Of a stretch of DNA of 64,000 bases, positions 1 to 64,000 are shown piece after piece. The notes under the pieces are model-generated. The model ran no database searches. It was not told where the DNA came from and saw nothing but the letters and a program-made list of their open reading frames with translations. The translations under genes were made by a program, and so were the position numbers. The stretch's first letter is position 1, and each line of letters begins with the position of its first letter. The DNA comes from Rhizobiaceae bacterium (GTDB lineage: Bacteria; Pseudomonadota; Alphaproteobacteria; Rhizobiales; Rhizobiaceae): contig JAHBYV010000020.1 in the NCBI GenBank assembly GCA_019635795.1, forward strand, positions 1 through 64,000, given 5' to 3'.

Positions 1-78
1 GTCCGGTACTTCAAGTCAGTCACTTTAAGCATTGGTACTAAGCGCTCAAAGCTACGCAAGCTCCAAGTGTTGATAGAG

Positions 79-245
79 GAGAGGGGGAGGACCCTCTATC
101 TCTTGTTGGAGCTATATACCTAAGGGATGTCGCCACAAGTAGGCAACTAACTGCGCAGTGTGACCGACGAGAGCGGGGAGGAGCCTCTATCTCTTGTTGG
201 AGCTATATACTTAAAGGATGTCGCCACAAGTAGGTGGGTAACTGA
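79..245. repeat. Two-copy direct repeat, about 60-bp core
   Basis: Two copies lie 91 bp apart. Positions 84-143 match 175-234 with only three differences by eye. Both contain CTCTATCTCTTGTTGGAGC followed by TATATAC and a segment ending CGCCACAAGTAGG, and similarity fades into TAACTG on the right. The left copy is also flanked by an 8-bp inverted repeat (GATAGAGG at 72-79, CCTCTATC at 93-100) that the right copy lacks. No gene overlaps the pair. It could be a duplicated intergenic element or a relic of a mobile element; the family is not recognised. Confidence 0.75.
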
Positions 246-327
246 GATGGTGCTAAGGCGTTGAATTTACTCAAATAATAGCATATGATGCCACTCAAAA
301 GGCCCGCTCTACGGCCAGATTTGGGTC

Positions 328-495
328 TCAGAAGTGTCTTCTATGTGAGTGCGCAGAGCCTGTGAGCCAAGACCTTATATCTTTTCCGTCTCGCCAATCG
401 CTTAAGAACATTGTCGCCTCGAAGGGCTCAAGGCGGGTGAGTACAAGATCATTTGCGTCTGCGGAGCTCGTTAATTGAGTTCTTGTCGTGTTCAA
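328..495 (-). CDS. Possible small protein, 55 aa, unknown
   Basis: A short reading frame opens with TTG at 495, preceded by a good ribosome binding site (AAGGAG, seven bases upstream on the minus strand). The product is hydrophilic, has no signal peptide or membrane segment, and resembles no family I know. It is the only coding candidate with a proper start signal in the first 750 bases. The rest of 1-753 shows the direct repeats and nothing else I can identify. It may be a chance frame. Confidence 0.22.
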   Translation of the reverse strand: MNTTRTQLTSSADANDLVLTRLEPFEATMFLSDWRDGKDIRSWLTGSAHSHRRHF

Positions 496-753
496 GGGTA
501 GTCTCCTTCGGTTTTGCCCTTGCACCGGCTACAAGTTGGAGCTACAAAGCAATTTCAGGAACGCATTGAAAGCATTGAGTTTTTGGCGAGGCGGATAGGG
601 TTCAATCCTCTCTTGCAGCACCAGCTTCTCTTACATAAGCGCTGTTGGGCTGCGCCAAGCCGCTTCAAAATTGGTTTTCGAGACCAAGGCACCGGGAAGC
701 GTAGGGGTTGACGGACGTGCCAAGCGCGCCTGTGGCAGAGATATAAAATATAC

Positions 754-1905
754 TCACCACCAGCGTGACGCCTTCTCCAATCTCGCCAGACCTAAGGCTG
801 CATGGGCCAACATACGTGGCTCGCCGACATCGCTGTGTTTCGGTCGACTAGCCAGGTTCTTGCCATCTGCTGTGAGGTATTGATTCAGCGCTTTGGCCAT
901 GTTCTCGGCATCTTTTTTTCTGCCGATATCAGTTAGTGTGTAAAGCAACATTCCCACACCCCAAAGCCGGGCGGGCAAGGTGGCCTGATCTGGAGGCAGG
1001 CTGTGGAGCGGGCTGTATTCCAGCACTACTCCGTTTTGATAGAACGACAGCAGATATTCAGCACAGCCTTCCAGGTTTTCACTCGCACCGAACTGGTCCG
1101 AATAGCGATTAAACTCTTGCAATCCTCTGACAATATATGCGGCGTGGACGGCGTCATTTGGCCGTTCGGTACGGTCATAATATGACCAGAACCGAGCACC
1201 ATTAACTGTCTTTGCGTCGGCCAATAACTGCTGGGCAGCGAGGCTCGCGAGTCGCATAAAGTCGGCGCGATGGAACAATTTGCCCGCACGGGCATACTGA
1301 CCCATCATCATTGACGATACGTTGGGAGTGTTAATCGCGTCTGCGGGTTGATCAGAATACCAGAAAAAGCCGCCTCTTTCGGTTGCGGTGAAAGATTGCT
1401 GGTAATAGGTGAGGGCGCGCAGCGCTGCATCAGCGTAGAACGCCTCTCCCGTCTGCTCATATGCGTCAAGGAGAGCTGATACGCCCAACGCGGTTGTAAT
1501 GCCGTAGGTAGTATCAGATGGATTTACCGAGCCATCCTGGAATGCGTCCCAAGCGAAGCCGAGCCCCCAACCTGAGGCTTTATTGGCGTTTGTGACGAGC
1601 CAATCAGCCGCAGTACGTGTCAAGCTCGAATCGTTCAGGTGTGCTCCAGCAGAAGCGAGTAGTGCAAAAGCCATTGGGTGTTGAGAAGTCGTCTTCGTAG
1701 ACGCGTCATATCCACATCCAAGACAGCCCTGATCAAGGGCCGCAATAATGCTGATGGCAGAAGGATATTGGGCCGTCCGCGTTGCATAGAAAAGCGCAAC
1801 TCCGCCTATTGCCGCGGCAATGAGTACCCAGCGGCGAATCTGCGTTGGTATCATTCCCTTTGGCTTCTTAATTCTTAGAAAAGAAGTATAGAATTCTAAT
1901 TTCAT
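754..1905 (-). CDS. Membrane-anchored alpha/alpha-toroid (six-hairpin glycosidase-like) protein
   Basis: A 383-aa protein. A short basic N-terminus is followed by one hydrophobic segment (about residues 25-42, WVLIAAAIGGVALFYA), which should anchor the rest in the periplasm. The remainder is regularly spaced amphipathic helices rich in aromatic and small residues, the pattern of (alpha/alpha)6 barrels found in glycan-active enzymes and terpenoid-cyclase-like toroids. A GCLGCGYD motif with two cysteines follows the anchor. I see no definite catalytic signature, so the substrate is unknown. The start is uncertain: GTG at 1908, ATG at 1905, or an internal ATG at residue 18 preceded by AAAGGGA. 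It faces an AT-rich region shared with the next, divergent gene. It may be a horizontally acquired envelope gene. Confidence 0.6.
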   Translation of the reverse strand: MKLEFYTSFLRIKKPKGMIPTQIRRWVLIAAAIGGVALFYATRTAQYPSAISIIAALDQGCLGCGYDASTKTTSQHPMAFALLASAGAHLNDSSLTRTAADWLVTNANKASGWGLGFAWDAFQDGSVNPSDTTYGITTALGVSALLDAYEQTGEAFYADAALRALTYYQQSFTATERGGFFWYSDQPADAINTPNVSSMMMGQYARAGKLFHRADFMRLASLAAQQLLADAKTVNGARFWSYYDRTERPNDAVHAAYIVRGLQEFNRYSDQFGASENLEGCAEYLLSFYQNGVVLEYSPLHSLPPDQATLPARLWGVGMLLYTLTDIGRKKDAENMAKALNQYLTADGKNLASRPKHSDVGEPRMLAHAALGLARLEKASRWW

Positions 1906-1908
1906 CAC

Positions 1909-2184
1909 CTTAGATTGCCTGATAGCAGAACGATGTTCTATAAAACAAAACAGAAACTCAGTTCTGCCACAATAATGTTTTATAAATCATCAATATATAA
2001 TAAAATAGTTTATTATCAAGAGATTAGTCTATGCTCAGATTTGCCTGCTTTAGGGCCGTTGAGGGGCAGGGCGATTGGCTCTATAGGGGGGAGCGTTCCT
2101 AAAAGCACCATTCCAGCGGCTGCGCTTGTGGGGTGATCCCATATGTGCCAAATCCCCGGGGCCTCCCTACTGCCAGGAAATATC
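1909..2184. promoter_or_regulatory. AT-rich divergent intergenic region with inverted repeat
   Basis: This 276-bp gap separates two divergent genes and is much richer in A/T than its surroundings. It contains a perfect 8-bp inverted repeat with a 4-base loop at 1997-2016 (ATAATAAA, ATAG, TTTATTAT), with further TATAA-rich stretches either side. It probably holds both promoters and an operator. The regulator is not identifiable from sequence. Confidence 0.4.
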
Positions 2185-3501
2185 ATGAAGTCCATCAATC
2201 TTACCGGCCTTGCTCGCGATCTCGCCCGCCGCGCGGATGAAGGCAGGCCTGTCCGAATCGGGGTCATAGGTTCGGGAGAGATGGGCACAGACCTTGTTAC
2301 ACAATGTATGCTGATGAGGGGTGTGGAGTTGGTGGCAATGTCCACGCGCCGACCCCATACCGCGCGCAACGCTGTGCGCATTGCCTATGGCGATGAATCG
2401 CGCGCCGTTGAAGCGGACACGGCGTCTTCGCTTACGGCTGCAATTGAGAGCGGGAAGCTGGCAATCACGCGCAATGAGTTGCTGGTTGCTGATCCTCTGA
2501 TTGACGTGATTATCGATGCCACCGGAAAACCCGGTGTTGCTGCCGACTTCGACCTCATGGCAATGGAGCATGGCAAACACGTCGTCATGATGAATGTTGA
2601 GGCAGACGTCACAATCGGGCCTTACCTGAAAAATCAGGCTGATCGACTCGGTGTTTTGTACTCGATCGGCGCGGGCGACGAGCCTTCAAGCTGCATGGAG
2701 CTGATCGAGTTTGCGACTGCGCTCGGATATACGATCGTGTCTGCCGGAAAGGGAAAGAACAACCCGCTTAATCATGACGCAGTTCCAGACGATTACCGCG
2801 AAGAGGCGGAGCGGCGGAACATGAACCCTCGCATGTTGGTCGAATTCGTGGATGGTTCAAAGACGATGGTGGAAATGGCCGCAATCGCCAATGCCACCGG
2901 CCTCGTACCGGATATAGCGGGGATGCACGGACCGAGTGCGGGGCGGGATGAACTGGCCAAGGTGCTCATCCCGCGTGAAGCAGGCGGCTTGTTGTCCCGT
3001 AAGGGCGTAGTTGATTACACAATCGGGAAGGGCGTAGCGCCCGGCGTTTTCGTTGTCGTCGAGGCGACCCATCCGCGCATAATTGAACGCATGGATGATC
3101 TGCACGTTGGTAAGGGACCATATTACGCGTTCCATAGGCCATATCATTTGACCTCGCTTGAGGTGCCGCTCACCGCCGCCCGCATCATGCTCTACGGCAA
3201 GCCAGACATGGTTCCTTTGCCTCGCCCGGTGGCCGAGGTCTGCGCGGTGGCAAAACGCGACCTGAAACCCGGCGACAGTCTCGATGCAATCGGCGAAACT
3301 TGCTACCGGTCCTGGACCATGACAGTCGAGGAAGCGCGAGCCGCTTCCGCAATTCCGGTGGGCCTTCTCGAAGGCGGGAAAATACTAAAGCCCATAAGCA
3401 AGGGCGAATTGCTCACCACCAACAATGCAGTTCCCGACAAGACAACCAGACTGTTTGCTTTGCGTCAGATGCAGGACGAAATGCTTTACGGACGTAGTTA
3501 A
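2185..3501 (+). CDS. Homoserine-dehydrogenase-like NAD(P)-dependent oxidoreductase with SAF domain
   Basis: A 438-aa protein. The start at 2185 follows an AGGA ribosome site and is preferred over upstream frames. Residues 24-34 form a Rossmann dinucleotide-binding loop (IGVIGSGEMG). The N-terminal half resembles the NAD-binding domain of homoserine dehydrogenases, including the DATGKPG and GKHVVMMNVEAD motifs. The last 80 residues form a SAF-like domain (AKRDLKPGDSLDAIG), as in FlgA and sialic-acid synthases, which is why such genes are often misnamed flagellar. These proteins usually sit in sugar-acid or polyol catabolic loci, but no such pathway genes lie beside this one, so the substrate is unknown. 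It converges with proC and their stop codons overlap by 4 bp. Confidence 0.75.
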   Translation: MKSINLTGLARDLARRADEGRPVRIGVIGSGEMGTDLVTQCMLMRGVELVAMSTRRPHTARNAVRIAYGDESRAVEADTASSLTAAIESGKLAITRNELLVADPLIDVIIDATGKPGVAADFDLMAMEHGKHVVMMNVEADVTIGPYLKNQADRLGVLYSIGAGDEPSSCMELIEFATALGYTIVSAGKGKNNPLNHDAVPDDYREEAERRNMNPRMLVEFVDGSKTMVEMAAIANATGLVPDIAGMHGPSAGRDELAKVLIPREAGGLLSRKGVVDYTIGKGVAPGVFVVVEATHPRIIERMDDLHVGKGPYYAFHRPYHLTSLEVPLTAARIMLYGKPDMVPLPRPVAEVCAVAKRDLKPGDSLDAIGETCYRSWTMTVEEARAASAIPVGLLEGGKILKPISKGELLTTNNAVPDKTTRLFALRQMQDEMLYGRS

Positions 3502-4313
3502 CTTCCAAGTTCGACAGAACGGTTGCGAGCGGCCTCGACTGCTTTCGTAACCAGAGATTTCAACTTGTCGTCACCCATGAGGATTTCCAGAGCCGCAGCG
3601 GTGGTTCCGTTCGGGCTGGTAACCTGACGACGCAATTCAGCCGGTTCGGTTCCGGATTGCGCAGCAAGACATGCCGCACCATAGACGGTTTGCATAGCCA
3701 ACTGTTTTGCAGTTTTCTCTGGAAGCCCGGCGGCCTCCGCAGCAGAGGTGAGGCACTCAATAAAATGGAAAATATATGCGGGTCCAGAGCCGGAAACGGC
3801 GGTCACCGCATCCATTAGCCCTTCTTCCTCAATTTCCGCCACTTCACCGCTCGCCGAAAGCAAGTCTGATATGTGCGCTTTGGTTTCAGCCGAAACATGA
3901 CGATTGGCATAGGTAACCATCATGCCCTTGCCGATTGCGGCGGGAGTGTTGGGCATACACCGCAACACCGGCGTGGCATCACCCAGTATTTCCTCAAAAG
4001 TTTTGACGGGCGTGCCCGCGGCGATGGAAACGAAGGTTGTAGCCGATGATCCGAATTGCTTGTAGGCGGCCACAGCGTCACGAATGACCTGTGGCTTCAC
4101 TGCGATTACGATCAACTGCGGCGCAGCATCGGCGGGAAGATCAGATACGGCGCTGCCGACAGCAACATTGAGGGCCTGCGCGCGATCACGCAGCGTTTCA
4201 TTAGGCTCGATAACGAAAACTTCGGACGGTGCCAGCTTGCCGGATCTGATCCAGCCCGAGAGCATCGCAAATCCCATGTTTCCACAACCAACGAGAACCA
4301 GACTTAAAGTCAT
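3498..4313 (-). CDS. proC: Pyrroline-5-carboxylate reductase
   Basis: A 271-aa protein that catalyses the last step of proline synthesis, NAD(P)H-dependent reduction of 1-pyrroline-5-carboxylate in the cytoplasm. It has the N-terminal Rossmann motif GCGNMG (residues 9-14), the conserved AVKPQ segment, the CMPNTPA motif and the family signature DAVTAVSGSGPAYIF with its catalytic-site serines. Length is normal. The start at 4313 has a GGAG ribosome site; a longer upstream frame has no support. The gene runs against the SAF-domain oxidoreductase. Confidence 0.95.
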   Translation of the reverse strand: MTLSLVLVGCGNMGFAMLSGWIRSGKLAPSEVFVIEPNETLRDRAQALNVAVGSAVSDLPADAAPQLIVIAVKPQVIRDAVAAYKQFGSSATTFVSIAAGTPVKTFEEILGDATPVLRCMPNTPAAIGKGMMVTYANRHVSAETKAHISDLLSASGEVAEIEEEGLMDAVTAVSGSGPAYIFHFIECLTSAAEAAGLPEKTAKQLAMQTVYGAACLAAQSGTEPAELRRQVTSPNGTTAAALEILMGDDKLKSLVTKAVEAARNRSVELGS

Positions 4314-4402
4314 TCGCCAATCTCCAGCATGGGCTTGGTTTAGACGCTCAAGTGCTCTTGGGGAAGAGCGTAGGTTCAATCTGGAAGTGAGCCTTTAGGC
4401 GA

Positions 4403-4636
4403 CTAGTGAAATGTTCCGAACGAGAATGGGTTAATTTCGATTCCAAGTCTGGGTTTGGATCCCTTTTCATCGCCGCCGGATTTAATCGAGCCGGTAATAT
4501 TCTTGTCGAGGTCAGTCTGTTCCAACTGATGTGCTGGCTTCGAGGCAAGCTTCTGCTTTGCCTTCTCACTTTCGCCTGCAACTGCCGCACTTGATACTGC
4601 GAGCGCAATCGCCAGTGAAATGCTGATCGCTTTCAT
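4403..4636 (-). CDS. Small exported protein of unknown function, 77 aa
   Basis: The product begins with a clear signal peptide (MKAISISLAIALAVSSAAVA) ending at an AVA-G cleavage site, leaving a mature peptide of about 57 residues. That peptide is rich in Lys, Glu and Gly and ends in NPFSFGTFH. A GGAG ribosome site precedes the ATG at 4636. It lies downstream of, and on the same strand as, the TetR gene, separated by 123 bp that carry repeated TGTACGA elements. This suggests it is the regulator's target or partner. No known family is recognised. Confidence 0.6.
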   Translation of the reverse strand: MKAISISLAIALAVSSAAVAGESEKAKQKLASKPAHQLEQTDLDKNITGSIKSGGDEKGSKPRLGIEINPFSFGTFH

Positions 4637-4657
4637 CTCAACTGCTCCTATCGATAT

Positions 4658-4731
4658 ACATGTACGATAAATTGTACATATACAATTCCGAGACATGATG
4701 CAAGCGATCTTTGTACGTGTACGAAAATTGT
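4658..4731. promoter_or_regulatory. Direct repeats with TGTACGA core, candidate TetR operator
   Basis: Two near-identical 17-18 bp elements, ACATGTACGATAAATTGT at 4658-4675 and ACGTGTACGAAAATTGT at 4715-4731, sit 57 bp apart just upstream of the small exported protein gene. The first continues into GTACATATAC, giving it local two-fold symmetry. A related palindrome, CCGTACGG at 5449-5456, lies in front of the TetR gene. The shared GTAC core on both sides of the regulator suggests that TetR binds both regions; this is inference. Confidence 0.4.
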
Positions 4732-4759
4732 GAGGATTGTTGCGAGTAAGAGCGAGCGC

Positions 4760-5413
4760 TTACAGAATAATTCCGCAGTTGCTGGAGTCAGCAAGCGCTG
4801 TGATTTCCCGTCCGGTCACATACTCCATAGCAACGTCAATCATTCGCTCCGCGAATTCACGAGATTCCCCGAATGGGAATTTTGGGAAGGTGATAAACAA
4901 AGATACAGCACCGTGCACGGACGACCACAAAATGGTGGCAATTGCAAAAACATCGCCCTTCATCTGTCCACGCTCTGTTGCAGCTTTGATCCGGGAAAGC
5001 AGAAGGTTGAGACACGGGTTATTTTTCTTCAGGGTTTCAAACGTTTCCTCTCCATGCTGGTGAACCTTGGGTGTCATGAAGACGGTCAAATATTCGTTTG
5101 GGTTTTCAAGCGCGAAAGAGACGTATTCCATCAAGCTTGAACGGATCGATTCGATCGGATCATCGAATTGCTTGTTCTCAACGCGTGCTGCCAGCGTCTC
5201 GAACACGTCTTCGGCCAGTGCGAGCAGAATGTCATCCTTGTCGGCAAAATACGAATAAACGGACATAGGCGCATAGCCGACCCTGTCCGCGAGCTTGCGA
5301 ATTGTCAGACCATCATAGCCTTGTTCGCGCACAAGCTGGTGCGCGGCAGCCAGCAGCTCGGCCCGCGTTTCTGCTTTTTGGCGTTCGCGTCGCGACATGG
5401 CCGGCACATTCAT
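4760..5413 (-). CDS. TetR/AcrR family transcriptional regulator
   Basis: A 217-aa one-component regulator. The N-terminal helix-turn-helix is canonical (RAELLAAAHQLVREQGYDG, then TIRKLADRVGYAPMSVYSYF and KDDILLALAEDVF). The C-terminal ligand domain contains WSSVHGAVSL, resembling the WHG-type TetR C-terminal domain. The start at 5413 (MNVPAMSRRER) has a GGAG upstream; a start six codons further in (MSRRER) is also possible. It is divergent from the coiled-coil gene at 5542 and upstream of a small exported protein, its likely target. The effector is unknown. Confidence 0.88.
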   Translation of the reverse strand: MNVPAMSRRERQKAETRAELLAAAHQLVREQGYDGLTIRKLADRVGYAPMSVYSYFADKDDILLALAEDVFETLAARVENKQFDDPIESIRSSLMEYVSFALENPNEYLTVFMTPKVHQHGEETFETLKKNNPCLNLLLSRIKAATERGQMKGDVFAIATILWSSVHGAVSLFITFPKFPFGESREFAERMIDVAMEYVTGREITALADSSNCGIIL

Positions 5414-5541
5414 ATTCTCAAACTCCTCGAACCTTGCTGAATTATACGCCGTACGGGGATGGCTCTTCAATTGTTCTTTTTTAATGCGCTCGCGCACTTA
5501 ACGCTTTCTTGGAAGCGGAATAATAGTATGCGAACAGGCAT

Positions 5542-5964
5542 ATGAAATTATGGCATTCAGGTATGATACAAAGCGGAGACGGACAAGATAGCGCGGGAAG
5601 GACTATGCCATCTCTTGCGCATGCTCTCGAAGAAGCGCGCGCTGCTTTAAACCAGGAAAGGCGGCGTGTGGAGGCTGCAGAGCCAGACAATAGGTTGTCG
5701 AAGAGGGCATACAAGTCTTTGCTTGACGTTCCCGTCAAAATGACCGGCGCGCCCACGGTTATGGATAAATCCGAAATGTTGCAGATGGCGCTGGAGGCGA
5801 ATGCCGCGCGACGTCAATTGGCGGGTGGTCCGGCACGCGGGGACAATATCGAAGGACGCATTGAAGAGATTAAGACGGCACTTGATGAATGTCTGCATAT
5901 GATGCGCGAGTGCCGCGACCTCATGCGCGCTATGGCTTCGCGGCGCGACCGTAATTACTTCTGA
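5542..5964 (+). CDS. Hypothetical coiled-coil protein
   Basis: A 140-aa soluble, charged protein. From residue 22 it is largely helical (ALEEARAALNQERRRVEAAE) and ends with a second helix rich in Arg, Met and Glu, including two cysteines (DECLHMMRECRDLM). No known domain is recognised. The start is uncertain: ATG at 5542 has AGG three bases away, and ATG at 5605 follows GGGAAGGA with short spacing. It is divergent from the TetR gene and 105 bp before folD. Confidence 0.5.
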   Translation: MKLWHSGMIQSGDGQDSAGRTMPSLAHALEEARAALNQERRRVEAAEPDNRLSKRAYKSLLDVPVKMTGAPTVMDKSEMLQMALEANAARRQLAGGPARGDNIEGRIEEIKTALDECLHMMRECRDLMRAMASRRDRNYF

Positions 5965-6069
5965 TATCCGTTGGTTTTCGATTTTGCGTCATTTGGAGGC
6001 GCACGCGCGGATTGCGCCGGATGCAATTGTTAAGTATCGCCTGAACTATCCCGGGCTTGGAGGTGCGGC

Positions 6070-6960
6070 ATGGCTGAAAGAATCGACGGCAAACAGGTCG
6101 CTGAGGACGTGATTGCCAAGGTAAAGCTGCTAACCAGCCAGCTTTTGGCTTCCACGGGTGTCCAGCCGGGATTGGCCGTCGTGATTGTCGGTGAAGATCC
6201 GGCCAGTCAGGTATACGTCTCTTCCAAATCCAGAAAGGCCAAGGAGTGCGGCTTCAAGTCGGTGCAGCACACATTGGCCGCTGAAACCGAAGAGAAAGAG
6301 CTTCTTGACCTGATTGCGAGCCTTAACGCCGATTCGGAAATTCATGGCATTTTGGTCCAGTTGCCACTTCCGGCGCATATCGATGCGGGGCGTGTAATCC
6401 AGACTATCGCGCCTGAAAAGGACGTTGACGGATTCCATTTCATCAACGTTGGCAAGCTCGTTACCGGTGAGACTGAAACAGCTTTTGTGCCTTGTACGCC
6501 AGCGGGTTCAATGATCCTCATAGAGCGAGTCAGAGGAAAAGACCTGTCCGGTCTGAATGCGGTTGTAGTCGGGCGCTCGAATATAGTCGGAAAGCCTATG
6601 GCTAACCTTTTGCTCGCTGCAAACTGCACCGTTACCGTTGCCCATAGCCGTACGAATGACCTGCCTGCGGTTTGCCGTACGGCGGATATTCTGGTCGCGG
6701 CGGTCGGGCGTCCGCAAATGATCAAGGGCGATTGGATAAAACCTGGCGCCACAGTTATAGATGTTGGCATAAACAGGATATCGACGTCGGATAATAAAAC
6801 GCGCCTTGTGGGGGATGTCGATTATGCTGAAGCGGAAAAAGTCGCAGGCGCGATAACACCGGTTCCCGGCGGCGTCGGCCCGATGACAATCGCGATGTTG
6901 ATGGCGAACACTTTGTCGGCAGCCTCTCTTGCGGCCGGACTGGAAAGACCTTCATTCTAG
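6070..6960 (+). CDS. folD: Bifunctional methylenetetrahydrofolate dehydrogenase / methenyltetrahydrofolate cyclohydrolase
   Basis: A 296-aa cytoplasmic enzyme that interconverts 5,10-methylene-, methenyl- and 10-formyl-tetrahydrofolate with NADP, supplying one-carbon units for purines and formyl-Met. Diagnostic motifs are YVSSKSRKA (residues 49-57, with the catalytic lysine of the YxxxK pair), VQLPLP (96-101), DVDGFH, the NADP-binding [14 protein letters not shown] and the C-terminal [16 protein letters not shown] ribosome site stands before the ATG. Length is typical. Confidence 0.96.
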
Positions 6961-7001
6961 TTACTTGAACTCAACCGATTTTCCAGCGACCGGGGCGGCG
7001 G

Positions 7002-8003
7002 ATGGAAAAGGAAGTGCGAGCCAGTGAAAGCAAGCTGAACCAGCGTGATGTTGCCACGGTGCACAGGCAGTTTGCTTTTCTCATGGTCGAGAGATTTCCA
7101 ATGTTCTCGCTCGCAGCGGCGATTGACATTCTGCGTTCCGCAAACCGGCAACTCGGGGAAACATTTTATAGCTGGATAACGATCTCCGCAGATGGCGAAT
7201 CGGTCATGGCGTCAAACGGTTTGCCGGTTAAGGTCGATTACAGCATCGCTGACATTCCTAATTGCGATATTCTATTTGTTGCAGCAGGCCTATCGCTGGA
7301 CTTTCCCGGCAAGAGCAAGGTCCTGTCGGGGTTGCGCAAATGGGGCAGGCAAGGCGGGGCCCTTGGGGCCCTTTCAGTTGGGTCGTATTTACTGGCTGAA
7401 GCCGGTCAGCTGGATGGTCACCGGTGCACGCTGCATTGGGAGAACCGCGCGGCCTTCATGGAGGCTTTCCCAAGCATTGATTGCACCGGCAATGTGTTCG
7501 AGATTGATCGCAAGCGTTACACCTGTGCTGGTGGAACAACGTCGATAGACCTGATGCTGGCAATCGTCAGGCAGGATTTGGGATCAACGATAGCCAACCA
7601 GGTCGCGAACCAATTCAATTATGAGAGAGTCCGGTCAGCTACCGACCGACAGCGCCTTGGACCGGAACGTGATCTGACAGGGAAATCCGAAAAGCTTAAA
7701 CGAATAGTCGAACTTATGGCGGATACGCTGGACGAGCCGTTGTCAGCAGTGCAACTGGCAAAATCCGCGGGCCTATCGGTGCGTCAGGTCGAAAGACTTT
7801 TTCTGCGCCACCTGAACATGACGCCCGGCAAGTATTACACGCGCCTTCGTCTGGAGCGGGCGCGTGAATTGCTGCGCCAGACCAACATGCCGATTCTTGA
7901 TATTGCCGTGGCGACGGGGTTCGCGTCCCATTCCTATTTCGCGCAGAGCTATCGCCAGCATTTCGGTCGGCCGCCAAGTGAAGAGCGTCGCACAACATAT
8001 TGA
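7002..8003 (+). CDS. GlxA-family transcriptional regulator (DJ-1/PfpI domain plus AraC HTH)
   Basis: A 333-aa regulator. Residues about 25-190 form a DJ-1/PfpI-like class I amidotransferase fold used for ligand sensing. The last about 100 residues carry two AraC helix-turn-helix motifs (LSAVQLAKSAGLSVRQVERLF and ILDIAVATGFASHSYFAQSY, ending HFGRPPSEER). Members such as GbdR, CdhR and ArgR activate betaine, carnitine or arginine catabolism. The effector here is not evident, and neither neighbour (folD, a VWA protein) is an obvious target. Confidence 0.88.
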   Translation: MEKEVRASESKLNQRDVATVHRQFAFLMVERFPMFSLAAAIDILRSANRQLGETFYSWITISADGESVMASNGLPVKVDYSIADIPNCDILFVAAGLSLDFPGKSKVLSGLRKWGRQGGALGALSVGSYLLAEAGQLDGHRCTLHWENRAAFMEAFPSIDCTGNVFEIDRKRYTCAGGTTSIDLMLAIVRQDLGSTIANQVANQFNYERVRSATDRQRLGPERDLTGKSEKLKRIVELMADTLDEPLSAVQLAKSAGLSVRQVERLFLRHLNMTPGKYYTRLRLERARELLRQTNMPILDIAVATGFASHSYFAQSYRQHFGRPPSEERRTTY

Positions 8004-8099
8004 CGAGATACCTGTTTAGAGGCGGTCGAGATTATTAGCGGACCATTGTTTTATACGGTGCGTTTGAGTACGTTCGCCCCTCAACTGCAGGGGAAAAGA

Positions 8100-8819
8100 A
8101 TGCGGACTGTCGCGCTTACGTTTCTGATTCTGGCTTCAACTGCGCTTGGTGCGGGGGCCGCAAATGCAGAGGGGCGCACGATCCTAATAATGGATGGCTC
8201 CGGGTCCATGTGGGGCCAGATTAATGGAAAGCCAAAACTCGAAATCGCGCGTGAATCTCTGCGCGCCGTACTGAAAAGCACGCCGCCTGATCTCGAATTG
8301 GGGTTGATGGCATATGGTCACCGCCAGAAGGGCAGTTGCGACGACATAGAGCTGGTGATACCGCCTGCCAAAAACACGGCTGCACAGATCAATATCGCCG
8401 CCGATCAAATGAAGTTCCTGGGAAAAACTCCGCTTTCCGCTGCGGTTAAAAAGGCAGCCGATGATCTGAAATACGCCGAAGAAAAAGCAACCGTTGTGCT
8501 TATCACAGACGGTGTGGAAACCTGCTCTGCCGATCCGTGCGCTCTGGGTAAGGAACTGGAGCAAACAGGAGCTGACTTTACAGTTCACGTTGTCGGGTTC
8601 GGGTTGACTGCAGACGAAGGAAAGCATGTTGCCTGCCTCGCCGAAAATACGGGCGGAAAGTTCATTCAGGCTTCAGATGCTGCTCAACTGGAAGCGGCGC
8701 TAAAAGCTGCTGTTGCGGAAACTCGAGCCAAGGCCCCGGAACCAGCACCCACGCCGGAACCTGCCAAGGTTGAGCCCTCAACCAAGTCCGGTGAGGGATC
8801 GGAAATCGAAATCGAGTAA
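8100..8819 (+). CDS. Exported von Willebrand factor type A domain protein
   Basis: A 239-aa protein with an N-terminal signal peptide (MRTVALTFLILASTALGAG, cleavage near ANA-EG). A VWA domain follows at once, with an intact MIDAS metal site (DGSGS at residues 32-36, the TPLSAAV threonine, and ITDGVETC). VWA domains bind proteins through the MIDAS metal. Paired cysteines (GSCDDIE; CSADPCALG; VACLAE) suggest disulfides in the periplasm. The C-terminus is a proline/glutamate-rich tail. The start at 8100 is preferred because it begins the signal peptide and follows GGGGA. The partner is unknown. Confidence 0.8.
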   Translation: MRTVALTFLILASTALGAGAANAEGRTILIMDGSGSMWGQINGKPKLEIARESLRAVLKSTPPDLELGLMAYGHRQKGSCDDIELVIPPAKNTAAQINIAADQMKFLGKTPLSAAVKKAADDLKYAEEKATVVLITDGVETCSADPCALGKELEQTGADFTVHVVGFGLTADEGKHVACLAENTGGKFIQASDAAQLEAALKAAVAETRAKAPEPAPTPEPAKVEPSTKSGEGSEIEIE

Positions 8820-8828
8820 TTGTCGCGG

Positions 8829-10649
8829 CTACCCAGCAAAGATGCTGGCGCCTTCGTCGGCGCGTCCGGCAAGCTGGCGCATTCTGATAAACAATTCTCG
8901 ACCCATGCCGAAATCGTTCGCCGAAAGGTCGGCGACCGGCTTGGGGCGCACTTTCAATTCCGCCTCCGGGACAAGCACTTCCAGCAGGCCCGCATCCGCA
9001 TCCAGCCGAATGATGTCGCCCGAGCGGATCTTGCTTATCGGCCCCCCGTCCAGCGCCTCGGGTGTGAGGTGAATGGCGGCTGGTACCTTGCCGGACGCGC
9101 CTGACATACGCCCGTCAGTAACAAGCGCAACCTTGTGACCCCGATCCTGCAACACGCCCAAAACGGTGGTGAGCTTGTGCAGTTCCGGCATTCCATTTGC
9201 TTTTGGTCCCTGAAAACGCACGACCGCGACAAAATCACGATCAAGCTCGCCTGCCTTGAACGCGTCATGCAACGCTTGCTGGTTGTCCAGGACAAGCGCA
9301 GGGGCTTCAATGTAGCGCTGGGTGGGTTTGACCGCAGATGTCTTGATGATTGCGTGACCAAGATTCCCCGTCAGGACTTTAAGCCCTCCGGTTGGCTGAA
9401 ACGGCTTGTCGGCGGTCGTCAGAATTTTATCGTCACCGCTTGCGGCGGGCGCGGGAATGCGTGTGACGCCCCCATCATCGGCCAATCTGGCTTCAACCGT
9501 ATACGGTCGCAAACCCTCTCCCCAAACGGTCTTCACGTCCTCGTGGAGATAGCCGGCATCCAGCAATTCGCGAATAAGGAAGCCCATGCCGCCGGCCGCG
9601 TTGAAATAGTTCACGTCCGCCAAACCATTAGGATATACGCGCGCCAGCAGCGGCACAATCTCTGAAAGATCGGATATATCCTGCCAGGTCAGGCGGATAC
9701 CGGCGGCTGATGCCATGGCAATCAGATGCATGGTGTGATTGGTGGAACCACCCGTTGCGTGCAATCCGACGACCCCATTCACTATGGAACGTTCATCAAT
9801 CATAAGACCGACCGGCGTGTAAGCGTTGCCCAGTTGCGTAATTGCCAGTGCTCGCTTGGTGGCTTCCTTTGTCAACGCATCGCGTAAAGGCGTGTTGGGA
9901 TTGATGAAGGATGCGCCCGGTATGTGGAGGCCCATTATCTCCATCAGCATCTGATTTGAGTTGGCGGTACCATAGAAAGTGCAGGTGCCGGGGCCGTGAT
10001 AGCTCTTCGATTCGGCATCGAGAAGTTCCGCCCGCCCGACCTTGCCTTCTGCATAGAGTTGCCGAACTCTTGCCTTCTCATCGTTTGGCAAGCCGGAGGT
10101 CATCGGGCCAGCTGGAATGAACACTGCCGGCAAATGTCCAAAGGTAAGCGCTGCGATTGTCAGTCCTGGCACGATCTTGTCACAAACGCCGAGGAACACG
10201 GCAGCGTCGAACATGTTGTGCGAAAGGCCGATTGCAGCAGACATTGCGATCACGTCACGGGAGAAAAGCGATAACTCCATTCCCGGCTGGCCCTGCGTTA
10301 CCCCGTCACACATTGCGGGAACACCGCCAGCGACTTGAGCGATGCCACCTGCTTCCCGTGCCGCCTGTTTGATAAGAGCCGGGAAGTTTTCAAATGGCTG
10401 ATGTGCAGACAGCATGTCGTTATAGGACGTGATAATTCCTACATTTGGGACCTTATCGCCACCAAGCGCTACCTTTTCAGCGGGCGAGCAAACTGCAAAT
10501 GCGTGAGCCAGATTTCCACAAGACAAGACTGCCCGGTTGGCAGTGCGGCTTGCTTCAGCTTCCACGCGCTCAAGATAAATCTCGCGAGCGTGCTTTGAGC
10601 GCTCACGGATCCTCGCGGTTATTGATTCGATGTCTTTCCTCACGGTCAT
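8829..10649 (-). CDS. edd: 6-phosphogluconate dehydratase (Entner-Doudoroff)
   Basis: A 606-aa iron-sulfur dehydratase that converts 6-phosphogluconate to 2-keto-3-deoxy-6-phosphogluconate. It belongs to the IlvD/Edd family; cluster-ligand regions are visible ([48 protein letters not shown]), as are the C-terminal [17 protein letters not shown] and [11 protein letters not shown]. The start at 10649 follows AAGGA. It is the last gene of the zwf-pgl-edd operon. No eda aldolase gene is in the window, so the final step must be encoded elsewhere. Confidence 0.95.
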
Positions 10650-10689
10650 GGCTGTGTCCTTCGGGCCTGACGCTGGCTCCGATGCAAGT

Positions 10690-11379
10690 TCATGGAGCCC
10701 AGTAAATCTCGATTGGCTTGGTTGCAGCATCCATCACGCGTCGGATCGGCAAATGCGAACCGGGTTGCAGCACGCGTTGGAGTGTGGCCAGTTTTTCCGC
10801 GCCTTCGATATGCAGGGCCATGAATCCGGCCCGGATAAGCGGTGGTAGAGTCAGGGTGAGTCGCAACTCGCCAGCGCTTTGAGCATGTATCGCCGCAACC
10901 GTCGCCGTGGCAGCCGGGTCCATAACGGTTTCCAGTTCGTCAGCGTCGGGAAAGAAGGACGCGGTGTGTCCATCATTACCCATACCGAGGATCGCCACGT
11001 CTATTTTCTTGCGAAGGGCAGTCAGCTTCTGTTCCGCTGTTCGTGCGTCCGTTGCTGCATCCCCGGTTTCATAAAGCGGAAGAAATCTGGCTGAAGCTGC
11101 CGGGCCCTGCAGAAGCTTCTTCGTTACCAAAGCTGCGTTGGAGCGTCCTGAACTCTCTGGAACAAGACGCTCATCAATCAATGTGACGACAATCTTTGAC
11201 CAATCGAGGGGCATAGACGAAAGCGACTCAAAGAAAAGGCTTGGAGTAGCCCCCCCTGAGACCGCCAGCAAAGCCGTACCGGTCTCTCGTAAAGCGGCGT
11301 CCAGCCGGTCGCCTACCGTTCGTGCAAGTGCATTGGCGAGATCTTGCCGGCTCGCGAATTCATTAAGATGGGGCACCAT
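10690..11379 (-). CDS. pgl: 6-phosphogluconolactonase, DevB type
   Basis: A 229-aa hydrolase that opens 6-phosphogluconolactone made by Zwf. Family motifs are [22 protein letters not shown], and [18 protein letters not shown], which holds the catalytic Asp/His region. The ATG at 11379 overlaps the zwf stop (TGATG), implying translational coupling; an in-frame ATG at 11397 would give six more residues. The 40-bp gap to edd has only edd's own ribosome site, so the three genes are probably one transcript. Confidence 0.94.
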
Positions 11380-12848
11380 CAATCGCTCTCGTGCCATGTT
11401 CGCCCATCGCGTTCGATAAGGGCGATGGAAGCTGATGGTCCCCAGGTGCCTGCGGTATAGCCTTGAACTTCGAGACCATTGTCAGCCCATGCCTTCAGGA
11501 TGGGGTCGGTCCATGCCCACGCAGCCTCCACCTCGTCGCGACGCATAAACAGTGTCTGCGATCCACGGATGACATCCATGACAAGACGCTCATAGGCGTC
11601 AGGCGCACGACCTTTGAAGTTCTGTGCGAATGTCATGTCGAGCGGAATCTGGCGCAGACGCATCCCGCCCGGACCGGGGTCCTTCATCATGATAAATTGC
11701 TTCACGCCCTCATCCGGCTGCAAACGAATTATGAGCTTGTTGCAATACACATTTCCCGCGCTCTCATCGAAAATGGAGTGCGGTATATGTTTGAATTCAA
11801 TGCAGATTTCAGAAACGCGGGCCGCCAATCTTTTGCCGGTGCGCAAATAGAAGGGAACGCCGGACCAACGCCAGTTTTCGATCTCGGCTTTGATGGCAAC
11901 AAATGTTTCCGTGTCGCTCGGCTTTCCAAGTTCTTCAACGTAACCATTTACCGGACCGCCGGCTGAAGCGCCCGCCTTGTATTGTCCGCGCACGGTTTGT
12001 TTCGGTGCTTCGGCTCCATTTATGCGTTTGAGTGAGCGCAAGACCTTCAGCTTTTCGTCACGCACTGCATTGGCTTCTGTGGAAGAAGGCGGTTCCATGG
12101 CCACGAGGCAAAGCAACTGCAGCATGTGGTTCTGCACCATGTCGCGCAGTGCCCCGGCAGTGTCGTAGTATGTGACACGATCCTCGAGACCGACAGTCTC
12201 CGCCACCGTGATTTGCACATGATCAATGTGGGCAGAATTCCAAAGTGGTTCATAAAGCGCGTTCGCAAACCGCAGCGCCAGGAGGTTTTGTACGGTTTCC
12301 TTTCCAAGATAATGGTCGATACGGAAAATCTGATGCTCGCCGAACACCGACCCGATCTCATCGTTGAGCTTCTTCGCCGACTGCAAATCGCGCCCGATAG
12401 GTTTCTCAACGACAATGCGGCTGTTAGGTGTGATCAGGCCATGCGACTGCAAATTATGCGCAATCTCGCCGAACAAGGCAGGAGTGACCGCCAGATAAAA
12501 AGCCCTTATGCATTGGCTTTCGCCAATAGCCTGTTTGAGTTCCTCGAACCCATCACCATTCTTGGCATCGACCGTTACGTAAGAAAGCCGGTTGATGAAC
12601 TGGCGCAGTTCATCCTCGTCGATGTCCTCGGCTTTCACATGTTCGCGAATCGCTTTTTCCGCAAATGCCTTGAACTCTTCGTCCGACATTCTGGAGCGCG
12701 ACGCGCCGATAATCCGGGTGGGTTCCGAAAATTGATGGTCGCTTTGACGATAGTAAAGCGCAGGTAGCAGTTTGCGTTCAGAAAGGTCGCCTGTTCCGCC
12801 GAAAATGATGAAATCGAATGGATCGACCTTGATGATCTGACTTGTCAT
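11379..12848 (-). CDS. zwf: Glucose-6-phosphate 1-dehydrogenase
   Basis: A 489-aa enzyme, first step of the oxidative pentose phosphate and Entner-Doudoroff routes, producing NADPH. It has the nucleotide loop GGTGDLSERKLLPALYYR (residues 17-34), the active-site signature RIDHYLGKE near residue 180, and FYLRTGKRL. The start at 12848 (MTSQIIKVDPFD) gives the normal family length; twelve extra upstream codons lack support. It is the first gene of zwf-pgl-edd and diverges from the aldehyde dehydrogenase gene. Confidence 0.96.
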   Translation of the reverse strand: MTSQIIKVDPFDFIIFGGTGDLSERKLLPALYYRQSDHQFSEPTRIIGASRSRMSDEEFKAFAEKAIREHVKAEDIDEDELRQFINRLSYVTVDAKNGDGFEELKQAIGESQCIRAFYLAVTPALFGEIAHNLQSHGLITPNSRIVVEKPIGRDLQSAKKLNDEIGSVFGEHQIFRIDHYLGKETVQNLLALRFANALYEPLWNSAHIDHVQITVAETVGLEDRVTYYDTAGALRDMVQNHMLQLLCLVAMEPPSSTEANAVRDEKLKVLRSLKRINGAEAPKQTVRGQYKAGASAGGPVNGYVEELGKPSDTETFVAIKAEIENWRWSGVPFYLRTGKRLAARVSEICIEFKHIPHSIFDESAGNVYCNKLIIRLQPDEGVKQFIMMKDPGPGGMRLRQIPLDMTFAQNFKGRAPDAYERLVMDVIRGSQTLFMRRDEVEAAWAWTDPILKAWADNGLEVQGYTAGTWGPSASIALIERDGRTWHESD

Positions 12849-12882
12849 TTCGAGTCTCGCTATATCTGCAGGCGATGTAATC

Positions 12883-12892
12883 AAATCGATTT
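12883..12892. promoter_or_regulatory. Palindrome upstream of zwf
   Basis: AAATCGATTT is a perfect 10-bp palindrome 35 bp upstream of the zwf start, inside the looser AATCAAATCGATTTAA. Its place between the divergent zwf operon and the aldehyde dehydrogenase gene fits an operator for a sugar regulator, but I cannot assign the protein and the site is short. Confidence 0.25.
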
Positions 12893-13016
12893 AAAAAGAC
12901 CAGAGGAATTCTGTCGCATGGTTTCTGGCCCTGTTACTTTTTACGATGGCATCTTGCGCCGCATGTAGTGTTCCTCGCAACATGCGCAAAAATGCGGAGA
13001 TTCAAAGGAGATGGCC

Positions 13017-14492
13017 ATGGGCGGGCCCCTTTTAAACACAATTGCGCAAGGCCACGCGTTCATGCAGTTCGTCGATGGCCGTGCTGTTGATGCGCTTTCT
13101 GGAGAGCGAATAGATGTGATCTGTCCATCGGACGGTGCCGTCTTTGCTTCCATTCCTGCCTCTGGCGCTGCAGATGTTGATCGTGCAGTCAAATCAGCGC
13201 GGAAGGCGTTTGATGAAGGGCCGTGGAGCACAATGCCGGCTGTTGAACGCGGTCGTTGTCTCACCCGGCTCTATCAAATCGTGGAAAAGAATGCGGATGA
13301 GCTTGCTGCTCTGGAATCGCGCGACACAGGCAAGCCTGCGCGGCAGGGCAGGGCTGATGTTACCGCAACCATGCGTTACTATGAATTTTATGGCGGAGCT
13401 GCCGATAAGGTTCACGGGGATACCATTCCGTTTCTGGAGGGGTACACTGCACTGACTTTGCGAGAGCCGCATGGTGTCGTCGCCGGGATAATTCCGTGGA
13501 ACTATCCCATGCAGATATTGTCGCGTGTCGTGGGTGCGGCATTGGCCATGGGCAACACGCTCGTTGTGAAACCCGCAGAAGACGCATCGCTGAGCACGAT
13601 CCGCATAGCTGAACTGGCATTGGAAGCTGGGGTGCCGCCGGGCGTTTTCAACGTCATCACTGGCTACGGTCGAGATGCAGGCGCTGCGCTCTCCGCGCAC
13701 TCTGAAATTGACTATGTGACATTTACCGGGTCGCCGCTGACTGGCACCGCGATCCAGCAAGCCGCCGCAGTCAACAATCGCGGTGTTACGATGGAGCTGG
13801 GAGGCAAATCGCCCCAAATCGTATTTGCGGATGCAGATATCGAGGCGGCGTTACCGGTTCTGATCAATGCGATTATTCAAAACGGCGGCCAGACCTGCTC
13901 AGCAGGCAGTCGCGTTTTGATTGAGCGCCCGATTTATGAACAGGTTGCGGCCGCTCTGGCAGAAAGATTCTCTAGACTGGTTGCGGGTCCTCATTATGCG
14001 GACCTGGATCTGGGGCCGCTCATCAATGGGCGCCAACGTGATCGGGTTGCCAATATGGTAGCGGCTGCTCAAGAAGCTGGAGCCCAAGTTTTAGCGCAAG
14101 GAACCATTGATCCGGCCGCACCATCCAGCGGATGCTACCATGCCCCGGTATTGTTCGGGTCGGTTGATCCATCGATCCAGTTGGCTCAGGAAGAAGTTTT
14201 CGGGCCAGTTCTGGCGCTGTTGCCTTTTGACAATGAACAGGACGCCGTGCGCATCGCGAACAGTACCGAATTTGGCCTTGTTGCGGGAGTGTGGACACGA
14301 GACGGCGCGCGCCAGCATCGCGTGGCAAAGCGGGTTCGCGCCGGTCAGGTATTTGTGAACGGCTATGGTGCAGGTGGCGGCATCGAGCTGCCTTTCGGCG
14401 GGTTCAAGAAATCCGGTCACGGGCGCGAGAAGGGATTTGAAGCCCTCTTCGATATGTCTGCAACCAAGACGATTGTCTTCAATCACCAATGA
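13017..14492 (+). CDS. NAD(P)-dependent aldehyde dehydrogenase
   Basis: A 491-aa ALDH-superfamily enzyme that oxidises an aldehyde to the carboxylic acid. The catalytic set is complete: IIPWNYPMQ (with the conserved Asn), VVKPAEDASLS, the general base in MELGGKSPQ, and nucleophile Cys in NGGQTCSAGSR, with EEVFGPVLALLPF near the end. It resembles betaine-aldehyde and gamma-glutamyl-gamma-aminobutyraldehyde dehydrogenases, but substrate cannot be assigned. ATG at 13017 has AAAGGAG six bases upstream; the ATG at 13011 touches that site and is unlikely. It is followed at 7 bp by the SDR gene, so the two are probably one operon. Confidence 0.9.
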   Translation: MGGPLLNTIAQGHAFMQFVDGRAVDALSGERIDVICPSDGAVFASIPASGAADVDRAVKSARKAFDEGPWSTMPAVERGRCLTRLYQIVEKNADELAALESRDTGKPARQGRADVTATMRYYEFYGGAADKVHGDTIPFLEGYTALTLREPHGVVAGIIPWNYPMQILSRVVGAALAMGNTLVVKPAEDASLSTIRIAELALEAGVPPGVFNVITGYGRDAGAALSAHSEIDYVTFTGSPLTGTAIQQAAAVNNRGVTMELGGKSPQIVFADADIEAALPVLINAIIQNGGQTCSAGSRVLIERPIYEQVAAALAERFSRLVAGPHYADLDLGPLINGRQRDRVANMVAAAQEAGAQVLAQGTIDPAAPSSGCYHAPVLFGSVDPSIQLAQEEVFGPVLALLPFDNEQDAVRIANSTEFGLVAGVWTRDGARQHRVAKRVRAGQVFVNGYGAGGGIELPFGGFKKSGHGREKGFEALFDMSATKTIVFNHQ

Positions 14493-14499
14493 GAACCGC

Positions 14500-15249
14500 A
14501 TGTCCCGCTTGAAAGATAAAGTTGCAATCATAACCGGTGGTGCTGCTGGCTTTGGTGAGGGCATGGCGCGGCGCTTTGCGCAGGAGGGCGCGAAGGTCGT
14601 GGTTGCCGACGTAAATACGGTGAGCGCAAAGCGGGTAGCGGATGAAATCGGACATAACGCCATTTGGACGCAAACCGATGTTTCGCAGCGCTCAGAATTT
14701 CAGGAAATGGTCACGGCCGCGATGGACGCCTTCGGGCGTATCGACATCATGGTCAATAATGCGGGCTACACCCACAGGAACGGCAGCATGCTGGACGTGA
14801 ACGAAGATGTGTTCGACCTGATAACCGCGATCAATATGAAGGCTATTTATCATTCCACTCTTGCTGTGGTTCCGATCATGGAAAAGCAGGGTGGGGGTGT
14901 CATTCTCAATACCGCGTCAACCGCAGGACTGCGGCCAAGGCCGGGTCTGACCTGGTACAATGCATCAAAAGGGTGGGCTATTACCGCGACCAAATCGATG
15001 GCGGTCGAACTGGCACCCAGGAACATCAGGGTTAATTGCCTGTGCCCCGTGGCTGGCGAAACGGCCATGCTTACCCAATTCATGGGAGAAGATACGCCGG
15101 AACGGCGTGAGCAATTCAAATCCGTTATCCCGCTTGGCCGGTTCTCAACGCCTCTGGATATCGCCAATGCAGCGCTCTTCCTGTGTTCGGATGAGGCCGC
15201 CTTCCTGACTGGCGTTGCGCTGGAAGTGGATGGCGGCAGATGCGTGTGA
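14500..15249 (+). CDS. SDR-family oxidoreductase
   Basis: A 249-aa classical short-chain dehydrogenase/reductase. It has the cofactor loop TGGAAGFGEG (TGxxxGxG) near residue 12, NNAG near 90, and the catalytic Ser and YxxxK (STAGLR then WYNASKGW), and ends with the EVDGGRCV tail of FabG-like enzymes. An Asp after the second beta strand (VVVADV) suggests NAD rather than NADP. The substrate is unknown; the adjacent aldehyde dehydrogenase suggests stepwise oxidation of an alcohol through an aldehyde. Confidence 0.88.
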   Translation: MSRLKDKVAIITGGAAGFGEGMARRFAQEGAKVVVADVNTVSAKRVADEIGHNAIWTQTDVSQRSEFQEMVTAAMDAFGRIDIMVNNAGYTHRNGSMLDVNEDVFDLITAINMKAIYHSTLAVVPIMEKQGGGVILNTASTAGLRPRPGLTWYNASKGWAITATKSMAVELAPRNIRVNCLCPVAGETAMLTQFMGEDTPERREQFKSVIPLGRFSTPLDIANAALFLCSDEAAFLTGVALEVDGGRCV

Positions 15250-15293
15250 ACGATCAGCTTTGCCAGATTTGCTTTTTAGGATAGAAACTGACG

Positions 15294-15309
15294 TTTACGG
15301 AAACGTAAA
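15294..15309. promoter_or_regulatory. LiuR-like palindrome before the nitronate monooxygenase gene
   Basis: TTTACGGAAACGTAAA is an inverted repeat (TTTACG / CGTAAA around GAAA) 17 bp before the start codon. It looks like sites described for the MerR-type regulator LiuR, which controls branched-chain amino acid and acyl-CoA catabolism in proteobacteria. The match is by eye, and no MerR gene is in the window. Confidence 0.35.
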
Positions 15310-15326
15310 ATAAGGAAAGTCTGCCA

Positions 15327-16283
15327 ATGGCTCTGCCTTCAATCCTGAAGGACAATCTGCGCTTGCCGATGATGGCCGCGCCAATGTTTATCATTTCGCA
15401 TCCGCCATTGGTTCTGGCTCAATGCAAGGCAGGTGTGATCGGCTCTTTTCCGGCCCTGAACGCCCGCCCACAAGAACAGTTAGATGAATGGTTGGCGGAG
15501 ATAACCGAGGAATTCGCAGCTTATAATTCGAAACATTCCGACCGTCCTGCTGCGCCATTCGCAGTCAACCAGATTGTCCATAAATCGAATGCGCGCCTTG
15601 AGCATGATTTGGCTATGTGTGTGAAGCACAAGGTGCCAATCGTCATCTCCTCGCTGGGTGCCGTCGAAGAAGTGAATCAGGCGGTGCATTCTTACGGGGG
15701 CATAGTCCTGCACGATGTGATTCATGATCGACACGCGCGCAAGGCGATAGAAATGGGGGCTGATGGTCTTATCGCTGTTGCTGCCGGTGCTGGCGGACAT
15801 GCTGGCATGTTATCGCCATTCGCACTGGTGCAGGAAATTCGTCAGTGGTTCGACGGGCCGCTATTGCTTTCAGGGGCAATTGCAAACGGCGGCGCTATCC
15901 TTGCGGCGCGGGCGATGGGCGCGGACCTTGCCTATATCGGCTCACCCTTTATCGCGACGACGGAGGCACGCGCTCCCGACGAATACAAGCAAATGATTGT
16001 TGATTCGAAGGCCGCAGACATTGTTTATTCGAATTTGTTCACTGGCGTGCACGGCAACTACCTCAAGGGTTCCATTCGCGCGCAGGGCATGGATCCGGAG
16101 AACCTGCCGCAATCAGATCCGACGAAAATGAACTTTGGCGCGGCTGATGCCAAAGCCTGGAAAGAGATTTGGGGCTGCGGCCAGGGCATCGGCGTTGTTG
16201 ATAGGGTTGTACCCACAGCCGAACTCGTCGATCGGCTGGAACGCGAGTATCAGGCGGCGAAGAAAACAATCTGCGAAGGCTAG
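15327..16283 (+). CDS. Nitronate monooxygenase / 2-nitropropane dioxygenase family flavoprotein
   Basis: A 318-aa FMN-dependent TIM-barrel enzyme that oxidises alkyl nitronates. Typical features are the N-terminal LRLPMMAAPMF and GVIGSFPALNAR, the central AAGAGGHAG glycine motif that binds FMN phosphate, and ANGGAILAARAMGADLAYIG. The start follows AAGGA and lies directly after the LiuR-like palindrome. Annotation as a detoxifying enzyme rests on the family only. Confidence 0.88.
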   Translation: MALPSILKDNLRLPMMAAPMFIISHPPLVLAQCKAGVIGSFPALNARPQEQLDEWLAEITEEFAAYNSKHSDRPAAPFAVNQIVHKSNARLEHDLAMCVKHKVPIVISSLGAVEEVNQAVHSYGGIVLHDVIHDRHARKAIEMGADGLIAVAAGAGGHAGMLSPFALVQEIRQWFDGPLLLSGAIANGGAILAARAMGADLAYIGSPFIATTEARAPDEYKQMIVDSKAADIVYSNLFTGVHGNYLKGSIRAQGMDPENLPQSDPTKMNFGAADAKAWKEIWGCGQGIGVVDRVVPTAELVDRLEREYQAAKKTICEG

Positions 16284-17566
16284 AGACGATCCCTCATAGC
16301 GTACCAGTTTAGCGCCAGGAAAAGCAGCGGTGCGCGCAAACTTCTACCGCCGGGAAAGGCTGGAATCTTTAGTTCCTCAAATAATTTCAGCCTGTCCCGA
16401 TTTCCGCCGACGGTTTCCGCGTAGAGCTTACCGACGAAGTTCGACAGCATGACACCGTGGCCGGAATAGCCGCCGGCTGAAATGACGTTTGGCATGACTT
16501 CTCGTACCCACGGCTTTCGCGGCATTGTAATGCCTACATATCCGCCCCAGCCATGCGTGACTTCGACATCCTTCAGAGAAGGATAAATTTCCGCAATCTG
16601 CTTGCGAATGTGAATGTGGATGTCCTGCGGGTCTTTGACGGCATAAATTTCACGCCCGCCGAATAGTAGCCGGTTGTCCGGCGACTTGCGGAAATAGCGA
16701 ACCACAAAACGACTATCGTCAACGGCCTCATTCCCCGGCAAAACTGGCGTATCGGCAGGCAGGGGGACTGTCGCGCCGATGAAGGAGCCGATGGGCATGA
16801 CATGCGCCGCACTCTGCGGCTCAATATTGCCGCCATAGGCATTCACGGCCAGCAGTGCCTTGTCCGCAACTATGGTCCCGTGGGACGTTTTAACCTGAAC
16901 CTTGCCACCATTGGTGGAAATCTGAGTGGCCTGTGTTTGCTCGAATAGTTTTGCGCCGGCGGCAGCCGCGACCTTTGCGGTGCCAATCAGCAGTTTTAGA
17001 GGGTTGATATGGCCGGTTCCGGTATCGCGCGTACCGCCATAGTAGTGCGTCGACCCAAGACGCTCGGCGGTTTCATTCGCATCCATGAAGCTGATGTGCG
17101 GATAGCCGAAGCGCGTCGCCATTATTTCTGCGTGGGCACGATAGTCTGCCACCAACCGCGGCTTGTGTGCGACTGACATCTGGCCCACGGTATAGTCCAT
17201 ATCAATGCCGTTCGAAACGGCAAAGTCCAGCAAATAGGCCTTCGCGTCCTCGGCCACATCGAACAGCGCTTTGGCGCGCGTGAAACCATACTCGGCTTCC
17301 AGTTCTTCCGCCCAAGCACGCTGGCCTGTGCCGAATTGCCCGCCATTTCTACCGGACGCGCCGTCGCCGAAACGATGCGACTCTATCAGGACGACATGGG
17401 CTTCGGCCTTTGCCAAATGCAGGGCTGCGGAAAGCCCCGTGAATCCGCCACCGATGACGACGACATCGCAGCGGATATCGCCGTCCAGGGAGGGATAGGA
17501 TGGCCGATCGCTGACGGAATCTTCATACCATGAACGGCCGGGAGAAACAGGAGATTGATACGCCAT
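16280..17566 (-). CDS. puuB: FAD-dependent oxidoreductase, gamma-glutamylputrescine oxidase type
   Basis: A 428-aa DAO-family flavoprotein. The N-terminal FAD loop is VVVIGGGFTGLSAALHLAKA, followed by GASGRNGGQFGTGQR, which is characteristic of the PuuB/OrdL group, and a C-terminal HGWGGYVGITMPRKPW and SAGGYSGHGVMLS. The family oxidises gamma-glutamylpolyamines or related secondary amines to the aldehyde plus H2O2. The start at 17566 (MAYQSPVSPGRS) lies 5 bp after the stop of the synthetase gene, so the two are one operon and act in sequence. The exact amine is inferred from that pairing. Confidence 0.8.
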   Translation of the reverse strand: MAYQSPVSPGRSWYEDSVSDRPSYPSLDGDIRCDVVVIGGGFTGLSAALHLAKAEAHVVLIESHRFGDGASGRNGGQFGTGQRAWAEELEAEYGFTRAKALFDVAEDAKAYLLDFAVSNGIDMDYTVGQMSVAHKPRLVADYRAHAEIMATRFGYPHISFMDANETAERLGSTHYYGGTRDTGTGHINPLKLLIGTAKVAAAAGAKLFEQTQATQISTNGGKVQVKTSHGTIVADKALLAVNAYGGNIEPQSAAHVMPIGSFIGATVPLPADTPVLPGNEAVDDSRFVVRYFRKSPDNRLLFGGREIYAVKDPQDIHIHIRKQIAEIYPSLKDVEVTHGWGGYVGITMPRKPWVREVMPNVISAGGYSGHGVMLSNFVGKLYAETVGGNRDRLKLFEELKIPAFPGGRSLRAPLLFLALNWYAMRDRL

Positions 17567-17571
17567 GCGCG

Positions 17572-19005
17572 TCACACGTTCAGCAACAGGTATTCGCGCT
17601 CCCACGGCGAGATAACTTCCATAAACGTCTCAAACTCAGCCCTCTTGATCGCGGCATAGGTGTTGGCAAACTGAACGCCAAGCAACTGGCGCAGCGCGTC
17701 ATCCTGTTCGAACAAATCAACAGCTTCCAGCAACCCACGTGGCAAATCAATCTCGTCTTCGTTTGCCGTAGTCGTGACTGCTGCCTCGCAAGGCGACTTG
17801 CTGGTAATGCCGATCAGGCCGCAAGCGAGCGATGCAGCCAAGGCGAGGTAAGGATTTGCATCTGAAGATGGTATTCGATTTTCGACCCGACGGGCAGCGG
17901 GATCGGATCGCGGCACCCGGAAGGCCGTGGTGCGATTGTCATAGCCCCATCTTATATTGACCGGCGCGGACGCCGCCTGCGTCAGTCGCCTGTAAGAATT
18001 CACGTAAGGCGCAAACATGACCAGTGCGTTCGGCACATGCTTTTGCATTCCGCCGATGAAGTGGAAGAACGCTTCGCTCTCACTGCCATCAGGGTTGGTA
18101 AAAACATTCTTTCCGGTTTTCTTGTCCACAATCGATTGATGGATGTGCATTGCCGATCCGGGCTGTCCCTGAATGGGTTTGGCCATGAATGTTGCGTACA
18201 CATCGTGTTTCAATGCCGCTTCACGAATTGTGCGCTTGAACAGGAACACCTGATCGGCAAGTTCCAGGGGGTCGCCATGGCGAAGGTTTATTTCAAGCTG
18301 GCCGGCACCTTCCTCATGGATCAGCGTATCGATCTCCAACCCCTGCGCTTCGGAGAAATGGTAAATATCATCGATCAGTTCGTCATACTCATTGACGCCT
18401 GCAATGGAGTATCCCGAGCCACCGGCAATCGGACGCCCTGAACGCCCGACGGGTGGGGAGAGGGGATAGTCTGGATCGGGATTCTTCTGCACCAGATAGA
18501 ATTCGATCTCAGGAGCGACCACGGGCTTCAGGCCATGCTCAGCGTAGGCATTCATCACGCGGCGCAGCACGTTCCGCGGCGTGAATTCGACCATGCGGCC
18601 GTCCTGATGCACGAGGTCACAGATAACTTGCGCTGTTGGATCGGTTTCCCAAGGCACAACAGAGAGCGTTGAAAGATCCGGAACAAGTTTCAGATCCCCG
18701 TCATCTTCCGGGTATTCAAATCCGTTTCCGTCTTCCGGGTAGTCCCCGGAGATGGTCATCATGAAGGGCGCGGACGGCAGGGCCAGAGATGTGTTGGACG
18801 TGAACTTGTTGGACGGCATCATTTTGCCGCGCGCCACCCCCGCCTGATCCGGCGTGATGCATTCTATATCCTCAATGCCACGCCATTCGAGCCAGCTTGA
18901 GGCCTCTTTCCAGTTTTTTACACCGCGTGGCTTGTTTAAAAATGCAGGTATGCTTTTGCGCGCGCCACGTGCTTTTGGGCGGGCTTCCTTCTTTGGCTCT
19001 GGCAT
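17572..19005 (-). CDS. puuA: Glutamine synthetase family protein, gamma-glutamylpolyamine synthetase type
   Basis: A 477-aa protein with the glutamine synthetase fold. It has EGAGQLEINLRHGD and the catalytic-domain GSAMHIHQS and RVPRSDPAARRVENRIPSSDANPY. An N-terminal segment rich in Lys/Arg/Pro precedes the domain. It lacks the tyrosine adenylylation signature of housekeeping GlnA and groups by look with PuuA/GlnA3-type enzymes, which ligate glutamate to putrescine or other amines using ATP. The PuuB-like gene immediately after it and potFGHI 4.5 kb away support a polyamine role. ATG at 19005 or TTG at 19008 starts it. Confidence 0.8.
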   Translation of the reverse strand: MPEPKKEARPKARGARKSIPAFLNKPRGVKNWKEASSWLEWRGIEDIECITPDQAGVARGKMMPSNKFTSNTSLALPSAPFMMTISGDYPEDGNGFEYPEDDGDLKLVPDLSTLSVVPWETDPTAQVICDLVHQDGRMVEFTPRNVLRRVMNAYAEHGLKPVVAPEIEFYLVQKNPDPDYPLSPPVGRSGRPIAGGSGYSIAGVNEYDELIDDIYHFSEAQGLEIDTLIHEEGAGQLEINLRHGDPLELADQVFLFKRTIREAALKHDVYATFMAKPIQGQPGSAMHIHQSIVDKKTGKNVFTNPDGSESEAFFHFIGGMQKHVPNALVMFAPYVNSYRRLTQAASAPVNIRWGYDNRTTAFRVPRSDPAARRVENRIPSSDANPYLALAASLACGLIGITSKSPCEAAVTTTANEDEIDLPRGLLEAVDLFEQDDALRQLLGVQFANTYAAIKRAEFETFMEVISPWEREYLLLNV

Positions 19006-19090
19006 CAATCACCAATATGGTTTCGTATGCTCCGAATCTGCCACCGCGGTTGGAATAAGGGAAGAGGGCACGCGCAATTATGCGCCACAA

Positions 19091-19123
19091 AGGAAAAGCC
19101 CCGCCTTGGAGAGGCAGGGCTTG
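19091..19123 (-). terminator. Rho-independent terminator of the 79-aa gene / aceA transcript
   Basis: On the minus strand a 10-bp stem with one mismatch (arms 113-122 and 96-105 of 19000) is followed by TTTTCCTTT. It lies just after the stop of the 79-aa gene and before the synthetase start. Confidence 0.65.
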
Positions 19124-19140
19124 ATAGTGAATAGCGATGG

Positions 19141-19380
19141 TCAGGATTGCTGCTGTGTCACAATGACCGGGATCAGCAAATCTCCCCAATTGCCGTTTCC
19201 GCCATGGTGTCGGGCTGAACGCACCAACTCCACCGACACACCCGCCTCAACCGCTTTCATTACGGCTTGATTGAGCCGATGTAGATCGTTTGCCACGATG
19301 CGGATTGCAGCCTGCTGCTCGTCGCTCATGGCAGAAGCCTGTTCTTCAGCTCTTTCCTTGACCCGTGTGTTTGGCGTCAT
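19141..19380 (-). CDS. Conserved hypothetical protein, 79 aa
   Basis: A small, mostly helical soluble protein (MTPNTRVKERAEEQASAM at the start, ending DLLIPVIVTQQQS). It has no signal peptide or membrane segment. GGGAGA sits seven bases before the ATG. It lies 79 bp downstream of aceA on the same strand and ends at a terminator, so it is probably co-transcribed with isocitrate lyase; the function is unknown. Confidence 0.65.
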   Translation of the reverse strand: MTPNTRVKERAEEQASAMSDEQQAAIRIVANDLHRLNQAVMKAVEAGVSVELVRSARHHGGNGNWGDLLIPVIVTQQQS

Positions 19381-19459
19381 GTCAGTCTCCCTTGCAATAG
19401 AGGGGTTAAATGGGGTGCCGGGAAGCATCTCCTCCATGCGTTCCCGGCATGTCAGCGGC

Positions 19460-20749
19460 TTATTCAGCCGCTGGCTTGAACTGCTCGTGCTCGGTTGAAT
19501 CGCGCATGGCTGTTGTTGACGATTGACCACCGGTGATTGCCAGTGAAACCGCGTCGAAATATCCCGTGCCGACCTCGCGCTGATGCTTCGTTGCGGTGTA
19601 GCCGTTGGCTTCTGCTGCAAATTCTGCTTCCTGAAGCTCGGAATAGGCCGCCATCTGACGATCCTTGTAGCCGCGGGCCAGCTCGAACATTCCGTAGTTA
19701 AGCTGGTGGAAGCCGGCCAATGTGATGAACTGGAACTTGTATCCCATTGCACCCAGTTCGCGCTGGAACTTGGCAATGGTGGCGTCGTCCAGATTCTTCT
19801 TCCAGTTGAAAGACGGCGAGCAGTTGTAAGCCAGCTTCTTGCCCGGATGAGCTTTATGAACCGCCTCTGCGAACTTGCGGGCCTGGTCGAGATCCGGCTT
19901 GCCAGTTTCCATCCAGATAAGGTCGCAATGTGGGGCATAGGCAATCGCACGTGCGATGCAGGGCTCAATTCCGTTCCGCACCTGATAGAAGCCCTCAACG
20001 GTCCGACCTGCGTCGTAGTCAACGAAAGGCTGGTCGCGCTCGTCAATATCAGAGGTCAACAGCTTGGCTGCCTCTGCGTCTGTGCGAGCGACGATGAGCG
20101 TGGGGACACCCATAACGTCAGCGGCGAGACGCGCTGCTGTCAGGTTGCGAATGTGTGCGGCGGTTGGGATAAGCACCTTGCCACCCAAATGGCCGCACTT
20201 CTTTTCTGAGGCCAGCTGATCTTCAAAGTGTACGCCGGCAGCGCCAGCCTCGATGAATGCTTTCATGATTTCGAATGCATTCAGTGGTCCGCCGAAACCA
20301 GCTTCCGCGTCAGCGACGATCGGCGCAAACCAGGTATCAACCGACAGTCCTTTGCCTTCAGAAACTTCAATCTGATCGGCGCGCTGCAAGGTGCGATTGA
20401 TGCGGCGGGCCAATTCCGGTGCTGCATTGGCTGGGTACAGCGATTGGTCCGGGTACATGGCAGAAGCGGTGTTGGCATCAGCGGCCACCTGCCAGCCGGA
20501 AAGATAGATCGCCTTCAGCCCTGCGCGGACCATCTGCATCGCCTGGTTGCCAGACAATGCACCAAGCGCGTTGATGAAGTCTTCTTCGTGAATGAGCTTC
20601 CAAAGGCGGTTCGCGCCGTTTTCAGCAAGGGTGTGACGGATTTGTACAGAGCCCCGCAGGCGCTTGACATCCTCGGGTGAGTACGGGCGCTCAATCCCCT
20701 CGTAACGGCCCTCGGGCGCAGAAGGAACGAGGTTGTAAAAATCAGTCAT
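19460..20749 (-). CDS. aceA: Isocitrate lyase
   Basis: A 429-aa enzyme that cleaves isocitrate into succinate and glyoxylate, the committing step of the glyoxylate bypass needed for growth on acetate or fatty acids. The signature KKCGHLGGK, with the catalytic Cys, is intact. [36 protein letters not shown] and [11 protein letters not shown] are all family hallmarks. The start at 20749 follows GGAG and gives the standard length. It is divergently transcribed from the ScfR-type regulator. No malate synthase gene is in the window. Confidence 0.97.
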
Positions 20750-20826
20750 TGTCACGGCTCCGATAGACAAAGTGAAAAAATTACGCGTTGTGCACTTACG
20801 CTTGTGGAAAAGTTGGCTGTGACAGG

Positions 20827-20980
20827 ATTTACATTGCGGCGCGAAATAAATGCCAGAATTTTCATGTTTTTCGACGAAACAATGAAGAAAATCTGTGTTG
20901 TCTTTGACATGCTGGCATTGTAAATTTGTCAAAAATGTAAACGCTATGGGAGAGTCGCGATATGGTAAATTCTTGTAAAT
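20827..20980. promoter_or_regulatory. Repeated TGTAAA elements between aceA and its regulator
   Basis: The 258-bp divergent region carries four copies of an (A/T)TGTAAA(T/C) element: 20827-20834 (inverted), 20918-20925, 20935-20942 and 20973-20980. Two of them straddle TTTGTCAAAA. This is the expected location for binding by the adjacent ScfR/RamB-type protein to control itself and aceA. Individual sites are short, but the clustering is notable. Confidence 0.45.
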
Positions 20981-21007
20981 CGCGTCGATATTTCGGGCGC
21001 GCTGTAA

Positions 21008-22417
21008 ATGGCTGAGCAGAAAATATTCGCGGGCCCGCGCATACGCCGCATTCGTAACGCGTTGGGGCTGACCCAAACGTCCATGGCAGACGGACTAGGG
21101 ATCTCGCCGTCTTACCTCAATCTGATAGAGCGCAATCAACGACCGCTGACGGTGCAGCTCATACTCAAATTGGTTTCAACCTATGATGTTGATCCAGTCG
21201 ATCTGCAGGGCGAAGCGAAGGGCGCTATCAGCGCCCTGAGAGAAGTATTTTCAGACCCGTTATTGGCGGGCGAACTTCCAGGTGATCAGGAGCTGATAGA
21301 AATTGCGGAGGCTGCACCAAATGCCGCCGCTGCAATGGTCAAGCTCTATCGCGCTTATCGCGAACAGGCAGATCGCCTTTCGGACTTGTCGGAAATAATG
21401 GCGAGGGAAGGAAAGGCGACCAGCCTTTCATCTGCTCGCTTGCCCATTGATGAAGTGCGGGAGGTCCTCGAAAGACGACCAAACTATTACCCTGATCTTG
21501 AGGAGGAGGCGGAGGCATTTCATCGCGTCCTCGAACCGGGAGATGACATTTATGGCGCGCTGAAATCGTGGCTCAAACGCGAATATGGTATCGTTGTCAG
21601 GATACTTCCTGTTGCGACAATGCCGAATTGGCGCCGCCGCTATGATAGGCATTCGCAGCGCCTTTATATTTCAGAACGTTTGTCGCCATTCGATCAGCTG
21701 CGTGAAGTCGCAATGGAGGCGTGTCTGGTCCGAATGCAGGTCGCCATAGCGAACGAGATCAAGGCGCTCAAACTCTCCAGCGATGAAGCCAGAAGGTTGG
21801 CGCGCTTCGAGCTTGGCAGGTATGCAGCTCATGCACTGATGATGCCCTATAGCGCATTCCACGCGGCTGCTTTGCGCGCCCGTTATGACATCGACGTGTT
21901 GCGGTCGCGTTTCAGCGTCTCGTTCGAGCAAGCTGCGAACCGTTTGACTATGCTGCAACGTCCCGGGTTGAGCGGCGTGCCGTTCTTCATGCTCGAAATC
22001 GACAATGCAGGCCACAGATTCAGAAAGGCGGGCAGTCAGGGTTTTCCGCAGAGCCGCTTCGGTGGAGGTTGCCCGAAGCTGTCCCTCCATGCAGCTTTCG
22101 CTCTTCCCGGCCAGATATTCGTTGAGGCGGTTGAAATGCCTGACGGTGCTGAGTTTCTGACGATTTCCCGTACGCTTGAGGGTCCACAAGGTGCGTTCGA
22201 CGAACGCCCTCGTCGCACCGCGCTCTTGCTGGGCTGCGACATGGGTTTCAAAGACGAAACAGTCTACGGGGCGGCTATCGTCGGCAAAACACCTGTCGGC
22301 CCGTCTTGTAGATTATGCGAGCGGCAGGGCTGTCTTGCACGCGCGGAGCCGCCCGTTACGCGACCGCTTGGACTGGACGAAATGGTTACAGGTTTGAGCG
22401 CTTTCGACTTCCAGTAG
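21008..22417 (+). CDS. XRE-family regulator of short-chain acyl metabolism (ScfR/RamB type)
   Basis: A 469-aa protein. Residues about 10-65 are a Cro/CI-type helix-turn-helix ([20 protein letters not shown], then [17 protein letters not shown]). The middle resembles a degenerate ImmA/IrrE metallopeptidase-like domain (about 160-290). The C-terminal DUF2083-like domain ends with a cysteine-rich [16 protein letters not shown] segment. This architecture is that of RamB, MccR and ScfR, which sense acyl-CoA or methylcitrate-cycle status and control glyoxylate-bypass genes. Its divergence from aceA makes aceA the likely target. Confidence 0.88.
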
Positions 22418-22502
22418 AAACTGCGCCAATTGTCCTTCTTTGCTGGACCACGCGCGGCACATACTTCTCAAATAGGCGAGGCTGAAATTTAGATTGGCTT
22501 CG

Positions 22503-23429
22503 ATGACGCAAACCGCAGAAACCTATAATTCCGCACCAGGCTCTGGCTACAGCGCGCACGAGCGTCGTACAGGCATGTTGCTTGTTTTTCTTTCCGCCCT
22601 GGCCTGGAGCTTTGGCGGCACAATTGCGCGCTTTATCGAAACGCAAGATAGCTGGACGGTCGTATTCTGGCGCTCTTTCTGGGCATCAATTTGCGTCCTT
22701 GGCTTTATGGTTGCTCGCGATGGACTGGCTGGAGCATGGCGCGCATTTCGCGACATGGGCTGGCCCGGATATGTCGTTTCGTTCTGTTTTGCTGCGGCCT
22801 CGTCGTGCTTCGTAATTGCCCTGTCATACACGAAGGTGGCCAATATTCTGCTCATTCAGGCGGGGGTTCCGCTTCTGGCTGCGCTGTTGGGCTGGGCTTT
22901 CTTCAAAGAAAAGGTCTCGCTGGCAACCTGGGCTGCTATCGGTGCAGTGATATTTGGTGTCGGGCTGATGGTTTCAGACAGTTTAAGTGGGGGCGCATCT
23001 CCCATTGGAGACGGACTAGCATTGCTGATCGCGGGCCTTTTTGCTGTAGCAACCGTCATAACGCGGCGCTATGCACATGTTCGCATGACGCCCGCGACAT
23101 GTCTGGGAGCTATTTTGGCTTGCGCCTTTGCAGCCACTCAGGCGAGCACGCTTGCTACCAATGCTTCTGATGCGGGGTTTCTGTTTGCCTTCGGGATTCT
23201 AAATCTCGGCTTCGGGATGGTCTGTTTTGCGCTCGGAGCGCGATTGATCCCTGCCGCTTATGCAGCGCTGATTGGTTGCTTCGAGCCGATTCTGGGCCCT
23301 GTCTGGGTGTGGCTGATCCATGGCGAAGAGCCCTCCCAGCGCGCCCTGATTGGTGGTGCATTCGTCATTAGCGCCTTGCTCGGCCATATCTTTCTCGAGT
23401 TCAAAAGGTCTGCGAGCCAGCGGCCATAA
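22503..23429 (+). CDS. DMT (EamA) family inner-membrane transporter
   Basis: A 308-aa integral membrane protein with about ten transmembrane segments in two EamA repeats (first TM LLVFLSALAWSFGGTIARF). Drug/metabolite transporters of this type mostly export amino acids or small metabolites. ATG at 22503 is preferred over TTG at 22494; the ribosome site is weak. It lies between the aceA regulator and the polyamine importer, but the substrate cannot be deduced. Confidence 0.85.
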   Translation: MTQTAETYNSAPGSGYSAHERRTGMLLVFLSALAWSFGGTIARFIETQDSWTVVFWRSFWASICVLGFMVARDGLAGAWRAFRDMGWPGYVVSFCFAAASSCFVIALSYTKVANILLIQAGVPLLAALLGWAFFKEKVSLATWAAIGAVIFGVGLMVSDSLSGGASPIGDGLALLIAGLFAVATVITRRYAHVRMTPATCLGAILACAFAATQASTLATNASDAGFLFAFGILNLGFGMVCFALGARLIPAAYAALIGCFEPILGPVWVWLIHGEEPSQRALIGGAFVISALLGHIFLEFKRSASQRP

Positions 23430-23574
23430 AAGCACCTGATATTTTTTATCAACCTCCGGTCGTAGGTCCTTTTTCCTGCTTGTCGCAGGCTTTGAAGGTT
23501 AATAAGGTTCTACTAAGTCGTCTTGCTGTGCTGCGGCTCAGAAGGCACCCGATGAGTGTATCTGGAGATAGTGA

Positions 23575-24666
23575 ATGTCTGCAATCAAGTTTGGACTTTC
23601 GGCTGCGCTCGTAGCTGTCATGACATTCAGCGCTAGCGCGCAGGAGAAAGTCGTCAACGTCTTTAATTGGTCAGACTACATCGATGACAGCATCCTTGAG
23701 GACTTTACGAAAGAAACAGGGATCAAGGTCGTCTACGACGTTTTTGATTCGAACGAGATTCTGGAAACAAAGCTTTTGGCTGGCGGAAGCGGTTATGACG
23801 TGGTTGTCCCAAGCGGGCATTTTCTCGCACGTCAGATTCAGGCTGGCGTATTTCAGAAACTGGACAAATCCAAACTGCCCAACCTGTCAAACATGTGGGA
23901 TGTCGTGACGGAGCGAACTGCTGCTTACGATCCGGGCAATGAGTATTCCGTCAATTACATGTGGGGAACGACCGGGATCGGCTACAACGTCGAAAAGGTC
24001 AAGGCTGCGCTAGGCACCGATAAGATCGATTCCTGGGATGTGATTTTTGATCCTGAGAAGATTGCCAAGCTGAAGGATTGTGGAGTCTATGTGCTGGATC
24101 AATCTCAGGACATCATTCCGGCTGCACTGCACTATCTAGGTCTCGACCCGAATGCGCGGGACGCGGAGAGCTTTGCCAAGGCAGAGGAGCTTCTCCTGTC
24201 CATCCGCCCATACGTCCGAAAATTCCATTCATCTGAATATATTAACGCGCTTGCCAATGGTGACATTTGTATCGCGATCGGCTGGTCGGGCGACGTGTTT
24301 CAGGCACGCGACAGAGCCGCTGAAGCCAATCAGGGTGTAACGGTTGACTATGTGATTCCGAAGGAAGGCGCCGAGATGTGGTTTGATCAGATGGCAATCC
24401 CGGCAGATGCGAAACACCCGGAAGAAGCATTGGCGTTCATCAATTACATGATGAAGCCGGAAGTGGCCGCTAAAGCCAGCAACTATGTGTACTATGCGAA
24501 CGGAAACAAAGCTTCGCAGCAGTTCATTGACAAGGAAGTTATTGAAGATCCGGCGATTTACCCGGATGAGGCAACAATGGCTAAACTCTATACGGTCGAA
24601 CCATATGGGCCAAAAGATCAGCGCCTTGTCACAAGGCTCTGGACCAAGGTCACCACTGGCCAGTAA
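23575..24666 (+). CDS. potF: Polyamine ABC transporter, periplasmic binding protein
   Basis: A 363-aa protein with a signal peptide (cleavage near SAS-AQEK) and the PotD/PotF-type fold. It opens with VVNVFNWSDYIDDSILEDF, the family's conserved NWxxYI motif, and has aromatic and acidic residues (YDVVVPSGHF, GDICIAIGWSGD) typical of putrescine/spermidine sites. A GGAG ribosome site precedes the ATG. It is the first gene of the potFGHI operon and is followed by a hairpin that probably lowers expression of the downstream genes relative to the binding protein. Confidence 0.93.
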   Translation: MSAIKFGLSAALVAVMTFSASAQEKVVNVFNWSDYIDDSILEDFTKETGIKVVYDVFDSNEILETKLLAGGSGYDVVVPSGHFLARQIQAGVFQKLDKSKLPNLSNMWDVVTERTAAYDPGNEYSVNYMWGTTGIGYNVEKVKAALGTDKIDSWDVIFDPEKIAKLKDCGVYVLDQSQDIIPAALHYLGLDPNARDAESFAKAEELLLSIRPYVRKFHSSEYINALANGDICIAIGWSGDVFQARDRAAEANQGVTVDYVIPKEGAEMWFDQMAIPADAKHPEEALAFINYMMKPEVAAKASNYVYYANGNKASQQFIDKEVIEDPAIYPDEATMAKLYTVEPYGPKDQRLVTRLWTKVTTGQ

Positions 24667-24681
24667 TCACTGCATAAACAG

Positions 24682-24702
24682 AGGCCCGGCATTGCCGGGC
24701 CT
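24682..24702 (+). terminator. Intra-operon hairpin after potF
   Basis: A perfect 9-bp stem (AGGCCCGGC / GCCGGGCCT) with a 3-base loop stands between potF and potG. Only a weak T stretch follows, so it is more likely an mRNA stabiliser or partial terminator than a full stop. Confidence 0.6.
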
Positions 24703-24727
24703 TTCAGGTTAAAAGCAGGGTCTTCAC

Positions 24728-25870
24728 ATGAAATCACTTGGAAGCATTCGCAGAAGCTTCGCGCCTTGGACCGATCCTTCTGCGAAACCCTATATTGTAT
24801 TCGAAAACGTCACAAAGCGGTTCGGTGACTTCACCGCAGTGAATAATCTCTCGCTGTCAATCTTCGAGCGGGAATTCTTTGCGCTGCTCGGAGCGTCCGG
24901 CTGTGGAAAATCGACCTTGCTACGAATGCTGGCCGGTTTTGAAGAGCCGACTTCCGGTCGGATATTGCTCGACGGTCAGGATTTGCGCGGGATTCCTCCC
25001 TACAGGCGACCAGTCAATATGATGTTCCAGTCATATGCTCTCTTTCCGCATATGACCGTGGAGCAGAATATTGCTTTCGGTCTGAAGCAGGATGGAATGC
25101 CCAAAACCGAGATTGAAACCCGCGTTGCCGATATGTTGAAGCTGGTAAAGCTGACGCAGTTTGCGAAGCGCAAACCGCATCAGCTTTCTGGTGGCCAACG
25201 CCAGCGCGTGGCGTTGGCGCGCTCGGTTGCCAAGCGTCCCAAAGTGCTTTTGCTCGACGAGCCTTTGGGGGCGCTCGACAAGAAACTGCGCGAAGAAACG
25301 CAATTCGAATTGATGGATTTGCAGCAAAGCCTTGGCCTGACATTCGTGATCGTGACGCATGATCAGGAAGAAGCCATGACGATGGCTGACCGGATTGCCA
25401 TTCTGGATAAAGGTGAGGTTATGCAGGTGGCGACACCCGCAGAAATATACGAAGCGCCAAACTCCAGGTTCGTCGCAAACTTCGTCGGCAACGTTAATAT
25501 GTTCGAGGGCAAACTTACAGCGCGCGAGGGCGAGCGAGTTACCATCGCCGGCAGCAGCGGCGCTGAAATCAAGGTCGTTAATGCAGGCGATGCAGCGCAG
25601 GGCGGAGACGTCGCCTTCGCCATCCGACCGGAAAAGATAAAAGTGTCTTCCAAGCGACCCGGAAACAGCGCCGCCAACGCAATGCAGGGCGAAGTATATG
25701 ACATTGCCTATCTCGGAGACATGACGATCTTCCACATCAAGCTTGATGATGGGCAAATCATCAAGGCGAGCACCATGAATAGTTCACGCACAGTGGAAGA
25801 CCCGCTTAGCTGGAGCGATCAAGCTTGGATTTCATTTGAGCCGGATGCCGGCGTCGTTCTGACGAGGTAG
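24728..25870 (+). CDS. potG: Polyamine ABC transporter ATPase
   Basis: A 380-aa cytoplasmic ATPase with Walker A GASGCGKST, Q-loop MMFQSYALFPHM, signature LSGGQRQRVALARS, Walker B VLLLDEPLGALD and H-loop VTHDQEEAM. The C-terminal about 100 residues form a TOBE-type regulatory domain. About 25 residues precede the ABC domain, typical of PotG. It energises PotH/PotI; the first 60 bases follow the potF hairpin. Confidence 0.94.
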   Translation: MKSLGSIRRSFAPWTDPSAKPYIVFENVTKRFGDFTAVNNLSLSIFEREFFALLGASGCGKSTLLRMLAGFEEPTSGRILLDGQDLRGIPPYRRPVNMMFQSYALFPHMTVEQNIAFGLKQDGMPKTEIETRVADMLKLVKLTQFAKRKPHQLSGGQRQRVALARSVAKRPKVLLLDEPLGALDKKLREETQFELMDLQQSLGLTFVIVTHDQEEAMTMADRIAILDKGEVMQVATPAEIYEAPNSRFVANFVGNVNMFEGKLTAREGERVTIAGSSGAEIKVVNAGDAAQGGDVAFAIRPEKIKVSSKRPGNSAANAMQGEVYDIAYLGDMTIFHIKLDDGQIIKASTMNSSRTVEDPLSWSDQAWISFEPDAGVVLTR

Positions 25871-25874
25871 GCGC

Positions 25875-26807
25875 ATGAGCGATACCAGTACGCAGTCCGC
25901 AGTGAACAAAGGCATTCTGGCGGCCATTTCGAGTAGGCTGGTCATTCTGGTGCCTTACGCCTGGCTATTGTTTTTCTTTCTGGTCCCATTTCTGATCGTA
26001 CTGAAAATTTCGCTTTCCACGACGGCTATTTCCATGCCGCCATACACGCCGGTAATAAACAGCTTTTCTGACCTTTTCGCCAAATGGCGTGAATTCAGCT
26101 TCGACAATTATATTTGGCTGACCGAGGACCCGCTTTACTATCGCGCTTACATTCGCAGCCTGGTCATCGCAGGAATTTCGACATTTTTCACTTTGTTGAT
26201 TGGCTACCCAATTGCCTACGGGATGGCACGTGCACCTTCGACGATCCGCCCGACACTTCTGATGCTGGTGATACTTCCGTTCTGGACTTCGTTTCTTATT
26301 CGCGTTTACGCATGGATAGGAATTTTGAAGCCCGAAGGTCTGTTGAACCAGTTCCTGATGTCGCTGCACATCATCGACTCCCCGTTGATCATCCTGAACA
26401 CAGATTGGGCAATCTATATCGGCATTGTGTACTCCTACCTGCCGTTCATGGTGCTGCCGCTTTATTCGTCGCTGGAGAAGATGGACTACACGCTTATCGA
26501 GGCGGCCAATGATCTGGGCTGCCCACCATTAAGTGCGTTCTGGAAGATAACGTTCCCACTGTCATTGCCGGGCGTCGTTGCCGGATGCCTGCTGGTTTTC
26601 ATCCCTGCTGTGGGTGAATTTGTCATTCCAGACCTTCTCGGTGGTTCTGAAACGCTCATGATCGGCAAGACATTGTGGAACGAGTTCAACTCCAATCGTG
26701 ATTGGCCTGTATCGTCAGCAGTCGCCGTAATTCTTCTGCTGTTGCTGGTGGTGCCGATCATGTTGTTCCAGCGGGCACAGGCCAAAGCCCAAGAGCAGGG
26801 GCGTTGA
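25875..26807 (+). CDS. potH: Polyamine ABC transporter permease
   Basis: A 310-aa inner-membrane protein with about six transmembrane segments. The EAA loop that docks the ATPase is TLIEAANDLGCPPLSAFWKI. It is 4 bp after potG and 1 bp before potI, so translation is coupled. Confidence 0.93.
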   Translation: MSDTSTQSAVNKGILAAISSRLVILVPYAWLLFFFLVPFLIVLKISLSTTAISMPPYTPVINSFSDLFAKWREFSFDNYIWLTEDPLYYRAYIRSLVIAGISTFFTLLIGYPIAYGMARAPSTIRPTLLMLVILPFWTSFLIRVYAWIGILKPEGLLNQFLMSLHIIDSPLIILNTDWAIYIGIVYSYLPFMVLPLYSSLEKMDYTLIEAANDLGCPPLSAFWKITFPLSLPGVVAGCLLVFIPAVGEFVIPDLLGGSETLMIGKTLWNEFNSNRDWPVSSAVAVILLLLLVVPIMLFQRAQAKAQEQGR

Positions 26808-26808
26808 C

Positions 26809-27627
26809 ATGAATACAAGCTGGTCACGCTTCAATATTGTCTCGATTGTCCTGGGATTCGCGTTCCTCTACCTGCCCATCGTGCTTCTGGTGATTTTCTC
26901 ATTTAATGAATCGAAGCTCGTTACCGTCTGGGCGGGGTTTTCAACGAAATGGTATGTGTCGTTATTCCAGAATCAGGCGCTGATTGACGCTGCATGGGTC
27001 ACGATAAGAGTCGGCATTTTGTCCGCAACCTTTGCTACCATATTGGGAACTTTGGCAGCACTGGCTCTCACCCGGTACACAAGGTTTCGCGGCAGGGTCT
27101 TGTTCTCCGGTATGGTTTTCGCACCGCTTGTGATGCCGGAGGTCATAACCGGACTTTCGCTGCTGTTGCTGTTCGTTGCTGTAAATCTTGACCGCGGGTT
27201 TGTTACCGTTATGCTTGCGCACATAACATTCTCAATGTGCTTCGTAGCGGTTGTGGTGCAGTCGCGACTTGTAAGCTTTGATCGGTCGCTTGAGGAAGCG
27301 GCAATGGATCTGGGCGCAACACCAGTGCGGACGTTTATCTCGATCACATTGCCGGTTATCTTGCCTGCAATCATTTCGGGCTGGATGCTGGCATTCACCT
27401 TATCGTTGGATGATCTGGTTATTGCCAGTTTCACATCCGGGCCGGGTGCCACCACTCTCCCGATGAAAATATACAGCCAGGTAAGACTTGGCGTTACTCC
27501 GGAGATAAATGCTGCCTGCACAATTTTAATCACCATCGTAACGATCGGCGTGATCGCTGCATCTGTGGTAAACAAGCGCCGAGAGGTTCAACGCAGGCTC
27601 GACGAACAGGCTGCGCAGCGAGGCTAG
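26809..27627 (+). CDS. potI: Polyamine ABC transporter permease
   Basis: A 272-aa inner-membrane protein with about six transmembrane segments and an EAA loop (SLEEAAMDLGATPVRTFISI). It forms the translocation channel with PotH. It is the last gene of potFGHI and ends 3 bp from the convergent AsmA gene. Confidence 0.93.
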   Translation: MNTSWSRFNIVSIVLGFAFLYLPIVLLVIFSFNESKLVTVWAGFSTKWYVSLFQNQALIDAAWVTIRVGILSATFATILGTLAALALTRYTRFRGRVLFSGMVFAPLVMPEVITGLSLLLLFVAVNLDRGFVTVMLAHITFSMCFVAVVVQSRLVSFDRSLEEAAMDLGATPVRTFISITLPVILPAIISGWMLAFTLSLDDLVIASFTSGPGATTLPMKIYSQVRLGVTPEINAACTILITIVTIGVIAASVVNKRREVQRRLDEQAAQRG

Positions 27628-27630
27628 TTG

Positions 27631-29517
27631 CTATTGTAGAGTTTGTGGAGGAAGCGCCGCGGAAACAAAAGGCGCATCCCACGATCCACCAACAAAGAAT
27701 GAAGCTTCGCGGCCATTCGGATTGAACAGCGAGACTTTGTCGCGCGATGCTACCGTGCCCGAAAGGGCCACGCCTCGCCCGGCGTAAGGCAGGATTCCTG
27801 AAAGGAACACAATGCGCGTTCCCGCTCGGACCTCGCCTTTCTTGATGCGACCGACCCCGTGCAAAATCGTTGCTTCAAAGTCTGCGGCATCAATTGCCAG
27901 CGAGCCCTTGGCAATGTCAGTCAGGGGGAAGAAACCGCCGCTGGCAGTTTTGGCGACAAGGGCTTCAAGATCAATGCCTTCAATTCTTCCCTTTCCGAAA
28001 TGAGCCGAAAGCGATCCGTCCGCGTAGTTCAACATAGTATCAAGCGAACCGCCTGAACCTTTCAATGTCAGCTTCAAATCGCCTTTTGAATGGGGAATGA
28101 CGTTCGGGAAACCAATTGCAGTTCCGAAATCGCCTCCCTTTATCGAATTGGCATTTATACTGAGTTCGATAATGGGGTTGCCGCTGCTCTCGTCGATATC
28201 GAGAGCGAGACTCAAGTCGCCGCCAAATCCTTTGGCTTCTTCGATGAGAAATCTTGCCCTGCCATTGCCAGATGTGAGCTGGCCTTTGACATCCGTAAGT
28301 TCAGAGCGGTCCAAGGTTGCCTTGCGAGCGGAAACGCCAATGTCAAAATCAGCTTCGTGCAACAGAGTGGCTGAGCCATCAGAGCCAACACGGTCATATG
28401 ACATAAGCGGTGTGAATACGGACACTAAGGACTGAACATCCAGCATATCGAACGCCAGTGCGCCAGAAACAGCGGGGCGGGTGCCCGCCTTGAGTGCCAG
28501 GTCACCATGACCCTCATTGCTATCGAGTGTAAGTGTCGTGCCAGGCAAGGTCACAACACCTCGCTGCCCGGTAATCCGACTCTCGAATTTTATTGAGCCG
28601 ATTGCCGACCCGGTTGAAATGCCAGCATTTGCCCATGCAATCGCGCGTCGTACTGATGGAATGTCGATGCTCGCATTCCCGTCGATGCGGCCTTCGCCTG
28701 CGCGTCTGACCTCTCCTTGCCATGTAACTTTAAGAGGCTCAGACGTAAGTGCTGCATTCATCGTGGTTGCAGCCCCTGCCAACAGCGCCAACGGAGATGC
28801 AGAGGAAAGCTCAAGACCCACCTCTTCGCCTCGCCAGGTTCCGCGAAGGGACACACTGCCGCTTGCGTTCAGTGCGGGCCAAATGACTTTGCCGGAAAGG
28901 CGGGTCACGACGTCATGTTGCTGGTCACCAATCATCTTGACGACCCGGCCATTGGAAAACTCGACTGTGCCGAACGGCGTCGTGGGAAAGCGCGAAAAAT
29001 CCGGCTTGTCAGGATCTGCGGCAATAAGATCACGTGTGGTTTCCACGGCCTGCGCAATGCGCCCGCTTGACGTCAGAAATTCCGGGCCGGGCTCGCCTAT
29101 GTTAGTCCCCATCCTGATAACGGGATTAACGAGCTTCACTTGTGAAAACGAGACGTTGCCGTTGAGCGCCTCAATTGCAGAAAGGTTGATTTCCACACGC
29201 TCGGCCTCGATGACTGCCGGGTTGTCCCAATCGCCCCACTGATAAAGAGTGACCCCGGCGAGGACTGCTTTAAAGGTTGGGAAAACTTCGATCTGCGGTG
29301 TGCTGGCAATTGCCACGCGAAACCCGCTCCAGGCGCTGAGCTCGATAGCGATCCGATTCCTGACCAGCTGAGTGGATGCGATCCAGGGCAGCGCGGCAAG
29401 CGAAAGCGCGCCCAGTGACACAAGGGCGATTAACGCGAAGATCGCGCGGCGTATCAAGACCGATGTGGTCGCTCCCGTCCGCCTCGAATCATTCGCTGCA
29501 ATCGGGCGATCAGTCAT
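27631..29517 (-). CDS. AsmA family protein
   Basis: A 628-aa envelope protein. An N-terminal membrane anchor (about residues 20-45, IRRAIFALIALVSLGALSLA) is followed by the AsmA domain (RNRIAIELSAWSGFRVAIA), a long beta-rich region, and a C-terminal AsmA-like part with GKGRIEGIDLEALV and GGSWDAPFVS. AsmA-like proteins are large beta-groove bridges thought to move phospholipids to the outer membrane or aid outer-membrane assembly. ATG at 29517 is preferred over GTG at 29523. Confidence 0.85.
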   Translation of the reverse strand: MTDRPIAANDSRRTGATTSVLIRRAIFALIALVSLGALSLAALPWIASTQLVRNRIAIELSAWSGFRVAIASTPQIEVFPTFKAVLAGVTLYQWGDWDNPAVIEAERVEINLSAIEALNGNVSFSQVKLVNPVIRMGTNIGEPGPEFLTSSGRIAQAVETTRDLIAADPDKPDFSRFPTTPFGTVEFSNGRVVKMIGDQQHDVVTRLSGKVIWPALNASGSVSLRGTWRGEEVGLELSSASPLALLAGAATTMNAALTSEPLKVTWQGEVRRAGEGRIDGNASIDIPSVRRAIAWANAGISTGSAIGSIKFESRITGQRGVVTLPGTTLTLDSNEGHGDLALKAGTRPAVSGALAFDMLDVQSLVSVFTPLMSYDRVGSDGSATLLHEADFDIGVSARKATLDRSELTDVKGQLTSGNGRARFLIEEAKGFGGDLSLALDIDESSGNPIIELSINANSIKGGDFGTAIGFPNVIPHSKGDLKLTLKGSGGSLDTMLNYADGSLSAHFGKGRIEGIDLEALVAKTASGGFFPLTDIAKGSLAIDAADFEATILHGVGRIKKGEVRAGTRIVFLSGILPYAGRGVALSGTVASRDKVSLFNPNGREASFFVGGSWDAPFVSAALPPQTLQ

Positions 29518-29682
29518 TCGCACCCATCATCTGTAGCTAGCCCTCGTTGGCGCAAACATGACATAGTTCACGTAAGCAGCAGTGTAAGGGCTGGCAAGGG
29601 CAAATCCATGGCAAAGACCGGGAGTGAACACTTGCAGTTGTGAGGGGCCTTGTGCTTCATGCGCAAATCGGAGGACTGGACT

Positions 29683-31641
29683 GTGAACAATTTGAAACCT
29701 TTATGGACCCCATCAGCTCAACGCATCGCCAATGAGCCAATTACAGAATTTATGGCTCAAGCATCCTATCGGGCGGGACGGGAATTTGCAGGCTACGATG
29801 AACTGCATTCCTGGTCTATCGAGGAGCCGGAGCTTTTTTGGGATCTGCTTTGGGATTGGACCGATGTCATTGGCGAGAAGGGCAGTGTGCGCATTTCTGA
29901 TGGCGACAAAATGCCCGGTGCCCAATTTTTTCCCGAAGCGCGTTTGAATTTTGCAGAAAATCTGCTGCGCGGAAAAGGAGCGGGCGACGCATTTGTGTTC
30001 CGCGGGGAGGACAAGGTTGCTCGCCGCATGAGTTGGGATGAGCTGCGGCACGAAGTTTCCAGACTGCAACAATTGTTCGTGTCATTGGGCGTCGAACAAG
30101 GCGATCGTGTTGCTGCCATGATGCCGAATATGCCGGAAACGGTGATCGCAATGCTCGCAGCGACATCGATTGGCGCCGTCTGGTCTTCCTGTTCACCAGA
30201 TTTCGGCGAACAGGGTGTCCTGGACCGTTTTGGTCAGATTGAACCCGTTATGCTTATCGTGCCTGATGGATATTGGTATGCGGGCAAGCGCATTGATATA
30301 GCTGACAAGGTTGCGACAATATCTGAAAAGCTGTCCAGCGTTCGTTCGGTACTCGTAGTTGATTATCTGGGTCAGGTTGAGGAAATCACCTCGCGCACGC
30401 CCAAGGCCGTCTCAATGAAAGAGGCCGTAGAGCCATTCGGTCCGATGCCGTTGACGTTCAATCGGCTGCCGTTCAAGCATCCGGTTTATATTCTCTATTC
30501 TTCGGGCACGACCGGTGTGCCGAAGTGCATTGTGCATGGCGCAGGGGGAACCTTGCTTCAGCATCTTAAGGAGCATCGTCTCCATTGCGGAATGGAGGCC
30601 GGCGACAGGGTATTTTATTTTACCACCTGCGGTTGGATGATGTGGAACTGGCTCGTATCCGCACTGGCCTGCGAAGCGAGCCTGATGCTGTATGACGGCT
30701 CGCCGTTCCATCCTGATGGCAATGTCCTTTTTGACTATGCGCAGGAAGAGAAGTTCACGTTCTTCGGCACGTCCGCGAAATTCATCGATACTTTGCGCAA
30801 ATCCGGACTGCGCCCGGCCGACACGCACGATCTTTCTGCATTAAAGGTACTCACATCCACGGGCTCGCCGCTATCTCCGGAAGGGTTCGCTTTTGTCTAT
30901 GATGGCATCAAGGCGGATATTCACTTGGCTTCTATGTCGGGTGGCACCGATATTCTGTGCTGCTTCGTGCTGGGGGTTCCGACCAAACCGGTATGGACAG
31001 GCGAAATTCAAGGCGCAGGTCTGGGGATGGCTGTCGACGTATGGGATGATAATGGCAGCCCCGTTCGCGAGGAGAAGGGCGAGTTGGTTTGCACCAAGCC
31101 CTTCCCGTCAATGCCGATCGGATTTTGGAACGACCCCGATGGCGCTCGATACAGGGCAGCCTATTTCGAACGCTTCGACAATATTTGGTGTCATGGCGAT
31201 TTCGCGGAATGGACCGCGAATGGCGGGATGATTATCCATGGCCGTTCGGACGCTACACTTAACCCCGGTGGGGTAAGAATCGGGACGGCCGAGATTTACA
31301 ATCAGGTGGAACAGATGGAAGAAGTTGCCGAAGCAATGTGCATCGGCCAAGACTTTGAGGACGATGTTCGTGTTGTCCTTTTTGTGCGTCTTGCGAATGG
31401 CGTGACGCTTGATGAGGACTTGCAAAAGCGTATCAAGGCAAAGATCCGTACGGGAGCCAGCCCTCGGCACGTGCCGGCGAAGATCGTAGCGGTAGCGGAT
31501 ATTCCACGTACAAAATCTGGAAAGATTACCGAGCTTGCGGTTCGTGATATCGTTCACGGTCGCGCGGTCAAGAACAAGGAAGCGCTTGCAAATCCGGAAG
31601 CACTCGACCTCTTCAAAGATCTGGAGGAGTTGAGATCCTGA
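29683..31641 (+). CDS. Acetoacetyl-CoA synthetase
   Basis: A 652-aa adenylate-forming enzyme that activates acetoacetate with CoA and ATP, linking ketone bodies and PHB breakdown to central metabolism. The AMP-binding core is [20 protein letters not shown], with the family-specific [20 protein letters not shown] and the C-terminal lysine segment [11 protein letters not shown] chose GTG at 29683 because GGAGG lies eight bases before it; upstream in-frame codons have no such site. The phasin gene 6 kb away fits a PHB cycle. Confidence 0.92.
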
Positions 31642-31821
31642 CGGGTTGAAGGCTCAGAGGAGTGTCCACTTTGTTTCTTTCTCGCAATAGATAAGGCTAA
31701 ACCACCGTGGAGTCCGTTAAGGATTTGTTAACGGGCGCTGGTGATAGTTATGCTGGATTTGCGAGGAAGTGCATCTGCGGCGGACATTCTCCTGAGCCAT
31801 TGAACACGCAGCAATATTATC

Positions 31822-31848
31822 AAAGGCGCTTAAACGGCGCCTTTTTCT
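31822..31848. terminator. Bidirectional rho-independent terminator
   Basis: The stem AAAGGCGC / GCGCCTTT with a 7-base loop is followed on the + strand by TTTTTCTTT. It can serve the acetoacetyl-CoA synthetase transcript on the + strand. It abuts the stop of fbpB on the minus strand. The about 180 bp between the synthetase stop and the hairpin hold nothing else I can support. Confidence 0.8.
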
Positions 31849-33321
31849 TTAAGCACTGCGGTCATCAGAAAGCATACGAGACAGAATTGCCACGGGCAAA
31901 AGAGCTGTTGCGACAATCAGCAATGACGCGAACGCGCCGTCTTCCGGGGCACCGCGCGAGGCCTGTTCATACACATATGTAGCAAGTGTATTGAAACCGA
32001 ACGGACGAAGCAGAATCGTTGCGGAAAGTTCCTTGATCGTATCCACGAAAACCAGCACTGCGGCTGTCAGGATAGCAGGCGTCAGCAGCGGCAACAAAAC
32101 CAGTCTTGCGCTTTCCCCGGCTGTGTGTCCGAGACTGCGCGCGGCAGCTTCGATATTGGGCGGGAGCTTGTCATGCCCGCTGCGAATGGCCCCCTCTGCC
32201 AACGCGATGAACCTGATAACACAGGCAATAACAACAGCAGCAGCCGACCCGGTAAAAATGAGCCCGGTTGAGGTATCGAAAGCGACACGACTGAATTGAT
32301 CGATGCCGTTGTCGAGCCGGCTGAGAACGAATAGCAGGCCTAATGCCAGAATGCCCCCCGGCAGGGCGTACCCCATTGAAGCGATACGCGTTTCCAGCGG
32401 CGAAACGCGTGTGCGCGCATAGCGGTTGGTATAGATCAACAAGCCCGCAATCACGACGGTACAAAACGCTGTCGCGCTGGCAGTAATGACGCTGTTGAGG
32501 AAGGCGCTGGCAAGTTCGCCGGTCCATAATTGATCCATTCGCCGATAGGCATAGCGCCCAAAAACAAAGAGCGGGATTCCGAAACCCACGAGTGCAGGGA
32601 TCGCCAAGATTACTGGAGCCAAAACTGCCCCAGGACCGCGCAATCGCAAACGCGGCGGTATCGCCTTGAGTTGAGAGGAACGCTGTGCTGCAAATCTCTG
32701 CTTGCGACGCGCCCAACCTTCGGCAACCAATAGCGCCAGGACAATGGCCAGCAGGAAAAGAGCGATCTGCGCGCCGCCAGCCAGCGAGCCCCGGTTCAAC
32801 CACGTTGCATAGACAGAGAAGGTGAGTGTTCTCACCCCAAGATATTCTGACGCGCCAATGTCATTCAGTGTTTCCATCAATACCAGGGCGACACCTGCCA
32901 CGATTGCCGGACGCGCGAGGGGCAGCAGCACTTTGAAAAAGGTGCGGGCGCGATTTGCACCGAGCGTTCGGGCAGCGTCCGCGACATTGCGAGACTGCAT
33001 CAGGAAAACGACGCGGGCGGTCAGATAAACATATGGATATAGGACACTGCTCATAACCAGCGCTGCGCCGCCGGTGGTTCTGATATCGGGAAACCAGTAA
33101 TCCCGGATCGTTTGAAATCCAAAGAGATATCTGACGAGCGTTTGGACCGGGCCGGAATAATGAAAGAATTCACCCAGCGCGTAGGCTGCCAGATAAGGCG
33201 GTACGGCAAGTGGAAGAACTATCGCCCATGACAATGTTCGCCGGAAGGGGAAATCATAAGCAGCAATGGCATATGCCGAAATGACCCCAACTGTGGCAGT
33301 TGAGGCAGACACGAGCAACAA
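31849..33321 (-). CDS. fbpB: Ferric iron ABC transporter permease (FbpB/SfuB)
   Basis: At least 490 aa, a fused two-domain permease with about twelve transmembrane segments and two EAA-like loops (DAARTLGANRARTFFKVLLP and EAAARSLGHTAGESARLVLL). It moves Fe3+ delivered by FbpA. The coordinates use the first standard start, TTG at 33321, but the frame stays open to 33591 and its translation upstream looks like the true N-terminus: a first transmembrane segment (HILSGLIALAVASPVLALIA) and GEDWPHIARNVLPQSAATT. No ATG, GTG or TTG occurs in that stretch. The start is therefore non-canonical, mutated, or affected by a sequence error. A hairpin separates it from fbpA. Confidence 0.85.
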   Translation of the reverse strand: MLLVSASTATVGVISAYAIAAYDFPFRRTLSWAIVLPLAVPPYLAAYALGEFFHYSGPVQTLVRYLFGFQTIRDYWFPDIRTTGGAALVMSSVLYPYVYLTARVVFLMQSRNVADAARTLGANRARTFFKVLLPLARPAIVAGVALVLMETLNDIGASEYLGVRTLTFSVYATWLNRGSLAGGAQIALFLLAIVLALLVAEGWARRKQRFAAQRSSQLKAIPPRLRLRGPGAVLAPVILAIPALVGFGIPLFVFGRYAYRRMDQLWTGELASAFLNSVITASATAFCTVVIAGLLIYTNRYARTRVSPLETRIASMGYALPGGILALGLLFVLSRLDNGIDQFSRVAFDTSTGLIFTGSAAAVVIACVIRFIALAEGAIRSGHDKLPPNIEAAARSLGHTAGESARLVLLPLLTPAILTAAVLVFVDTIKELSATILLRPFGFNTLATYVYEQASRGAPEDGAFASLLIVATALLPVAILSRMLSDDRSA

Positions 33322-33503
33322 AAGCCAGATGGTGGTTGCGGCGGATTGAGGTAGAACATTGCGCGCAATATGCGGCCAATCCTCACCCCCTCCGGTCAGT
33401 GCAATCGCAATGAGTGCTAGGACGGGTGATGCTACAGCGAGCGCAATAAGCCCGGAAAGTATATGGAGTAGGGGGTGTCTTTGGCCCTTTACGCGCTTGG
33501 CGC

Positions 33504-33544
33504 GGTCAAAAAGGCGAAAAGCCGGGGCGACGGCGCGCCCCGGC
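33504..33544 (-). terminator. Strong hairpin between fbpA and fbpB
   Basis: GCCGGGGCG (33521-33529) pairs perfectly with CGCCCCGGC (33536-33544). On the minus strand it is followed by TTTTCGCCTTTTT. It stands just after the fbpA stop and probably terminates most transcripts there, keeping permease levels below those of the binding protein. Confidence 0.75.
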
Positions 33545-33572
33545 TGGATACCGGCAGTTTGTGGAAACTCGC

Positions 33573-34613
33573 TCAGCTGCTTGGGCCGTCATCGAGGCCG
33601 ACACGGTCGACCATCTCAGACGCCTCTTTGCGATGGCCCGCAATGTCCGCGAGTGGCAGCGTGTCAGCTTTCAGTTCACCGAAGGATTTCACCATTTCGG
33701 AAGGCTCAAGCCCATTCTCCACCGGATACTCAAAGTTCTTCTCGGCGTATATGGCTTGCGCTTCATGGCTGGACAAAAACTGGATCAGTTTGACAGCATT
33801 TTCCTTATGCGGTGCGTATTTCGCGAGCGCTGCACCTGAAATATTTACGTGCGTGAGGCCGTTCTCGAAGGTCGGGAAAAGGACGTTGATCGCATTGCCC
33901 CATTCCTTCTCTTCCGGATCTTTTTCGTTCGTGCGCATCAGCCCCACATAGTAGGTATTCCCGATTGCGATATCGCACTCGCCCGCTGCAATGGCCTTGG
34001 CTTGCGGTCTGTCACCGCCATCCGGCTTGCGCGCAAGGTTCGCTTTGAGGCCCTTCATCCATTCTTCTGTCTTCTCTGGTCCCCAATGCGCGATAGCTGC
34101 ACCAAATAGACCAAGATTATAGTCATGCTGCCCAGAGCGCATGCAAATCTTGCCCTTCCACTTCGGATCAGCGAGATCGGCATAAGTTATGGATATATCT
34201 TTCACACGATCCTTTGAGGCATAGACGACGCGCGCGCGTTTCGTAAGGCCGAACCAGTGACCTTCCGGATCGCGATATTCAGCAGAGACGTTCTTGTTTA
34301 TGGTCTCATCGACGAGCGACTGGGTGATGCCCTTCGCCTTGGCGTTAGTGAGCCGGGCGATGTCGACTGTCATAATCACGTCTGCGGGGGAATTTTGACC
34401 TTCAGCCAGCACGCGCTCTTCAAGGCCCTTATCGAGGAAAAGAACTTCAGTCTTGATCCCGGTTTCCTTCGTGAATGCGTCAAGCACGGGCTGAATGAGG
34501 GCAGGCTGCCGGTAGGTGTAAATGTTGACAACACCATCAGCCAAAGCGCTACCGCCAAAAAGGGTCGCGGTGAGCGAACCAAGTATTGCAGTTCGCAGCA
34601 TGTTCTTTTTCAT
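33573..34613 (-). CDS. fbpA: Ferric iron ABC transporter, periplasmic binding protein
   Basis: A 346-aa member of the FbpA/AfuA family. A signal peptide (cleavage near ALA-DGVV) precedes VVNIYTYRQPALIQPVLDAF. The Fe3+-binding region is recognisable, including the paired tyrosines in GNTYYVGL. ATG at 34613 follows GAGGTGG. A perfect Irr-type palindrome lies about 105 bp upstream, so the gene is probably iron-regulated. The expected ATPase gene (fbpC) is not present next to fbpA/fbpB. Confidence 0.92.
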   Translation of the reverse strand: MKKNMLRTAILGSLTATLFGGSALADGVVNIYTYRQPALIQPVLDAFTKETGIKTEVLFLDKGLEERVLAEGQNSPADVIMTVDIARLTNAKAKGITQSLVDETINKNVSAEYRDPEGHWFGLTKRARVVYASKDRVKDISITYADLADPKWKGKICMRSGQHDYNLGLFGAAIAHWGPEKTEEWMKGLKANLARKPDGGDRPQAKAIAAGECDIAIGNTYYVGLMRTNEKDPEEKEWGNAINVLFPTFENGLTHVNISGAALAKYAPHKENAVKLIQFLSSHEAQAIYAEKNFEYPVENGLEPSEMVKSFGELKADTLPLADIAGHRKEASEMVDRVGLDDGPSS

Positions 34614-34718
34614 CGACGCCACCTCGGTCGTTTTCGATTTCACTCCGCAGCATGCGGCGAAGCCCTATTTCACTATTTCTGGCGAGTGGTCAATTGAAAA
34701 CACCAATAAATTCAATAG

Positions 34719-34735
34719 TTTAGAATTATTCTAAA
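34719..34735. promoter_or_regulatory. Irr-type iron control element upstream of fbpA
   Basis: TTTAGAATTATTCTAAA is a perfect palindrome (7-bp arms, 3-base centre) in an AT-rich stretch about 105 bp before the fbpA start. It matches the ICE/Irr-box pattern of Hyphomicrobiales, to which the heme-responsive regulator Irr binds under iron limitation. The position in front of an iron transporter supports it. Confidence 0.75.
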
Positions 34736-34817
34736 GTGGACAATTGCACACATGATTCAACGAGATGGGGCTTTATGGTTTATGTTCATCACTAAAAATT
34801 GACAAAATGCCGCAACT

Positions 34818-37697
34818 TTACTGGGCAAGGACACGCGTTGAAGCGAAGGTAATCTCGACCAAAGTGCCTTCCCCCGGCGCGGACTGAATTGAGAAATGGG
34901 CGCGATTGGCCTCAGCCATTGCCTTGGTAAGTGGAAGGCCGAGGCCGGTTCCGTCGCCGCGAGAGCGTTGCAGGGTATTGATTTGCCTGAACGGTTTCAT
35001 CGCCTGTTCGATATCGGCCTGGCTCATGCCTACGCCCGTATCGCGAACCCTCATAACCACGTCGCCGCTGCGTTCATAAGATGTCGAGACCACAACCTGG
35101 CCACCGGCCTGCGTGTAGCGAACCGCATTGGAGAGAATATTGAGCGCGATCTGCTTGATGCTGCGCAAGTCCGCAACAATGTCGGGAAGGCGAGGGTAGA
35201 AGCTTGAGCGAATAATGACGCGTTCGCGATTCGCCTGCGGCTGCATGAGCGCGACCGCTTCCGACAGAACATCGTTCAGGGCAACGGCTTCGTAGGCCAT
35301 TTCCTGCTGCCCGGCCTCGATCTTGGAAATATCCAGAAGATCGTTGACCAGGTCCAGCACATGCGTGCCTGAACGGTTTATGTCCCTTAGATAATCGCGG
35401 TATCGGTCGTTGGGGATTTTGCCGAAACGCTCGTCCAGCATCAGCTCCGAAAAGCCAATGATAGCGTTGAGGGGAGTACGGATTTCGTGGCTGACGCGCG
35501 CAAGAAAGTCGCTCTTTTGTGACGATGCGTGTTCGGCCTCGGATTTGGCCTTCGTGAGCTCTTCTTCAGCGCGCTTCCATTGCGTGATGTCGCGCACCAC
35601 AGCGCAATATCCGGTGTCGCCCGGAAGCCGACCAATGGTCATGAACATTGGGATAAGGCGACCTTCCGCCTCGCGTCCTATTACTTCGCGACCGTCGTTC
35701 AGCACGCTCGCAACGCCATTCTGGTAAAGGCTTGCCAGATAGTCCGCTACTGCGCGCTGGCTTTCGATTGCGAAAAGGGAAACCAGCGGCTTGCCGCGTA
35801 CATCTTCGCTGTTAAATCCGAATAGCGCTTCAGCAGGATGACTGATTGAGCGTATATGTCCGTCGCGGTCAATCAGGACCACGCCGTCGGTTGCGGTATC
35901 GACGATGGTGCGCATCTCATCAAGAAGCGACCGCATTTCTTCAATTGCCGCGGTGTCGGTAGCGTCTCCGACCTTGCGCACGACGAGCATCAGGGCTCGC
36001 TTCCCGGCCCACGGCACAAAGCGCATGATAGCCTCGACCGGAAATTCGTTCCCGGCGCGTGAGCGCATCCTGACTTTGTGGCCAGTGTCCTGCGAGAGCT
36101 CTTCGTAGGGCTCTGGAAAAAGTGCATCCAGCCCCCCTTCCTGAATGAGCTCACCAATATCCTCAAAGTCCGTCAGTGCCAGGAACTCAGGGTTTGCATA
36201 GTGCAGCATGTCCCCGGAATGAATAAGGATAGGAACCGGCAATTTGTCCAATATGGATGTATCCGGGCGGGGTTCAATCGACGGGGCCTTCTCCAACGGC
36301 GACGAACTTGATTGCGGTTCAGCCTTGGCCTCAGACATCACTGGTTCGGCGATGGCGGGCGCTTCTCGATCCTGCCGCTGGTCTCGCTTCAAACGCTCCC
36401 CGATCTCGCGAAATGCCAGCCTTTCGATCTCGGACAGCGAGCGGCCCGCTGATGTTCGCTGTTCAACCACGCTCTCTGGCGGGAGCAGGCCGCGTTCGTC
36501 GGTATGAGAAATCGGTTCTGTGGAGATCGTTATATTCTGTGGCGTGGTCTCGTGCGTTTGCGCGAGTATTCCCATGGTTCCGGGAACCAGAGACAACCCG
36601 ATGCGCTCTGGATCATTCTCAGCTTCATCGAGACGCAGAATGCCGAATCCGCGAAATCCTTCGAAGTTGCGGTCACGATCATAGATCGGCAAAGCAGCCA
36701 GATCGACCGGTGCATGCAGTGCTGTGCCTGCTATTGGCCAGTACACAGTCCGCCCGGACCACGTGTCTCTCCGTTCCAGCAACCCTGCGATTTCCCGGTC
36801 AGGGTCCATGCCAAACACGGTAGCGACTGTGGAAAATTGCCTGCCAATAACGTCTGCTGCAGGCGCGCCGACAGCGCGAACAAACTCTTCTGAGATTGCG
36901 CTGAAGCGCCCTTCGGCATCTGTTCTCCATACAAATCGCACCGACGATACAGGATTGAGTTCGTCAGCGTCCGCCAATTGCGGCGCTTGCGTCGTCTCAG
37001 TTTGAGCAGGCACCTGTTGTGCTGGCTCTTCGATCGGCTCTTCAACCGCGATAAGCAAATGGGTCGCAGGTTCGTCGTCCAGCAGTGCGAAGGCGCAAGG
37101 CAGTCGGCCTTTAGGCGTGGCCAAAGGCCGCTTGATTAGCCTGTCTGGCTGGAATCTAACTTCGCGTGCCAGATCCTCAAGCTCGGTCGCGCTGATACCA
37201 AGATCAGCCAATGTCGGGGTTGCTGCTATGATCTCGGCATTGCCGCCGATGATCGCGGCCGCCTGACCATTGCGAACCAACCCCATGAGACTCAATTCAG
37301 CGCACTCGGCACGTGAGCGGTCTTTGGCAGCGGGCAGGGTGCTTGCAAGCAAAATTCCATAATCCCCGGCGGGCAATTGTAGCCTGCTGGCCGACATGGT
37401 GACCAATTCAGAGGAGGTGCCTGAAGGAAAGCGCAAGGCAAGGCTTCTGTTGACGCCGATCTCAGGAAAGCCGCTCAGTGATTCGATCTGCCGTCGTGTG
37501 ATGGAATTCAGGCCGGAAGGTCGGCCTTGCGCATCTTCCACATCGGTGAAGCCAAGAAGAACGGCACCTGCGCCATTCGCCCAGAGCACCTGATCCAGCG
37601 ATTGCGATAAAAGCACGAGCGTATCGCCGCGCACGAAACGTTCGCGCACGCCATCAAGCACCGCAATATCGACAAACGAATACGGCCTGGCTCCCAT
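34818..37697 (-). CDS. PAS-domain sensor histidine kinase, PdhS/DivJ-PleC type
   Basis: A 959-aa soluble kinase without transmembrane segments. A long, low-conservation N-terminal part with PAS-like segments (around 260 and 490) is followed by a clear PAS domain (ATDGVVLIDRDGHIRSISHPA, near 615). The catalytic core has HisKA phosphoacceptor His in ARVSHEIRTPLNAIIGFSEL, N-box NILSNAVRY, G1 DTGVGM and G2 GDGTGLGLPL. The core strongly resembles PdhS of Brucella and Agrobacterium, which acts on DivK and the CtrA cell-cycle pathway. ATG at 37697 is taken from GGTGGGAG immediately upstream. The cell-cycle role is inferred from family similarity. Confidence 0.82.
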   Translation of the reverse strand: MGARPYSFVDIAVLDGVRERFVRGDTLVLLSQSLDQVLWANGAGAVLLGFTDVEDAQGRPSGLNSITRRQIESLSGFPEIGVNRSLALRFPSGTSSELVTMSASRLQLPAGDYGILLASTLPAAKDRSRAECAELSLMGLVRNGQAAAIIGGNAEIIAATPTLADLGISATELEDLAREVRFQPDRLIKRPLATPKGRLPCAFALLDDEPATHLLIAVEEPIEEPAQQVPAQTETTQAPQLADADELNPVSSVRFVWRTDAEGRFSAISEEFVRAVGAPAADVIGRQFSTVATVFGMDPDREIAGLLERRDTWSGRTVYWPIAGTALHAPVDLAALPIYDRDRNFEGFRGFGILRLDEAENDPERIGLSLVPGTMGILAQTHETTPQNITISTEPISHTDERGLLPPESVVEQRTSAGRSLSEIERLAFREIGERLKRDQRQDREAPAIAEPVMSEAKAEPQSSSSPLEKAPSIEPRPDTSILDKLPVPILIHSGDMLHYANPEFLALTDFEDIGELIQEGGLDALFPEPYEELSQDTGHKVRMRSRAGNEFPVEAIMRFVPWAGKRALMLVVRKVGDATDTAAIEEMRSLLDEMRTIVDTATDGVVLIDRDGHIRSISHPAEALFGFNSEDVRGKPLVSLFAIESQRAVADYLASLYQNGVASVLNDGREVIGREAEGRLIPMFMTIGRLPGDTGYCAVVRDITQWKRAEEELTKAKSEAEHASSQKSDFLARVSHEIRTPLNAIIGFSELMLDERFGKIPNDRYRDYLRDINRSGTHVLDLVNDLLDISKIEAGQQEMAYEAVALNDVLSEAVALMQPQANRERVIIRSSFYPRLPDIVADLRSIKQIALNILSNAVRYTQAGGQVVVSTSYERSGDVVMRVRDTGVGMSQADIEQAMKPFRQINTLQRSRGDGTGLGLPLTKAMAEANRAHFSIQSAPGEGTLVEITFASTRVLAQ

Positions 37698-37989
37698 CTC
37701 CCACCATCTATTCCGGCAATACCTGCAAAACAAGGAGCGTACATGCAGCTACTGCTTTAGCGGCTGTCCCGGCCGCATTCCAATTAACACTTTGTTAATA
37801 AAGGCAATGCCGCTGGCCGTCCATCGGTTCCGCCGATCAATGTGGAGCAATATCAAGCTGTGGTTAACAGCTATGCTACGCCGATTTGATGCGTCGCAAC
37901 ATTTTTGTTGCAGTGCACAATAGTTGAGTGTATAAGGCTTTCATAACAACCAGGAGAGGCTCGCAAAACGGGCCGCTGAAGGAATGGAA
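37698..37989. promoter_or_regulatory. Divergent intergenic region, kinase / phasin
   Basis: This 292-bp gap should hold the promoters of both genes. I see an AT-rich TTAACACTTTGTTAATAA stretch near 37783-37800 and the phasin ribosome site at 37979-37983, but no operator or RNA I can name. Confidence 0.3.
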
Positions 37990-38442
37990 ATGGCCAAGAC
38001 TGCAGAACGCATTGATACCGTTGAATTCCCGACCTTTGATACCTCGAAGGCAACCGAACAGCTCCGCACCTTTGCTGAAAAGGGCGTAGAGCAGTCGCGC
38101 GAAGCATACGCAAAGCTGAAGGACGGCGCGGACGAAGCGCAGAAGGTACTTGAAACGACCTTTGACGCAGCCAAGTCGGCTGGATCAGAACTGTCGCTCA
38201 AGACAATTTCGGCTTTTCGCGCTAACGCCGATGCTGGCTTTAATCATCTTGAAGCGCTTATTGGTGCGAAATCCCTTTCAGAAGTCGTTGAACTTCAGAC
38301 CGCTTTCTTCCGCAAGGGTTTTGAGACTGCGGTTGAGCAGGGCAAAGATTTTCAGGCTGCTGCTCAAAAGGCTGCCGAAGACGTTGCGAAGCCTATGAAG
38401 GGCGCCTTTGAAAAGGCCGTCAAAGACCTCAAAGTTGCGTAA
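37990..38442 (+). CDS. Phasin family protein
   Basis: A 150-aa, almost wholly helical protein with the phasin-2 domain: amphipathic helices rich in Ala, Lys and Glu (QSREAYAKLKDGADEAQKVL; LNHLEALIG-like NHLEALIGAKSLSEVVELQ; AFFRKGFETAVEQGKDF). Phasins coat poly-hydroxybutyrate granules. ATG at 37990 is chosen over 37984 because AAGGA lies seven bases before it. The gene is followed directly by a multi-hairpin RNA region. Confidence 0.9.
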   Translation: MAKTAERIDTVEFPTFDTSKATEQLRTFAEKGVEQSREAYAKLKDGADEAQKVLETTFDAAKSAGSELSLKTISAFRANADAGFNHLEALIGAKSLSEVVELQTAFFRKGFETAVEQGKDFQAAAQKAAEDVAKPMKGAFEKAVKDLKVA

Positions 38443-38449
38443 AGCGTAA

Positions 38450-38556
38450 AACGAACTCCGACAGGTGTTACCTCCTCCCAACACCTGCCGGTACCGACCG
38501 ACCTGTAAGTCGGTCAGAAATGGAAAAGGCCCGGATCTCCTCCCCCGGGTCTTTTT
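38450..38556 (+). ncRNA. Three-hairpin sRNA with CCUCCUCCC-type loops (alpha-r14 / cuckoo-like)
   Basis: Three hairpins follow the phasin stop. Hairpin 1 is CAGGTGTT / AACACCTG (38462-38469, 38480-38487) with loop ACCTCCTCCC. Hairpin 2 is GACCGAC / GTCGGTC (38496-38502, 38509-38515). Hairpin 3 is AAGGCCCGG / CCGGGTCTT (38526-38534, 38545-38553) with loop ATCTCCTCCC and a T tract, so it is also the terminator. Anti-Shine-Dalgarno CCUCCUCCC motifs exposed in loops define the alpha-r14 (NfeR1) and cuckoo RNA families of alphaproteobacteria. Whether it has its own promoter or is cut from the phasin mRNA is unknown. Confidence 0.72.
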
Positions 38557-38635
38557 CATTTTATCAGCATATGCGGAATCGGCCTTGCAATGTTCGCCGA
38601 TTATACGTAAGTGACCCCTCGTCCGACTTTGACGT

Positions 38636-38712
38636 GCAGTCGTAGCTCAGCTGGTTAGAGCGCTGGTTTGTGGCACCAGAGGTCGGTGGTTCGAACCCAC
38701 CCGACTGTACCA
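38636..38712 (+). tRNA. tRNA-His (GTG)
   Basis: A 77-nt cloverleaf with encoded CCA. The acceptor stem is GCAGTCG / CGACTGT (one G-U), the D-arm is TAGCTCAGCTGGTTAGAGC, the anticodon stem CTGGT / ACCAG encloses TTGTGGC with anticodon GTG, and the T-arm is GGTGGTTCGAACCCACC. The discriminator is A73 and the base before the acceptor is T, so there is no G-1:C73 pair, the known alphaproteobacterial exception. Confidence 0.96.
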
Positions 38713-38720
38713 TTTCAAGA

Positions 38721-40283
38721 TCAAAACAGGCTTCCTTGCCCACCACCCTCAGGCTTGGCCTTGCTTCGCTGGCGCGGGCTCTTTTCTCCCCCATTTGCAG
38801 CGAATGCGTCCAACTGCCCGTCAGATAGCTGGATAGCCAAGCTCTGCCCGTTGGAAACATCGCCAACGCTCTTTATGATTCGCCCGTCCGAATCTCTCAC
38901 CAACGCGAAGCCGCGGGCCAGAACCGCCTTGTGAGAAAGGTTCCCCAGCAGCCGGTCGCATTGATCCAGCTTTGCGCTCAATAAATCAAAGCGCGATTTG
39001 AAGGCTTGATCTTTTCGCCGAATAAGCACCAGCAAGCGCTCCCGGCAGACCAGAGTGCGCCGCGCGACCGGTTCTATCGTGTTTCGTGCCCCTGCTTTAC
39101 GCAGATGCGTTTGATGGCTGCGAACAATAGTCCGCAGCGCCGAATCGAGGCGCGCCTCCCATGTCCGCAAACTGCGCTTCGTGTCACCGACACGCCTCAA
39201 CAGTGTCAGCGGGGAAATGCGGACAGATTCCAACCTCATACGTTTGGACTGTGCGTTGACATCCAGTGCGCGGCCGAGTCTGCTTGCAACCTCGTCCAGA
39301 TGGCGACGCGGCGATGCGAATAGCTGGTCGGAGGTTGGCAATACTCTGGCTGTCGCGCGTAGCGCCGTGCGCTTTCGGTCGACAAGACGCAGCAGGCCGC
39401 TGCTTAGCCTTGCGCCCAGGCTTGCGAGCACCGCTTCCAGATCGGCCTTCACGGGAACAGCCATTTCTGCCGCGCCGGTAGGTGTAGGAGCGCGAACGTC
39501 GGCTACATAGTCGATCAGGGTCCAATCAGTTTCGTGACCAACCGCTGAAATGACGGGGATGCCGGAGGCTGCAACGGCGCGCGCAAGCGCCTCATCATTG
39601 AAGCCCCACAAATCTTCCAGGCTACCCCCGCCGCGCGCCACAATGAGAACATCCGGGCGAGGAACGGGACCATGTGGCTCCAAAGAATTGAAACCCTCAA
39701 TCGCAGCGGTGACTTCCTGACCGGTCGTCTCTCCCTGCACCCGTACGGGCCATACGATCACATGGAGCGGATAGCGGTCGGCGATTCGATGCAGTATGTC
39801 ACGAATCACCGCGCCGGTCGGTGAAGTAACGACGCCAATCACACGCGGCATGAACGGCAGGGCACGCTTGCGCTCGCTGTCGAACAAGCCTTCCGCTTGC
39901 AGTCGGCGCTTGCGCTCCTCAAGCAGGGCCATCAGCGCGCCAGCGCCGGCAGGTTCGAGATTGTCGATTACAATCTGATACTTTGAAGAACCGGGATAGG
40001 TGGTCAGCTTTCCGGTTGCGATAACCTCCATGCCTTCTTCAGGGCGGAAGCGGATTTTGCTCATCGTACCGCGCCAGATCACGGCTTCAAGCCGGGCGCG
40101 GTCGTCCTTCAATGCAAAATAGGCATGGCCTGAAGAATGCGGCCCGCGATAGCCGGAAATCTCTCCACGAACGCGAACGTTGCCGAATATATCCTCGACG
40201 GTGCGTTTTAGCGCACCCGATATTTCGGTGACGGTATATTCGGTTGCGTTGGTCGGCACCGCATTGTCGAAAGAATCGTTCAT
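38721..40283 (-). CDS. xseA: Exodeoxyribonuclease VII large subunit
   Basis: A 520-aa nuclease subunit. It has an N-terminal OB-fold ([38 protein letters not shown]), the catalytic region with [17 protein letters not shown] and [30 protein letters not shown], then a long coiled coil and a short C-terminal domain. With XseB it degrades single-stranded DNA. A start seven codons upstream (40304) is also possible. It is in the same orientation as the LysR gene. Confidence 0.95.
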
Positions 40284-40325
40284 ATCTGGATTCGGCAGAA
40301 TCATTTGTCTGCGGTCAAGCGTCCA

Positions 40326-41276
40326 CTACCATGCAGCCGTGAGTGGTTTGCTACGACGCGCAATAATGGGAGTATAGGCAGGAAAGTCCACAGCCCCTCC
40401 GTCGTCGGCAATAGGCACAGAAATATTGTCCAGGCTTTCAGATATGTGGCGCGCCAATGCCTCGACCAGAGCGGGATGTTCGGTTTTGCCGCGAAGAATG
40501 CCAATCTTGCATTCGGGCAGCTGCCCAAAACCGTCAGCTTCGGTTAGAACACGCATCCCCGGTCGCAGGGCGCATTCTGGCAGGACTGAAACGGCCAAGC
40601 CAGAAAGCACGGACGCCGCAATAACTGTTGCAGAAAAGCTCGTGAAAAGAACGCGATACTCACGTCCCATCTGTTCCAGCATGTCCGTGCCGGCGCGCCG
40701 CCAGATGCAGTTTGGACGCCCAAAGGCAACTGGAAGCGGAGTTTCTTCATGCACATTGTGATTGGGAGACGTGACCCATAGCAGCGGTTCTGTCCGAACA
40801 ATCTCTGAAGGCCCGCGCTCTTCATTGTGGGTGACGATTGCAATGTCCAGCAGGCCATTGCGGATCTGCTCGCGCAATCCAGGGGTAGGCTCGCAAACGA
40901 CAGACAATTCCACACGCGGATTGGAACGCGAGAATCTCGCCATGATTTCAGGCAGGAAGCGATCCGCGTAATCATCCGGCGTACCAATTCGGATGTGACC
41001 TTCGAGGCTATTATCGTCAAACGCAGCAAGAATTTCCCGGTTCAGACGAATCATGCGCCGGGCATATACCAGCAGTTTCTCTCCGTCCTCGGTCAACCGA
41101 TTGGTCCGTCCGTCCTTCTCAAATAAAGGCTTGCCAATACGCTCCTCCAGACGCCGCATTTGCATGGATACGGCAGATTGGGTGCGATGAACCTCGGCCG
41201 CAGTACGCGTAAAGCTTCCTGTGTCCGCAATGGTTACAAAGGTGTGCAACTGGTCAAGATCGAGCGGGGCATGCAT
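40326..41276 (-). CDS. LysR-family regulator, VtlR/LsrB-like
   Basis: A 316-aa LysR regulator. The winged helix-turn-helix is DLDQLHTFVTIADTGSFTRT with AAEVHRTQSAVSMQMRRLEE. The effector domain has IGTPDDYADRFLPEIMARFS and VLSGLAVSVLPE. Its sequence recalls Brucella/Agrobacterium VtlR and Sinorhizobium LsrB, and it is divergent from a DUF1127 gene; small DUF1127 genes are the known VtlR targets. The exact ortholog status needs a tree. Confidence 0.87.
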   Translation of the reverse strand: MHAPLDLDQLHTFVTIADTGSFTRTAAEVHRTQSAVSMQMRRLEERIGKPLFEKDGRTNRLTEDGEKLLVYARRMIRLNREILAAFDDNSLEGHIRIGTPDDYADRFLPEIMARFSRSNPRVELSVVCEPTPGLREQIRNGLLDIAIVTHNEERGPSEIVRTEPLLWVTSPNHNVHEETPLPVAFGRPNCIWRRAGTDMLEQMGREYRVLFTSFSATVIAASVLSGLAVSVLPECALRPGMRVLTEADGFGQLPECKIGILRGKTEHPALVEALARHISESLDNISVPIADDGGAVDFPAYTPIIARRSKPLTAAW

Positions 41277-41432
41277 GGATTTATTCCATCACGTTGATTG
41301 ATAGCTACTATTAAAAACATTCGTTGGATTAATCAATCGGCTCGTGTGATGAGAGGCCTTCCCGGTTGAAATTGGCAGCTTGTAGCGCAGGCCATTCGTT
41401 CCGGACATTTCTTCGCTTTACAGGAGACGATT

Positions 41433-41687
41433 ATGTCAACGCTTGAGCTCGGCGCGCCGTCAATAAGGGCTGTTTCGCGCGGTGCTATAGTGCGCCGTGC
41501 GGTGGGCTTGATTGAATTACTGTATAAGCTTTGGGCGAACCGTCAGGCGTTCGATCACCTTTGCGAATTTTCGGACATCGAACTTCAGGATATTGGTCTG
41601 AAACGGGACGATCTCCTCGTTGCAAAGACGTTGGGACGAAATCCGACGCGTTTTCTTGGCGACATTGTGAAAGGTCGCACCCAATAA
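41433..41687 (+). CDS. DUF1127 domain protein
   Basis: An 84-aa basic protein. The C-terminal half has the DUF1127 pattern (LYKLWANRQAFDHLCEFSD, IELQDIGLKRDDL). These arginine-rich mini-proteins occur in many alphaproteobacteria, influence stress responses and RNA turnover, and in several species bind RNA. AGGAG lies seven bases before the ATG. The divergent LysR gene is the likely regulator. The 3' region folds into GC-rich hairpins before the terminator. Confidence 0.88.
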   Translation: MSTLELGAPSIRAVSRGAIVRRAVGLIELLYKLWANRQAFDHLCEFSDIELQDIGLKRDDLLVAKTLGRNPTRFLGDIVKGRTQ

Positions 41688-41783
41688 GGGAACCTTTACT
41701 GGCGAAGTTGGTTTAGGAACCGCAGGCAGGAGCTTCCCCCCGCTCGAGACGCCGGTCCCCCTCCCGGTTACCGCCTGCCAAAC
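41688..41783 (+). ncRNA. Structured 3' region with C-rich loops after the DUF1127 gene
   Basis: GGCAGG (41725-41730) pairs with CCTGCC (41774-41779), enclosing two smaller hairpins whose loops are pure C/T: AGC / GCT around TTCCCCCC and CCGG / CCGG around TCCCCCTCC. The arrangement resembles DUF1127-linked cuckoo RNAs of Rhodobacter, though the loops here only partly match CCUCCUCCC. It may be just a stable 3'UTR. Confidence 0.35.
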
Positions 41784-41818
41784 TGCCCGGCCTTCGCAAG
41801 GAGGTCGGGCATTATTTT
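41784..41818. terminator. Bidirectional terminator between DUF1127 and DUF937 genes
   Basis: A 9-bp stem (TGCCCGGCC / GGTCGGGCA, one G-U) with a 10-base loop, followed by TTATTTT. It ends the DUF1127 transcript; on the minus strand it begins right at the stop of the DUF937 gene. Confidence 0.8.
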
Positions 41819-42743
41819 ACCGGAAACGGTCCATTCCGCGCCGATACTGTTCGAAAATACTGTCTATGCCCTGCTGATACGTCTCTCCCATCTGCTTGCC
41901 GGGCTCAAGCATCTTGCCGAAAATTTCCTCCAGCGGATTACCCGACCTGCTTGGGGGACGGCGCCGTTCCTGATCTTCACGCGCAGGCTCGGCCTGTCCT
42001 CCTCGCAGGATCTGATCCAGTACATCACCCCATGGATTTCCGCCGGGCGTTTGCGTTTGTTGATTAGGTTGAGGAGATTGTGGCTGGCCGCCGCGCAATA
42101 TCTGTCCCAGAATATCTTCTAGAGGATTTTTGCCGCGCGGATTTTCTGCGGGGCTTCTGCTCTGATTCCCACCGCCGAAAAGATCTTCGAGCATCCTGCC
42201 GAATGGGTTTTCCTCACTTTGTTGCTGCGGTGCCGGGGCCTGCTTCGCGCCGCTCTGGCGCATCATCTGGTCGATGAGATCGCCCAGCGGATTGTCAGTC
42301 GCGCTGAAGCCCCCGGCAGCCATTTGATTGTTTGTTTGCTTGAACATGCCGCCCATAAGCATCGTGGCTATGGCGGGCAGCATTTGCTTGACGACCTGCT
42401 GGCCGATACCTGTTACCTGTGAGGCTTGCTCCGCAATTGCCCGAGAAACGTCCTTGGATCCGAACAGGTGTTTGAGAATGCCGTTGCCTTCCGACACGCC
42501 TTGCTGCGTGAACGCGCTGGTTGCGTCTTCGAAGTATTTTGCGTGTTGGCCCGATGAAAGGGCGGACAGGAAGGAGCCAAAGCCATAGGGGTCTGCTGCA
42601 TTCGCCTTCAAGCCTCGACTGAAAGCGGGAAGCAAAGCGTCCACGGCTTCCTGGGCTTGTTGAGGCGAAAGATTGAACTGGCGCGCGAGCATTTCGATGC
42701 CGTTGCCACCTTGGGCGCTGGCCAGCAGGTCTGAAAGGGTCAT
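41817..42743 (-). CDS. DUF937 domain protein
   Basis: A 308-aa protein. Residues 1-150 contain the DUF937 fold (EMLARQFNLSPQQAQEAVDA, ALLPAFSRGL; ILKHLFGSKDVSRAIAEQAS; VVKQMLPAIATMLMGGM), seen in YidB-like proteins. The rest is a low-complexity Pro/Gln/Gly-rich tail with four imperfect repeats of the form NP-W/G-x-I/V-LxxIL-GG. Cellular role is unknown. ATG at 42743 has GGAG upstream. Confidence 0.8.
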   Translation of the reverse strand: MTLSDLLASAQGGNGIEMLARQFNLSPQQAQEAVDALLPAFSRGLKANAADPYGFGSFLSALSSGQHAKYFEDATSAFTQQGVSEGNGILKHLFGSKDVSRAIAEQASQVTGIGQQVVKQMLPAIATMLMGGMFKQTNNQMAAGGFSATDNPLGDLIDQMMRQSGAKQAPAPQQQSEENPFGRMLEDLFGGGNQSRSPAENPRGKNPLEDILGQILRGGQPQSPQPNQQTQTPGGNPWGDVLDQILRGGQAEPAREDQERRRPPSRSGNPLEEIFGKMLEPGKQMGETYQQGIDSIFEQYRRGMDRFR

Positions 42744-42807
42744 CAACGTCACTCCATGCAACCGACGGTCGCAATCCTAGCGCATCCTTTCAGTGTGTGA
42801 ACACCAA

Positions 42808-43692
42808 TTATCTGGTGAGGAGGCGAGAAAATCTCGCGCCGAAGAGGTTGATTACCAGACCTGCAATGACAAGTGCTGCGGCAGCGAGCTTCCAGGGTTG
42901 CATAGGTTCCCCCAACAAAACAGAGGAACCCAGAAAGCCGAAAACCGGAACGAGCAGCGTAAACGGCGCGATCATTGCCACAGGATATCTTGCAAGGAGC
43001 GAAGACCAGACCACGAAACCGAACAGTGTGGCAATGTAAACGATATAGGCGATTGAACCCACAGAAACCCAGTCAAATTGGGTGAAGCTGTTCATAAAAG
43101 CTGCAGGCTCAAGAACGAGAGCAATTCCCAGCAGCGGCGGAATGGCAAAAAGGCTTCCCCAGCAAACCAGCCCGAGCATGTCCTCAGAACCATACGTGTT
43201 GGAAATGATCCGCGAGACGATATTGCCAGTGCCCCATGCCGCAGCGGCGCAAATGAGGAGCACCAGACCGGTTCCCGAAATATCGCCTCCCATATGAGCA
43301 GCGACGACGGCGATGCCAGAGAAGGAAACGATCGCACCCAGAGCCTGCCAAATTGTTGGGCGCTCGCCTAGCAGTGGTATCGAAAGCCCGATCGTAAAGA
43401 ATACCTGCAGTTGCAGAAGCAGGGACGAAAGGCCGGCGCTCATGCCAACTTGCATTCCGGTGAAGAGAAATCCGAACTGCAGTGCGAACATGAAGAAACT
43501 GTAGAGGGCGATGAGGCTCAACGGTGCCTGCGGCCTGCGCACGAAAAATATCCACGGGAAGGTCGCCAGAACAAACCGCGCAACACCCAGCCCGAGCGGC
43601 GAGACTTGTCGCAAGCCCAGTTTGATAATGGCAAAATTGATGCCCCAGAAGAAAACGACTGTGAGGGCGAGAAGAAGATGGCGCGGCTGCAT
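42808..43692 (-). CDS. EamA/DMT family transporter
   Basis: A 294-aa inner-membrane protein with about ten transmembrane segments in two EamA repeats (LLLALTVVFFWGINFAIIKL at the N-terminus; ARYPVAMIAPFTLLVPVFGF near the end). The arrangement resembles O-acetylserine/cysteine exporter EamA. It lies 84 bp downstream of gshA on the same strand; cysteine-metabolism coupling is possible but unproven. Confidence 0.87.
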   Translation of the reverse strand: MQPRHLLLALTVVFFWGINFAIIKLGLRQVSPLGLGVARFVLATFPWIFFVRRPQAPLSLIALYSFFMFALQFGFLFTGMQVGMSAGLSSLLLQLQVFFTIGLSIPLLGERPTIWQALGAIVSFSGIAVVAAHMGGDISGTGLVLLICAAAAWGTGNIVSRIISNTYGSEDMLGLVCWGSLFAIPPLLGIALVLEPAAFMNSFTQFDWVSVGSIAYIVYIATLFGFVVWSSLLARYPVAMIAPFTLLVPVFGFLGSSVLLGEPMQPWKLAAAALVIAGLVINLFGARFSRLLTR

Positions 43693-43776
43693 CGCGTGGC
43701 AATATCAGCCGCTGTTGCGCTTTGACATGCTCCATGAGCATGGGTTCGATGGAGCCAAAATGCGCAAAGTTGATCT

Positions 43777-45150
43777 TTAATAGGCGTGTTCCAGGAACGC
43801 CGGCTCTATCGAGCCGCCCCAGCGCGTATGATAGGCATTCAGCATTTCCTCGGCGCTTGTCGTTCCACGCGCTACCACCTCGTCCAGAGTGGAGAGGAAG
43901 TGCGTTTCATCAAACCCATCACGATTTGTCCGGTTGCGCCTTTTCAGGCCAGCGCGAGCAATTTCAAGTGCATCGCGCGCAACGTCGCGAAGCGACCGGT
44001 TGCGAAATACAGCGGATATGCCTTGGGAAGGAACGGAATTACGCATGGCAAGAACCTCCTCAAAGGTCCAGTCACGCGTCATGGCTTCGGCTTGCTCCAG
44101 CGCCTCATCATCGTAGAGCAAACCGACCCAAAATGCAGGAAGGGCGCAAATCCGGCGCCATGGCCCCCCATCAGCACCGCGCATTTCCAGAAAGCGCTTC
44201 AGACGTACATCTGGAAACAAGGTTGAAAGGTGGTTGGTCCAATCGCCCATTGTTGCAATGCCATCGGGCACTTCATTGCGAGCCGCTCCCGCCATGAACT
44301 GTCGGAATGTCATATGCGTCATGTCATGGTAGACGCCGTCGCGGATGACAAAATACATCGGCACATCAAGCGCCCACTCTGCATAATCCGCAAAGCCGAA
44401 ATCGGGTGAGAAGCAGAACGGCAGCAAACCGGAGCGCTCGTTGTCGGTGTCGCGCCAGATATCACCGCGCCAGCTTTGCAAACCGTTTGGTTTGCCGTCC
44501 GTAAAAGGTGAATTGGCAAACAGGGCCGTGGAAAGTGGCTGAAGCTTGAGTGACACTTGCATTTTGCGGCGCATATCCGCTTCGCTGGAAAAGTCGAGAT
44601 TCACCTGAATGGTACAGGTGCGATACATCATATCCAGCCCTTTTGTGCCGACCTTTGGCATGTATCGCGTCATGATGTCATAACGCGATTTCGGCATTCT
44701 GGGTGTTTCGGCCAATGTCCATTTAGGGCTGCCACCCAAACCCAGAAAACGAATGCCCAGCGGCTCGGCGATCTCACGCAATTGGGCCAGATGGGCGTTG
44801 CCTTCCCGACAGGTCTGGTGAATGGTTTCAAGCGGAGCGCCTGAAAGCTCAAACTGGCCCCCGGGCTCCAGCGAAATAGCGCCCTGACCGGTCGGCTCGA
44901 CAAGCCCGATGATCCGGCCCGCATCAATGATCGGGTCCCATCCGAGCGTGCGCTGCATCCCCTCCAGCAAAGCACGAATTCCTCTTTCGCCACCGTACGG
45001 GACCGGCGCATTCCCATCGACATAGAAGGGGAATTTTTCGTGCTCGGTTCCAATGCGCCATTTCGCAGGCGGCTTGCAGCCAGCCGCGAGATAGCCCACG
45101 AGCTCGTCAAACGACTCGACCGGTTGGAAGTCTGTAGTGTCGCGCGCCAT
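43777..45150 (-). CDS. gshA: Glutamate-cysteine ligase, plant/alphaproteobacterial type
   Basis: A 457-aa ligase of the GCS2-related family that joins glutamate and cysteine, first step of glutathione synthesis. Characteristic are IGTEHEKFPFYVDG, GAISLEPGGQFELSGAPLET, RTCTIQVNLDFSSEADM, and PALFANSPFTDGKPNG-like ALFANSPFTDGKPNG. GAGG precedes the ATG. It follows rsmE on the same strand. Confidence 0.94.
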   Translation of the reverse strand: MARDTTDFQPVESFDELVGYLAAGCKPPAKWRIGTEHEKFPFYVDGNAPVPYGGERGIRALLEGMQRTLGWDPIIDAGRIIGLVEPTGQGAISLEPGGQFELSGAPLETIHQTCREGNAHLAQLREIAEPLGIRFLGLGGSPKWTLAETPRMPKSRYDIMTRYMPKVGTKGLDMMYRTCTIQVNLDFSSEADMRRKMQVSLKLQPLSTALFANSPFTDGKPNGLQSWRGDIWRDTDNERSGLLPFCFSPDFGFADYAEWALDVPMYFVIRDGVYHDMTHMTFRQFMAGAARNEVPDGIATMGDWTNHLSTLFPDVRLKRFLEMRGADGGPWRRICALPAFWVGLLYDDEALEQAEAMTRDWTFEEVLAMRNSVPSQGISAVFRNRSLRDVARDALEIARAGLKRRNRTNRDGFDETHFLSTLDEVVARGTTSAEEMLNAYHTRWGGSIEPAFLEHAY

Positions 45151-45243
45151 TTACTGCCTCATCTCAGGAGGGGCTTTGATGGATAAACTGCGTCATCTGA
45201 TCAAGCAAAAAATCCTGAACGATCGTTCTCGGTAATTTAAGGA

Positions 45244-45978
45244 TCACCAATCCCCAATCGTTGCTTGTATGACCGCCAGCGCTGCAACCGCCGCGGTGTC
45301 AGCCCGCAGTATGCGTGGCCCAAGCGGGATCGAAGTAACGAAGGGAAGGCCACGTAACATGGTTCGCTCAGCTTCAGAGAAGCCGCCCTCCGGCCCCACC
45401 AGAACCGCGATTGGCTGACCGGCGATCTGTTTAAGGGCCGAAACGGGGTTGTTTGTGGAAGCATCCTCATCACAGAAAATCATCCGGCGCGAGCGGTCCC
45501 AAGACTGCAATAAACGGTCCAGCTTCACCGGTTCGGCAATATCCGGGATAGCCAGAATGCCGCACTGCTCCGCTGCCTCGACAGCATTGGCGCGCATACG
45601 ATCAACGGACGCTTTCGCAGCTTGCGTGTGCTGCGTGATGACGGGCTGAAGCAAACCGGCGCCCATTTCCACAGCCTTCTGGACCATGTAGTCGAGCCGC
45701 CCAGTCTTGAGAGGGGCAAAGCAATAAACAAGGTCTGGCCGCGCGGGTTGGCTACGTGTCTGCTCGACTGTTTTCAGTCGGGTGGAACGCTTGGCCTTTG
45801 TTTCAATTCGTGCAAGCCATTCGCCGTCACGGCCATTAAATACCAGGAGTTCCGCATCCTCATCCATACGCAGAACAGAATTGAGGTAGTGCGCCTGTTC
45901 AGCGCTCACTTCAAAGATAACGTCCGGGCCAAGCCCATCCGGCACGAACAGCCTGTGCAATTTATAATTTGCTCGCAT
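45244..45978 (-). CDS. rsmE: 16S rRNA (uracil-1498-N3)-methyltransferase
   Basis: A 244-aa SPOUT methyltransferase. An N-terminal PUA-like RNA-binding domain precedes the knotted SAM-binding domain, whose signatures [13 protein letters not shown] and [20 protein letters not shown] are both intact. It methylates U1498 near the decoding centre. A 93-bp gap leads to gshA. Confidence 0.94.
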
Positions 45979-46009
45979 CGCCGACCAATGCGCGAGCAGG
46001 CGTGCCGGG

Positions 46010-46651
46010 TCAAGCGCTGGAGTGCCAGATGGGTTTGTACCCTGCCGAAAGTGCTGCGACTGTGCCGGGCGGGGTCAACATCTGTGCGGTTGTTGGGCCG
46101 TTCTCAGCATTGCTATAGCCATCAAAGCTCCATCGCAGGAAAGAACCGCTTCGTCGGACAAGAAAATGCCCATCGCTCAACACAACTGTTCCATCCGGCA
46201 ATTTCTCAATCTCCAATCTGGCCAGAATGGGGGGTGAATTATTGGCGGCGATACGCTGGCTGTGCAGAACCTCATCCATTTGCGCGGCCTTGATCTGACC
46301 AAGTGAATTGCCTTCAGAAAAACACGATAGATATCGTTGCGCGTCTGCACGACGACATTCGAAGCAGGGGCGATGCCCTGCGGCAAGCGCAGTCACTTCA
46401 TCCAGGAAAAACAGATTCGTGTAACCGGTTCCGCCACTTCGTGCGTTTCGACCGAACACCTGGCGCTTTCTGCCTTTAAATTCGCACAGGCAAATGATCC
46501 ATGTTCTGGTTGTCCAACGCCTTCCTGTCAGGCGCTTGGTATCCGGATCGTGGAGCGTCCCGCGATTGCCGGTGAACATGCCTCGGGCAGGGACTGCGTG
46601 GAGCTCCCCTGCTGGATCAACGCGGTTCTGTAGCGGTGAAATCGGTGGCAC
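46010..46651 (-). CDS. Conserved hypothetical protein, 213 aa
   Basis: A soluble protein with the motifs [55 protein letters not shown], and YKPIWHSS at the end. The [12 protein letters not shown] segment holds a CxxC-like pair and is reminiscent of small metal-binding motifs. GTG at 46651 with AGGA upstream starts it. Function is unknown. It diverges from the disrupted amidotransferase gene. Confidence 0.7.
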
Positions 46652-46710
46652 TTTCCTGACTGTTCAAGAGCATGTTAGTGCTCCTTCAGTTGTTCGTGAA
46701 GGGTTGCGAA

Positions 46711-47409
46711 ATGCGGGTGCTTGCAATCGAAAACTATACAGGTAGCGGGCTTGGTCAGCTTGGCGATATGCTCAACGAAGCGAATGCGCATATCGAATAC
46801 GTCCGTCCACATCTGGGCGAGTCGCTTCCGTCAGTGGCGAAAGACCACGATGCTCTGGTGGTGCTGGGTGGCGGGCAGAATGCGCTTGATGATGCGGGGT
46901 CGCCCTATTTTCCTCAACTGCTTGATCTTGTCCGAGATTTTGAACGAACGGATAAGGCGGTGCTGGGTATCTGTTTGGGAAGCCAGCTTCTCGCCCGGGC
47001 ATTTGGCGGCGAAAACCTCATTGGCGGCCACCGGGAGTTTGGCTGGAATGAAGTCGGCCTCACAGAGGCGGGCAAGAACGATCCGGTGTTCAGGGAAGTG
47101 CCGCAAGCTTTCCCTATCTTCCAGTGGCACGATGACAGCTTTAGCTAGCCGCCGAGTGCAACATTGTTGGCCAGTGGAGCGAACGTAAAACATCAGGCCT
47201 ATCGCATCGGACGCGCGGTCTATGCGACCCAGTTTCATTTCGAAGCGAATCGCAAGCTTGTTGAAGAATGGAACAGCTCATTTCCCGATACTATCCGGTC
47301 GATCGATCCTGATTGGCTGGATCATTACCCTCTTCTCGCACAAAAAGAGGGCGCCGTTGCAGACGCGATTGGTGCAGCCATTGCGCGCGCATGGGTTGCG
47401 CAAATTTAG
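46711..47409 (+). pseudogene. Class I glutamine amidotransferase, interrupted by an in-frame TAG
   Basis: A 232-codon frame homologous to GuaA-like glutamine amidotransferases, with nucleophile Cys in VLGICLGSQLLARAFGG and the downstream histidine in ATQFHFEANRKLVEEW. The frame is broken once by TAG at 47146-47148, after FPIFQWHDDSFS. The following codons (PPSATLLASG) continue the family pattern in the same frame. The truncated N-terminal product would lack the catalytic His and Glu. Either this is a recent pseudogene, a sequence error, or read-through occurs. ATG at 46711 follows GAAGG. Confidence 0.8.
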
Positions 47410-47683
47410 ATGATCGCCAAATAGTTGCATATTTAGCACGTCCCGGATTTCTCATTTATCTGTTGTGTTTGCCGACTGGATTTTGGTCCGTCGGAGCGCT
47501 AGTGCGGCATCCGGCAACGGGCGGGGAGCGCGCAATTCCCCCTCACCCAGCCCTTCGGTCAAACGAAGCGTGGCGGATGAAGGGGGAACTTGCTGCAGGG
47601 CGCAACCAAACTGCCAGAAATACATTGGTAAGAGTCGGTGTGGTAGGGGCTGTATTCGCAGCCTGATTATTGGGGACGGTATC

Positions 47684-47809
47684 TTGAAAGCGGCGTTCTT
47701 GTGTTTTGCGATGCTCGCAGCAATCGCAATTAGCGGTATTGGCATTTACGGTGCGGATGCATCGAACAACCACGCCGTGGTTGATGGATACGGCGTAATC
47801 GCGCGCTAG
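47684..47809 (+). CDS. Possible small membrane or exported protein, 41 aa
   Basis: TTG at 47684 follows GGGGACGG. The product is (M)KAAFLCFAMLAAIAISGIGI then a short hydrophilic tail, i.e. one hydrophobic segment usable as a signal anchor. The rest of the 410-bp gap (47410-47822) shows no other coding or RNA feature I can support; part of it (47536-47585) is a C/T-rich then G/A-rich stretch. Confidence 0.35.
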   Translation: MKAAFLCFAMLAAIAISGIGIYGADASNNHAVVDGYGVIAR

Positions 47810-47822
47810 CGCCTTACTCTGT

Positions 47823-48602
47823 TTAGCTGGCCGTCGTCAGGAAACGCTTCTGCTTTCCCTCCGCTACAAACGCGGTAAGCACACCTGAATCAAAGGCGCG
47901 TGTATCTATGTTTACACGATTGTCTCTTACGTCCGGCCTGCTAACCGGCGTATGCCCGTGCACGATTAGCTTGGGGTGAAGTTTTGTGTAGTTCAGGAAT
48001 TCGCTCCTGATCCATATGAGATCATTCGGGTCCTGGCGCTCGATTGCTATGCCGGGCCTGATCCCGGCGTGGCAGAAATAATAGTCGCCCGCAAAACAAC
48101 CCCGCGGCTGTCTCTTGAGAAATCTCACATGTGCGGTCGGTACTGCTTCCTGTAGTTGTGCACTGGTTTCGCGAAATCCCGTGTCGGACTCTTCAATGCC
48201 GTGCGCGTATGGTCTTCTTAGAACAACGCCATACGATTGGGCGGTCTGAATTCCACCAAACTGCATGAAAAGTCCGGTTGGGTCCGGCTTTGCAAGAAAA
48301 TCAAGAAATCCATATTCGTGATTGCCCACAAGCGTAATGATACGGCTGTCTTGCTGCTGTCGCGCTATCAATTCTTGCAAAACGCCTCGCGAATTGGGGC
48401 CGCGATCAACGTAATCCCCCAGAAGAATGATGCGCCAATCTGCCGGACGGTCGCGATTTAGCTCATTGTCGATCTGCTCCAGCATATTCTGCAACAGGTC
48501 CAGCCGCCCATGTACATCGCCGATGGCGTAAAGCCGAACGCCTGCCGGTGCTGTAGCTTCGTTGTAGCTGACCGTCGAACCCGCCAATTCAAACTCCCTC
48601 AT
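47823..48602 (-). CDS. Metallophosphoesterase, PPP-type phosphatase
   Basis: A 259-aa calcineurin-like enzyme with the full metal-site series: GDVHGR, GDYVDRG, GNHE, a HAG motif (YFCHAGIRPG) and HGHTP. The pattern is that of bacterial PPP phosphatases (PrpA/ApaH-like), which act on phosphoproteins or Ap4A. Substrate unknown. It is divergent from glcD. Confidence 0.88.
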   Translation of the reverse strand: MREFELAGSTVSYNEATAPAGVRLYAIGDVHGRLDLLQNMLEQIDNELNRDRPADWRIILLGDYVDRGPNSRGVLQELIARQQQDSRIITLVGNHEYGFLDFLAKPDPTGLFMQFGGIQTAQSYGVVLRRPYAHGIEESDTGFRETSAQLQEAVPTAHVRFLKRQPRGCFAGDYYFCHAGIRPGIAIERQDPNDLIWIRSEFLNYTKLHPKLIVHGHTPVSRPDVRDNRVNIDTRAFDSGVLTAFVAEGKQKRFLTTAS

Positions 48603-48762
48603 ATGATCCAGCTATGATCCAGCACATAGTGCGGCTAAAGCCGCGTGACCATAGTCGCCCGATAAGGTTTCATCCAGCCGCGCAAAAGGCGATGCCGGGA
48701 AAGCAAATCACGTTTGCGCCAATCACCATTGGATGGCTATAAGCATCGTAGGAGGAATGCCT

Positions 48763-50259
48763 ATGGCTGGCCTTGTCATGCCGAAACCGGATGAAACGAC
48801 CATGGCCCGGCGCGACCAGATCGTCGCCGCCATGCGCGAAATCGTAGACGGCGAAGGTGTAGTTGATAGCATCAATGAAATGCGGGCATTCGAGACGGAC
48901 GCCCTGACAGCTTACCGGCAATTGCCGCTTGTTGTGGTTTTGCCGCAAGCCGTGCAGCAGGTTTCCCGCATCCTTCGGTATTGCAATGAAAATCGCATCC
49001 GCGTCGTACCCCGCGGTTCAGGCACCTCGCTTTCCGGCGGATCTCTGCCATTGGCAGACGCTGTGTTGCTTGTGATGAGCAAGTTCAACCGCATCCTGGA
49101 AATTGACTACCCGAACCGCGCGGTGGTTGCGCAACCTGGAGTCACCAACCTTGGCATAACGAACGCGGTGGAAGAGGAGGGGTTCTACTACGCGCCTGAC
49201 CCTTCTTCTCAAATCGCCTGTTCAATCGGCGGCAATGTCGCTGAAAATTCCGGCGGCGTACACTGCCTGAAATACGGTTTGACCGCGAACAATTTGTTGG
49301 GCCTCGAAATGGTCCTCGTCAATGGTGAAGTCGTGCGCCTGGGCGGCAAGCATCTCGACTCGGAAGGATATGACCTGCTGGGTTTGATGACTGGTTCCGA
49401 GGGGTTGCTTGGTGTCGTAACCGAGGTGACGGTGCGAATCCTGAAGAAGCCGGAAACGGCCCGTGCAGTGATGATCGGGTTTCCCACCAGCGAGCAGGGC
49501 GGGCAGTGCGTCGCCGACATTATCGGCGCCGGGATTATTCCCGGCGGCATGGAAATGATGGACCGACCGGCAATACGTGCCGCAGAAGATTTCGTTCAGG
49601 TTGGCTATCCGCTGGATGTCGAGGCGCTGCTGATCGTTGAACTCGATGGTCCGCCAGCTGAGGTTGATCATCTCATTGGAGAGGTTGAGCGCATTGCGAT
49701 GAGCAATGGCTCGACAACATGCCGGATATCAACTTCCGATCAGGAGCGCCTGTCTTTTTGGGCCGGGCGCAAAGCTGCGTTTCCTGCTGTCGGGCGCATT
49801 TCACCGGACTATCTGTGCATGGATGGCACGATCCCGCGCAAGGAATTGCCTCGCGTATTGGCCGGAATGCGAGAGCTTTCAGAAAAGCACGGCTTGCGCG
49901 TGGCGAATGTTTTTCACGCTGGCGACGGCAATCTGCATCCGCTTATCTTGTATGATGCCAATAATCCCGGCGAACTGGCTGCCGCAGAAGCCTTCGGAGC
50001 AGATATATTGAGGCTGTGCGTAAAGGTTGGCGGGGTTCTGACCGGAGAGCATGGCGTGGGTGTCGAAAAGCGCGACTTGATGCCGGAAATGTTTTCTGAG
50101 GCCGATCTTGATCAACAAATGCGGATCAAGTGCGCATTCGACCCCAACCACCTGCTCAATCCTGGCAAGGTGTTCCCTCAATTGCGTCGCTGTGCGGAAC
50201 TGGGCCAGATGCACGTACATCATGGCAAGTTGCCTTTTCCTGATATTCCAAGGTTCTGA
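48763..50259 (+). CDS. glcD: Glycolate oxidase subunit GlcD
   Basis: A 498-aa FAD-linked subunit that oxidises glycolate to glyoxylate at the membrane. The PCMH FAD-binding domain has VPRGSGTSLSGGSLPLADAV and PGVTNLGITNAV, and the C-terminal domain has FHAGDGNLHPLILYD and GGVLTGEHGVGVEKRDLM. ATG at 48763 has GGAGG eight bases upstream. glcD, glcE and glcF form a tight operon (overlap TGATG, then 1 bp). Confidence 0.95.
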   Translation: MAGLVMPKPDETTMARRDQIVAAMREIVDGEGVVDSINEMRAFETDALTAYRQLPLVVVLPQAVQQVSRILRYCNENRIRVVPRGSGTSLSGGSLPLADAVLLVMSKFNRILEIDYPNRAVVAQPGVTNLGITNAVEEEGFYYAPDPSSQIACSIGGNVAENSGGVHCLKYGLTANNLLGLEMVLVNGEVVRLGGKHLDSEGYDLLGLMTGSEGLLGVVTEVTVRILKKPETARAVMIGFPTSEQGGQCVADIIGAGIIPGGMEMMDRPAIRAAEDFVQVGYPLDVEALLIVELDGPPAEVDHLIGEVERIAMSNGSTTCRISTSDQERLSFWAGRKAAFPAVGRISPDYLCMDGTIPRKELPRVLAGMRELSEKHGLRVANVFHAGDGNLHPLILYDANNPGELAAAEAFGADILRLCVKVGGVLTGEHGVGVEKRDLMPEMFSEADLDQQMRIKCAFDPNHLLNPGKVFPQLRRCAELGQMHVHHGKLPFPDIPRF

Positions 50260-51464
50260 TGAACGCGTTTTCTCCGACAACGCCCGAAGAAGTACTGTCC
50301 GTGGTCCAATGGGCGGCAGACAATAGAGCGCCGCTGGAAATCGTGGGGCAGGGGTCAAAACGCGCAGTGGGGCGGCCTGCTCAGGCAGAGCACACGGTCA
50401 GCCTTGCGCAACTGACTGGCATCACACTTTATGAACCTGCCGAACTTGTGCTCACGGCACGTGCGGGAACGTCCATAGCCGAAATCGAAAAGCTGCTGGC
50501 AGAACAAAATCAGCGGCTTGATTTTGAGCCTTCCGACTATGGGCCGCTGTTCGGCGCTCCCAGAGGTGCAGGGACTATTGGCGGTGTGTTGGCAACCAAC
50601 CTGTCTGGCCCTCGCAGGCTGAAAGCGGGCGCCGCAAGGGATCACATTTTAGGGATCAACGCCGTTTCTGGTCGCGGTGAAATGTTCAAGGCAGGTGGGC
50701 GCGTCGTGAAAAACGTGACCGGCTATGATGTTTCCAAGGCGATGGCGAATTCGTGGGGAACGCTTGCTGTTTGCACAGACGTAGCGTTCAAGGTCGTGCC
50801 GGCATCCGACACGGAAACAACATTGGTGATACGCAGTCTGCTTGATGAACAGGCAAGCGCGGCAATGGCATTGGCATTGGGATCAAGCGCGGAAGTGTCG
50901 AGCGCCGCACACCTGCCGGAAGGGCTTTCTGTTTCCGTTGCAAATGGTGTTCTCGGGTCTGAGGCCGCAACGCTTCTCAGGCTGGAGGGATTTCCGCCAT
51001 CAATAGACTATCGTCTGAACCTGTTGCGACACATTCTGAAAAGCGCTGGCGATTTGCATGTTCTGGAAGGCGAGCCGTCCAAGGCGCTATGGCGCGATAT
51101 AAGGGATTGCATTCCCTTTGCCGATGGAACGCTCAAGCCGGTGTGGCGCGTCTCCATGCAGCCTTCGCAGGCACATGCGATGACGCTTGATCTGCGACGC
51201 AGTTGCCCTGCAAGTGCTTTTTACGATTGGCAAGGCGGCCTTGTCTGGCTTCGGATGGAGCATGGCGATCCGGAAGCCGACCAATTGCGTGGTCTCGTTC
51301 GTGCGCATGGAGGCGGCCATGCTACCCTGGTGAGGGCGGAGGCGGCGATTCGCGCAGCCATACCGGTTTTTGAGCCTCAGCCACCCGCTTTGCGTGCACT
51401 CTCGGACCGACTTAAAGAGTCATTTGATCCGCTAGGCATACTCAACCCCGGGCGCATGAACTGA
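50259..51464 (+). CDS. glcE: Glycolate oxidase subunit GlcE
   Basis: A 401-aa FAD-binding subunit. Its PCMH domain has VGQGSKRAVGRPAQ and GPLFGAPRGAGTIGGVLATNL, and GGRVVKNVTGYDVSKAMANSW is the GlcE signature. The ATG overlaps the glcD stop, and glcF begins 1 bp after its end. Confidence 0.93.
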   Translation: MNAFSPTTPEEVLSVVQWAADNRAPLEIVGQGSKRAVGRPAQAEHTVSLAQLTGITLYEPAELVLTARAGTSIAEIEKLLAEQNQRLDFEPSDYGPLFGAPRGAGTIGGVLATNLSGPRRLKAGAARDHILGINAVSGRGEMFKAGGRVVKNVTGYDVSKAMANSWGTLAVCTDVAFKVVPASDTETTLVIRSLLDEQASAAMALALGSSAEVSSAAHLPEGLSVSVANGVLGSEAATLLRLEGFPPSIDYRLNLLRHILKSAGDLHVLEGEPSKALWRDIRDCIPFADGTLKPVWRVSMQPSQAHAMTLDLRRSCPASAFYDWQGGLVWLRMEHGDPEADQLRGLVRAHGGGHATLVRAEAAIRAAIPVFEPQPPALRALSDRLKESFDPLGILNPGRMN

Positions 51465-51465
51465 A

Positions 51466-52752
51466 ATGCAAACCAGCTTTTCACCAGAACAGCTTTCCGA
51501 TCCGAACGTAGCGGAAGCTGAGAAAATCTTGCGCAAATGTGTGCATTGCGGGTTCTGCACCGCTACCTGCCCCACCTATGTGACCTTGGGCAATGAACTG
51601 GATAGTCCGCGCGGGCGCATTTATCTAATCAAAGACATGCTGGAAAATGATCGTCCCGCTGACGAGGAAATCGTGCGGCATATTGATCGTTGCCTGTCCT
51701 GTTTGGCATGTATGACAACCTGCCCTTCAGGCGTGAATTACATGCATCTTGTCGATCACGCCCGGGCGCACATAGAAAAGACATACCGGCGGCCGCTCCT
51801 GGACAGGCTGATACGAACAATGCTGGCAAAAGTGTTGCCATATCCGGGGCGCTTTCGGCTCGCGGTCAAGCTTGCCGCTTTGGGTAGGCCGTTCACGGGA
51901 CTGCTTAAAAAATCCAAGGCGCTTCAGCCAATTTCGGCAATGCTTGAGCTTGCGCCGCGTCATCTCCCTGAGGCTCGTTCCAAACCGGTTACACCTGTAG
52001 GGGTTGCGCAGCGGCGAGTTGCAATATTGCAAGGTTGCGCACAGCCGGTTCTCAATCCTGGAATTAATGAAGCGACGGCATCGCTGCTTGCACGCCTTGG
52101 CATTGAGGTTGTTGAAGCGCCGGGCGAGGGGTGTTGCGGCGCGCTGGTGCATCATACGGGGCGTGAAGAAGAATCGCTCCAGCAGGCGCGCCGTAATGTT
52201 GATGCGTGGACGCATGTTCTTGAGAATGGCGGTCTGGATGCAATCATCATCACGGCGTCAGGCTGTGGGACTACGATCAAGGATTATGGTTATATGCTCA
52301 GGCTCGATCCTGAGTACGCCGCTAAAGCGGAGCTTGTTTCTTCCTTGGCGAAAGACATAACGGAATATCTTGCAGAGCTCGAGTTACCTGAGCCGACCAT
52401 CAAGCCGGGAGTTACTGTTGCCTATCATTCTGCCTGCTCCATGCAGCACGGACAGCGCATCGTTCGCGAACCGAAAGAACTGCTTTCCCGTGCTGGTTTC
52501 ATCGTGAAGGAGCCGCGTGAGGGGCATTTGTGCTGCGGGTCCGCCGGAACCTACAATATTATGCAACCCGAAATCTCGGCCCGTTTGCGGGACCGGAAAG
52601 TGCGCAATATCGCAGCAACGGGCGCGCAACTCGTCGCAACCGGCAACATTGGCTGCATGACCCAGATCGCCGATCGGGCCGGAATTCCGATCGTCCATAC
52701 GGTCGCGCTGTTGAACTGGGCGTATGGCGGCGAGCGCCCCAGCGGTATCTAG
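51466..52752 (+). CDS. glcF: Glycolate oxidase iron-sulfur subunit GlcF
   Basis: A 428-aa electron-transfer subunit. Two 4Fe-4S motifs are intact (CVHCGFCTATCPTY near residue 24; CLSCLACMTTCPSG near 80), followed by two cysteine-rich CCG domains (GEGCCGALVHHTG and GHLCCGSAGTYNIM). It passes electrons from GlcDE to quinone. It ends the glc operon. Confidence 0.95.
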   Translation: MQTSFSPEQLSDPNVAEAEKILRKCVHCGFCTATCPTYVTLGNELDSPRGRIYLIKDMLENDRPADEEIVRHIDRCLSCLACMTTCPSGVNYMHLVDHARAHIEKTYRRPLLDRLIRTMLAKVLPYPGRFRLAVKLAALGRPFTGLLKKSKALQPISAMLELAPRHLPEARSKPVTPVGVAQRRVAILQGCAQPVLNPGINEATASLLARLGIEVVEAPGEGCCGALVHHTGREEESLQQARRNVDAWTHVLENGGLDAIIITASGCGTTIKDYGYMLRLDPEYAAKAELVSSLAKDITEYLAELELPEPTIKPGVTVAYHSACSMQHGQRIVREPKELLSRAGFIVKEPREGHLCCGSAGTYNIMQPEISARLRDRKVRNIAATGAQLVATGNIGCMTQIADRAGIPIVHTVALLNWAYGGERPSGI

Positions 52753-52835
52753 AGGCAGAAAAGGGCGGCGCGTCCCTCCTCGCGCCACCCTTCTCCGACG
52801 GTTGCCACCTGAAACGGCGGCCCGTCCCCCGATTT

Positions 52836-53618
52836 TCACATGACGACGACTTTGGCGCCGACCTTCACCATCTCGTAAAGCTCAATGACATCCTGATTGC
52901 GCATACGGATGCAGCCCGAAGAGGCATTCGTTCCGATTGTCCAGGGCGCATTCGTGCCATGAATCCGGTAAAGTGTGCTGCCGAGATAAAGCGCACGAGC
53001 GCCAAGCGGATTGGCTTCGCCGCCGGCCATATAGTTGGGCAGGATACGACCCTTCTTGCGCTCACGCGCAATCATGGTTGCTGGTGGACGCCACTCCGGC
53101 CAAACGGCCTTGCGCGTTATATTTTCGACGCCCTTCCAGCCCATGCCTTGTTTGCCCACGCCAACTCCATAGCGGCGCGCGGTTCCGTCTGCCTGCACGA
53201 GGTAAAGGTGCCTGCTGGCAGTATCGATAACAATCGTGCCCGGCTTGTGGGTGGTGGTGTACTCAACAACCTGCGGAAGGAATTTCGGGTCAAGCCGAAA
53301 CTGCTTTTGGGGGCGTTGCACGGAAGCGGTGGTGACCGTGGCGTCAGTGCCTTGCGGTTGCACCAGCACTACCCCGGGAACCGTAGAGCTTTGAACAACG
53401 ACTTGACGTGGCGCTTGCTGCACTTTCACTTCATTCGTTGAAGAACGACGCTGCACCACTTTGCCCGGCTTGTTGCCGAGCTGCAGAACCCATGGGGCAG
53501 CCAGGTCAGGGCTCACCACTACCGGTGGCGGCTGGCGATAACGATCCTGCGCGGAAATAGGGGATGTTTGAAGCGCCAGCAAACCGGCGGCTATAAGCAG
53601 ACAGGCAGAAAACTTCAT
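52836..53618 (-). CDS. L,D-transpeptidase, YkuD/ErfK type
   Basis: A 260-aa periplasmic enzyme. A signal peptide (MKFSACLLIAAGLLALQTSP, cleavage near ISA-QDR) precedes a Pro/Gln/Val-rich linker and the catalytic domain with IVIDTASRHLYLVQADG and the active-site block (IHGTNAPWTIGTNAS followed by SGCIRM), holding His, Ser and Cys. It makes 3-3 peptidoglycan crosslinks or attaches outer-membrane proteins. ATG at 53618 is chosen because it begins the signal peptide. Confidence 0.92.
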   Translation of the reverse strand: MKFSACLLIAAGLLALQTSPISAQDRYRQPPPVVVSPDLAAPWVLQLGNKPGKVVQRRSSTNEVKVQQAPRQVVVQSSTVPGVVLVQPQGTDATVTTASVQRPQKQFRLDPKFLPQVVEYTTTHKPGTIVIDTASRHLYLVQADGTARRYGVGVGKQGMGWKGVENITRKAVWPEWRPPATMIARERKKGRILPNYMAGGEANPLGARALYLGSTLYRIHGTNAPWTIGTNASSGCIRMRNQDVIELYEMVKVGAKVVVM

Positions 53619-53815
53619 ACAATGTGCTCTCGAAAAATCGGGATCGAGCCTGTGCATCGATCTTTCGAGACATTCTCGCGCATCGACGGCAAGAGAAAGG
53701 TGAATCAATTTAAGTAAAATGCGACTTTGTTTGGAAACCTTTTGGTATGGTTACCATGGCGTTCAAAAATGCGGTAAATGCTCGGTAAACGCAAAGCGAA
53801 AGGGAGATTCGCCTC

Positions 53816-54451
53816 ATGGACGGTCTGGTTAGAGGTGAGGACGAACAAATTCGCTGTGCGTGGGGTGGCAGCACCGCCGACTACGTACCCTACCATGATA
53901 ATGAGTGGGGCAGACCGGTGGATGATGATTTCCGGCTATTCGAGAAAATCTGCCTTGAGGGCTTCCAGTCGGGGCTTTCGTGGCTGACTATTTTACGCAA
54001 GCGCGAGAATTTTCGTGCTGCGTTCGCCAATTTTGACTTTAATAAGGTCGCCCGGTTTACCGAGGAGGATGTGCAGCGTTTGCTAGCTGACGCAGGCATT
54101 GTGCGCCATCGCGGCAAGATCGAATCGACAATTAATAACGCCCGGCGCGCCCAGGAGCTTGTAAAAGAAGCAGGGTCTCTTGCAGCCTGGTTCTGGTCAT
54201 TTGAGCCAACAGCGCAAGAGCGCCCGGCAACTGTCGATCTTGAAACGCTGCGGGCCAATCCAACCACGCCAGTTTCGACAAAGATTTCGAAAGAACTCAA
54301 GAAACGCGGCTGGACGTTTGTAGGTCCAACCACAGTTTATGCGTTCATGCAGGCGATGGGATTGGTGAACGATCACATCGAAGGCTGTTCATGCCGCGCC
54401 GAAGTTGAGCAGGAACGGTTGCGTTTCAACCGCCCTAAGCTGCGCGGGTAA
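53816..54451 (+). CDS. tag: DNA-3-methyladenine glycosylase I
   Basis: A 211-aa base-excision glycosylase that removes 3-methyladenine. It has CAWGGSTADYVPYHDNEWG, FEKICLEGFQSGLSWLTIL, the catalytic-pocket RKRENFRAAF, and the zinc ligands in the C-terminal DHIEGCSCRA. GGGAG precedes the ATG. It converges with a small membrane-protein gene, overlapping by 17 bp. Confidence 0.95.
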   Translation: MDGLVRGEDEQIRCAWGGSTADYVPYHDNEWGRPVDDDFRLFEKICLEGFQSGLSWLTILRKRENFRAAFANFDFNKVARFTEEDVQRLLADAGIVRHRGKIESTINNARRAQELVKEAGSLAAWFWSFEPTAQERPATVDLETLRANPTTPVSTKISKELKKRGWTFVGPTTVYAFMQAMGLVNDHIEGCSCRAEVEQERLRFNRPKLRG

Positions 54452-54629
54452 ATGCCAGTGTGATAAGCACCACGCCTACAGTTGCCAGAACCGGGTAAAG
54501 CGCCAGAAGGCTTGTCAGCACGGCGCGCCCCATTTCGTTGCGTTGCGCATTGGCTTCCAATGGCGGATTGAATGGTCCTGCCTGCAACGAAGAGTCTGCG
54601 GAAGAGGTCTGTGTCGTCAACGTGGTCAT
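54435..54629 (-). CDS. Small membrane protein, 64 aa, unknown
   Basis: The N-terminal half is polar (MTTLTTQTSSADSSLQAGPF), and the C-terminal part is a single transmembrane segment (VLTSLLALYPVLATVGVVLI) ending TLAFTRAA. ATG at 54629 follows AGG. Function unknown. Its 3' end overlaps the end of tag. Confidence 0.5.
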   Translation of the reverse strand: MTTLTTQTSSADSSLQAGPFNPPLEANAQRNEMGRAVLTSLLALYPVLATVGVVLITLAFTRAA

Positions 54630-54683
54630 TGTCGTGCCTGAATTATACGGGCTGCAAAGTGCGGCCTCTGGACAGGCTGTGTA

Positions 54684-54706
54684 GGTGCCAATTGGCACCG
54701 ATTTTT
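54684..54706. terminator. 16-bp perfect palindrome, possible terminator
   Basis: GGTGCCAATTGGCACC is followed by GATTTTT on the + strand. It can form a 6-bp stem with a 4-base loop. It is ambiguous because no + strand gene ends near; tag stops 230 bp earlier. An operator for the divergent small gene or hisS is the alternative. Confidence 0.35.
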
Positions 54707-54841
54707 GAACGAATTGCGGAAAACTGGTGGCAGGAGGTTAACACCGGCTTTCCAGAATGCGCCTTTGCCTTGCCGCAACTGCTATGATCGGTTAGGACAC
54801 GCGCGCCCACGATCCTGTCGGGCTGTCAACCTTGCTATGGA

Positions 54842-56329
54842 ATGATGTCGATGGCCGAGAAACCGCAAAAGACGCTGGCGCGCCTGCCGCGTGGATTTGT
54901 TGATCGCTCGGCGAGCGATATTCGTGCCGCAGATCGGATGATGGCAACCATCCGCGAAGTCTACGAGCTTTATGGTTTTGAACCTGTAGAGCAGCCGTTG
55001 ATCGAATTCACGGACGCTCTTGGAAAGTTTCTCCCCGATCAGGATCGACCGAATGAAGGCGTGTTTTCCTTTCAGGATGATGATGAGCAGTGGCTATCGC
55101 TGCGCTACGATCTGACCGCGCCCACTGCGCGCTATGTTGCGGAGAATTTCGAGCGTCTGCCCAAGCCATTTCGGTCCTATCGATCCGGCTGGGTGTTCCG
55201 CAATGAAAAGCCCGGACCTGGTCGTTTCCGTCAGTTTATGCAGTTCGATGCAGATACGATCGGCGCGCCTGGAGTTGGAGCGGATGCCGAAATGGCCATG
55301 ATGATGGCCGATGTCATGGAGGCTCTTGGCATTGCGCGTGGCGATTATGTCATACGGGTGAACAACCGGAAGGTGCTTGATGGCGTGCTGGAAGCGATCG
55401 GCCTTGGCGGAGACGAAAATGCCGGTCGCCGGTTGACGGTTCTGCGGGCCATAGACAAGCTGGACAAATTTGGTCCCGAAGGCGTGCGTCTGCTGCTCGG
55501 TCAGGGGCGCTGGGACGGTGAAAAGGAGGGAGGGGGCGACTTTACGAAGGGTGCCGGACTTCCCGAATCCGCAATAGCAACGGTGCTGGGCTACATTGAT
55601 GGCTCTGCACTCGACATTGCGAACGAAAAATTCCGTGAAGGCATGGACGAACTGCGCGACATCGAAGCGCTGTGCCGAGCTGCACAATATGGACCGGAGC
55701 GCATCAAGATCGATCCCTCCGTCGTGCGCGGCCTCGAATATTACACCGGCCCGGTTCTTGAAGCGGAGCTTTTGGCAGAAATACCGAATGAAGACGGGCA
55801 GGTCGTTCGGTTCGGGTCCGTCGGTGGCGGCGGAAGGTACGATGGTCTGGTGTCGCGTTTCCGTGGCGAACCGGTTCCGGCTACAGGTTTTTCGATAGGC
55901 GTTTCGCGCTTGATGACCGCCCTCAAGAACCTCGGCAAGCTGGATGCAACCGATGTTGTTGCGCCCGTGGTTGTTTTGGTGATGGACAGAGATTTGGAAA
56001 GTCTTGGCCGCTATCAACGCATGGTCGCTCAATTGCGTCAGGATGGCATTCGCGCTGAACTTTATCTTGGCGGTGCCGGAATGAAGGCGCAGATGAAGTA
56101 TGCCGACCGGCGCGGAGCGCCTTGCGTGGTCATTCAAGGTGGCGATGAAAGGGCGGCCGGGACGGTTCAGATCAAAGACCTCGTGGTCGGCGCGCAGCTG
56201 GCGCAGGTCATCACCGATCACGGCGAGTACAAGGAATTGCGGCCCGGCCAGATTACGGTCCCTGAGACCGATATGGTTGACGCCGTGCGGCGCATCCTTC
56301 AGGCGCAGGCAGAAGAACGCAGGGCATGA
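54842..56329 (+). CDS. hisS: Histidine-tRNA ligase
   Basis: A 495-aa class II aminoacyl-tRNA synthetase. Motif 1 is followed by [16 protein letters not shown], motif 2 [20 protein letters not shown], the histidine-A motif [13 protein letters not shown], motif 3 GFSIGVSRL, and the C-terminal anticodon-binding domain. The alphaproteobacterial form lacks the standard need for G-1, consistent with the tRNA-His in this window. In-frame ATGs at 54842 and 54851 are both possible. hisZ overlaps its last 4 bp. Confidence 0.94.
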
Positions 56330-57441
56330 CACGTTTGCCAGCTTTTGCCGCCGATATAAGGGCTCTGTTTTCTGCACGTGGGGCAACTGCTGCCGAAGTT
56401 GCAATCGTCCAGCCCGCAGACCCTTTTCTCGATATTGCTGGAGAAGATTTGCGGCGGCGCATATTCTTGACTGAAAGTGAGACGGGTGAGCAGCTTTGCC
56501 TGCGCCCGGAGTTCACAATTCCTGTTTGTCTCGACCATATCGCCAGCAACGCAGCGACGCCGCGACGTTATTCCTATATTGGAGAAGTGTTCCGGCAGCG
56601 ACGCGATGGTCGTCCCGAATTTTTTCAGGCGGGGATTGAGGACCTCGGCGACCTCGATTTTGCGGCCGCAGATGCCCGATCAATTGGTGATGCGCACGCA
56701 CTGCTGCGCACTGTATTGCCGGGCAGAGTGCTTGCGATTGTCCTTGGGGACCAATCCTTGTTTGAGGCTGTTCTGGCTGCACTGGGGCTGCCACGTGGCT
56801 GGCGAATGCGCCTTGCGCGCGCTTTTGGCTCGCCGGAAATGCTGGAGGCGGCTCTTGCCGATCTCGGGAGACCATCAAGCGAAAAAATACTTGCTGGGCC
56901 CACTGCTTTGCTTGTGGCTGACAGTGATGAAGCTGCGCTGGTAGAGCATATCGCAGAAGGAATGCACACGGCAGGAATACCGCTTTCTGCAGGGCGCACA
57001 CCTGAAGAGATTGCGCGGCGCCTTATCGAAAAGGTCAAGCTGGCAAGCGTTCGGCTTTCACCGGAAGCGTTTGATGCTTTGCGTCAGTTCTTGTCGATCC
57101 GCGTGCCTCTGGACCAAGCGGGAGAAACATTATCGACGTTCGCTGAGAGTGCCGGGCTTGCATTGGGCGATGCGTTGTCGCGCTTTTCTTCGCGACTGGA
57201 AGCCTTGCGGCGCGAAGATGTCCCGCTCGATAAAGTGACATATGATGCCGCGTTCGGCCGCCCACTAGACTATTATACTGGTCTCGTCTTTGAGATTGTG
57301 GCTCCTGACGTTGCTCGGCCTTTGGCAGGCGGCGGTCGTTATGACCGGCTGTTGACCATGCTTGGTGCCAAACAGCCGATTCCGGGTGTGGGCTTCTCCG
57401 TTTGGCTGGACCGTATTGAAGCGTTGAGGGCTGAGCAATGA
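56326..57441 (+). CDS. hisZ: ATP phosphoribosyltransferase regulatory subunit
   Basis: A 371-aa HisRS paralogue without tRNA-charging activity that forms a complex with short HisG. Like HisS it has [34 protein letters not shown] and [10 protein letters not shown], but lacks the anticodon-binding domain. The gene overlaps hisS and hisG by 4 bp each (ATGA), so the three are translationally coupled. Confidence 0.92.
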
Positions 57442-58139
57442 GCATCACCATTGCTGTGCCTTCCAAGGGAAGGTTGCGCGAACAATCGCTGGAAGTTTTC
57501 AGCAAGGCTGGATTGGAAATCATGCTTCCAGCGGATGATCGAAAATATAAGGCGCAACTTGCCGGCTATGAAGGCGTTGAAGTTTCGTTCCTGTCCGCAT
57601 CTGAAATTGCAGGCGAATTGGGGCGAGGCGCGGTTGATCTTGGTATTACTGGCGAAGATCTTCTGCGCGAAAACGTAGCGGATTTGGATAATAAGGCCGA
57701 GATCGTCTCAAGGCTGGGCTTTGGGTTCGCCGACGTGGTTGTCGCCGTGCCGGACGTCTGGCTTGACGTCGATACAATGGCCGATCTGGATGACGTTGCT
57801 GCGGAGTTTCGCCAACGCCACGGAAGGCGGCTCCGAATTGCAACAAAGTATTGGCGGTTAACGCAGCAATTTTTCTCGCAAAAACATGGGATTCAGGTCT
57901 ATCGGATCGTCGAAAGCCTCGGCGCTACCGAGGGTGCCCCTGCTGCCGGATCAGCTGATGTAATCGTGGACATTACCACAACAGGATCAACGCTGAAGGC
58001 TAATCATCTCAAGATACTCGGCGATGGTGTAATTCTCCGCTCGCAAGCCTGTCTGGTTGCATCCAAACGCGAGCGCAGCAATCAGGACACTCAACTGATT
58101 GAGGCGATTACCACGAAGGTTCGCCAGGGATTAGGGTGA
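57438..58139 (+). CDS. hisG: ATP phosphoribosyltransferase catalytic subunit, short form
   Basis: A 233-aa enzyme for the first step of histidine synthesis. It has [33 protein letters not shown] and the phosphoribosyl-binding [16 protein letters not shown]. The short form lacks the C-terminal regulatory domain and needs HisZ, which is encoded just upstream. It ends the hisS-hisZ-hisG operon. Confidence 0.94.
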
Positions 58140-58171
58140 ACGGGGCGCTTGGCCCCGTCCAATGTAGTTCA

Positions 58172-58843
58172 TCATTCGAGCTCGAATGCGCGGGTCTTGG
58201 CAACAATGCCTGCAAGCGCGCCGCCGATCAGTGGCGCGATGATAAACAGCCAAAGCTGACCCATCGCGCCGGTCGAGAACAGCGCAGGCCCTATGGAACG
58301 CGCCGGGTTAACCGATGTCCCGGTGATGGGAATGAGCGCAAAGTGAATTGCGGCAAGGGTCAAGCCGATCGCCAGCCCGGCAAATGCCGTGGCGTGCTTT
58401 TCGGCGGTAACTCCGAGTATGACCATTACGAAAACGAAAGTTGCAATAAGCTCTGCAAGAAACGCGCCCATCACGCTCCAGGAGCCTCGGTCCCATCCAT
58501 TTGCGCCAAAGTTCGTTACGGGAGTGACAGCGCCGGAGCAGATTATCACCAGCGCAAGGGTCGCGATAATCGCCCCAACAATTTGTGCCAATATGTAGCC
58601 GGCTACCTCGCTCGCAGGCATTCTGCCGGCAAGGAATACACCGACCGTGACCGCCGGGTTAAGATGTGCGCCGGATATTGGACCAACTGCATATGCAGCA
58701 CAAATCACGCCAATTCCGAACGCCAATCCTATAAAACCTTGCCCAACAGGCAAGTCGCTTCCAAGGCCGCCCAGCACAACGGACGCCGTCCCCAGGAACA
58801 CCAGCAGGAAGGTTCCCAGAACTTCAGCCAAGTATTTCTTCAT
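58172..58843 (-). CDS. aqpZ: Aquaporin Z
   Basis: A 223-aa six-helix water channel. Both NPA motifs are present (GAHLNPAVTVG and GTSVNPARSIGPA). The selectivity filter looks like a water-specific aquaporin: the Arg after the second NPA and the His in AAIHFALIP. ATG at 58843 follows GGGGA. It converges with hisG. Confidence 0.94.
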   Translation of the reverse strand: MKKYLAEVLGTFLLVFLGTASVVLGGLGSDLPVGQGFIGLAFGIGVICAAYAVGPISGAHLNPAVTVGVFLAGRMPASEVAGYILAQIVGAIIATLALVIICSGAVTPVTNFGANGWDRGSWSVMGAFLAELIATFVFVMVILGVTAEKHATAFAGLAIGLTLAAIHFALIPITGTSVNPARSIGPALFSTGAMGQLWLFIIAPLIGGALAGIVAKTRAFELE

Positions 58844-59016
58844 GTGCAGTCCCCAATTCGATTGCTCGCGAAAGTTGATTCGCGCGACATAATAGCGCGC
58901 CATGATTGCAAAAGAACGGACAGAAGTTTCCTCGGGATACACTCCGAACGGTTGCGCAAAGCTGGACGGCACAGTAGCAACGCGTCAAACGGGTCAACCG
59001 GCATCGGAAAACCGAG

Positions 59017-60306
59017 ATGAGATTAGGCGGCAGGCTGGCAGCAGCCATTGAAGTATTAGAAGACATGCAGCAGCGACGCCGACCGGTGGCTGAGGCTTTG
59101 AAGGATTGGGGTCTGTCTCACCGTTTTGCGGGGTCGGGCGACAGGGGCGCAATCGGCAACATTGTGTATGACGCGTTGCGTCGCCGTTTGTCTGCCTCAT
59201 GGCTCATGGATGATGACAGCGCGCGTGGACAGGCATTCGGAGCCCTTTTGCTGGAAGGGGGCGTTTCGACCGATGCTGTTAATGCGGATTTGAAGGGAGA
59301 TCGTTTCGCCCCCCCTCCACTGACTGAAAAGGAATTGCAGGGCGTGAATGCGCGCCTGGCGACTCCAATGCCGGACCGTGTGCGCGCAGACTGCTCGGAT
59401 TGGGTGATTCCGCACCTGCAATCTGCATTCGGTGACACTTGGGTAGATGAAGCTGCCGGCCTGGCGGCCCGTCCCCCTCTTGATTTGCGCGTAAATACAC
59501 TGCTCGCCGACCAAGATACCGTCCTTCGCGAACTCGCCGATGTGGCGGCCGAGAAAATGGAGATATCCCCCAATGGGGTCCGTATCGGGCCTATCATTGG
59601 CGGCGGAAGACATCCGAATGTGCAAGGCGAGCCTTCGTTTCAGAAAGGCTGGTTTGAGATTCAGGATGAGGGTTCCCAGATTGCTGCTGTTCTTGCCGGG
59701 GCGGAGCCGGGAATGCAGGTTCTCGATTATTGCGCTGGCGGTGGCGGCAAAACGTTGTCGCTTGCAGCGATCATGAGAAATGAAGGGCGTATCGTCGCGC
59801 ACGATTCGGAAAAGCAGCGCCTTGCCCCCATCTTCGATCGTCTTCGTCGTGCCAATGTCACGAATGTCGAGGTCGTGCCCCGGCTCGCCGACCTTGAGTC
59901 GCTCGAGCAAAGCATGGACATCGTGCTGATTGATGCTCCTTGTACCGGGGCTGGCACATGGCGGCGGCGGCCGGACGCAAAGTGGAGGCTCACCCAAAAG
60001 CAGCTCGACCTACGGTGCAGGGAACAGGCCGCAATCTTGCGGGATGCATCGCGGTTTGTGAAGCCCGGCGGGAAACTGGTCTATATTACCTGCTCGGTAT
60101 TCGATGCCGAGAACAGCGACCACTTGGCGGCATTCGCCAGTGCAAACCCGCAGTTTGCCATCATGGATCATGGAAAACTCTGGAACGATCGGTTCCCACA
60201 TGCACCAAATGCGGCGCGTGCAGGAACTGCCAGCGGAATAAGACTCACCCCCCATCTCAGTGGAACCGACGGGTTCTATTTCGCTGCGTTACAACGCTGT
60301 GCGTGA
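59017..60306 (+). CDS. RsmB/NOP2-family RNA (cytosine-5) methyltransferase
   Basis: A 429-aa SAM-dependent enzyme. An N-terminal NusB-like helical domain (about 1-130) precedes the methyltransferase domain with VLDYCAGGGGKTLSLA (SAM site), the catalytic cysteine motifs DAPCTGAGTWRRRPD and VYITCSVF, and the C-terminal DGFYFAAL. It resembles RsmB of 16S rRNA; the true substrate is not shown. Confidence 0.9.
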   Translation: MRLGGRLAAAIEVLEDMQQRRRPVAEALKDWGLSHRFAGSGDRGAIGNIVYDALRRRLSASWLMDDDSARGQAFGALLLEGGVSTDAVNADLKGDRFAPPPLTEKELQGVNARLATPMPDRVRADCSDWVIPHLQSAFGDTWVDEAAGLAARPPLDLRVNTLLADQDTVLRELADVAAEKMEISPNGVRIGPIIGGGRHPNVQGEPSFQKGWFEIQDEGSQIAAVLAGAEPGMQVLDYCAGGGGKTLSLAAIMRNEGRIVAHDSEKQRLAPIFDRLRRANVTNVEVVPRLADLESLEQSMDIVLIDAPCTGAGTWRRRPDAKWRLTQKQLDLRCREQAAILRDASRFVKPGGKLVYITCSVFDAENSDHLAAFASANPQFAIMDHGKLWNDRFPHAPNAARAGTASGIRLTPHLSGTDGFYFAALQRCA

Positions 60307-60442
60307 GGAGGTCAGTTTGTCAGATACAAGCTTTGGTAGAGCAGGCTGGTTCAATTTAAAGAATTGCCGTTCGTTTTTCCGTGACCTTCTCGCCATTTTT
60401 CGATAGTTACCAGCGCTGATACATAGGACTGGAAGCAAAAAA

Positions 60443-62281
60443 ATGCCTGCATATCGCTCACGCACCACAACCCACGGACGCAATATGGCTGGCGCGCGCG
60501 GACTATGGCGCGCCACCGGCATGAAGGATAGCGATTTCGGAAAGCCGATTATCGCAGTGGTGAACTCATTCACCCAGTTTGTGCCCGGCCACGTCCATCT
60601 GAAGGACCTTGGGCAACTTGTTGCGCGCGAGATTGAAAATGCCGGCGGTGTAGCCAAAGAGTTCAACACCATCGCGGTGGATGATGGCATCGCAATGGGC
60701 CATGACGGCATGTTGTACTCACTGCCTTCACGCGAGCTGATTGCCGATAGCGTGGAGTATATGGTGAACGCTCACTGCGCGGATGCGATGGTGTGCATCT
60801 CCAATTGCGACAAGATCACGCCGGGAATGTTGATGGCATCCCTGCGGCTCAACATTCCGACAGTGTTCGTATCGGGCGGGCCGATGGAGGCCGGAAAGGT
60901 CGTGCTTTCAGGTAAAAGCCACTCTCTCGACCTTATTGACGCAATGGTTGCCGCAGCGGACGATAGCGTTTCCGAGGCTGATTTGAAGGTAATCGAACGC
61001 TCAGCTTGCCCGACATGCGGCTCCTGCTCGGGAATGTTCACGGCAAATTCCATGAACTGTCTGACGGAAGCGCTGGGGCTTTCCTTGCCGGGCAATGGCT
61101 CCACGCTTGCCACCCACGCAGATCGCCGCCGCCTGTTCGTGGAAGCTGGCCACCTGATCGTCGATTTGGCCCAACGTTGGTATGAGCAGGAAGACGCAAG
61201 CGCATTGCCTCGCACAATCGCAAACAAGGCGGCATTCGAAAACGCAATGTCGCTTGACATTGCCATGGGTGGATCGACCAACACAGTCCTGCACATTCTT
61301 GCTGCGGCACAGGAAGGTGAAATCGATTTTACAATGGACGACATCGACCGGCTTTCGCGTAAGGTGCCGTGTCTGTCCAAGGTTGCTCCGGCAAAGAACG
61401 ACGTCCATATGGAGGACGTACATCGTGCCGGCGGCATAATGCGTATTTTGGGTGAGCTGGACCGCGGCGGGCTTATCAATCGCGAATGTGCGACCGTCCA
61501 TGCGTCGACACTCGGAGCAGCGATTGACCGGTGGGACATCACCCGCACCAATTCTGAATCTGTAAGGACGTTCTTCCGCGCAGCGCCGGGTGGAATCCCG
61601 TCACAGGTCGCATTCAGCCAGGAGGCGCGCTGGGATGATCTCGATACCGACGGAGAAAAAGGCGTCATTCGCTCAGTTGAGCATCCTTTTTCCAAGGATG
61701 GCGGGCTTGCGGTACTGAAAGGCAATATCGCGCTGGATGGCTGCGTGGTGAAAACGGCCGGGGTTGATGAAAGCATTCTGAAATTCAGCGGCCCTGCACG
61801 CGTCTTCGAAAGTCAGGATGCTGCCGTGAAAGGCATCTTGTCCAACGAGGTGAGTGCGGGCGACGTGGTTGTTATCCGATACGAGGGGCCGCGCGGCGGT
61901 CCGGGTATGCAGGAAATGCTATACCCGACGAGCTATCTGAAATCCAAAGGCCTTGGCAAAGCATGTGCATTGCTCACCGACGGGCGTTTTTCCGGCGGCA
62001 CCTCTGGCCTTTCCATCGGCCACGTCTCGCCAGAAGCAGCCGAAGGCGGGGCAATAGGCTTGGTTCGTGATGGCGATACAATCGAAATCGATATACCGAA
62101 TCGCACTATCAATCTCGCGATCAGCGATGCTGAGCTTGCCGAACGTCGTAAATCGCAAGAGGCAAAAGGCTGGAAGCCGGTCGAAAAGCGCAAGCGCAAT
62201 GTGACCAAGGCGCTGCGCGCATATGCGGCCTTTGCGACCAGCGCGGACAAGGGCGCGGTACGCAGGCTACCCGACGAATAA
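60443..62281 (+). CDS. ilvD: Dihydroxy-acid dehydratase
   Basis: A 612-aa iron-sulfur dehydratase of branched-chain amino acid synthesis. Cluster-ligand motifs are [19 protein letters not shown] and [18 protein letters not shown], and [17 protein letters not shown] closes the active site. It is paralogous to edd earlier in the window. GGAAG precedes the ATG. The 136-bp leader shows no attenuator I can identify. Confidence 0.96.
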
Positions 62282-62369
62282 TCATTGTTGCATTGCACAA
62301 AACCAGATTAGATTGTGGCAGCAATTGTTGTAGCGCGCCGGAGTGGAAGCTCCGGCTCGGAGGGTTGAA

Positions 62370-62825
62370 ATGGCTGCCAGGATCGTACCGCCAGCAGATT
62401 TTGAAGAGAGAGTTCGAGCCTCATTTGCCAAGCAACAGGCAATGAGCACCATTGGCGCCGAACTCACCCATGTCGCGCCGGGCACTATTGAGATTGAATT
62501 GCCATTCGATGAAAGGCTGACGCAGCAGCACGGCTTCCTCCACGCTGGCATTATTTCAGCCGCCTTGGATTCTGCTTGCGGCTATGCCGCATTCACGCTC
62601 ATGCCTCCCGAGGCAGGTGTGCTCACCATTGAATTTAAAGTGAACCTTTTGGCACCAGGCAAAGGCCAGCGGTTCCTGTTCAGAGGATCAGTCACCAAGC
62701 CTGGCCGCACCATCATTGTTGCGGATGGCGAAGCCTATGCGATGAACGATGGCGAGGCGAAGCTGATTGCAACTATGACCGGCACGATGATGACCATTAC
62801 CGGACGCGAAGGTATTGCAGGTTGA
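62370..62825 (+). CDS. PaaI-type hotdog thioesterase
   Basis: A 151-aa hotdog-fold protein. The family motif HGFLHAGIISAALDSACGYAA contains the conserved HGG-like region and a Asp/Glu position used in PaaI enzymes, followed by LTIEFKVNLLAPGKG. It should hydrolyse an acyl-CoA; substrate unknown. ATG at 62370 follows GGAGG. The next gene overlaps its stop (TTGA). Confidence 0.85.
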   Translation: MAARIVPPADFEERVRASFAKQQAMSTIGAELTHVAPGTIEIELPFDERLTQQHGFLHAGIISAALDSACGYAAFTLMPPEAGVLTIEFKVNLLAPGKGQRFLFRGSVTKPGRTIIVADGEAYAMNDGEAKLIATMTGTMMTITGREGIAG

Positions 62826-63469
62826 TTCCAGTAACCTCTGTTTGCGGCCACAAGGTGCTCTTCGCCATGGCGGCAGAAGCCGAGTACGGCCCAAACCTGA
62901 AACGCATGTTCGATCCGCTTATGACGGGCGTGGGACCGGTCGAGGCCGGCATGATGATGGGTGCGGGGTTGGCTCGGCTGGAGGCGGGGCAGGGGCTTCC
63001 CGATCTGGTAGTTTCTTTAGGCTCAGCCGGAAGCAGAACTCTGGAACAAACCGAGGTCTATCAGGCAATTTCCGTTTCTTATCGAGACATGGACGCGTCA
63101 GCCCTGGGATTTCCCAAAGGCAAGACGCCGTTTCTCGATTTGCCAGAAGTGGTCGCCATGCCGCTGCGGATTCCGGAAATTAAAGAAGCTTCGCTTTCCA
63201 CTGGCGCAAATGTCGTTTCGGGCAATGCCTACGACACGATAGAAGCTGGGATGGTGGATATGGAAACTTTCGCTGTATTGCGGGCCTGCCAACACTTCAA
63301 CGTGCCAATGATCGCGCTGCGCGGGATTTCGGACGGCGCCGCTGATTTGCAGCATGTCAGCGATTGGTTGGAGTATCTTCACGTGATCGACGAGAAGCTG
63401 GCTGCAGCAGTGGCCAAGCTGGAACTTTCATTAGCTCAAGGTAATCTCTTTAATTCAACCAAAAGATGA
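62822..63469 (+). CDS. 5'-methylthioadenosine / S-adenosylhomocysteine nucleosidase-like protein
   Basis: A 215-aa member of the PNP/UDP family. It has VLFAMAAEAEYG, MTGVGPVEAGMMMG, VSLGSAGS, and the diagnostic MVDMETFAVLRACQHFNVP and RGISDGAADL with the catalytic Asp. It should cleave adenine from MTA or SAH. The likely start is TTG at 62822, whose last two bases share the upstream stop; an ATG at 62868 would truncate the first beta strand. Confidence 0.82.
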   Translation: MIPVTSVCGHKVLFAMAAEAEYGPNLKRMFDPLMTGVGPVEAGMMMGAGLARLEAGQGLPDLVVSLGSAGSRTLEQTEVYQAISVSYRDMDASALGFPKGKTPFLDLPEVVAMPLRIPEIKEASLSTGANVVSGNAYDTIEAGMVDMETFAVLRACQHFNVPMIALRGISDGAADLQHVSDWLEYLHVIDEKLAAAVAKLELSLAQGNLFNSTKR

Positions 63470-63564
63470 GCCGGTTGAATCTCCACATCATGAAACAGAA
63501 TCAAAATATCCGCTGCGCCCTGTAACCCATTGCACAGACTCACTTCTTTCTTTAAATGCCCGCC

Positions 63565-64000
63565 ATGACGAACAAAGTGCACCCCGACGCCATCCTTATC
63601 ATCGATTTCGGAAGCCAGGTAACGCAATTGATTGCGCGAAGGGTTCGTGAGGCCGGTGTCTATTCCGAAATCGTGCCGTTCCAATCTGCCGCTGAGGCAT
63701 TTGACCGACTTCGTCCCAAAGGCGTCATTCTATCTGGGAGCCCTGCTTCAACAATAGATATTGGCAGCCCGCGCGCGCCTGAGATTGTCTTCAGTTCGGG
63801 AGTTCCGGTTCTGGGCATCTGCTATGGCGAGCAGACTATGTGCGCCCAGCTCGGCGGCAAGGTGGAAGCGGGTCAGCATAGGGAATTTGGCCGGGCATTC
63901 CTGGAAATCGAGAACGAATGTGAATTGTTTGATGGCGTGTGGGCAAAAGGAACGCGCCATCAGGTCTGGATGAGCCACGGCGACCGGGTGACTGCAATTC
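63565..64000 (+). CDS. guaA: GMP synthase (glutamine-hydrolysing), N-terminal part
   Basis: Only the first 145 residues are in the window. They form the class I amidotransferase domain of Gua[31 protein letters not shown], the nucleophile motif [15 protein letters not shown], and [11 protein letters not shown] with part of the catalytic region. GuaA makes GMP from XMP. ATG at 63565 or 63556 starts it; neither has a clear ribosome site. The frame is open at the window end. Confidence 0.95.

Follow-up and report, generated by a model that had tools for sequence, protein, structure and literature searches.

A predicted alpha-r14/cuckoo-type anti-Shine-Dalgarno RNA at the 3' end of a phasin gene in Rhizobiaceae

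Directly behind a phasin gene on a 64,000-nucleotide stretch of a Rhizobiaceae genome (contig JAHBYV010000020.1; hereafter the window) lies an element that, judged from its sequence and predicted fold, belongs to the alpha-r14/cuckoo RNAs, its middle hairpin being plain (Table 1). Phasins are the proteins that coat PHB (carbon-storage) granules. The fold of the element, its family, its conserved linkage to phasin genes, the lack of any recognisable separate promoter and the PhaR boxes in front of the phasin gene were computed here. We consider it likely that the element is an anti-Shine-Dalgarno RNA born from the phasin 3' untranslated region (UTR), which would be made together with phasin during PHB formation and would repress other mRNAs.

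Table 1 Positions of the predicted features in the window.
Feature	Position	Strand	Details
PhaR-type box 1, TGCGTCGCA	37890..37898	.	Core of the 21-mer WNWD2NYGCRNYGCRNH2WNW, 0 mismatches
Candidate phasin promoter	37908..37936	+	TTGCAG, 17 nt, TATAAG; read by eye
PhaR-type box 2, TGCAGTGCA	37909..37917	.	19 bp from box 1
Phasin gene (phaP1-like)	37984..38442	+	Start at 37984 or 37990; last base of the stop codon at 38442
Whole alpha-r14/cuckoo RNA	38452..38558	+	Rfam RF02344, model positions 1-123 of 123, 58.6 bits
Hairpin 1	38458..38491	+	Loop ACCTCCTCCC at 38470-38479, anti-Shine-Dalgarno
Hairpin 2	38496..38515	+	Stem kept; 6-nt loop without the motif
Hairpin 3 and probable terminator	38519..38560	+	Loop ATCTCCTCCC at 38535-38544; A tract pairs with T tract
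tRNA-His(GTG)	38636..38712	+	Usual downstream neighbour of the phasin locus

Three consecutive hairpins had been proposed after the phasin stop codon in the original prediction, and folding of positions 38450-38560 bears them out, with a minimum free energy of -49.4 kcal/mol against a mean of -28.3 for shuffled sequences (z = -6.87; 0 of 200 shuffles as low). ACCUCCUCCC is placed in loop 1 and AUCUCCUCCC in loop 3. The proposed extent of 38450..38556 needs correction, since the third hairpin reaches about 38560. Anti-Shine-Dalgarno sequences had been claimed for the first and third loops; this holds in full for loop 1, which contains the complete CCUCCUCCC, and in part for loop 3, which has 8 of its 9 letters, and the motif is absent from loop 2. 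The octamer CTCCTCCC occurs three times in the whole window against 1.59 expected, and since 19 of 100 shuffles also reach three copies, the octamer alone is not rare there. Two copies within the 130 nt after the stop codon were seen in 0 of 5000 dinucleotide shuffles, and one copy in 64 of them. In a terminator scan restricted to 3-8-nt loops, hairpins 1 and 3 are listed solely for the minus strand; that hairpin 3 is a terminator on the plus strand is suggested by its fold and T tract. Elsewhere in the window, positions 58-210 of the minus strand match the phasin-cuckoo model weakly (13.5 bits, E 0.014, with CTCCTCCC at 176-183), probably by chance.

The element matches the Rfam ar14 model over its full length (E 4.4e-10), and its score of 58.6 bits is 0.2 short of the gathering score of 58.8, which is why a curated Rfam search of the window lists the tRNA alone. 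The original assignment to the alpha-r14/cuckoo family, which was to be given up if no covariance model matched, is supported by this match and by the same-genus ortholog L047, which has the same layout and scores 60.9 bits. Sixteen of 20 linked relatives (20 submitted of the 24 then in hand) exceed the gathering score, and L042, L055 (same genus), L056 and L059 fall below it. As in ar14, three hairpins stand in a row and the last would act as the terminator, to judge from fold and T tract. The ar14 trait of CCUCCUCCC unpaired in all three loops is lacking in the window copy, and neither an own sigma-70 promoter nor a conserved upstream stretch, as in NfeR1, was found by two tests that are both weak. 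Compared with the cuckoo family, the element has two motif hairpins, the second of them incomplete, and stems that vary with compensation. Membership in CcsR1 (Rfam RF02791; 22.0 bits against a gathering score of 65.3) and in BSnc120 (Rfam RF02621; 23.6 bits against 114) was rejected, as was membership in a CIN1 locus, which has a DUF1127 gene directly upstream, since the upstream gene here encodes a phasin.

Across the family sample, ar14 matches occur in 116 of 121 genomes at E ≤0.001 and exceed the cut-off in 108, compared with 0 of 14 control genomes. The window's genome has four matches, three of them over the cut-off, in a search at a lax E of 1 that also returns below-cut-off matches in 3 of the 14 controls. 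On contig C11 (L001), DUF1127 genes at 1006-1146 and 1196-1336 are followed by tandem ar14 RNAs at 1344-1465 and 1501-1624 and then by a 490-aa ORF resembling trmFO; this locus is a CIN1-type arrangement in the window's own genome. A single copy on contig C29 (L003) is preceded at a distance of 54 nt by an exact LsrB-type box, and neither a phasin nor a DUF1127 gene was recognised alongside it. At least the two copies on C11 have the same loop motif as the phasin-linked one and could act on the same sites, and the presence of three further copies in the genome makes a distinct role for the phasin-linked one less certain.

The linkage to the phasin gene is strongly supported, as one part of the phasin tree shows it conserved at the corresponding locus. 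An alignment and a model were made from 29 phasin-linked RNAs, with L056, L057, L064, L181 and L201 left out of the 34 excised sequences. A phasin-model search gave a match at E 1e-8 in 92 of the 121 family genomes, and the 93 phasin loci analysed are the matches listed at 70 bits or more, in 88 genomes. The RNA is present at 34 of the 93, the 29 training loci included, at a threshold of at least 42 bits that was chosen after the scores were seen. Five further loci score 30.9-37.8 bits, among them L175 (37.6), which is without any TCCTCC, and opposite-strand matches of the same hairpins to the model of linked RNAs reach 27.8 bits. By a plain count over the 93 loci, at least one TCCTCC lies in a hairpin loop in 41 and at least two in 33. 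In the 34 linked copies, 25-101 nt (median 35) separate the stop codon from the first motif.

In the phasin tree, which rests on few columns, has many open forks and no bootstrap, and needs 8 changes of the RNA label overall, all 34 linked loci fall inside one group of 51 rows (SH-aLRT 92), as do five weak cases (L057, L206, L210, L216 and L232). The 42 family rows outside the group have no RNA. Together with 17 rows inside it, namely 12 without a clear RNA and the 5 weak ones, they make up the 59 of 93 loci below the cut, so the link between phasin and RNA is dispensable; the 12 include L037, L174 and L178, which are second phasins beside a linked one. At 74 of the 93 loci, the 350 nt after the stop codon contain a tRNA motif (25 of 34 with the RNA, 49 of 59 without). 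ARAGORN finds tRNA-His at 32 of 35 loci with the RNA (the 34 and L057) and at 24 of 26 without, the latter drawn from the 59 mostly because the tRNA motif was there. Since the tRNA usually follows with or without the RNA, these loci are the same chromosomal place, and the RNA came or went at that one place.

A text search of the best 80 of 381 named loci, ranked by phasin similarity, found two or three TCCTCC in 79, and the sequence of the 80th, L114, ends 56 nt behind the stop codon; the named loci, Mesorhizobium denitrificans LA-28 among those examined, are mostly from Mesorhizobium and hence not independent. Most named Mesorhizobium copies (L066-L113 and others) have a conserved GATGCAACAAAAGGTCGCATTTT-like stretch 20-45 nt behind the stop codon, which lies between stop and RNA and so puts about 100 nt between the stop and the first motif. 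PhaP2-like paralogs, our label for 17 of the weaker phasin matches, were rejected as carriers, with the RNA in none of the 17. A clear link outside the family was rejected as well: in other families, 0 of 26 phasin loci reach 42 bits, the nearest being L167 (38.3 bits, E 1.9e-9), and a text search of 30 more loci outside the family found no TCCTCC pair, L272 and L278 having one site each. L167, from another family of the order, has three strong hairpins after its phasin (1300-1438 of the minus strand, fold z -7.0), and the loops of two of them resemble CACCUCCCU and AUCUCCCCCC; this may be a distant or an independent case of the phasin-RNA link. In L278, also from another family of the order, a single terminator-like hairpin with the loop AATCCTCCCA was read by eye about 55-95 nt after the phasin stop; it is a one-hairpin look-alike. 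Eight records of a plasmid collection have phasins at 60-80% DNA identity, none spanning 80% of the query, and the available part of the report on M. huakuii 7653R names no ar14 entry in its sRNA table (PMC5596092).

The phasin itself is identified by matches to TIGR01985 (128.9 bits, cut-off 99.7) and Pfam Phasin_2. The second of the two PhaR-type boxes in front of its gene is overlapped by the -35 element of the candidate phasin promoter, which a consensus promoter scan of 37700-38760 does not report. At least two YGCRNYGCR boxes lie upstream of 28 of 30 phasin genes. The 21-mer PhaR box, a consensus derived from S. meliloti (PMC12542648; this and the other papers cited were available in part), is exact upstream of 22 of the 30 and has one mismatch in 8, compared with an exact match in 1 of 200 random 250-mers from the window. 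In S. meliloti, phaP1 has two boxes to which PhaR binds, and PhaR represses this gene and associates with PHB (PMC12542648); a PhaR is encoded in the window's genome (145.1 bits, cut-off 109.45). Since PhaR boxes also precede phasins without the RNA (L037, L043, L045, L053 and L062), PhaR control looks older than the phasin-RNA link.

The RNA could instead be a stand-alone alpha-r14 gene that by chance starts within the phasin gene or immediately after it, with its own promoter inside the phasin coding sequence. NfeR1-type copies of the family have their own sigma-70 promoter (PMC10746234), and some non-phasin copies have an LsrB-type box about 56 nt upstream. Against this, the scan of 37700-38760 found no sigma-70-like promoter for the RNA, although it is blind to the by-eye phasin promoter too, and 24 of 34 ar14 loci have a YGCRNYGCR box in the 200 nt upstream (29 of 34 in the 400 nt upstream), but only 1 of 34 linked copies has one in the 150-230 nt searched; there is none upstream of the window copy. 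The best -35/-10 scores before the linked RNAs are about those of random sequence, as they are for most other ar14 copies, and since hexamer scores thus fail to separate the two sets, this test has little power. With neither an own promoter nor an upstream box found, the RNA most likely starts with the phasin transcript, and we regard a stand-alone gene as unlikely.

The YGCRNYGCR box is seen about 40-190 nt upstream of many non-phasin ar14 copies (L005-L034). One set has it at -49/-50 (ten RNAs), where it overlaps or nearly overlaps in several cases the LsrB motif, published as GCAT-N3-TG-N3-T (PMC8844928), and therefore gives no evidence for PhaR. In a second set the box, mostly at -86 to -183, is TGCACTGCACAA or a near variant of it, similar to the PhaR box; PhaR itself or a factor like it might regulate further cuckoo copies.

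No clear RNase E site was noticed. In Rhodobacter sphaeroides, ccaF1 (DUF1127) and CcsR are co-transcribed and cut by RNase E (PMC10253847). Because there is no recognisable promoter before the RNA, PhaR boxes precede the phasin gene and DUF1127-CcsR offers a precedent, the original suggestions that the RNA is processed from the phasin mRNA and that it couples PHB to repression would fit the evidence.

It is also conceivable, though improbable, that the hairpins are merely the 3' UTR and terminator of phasin, with CCUCCUCCC loops that are idle in trans. Hairpin 3 has a terminator-like fold, many phasins elsewhere have, by eye, a seemingly simple terminator, and the middle loop motif has been lost in the window's genus and a few other lineages. 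However, three hairpins are needless for one terminator, NfeR1 uses the same loop motif to act in trans (PMC10746234, PMC8844928), and the loop motif is retained where compensated changes make the stems diverge. In the 29 aligned RNAs, 92.8% of cells pair, and both sides have changed in 21 of 27 pairs. The covariation score is 0.474, compared with 0.210 for shuffled alignments (0 of 500) and 0.062-0.144 with partners slid, for a structure obtained by RNAalifold on the same alignment, which favours the score. The six columns of TCCTCC in loop 1 are invariant in 29 of 29, and the mean conservation of hairpin 1 is 0.90 in the loop vs 0.56 in the stem. Varying stems with a constant loop motif are the described appearance of the cuckoo family (PMC4504443; PMC3927594). 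Of TCCTCC sites, 25 of the 34 linked copies have three, 8 have two and 1 has one; the third site of L056 falls behind its RNA. The middle hairpin, whose conservation was to be checked according to the original prediction, keeps its 7-bp stem with compensating changes, but its loop lacks the motif in all three genus members examined (the window, L047 and L055). The full motif is also missing from loop 2 in L059, L061 and L181 and in the named loci L118, L134 and L143.

For an RNA that acts in trans, we searched the window's genome for GGGAGGAG-N3-9-ATG sites and found 8, vs 1 for the backwards control. Six of the eight predicted-target ORFs were scanned and all have a Pfam family (the other two, of 26 and 166 aa, were outside the scan); three of the six are ABC-transporter parts. 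The families are two periplasmic binding proteins, a branched-chain amino acid type permease, an FGGY sugar kinase, an AMP-binding enzyme and a UPF0261 protein. Predicted duplex energies of the targets with loop 1 range from -16.9 to -18.0, values that are strong by construction. In NfeR1, the anti-Shine-Dalgarno loops act on two periplasmic binding protein mRNAs and on ntrB, according to the available text (PMC8844928, PMC10746234). Cis feedback, in which the RNA pairs with the phasin's own ribosome-binding site, is very improbable: the window 5' UTR does contain AGGAGAGG, but pairing is weak (-9.8 kcal/mol with the 5' UTR included), this weak site is altered in same-genus L065, and phasin self-targeting was rejected as the start region binds the loop hardly above background (-7.8 in the window and a mean of -7.0 for 25 of 30 phasins, five being dropped since their start was not placeable, vs -6.5 for 50 window ORFs).

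For the preferred reading of an RNA made with phasin and acting on other mRNAs, we propose the following course, in which transcription, processing, PhaR control in this organism and targets are all predicted. When PHB accumulates, the repressor PhaR (AniA) would move from the phasin promoter to the granules, and its release would allow a phasin-cuckoo transcript to be made, in which the RNA would serve the phasin mRNA as 3' UTR and terminator. The hairpin part may then be cut free, with RNase E as the likely enzyme by analogy with DUF1127-CcsR in Rhodobacter, or may persist as a stable 3' fragment. Its exposed CCUCCUCCC loops would pair with strong Shine-Dalgarno sites, chiefly of ABC-transporter and sugar-use mRNAs, and this pairing would lower translation of those mRNAs. 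Carbon storage may thus turn down nutrient uptake via the predicted RNA. More tentatively, we suggest that in one clade of rhizobia and related bacteria a phasin transcript controlled by the PHB sensor PhaR carries at its 3' end an anti-Shine-Dalgarno RNA that shuts off translation for ABC transporters and sugar use; in this single-transcript link between storage and uptake, the middle hairpin would have turned into a plain spacer in the window's lineage. If true, the cell would read its own storage level and close import without an extra regulator.

The RNA family and, for DUF1127, the layout of a protein gene plus cuckoo RNAs are already known. No report of the phasin-cuckoo link, its clade or its tie to PhaR was found in the literature searched, where one paper (PMC9230146) mentions both DUF1127 and phasin, and to which the family-naming paper was out of reach; the linkage may be described in Reinkensmeier and Giegerich 2015, Gruetzner 2021 or PMC3346310, all outside that search, and the name CIN1 hints at further named cuckoo neighbourhoods. 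A phasin-tied copy would give a multi-copy RNA family a physiological input, PHB status through PhaR, in addition to an output known from NfeR1, the blocking of strong ribosome sites, often those of transporters. It would also add to DUF1127-CcsR a second example of cuckoo RNAs carried in the 3' end of a protein gene.

The window RNA resembles alpha-r14/NfeR1 of Sinorhizobium meliloti in its three-hairpin row, CCUCCUCCC loops, variable stems and several copies per genome, and ABC-transporter targets are predicted for both. While NfeR1 is transcribed from its own promoter under LsrB/NtrC control and shows the motif in all three loops (PMC10746234), the window RNA is tied to phasin, has no promoter that we could find and has the motif in two loops. 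As in CIN1/ccaF1-CcsR1-4 of Rhodobacter sphaeroides, cuckoo-type hairpins lie directly behind a small protein gene, but the partner here is a phasin with PhaR boxes, not DUF1127. MmgR of Sinorhizobium meliloti is likewise a PHB/phasin-linked sRNA, and its promoter has a PhaR box (PMC12542648); the available text of PMC7143759 lists it apart from NfeR1 as another sRNA. Unlike the window RNA, MmgR acts on phasin expression from another place in the genome.
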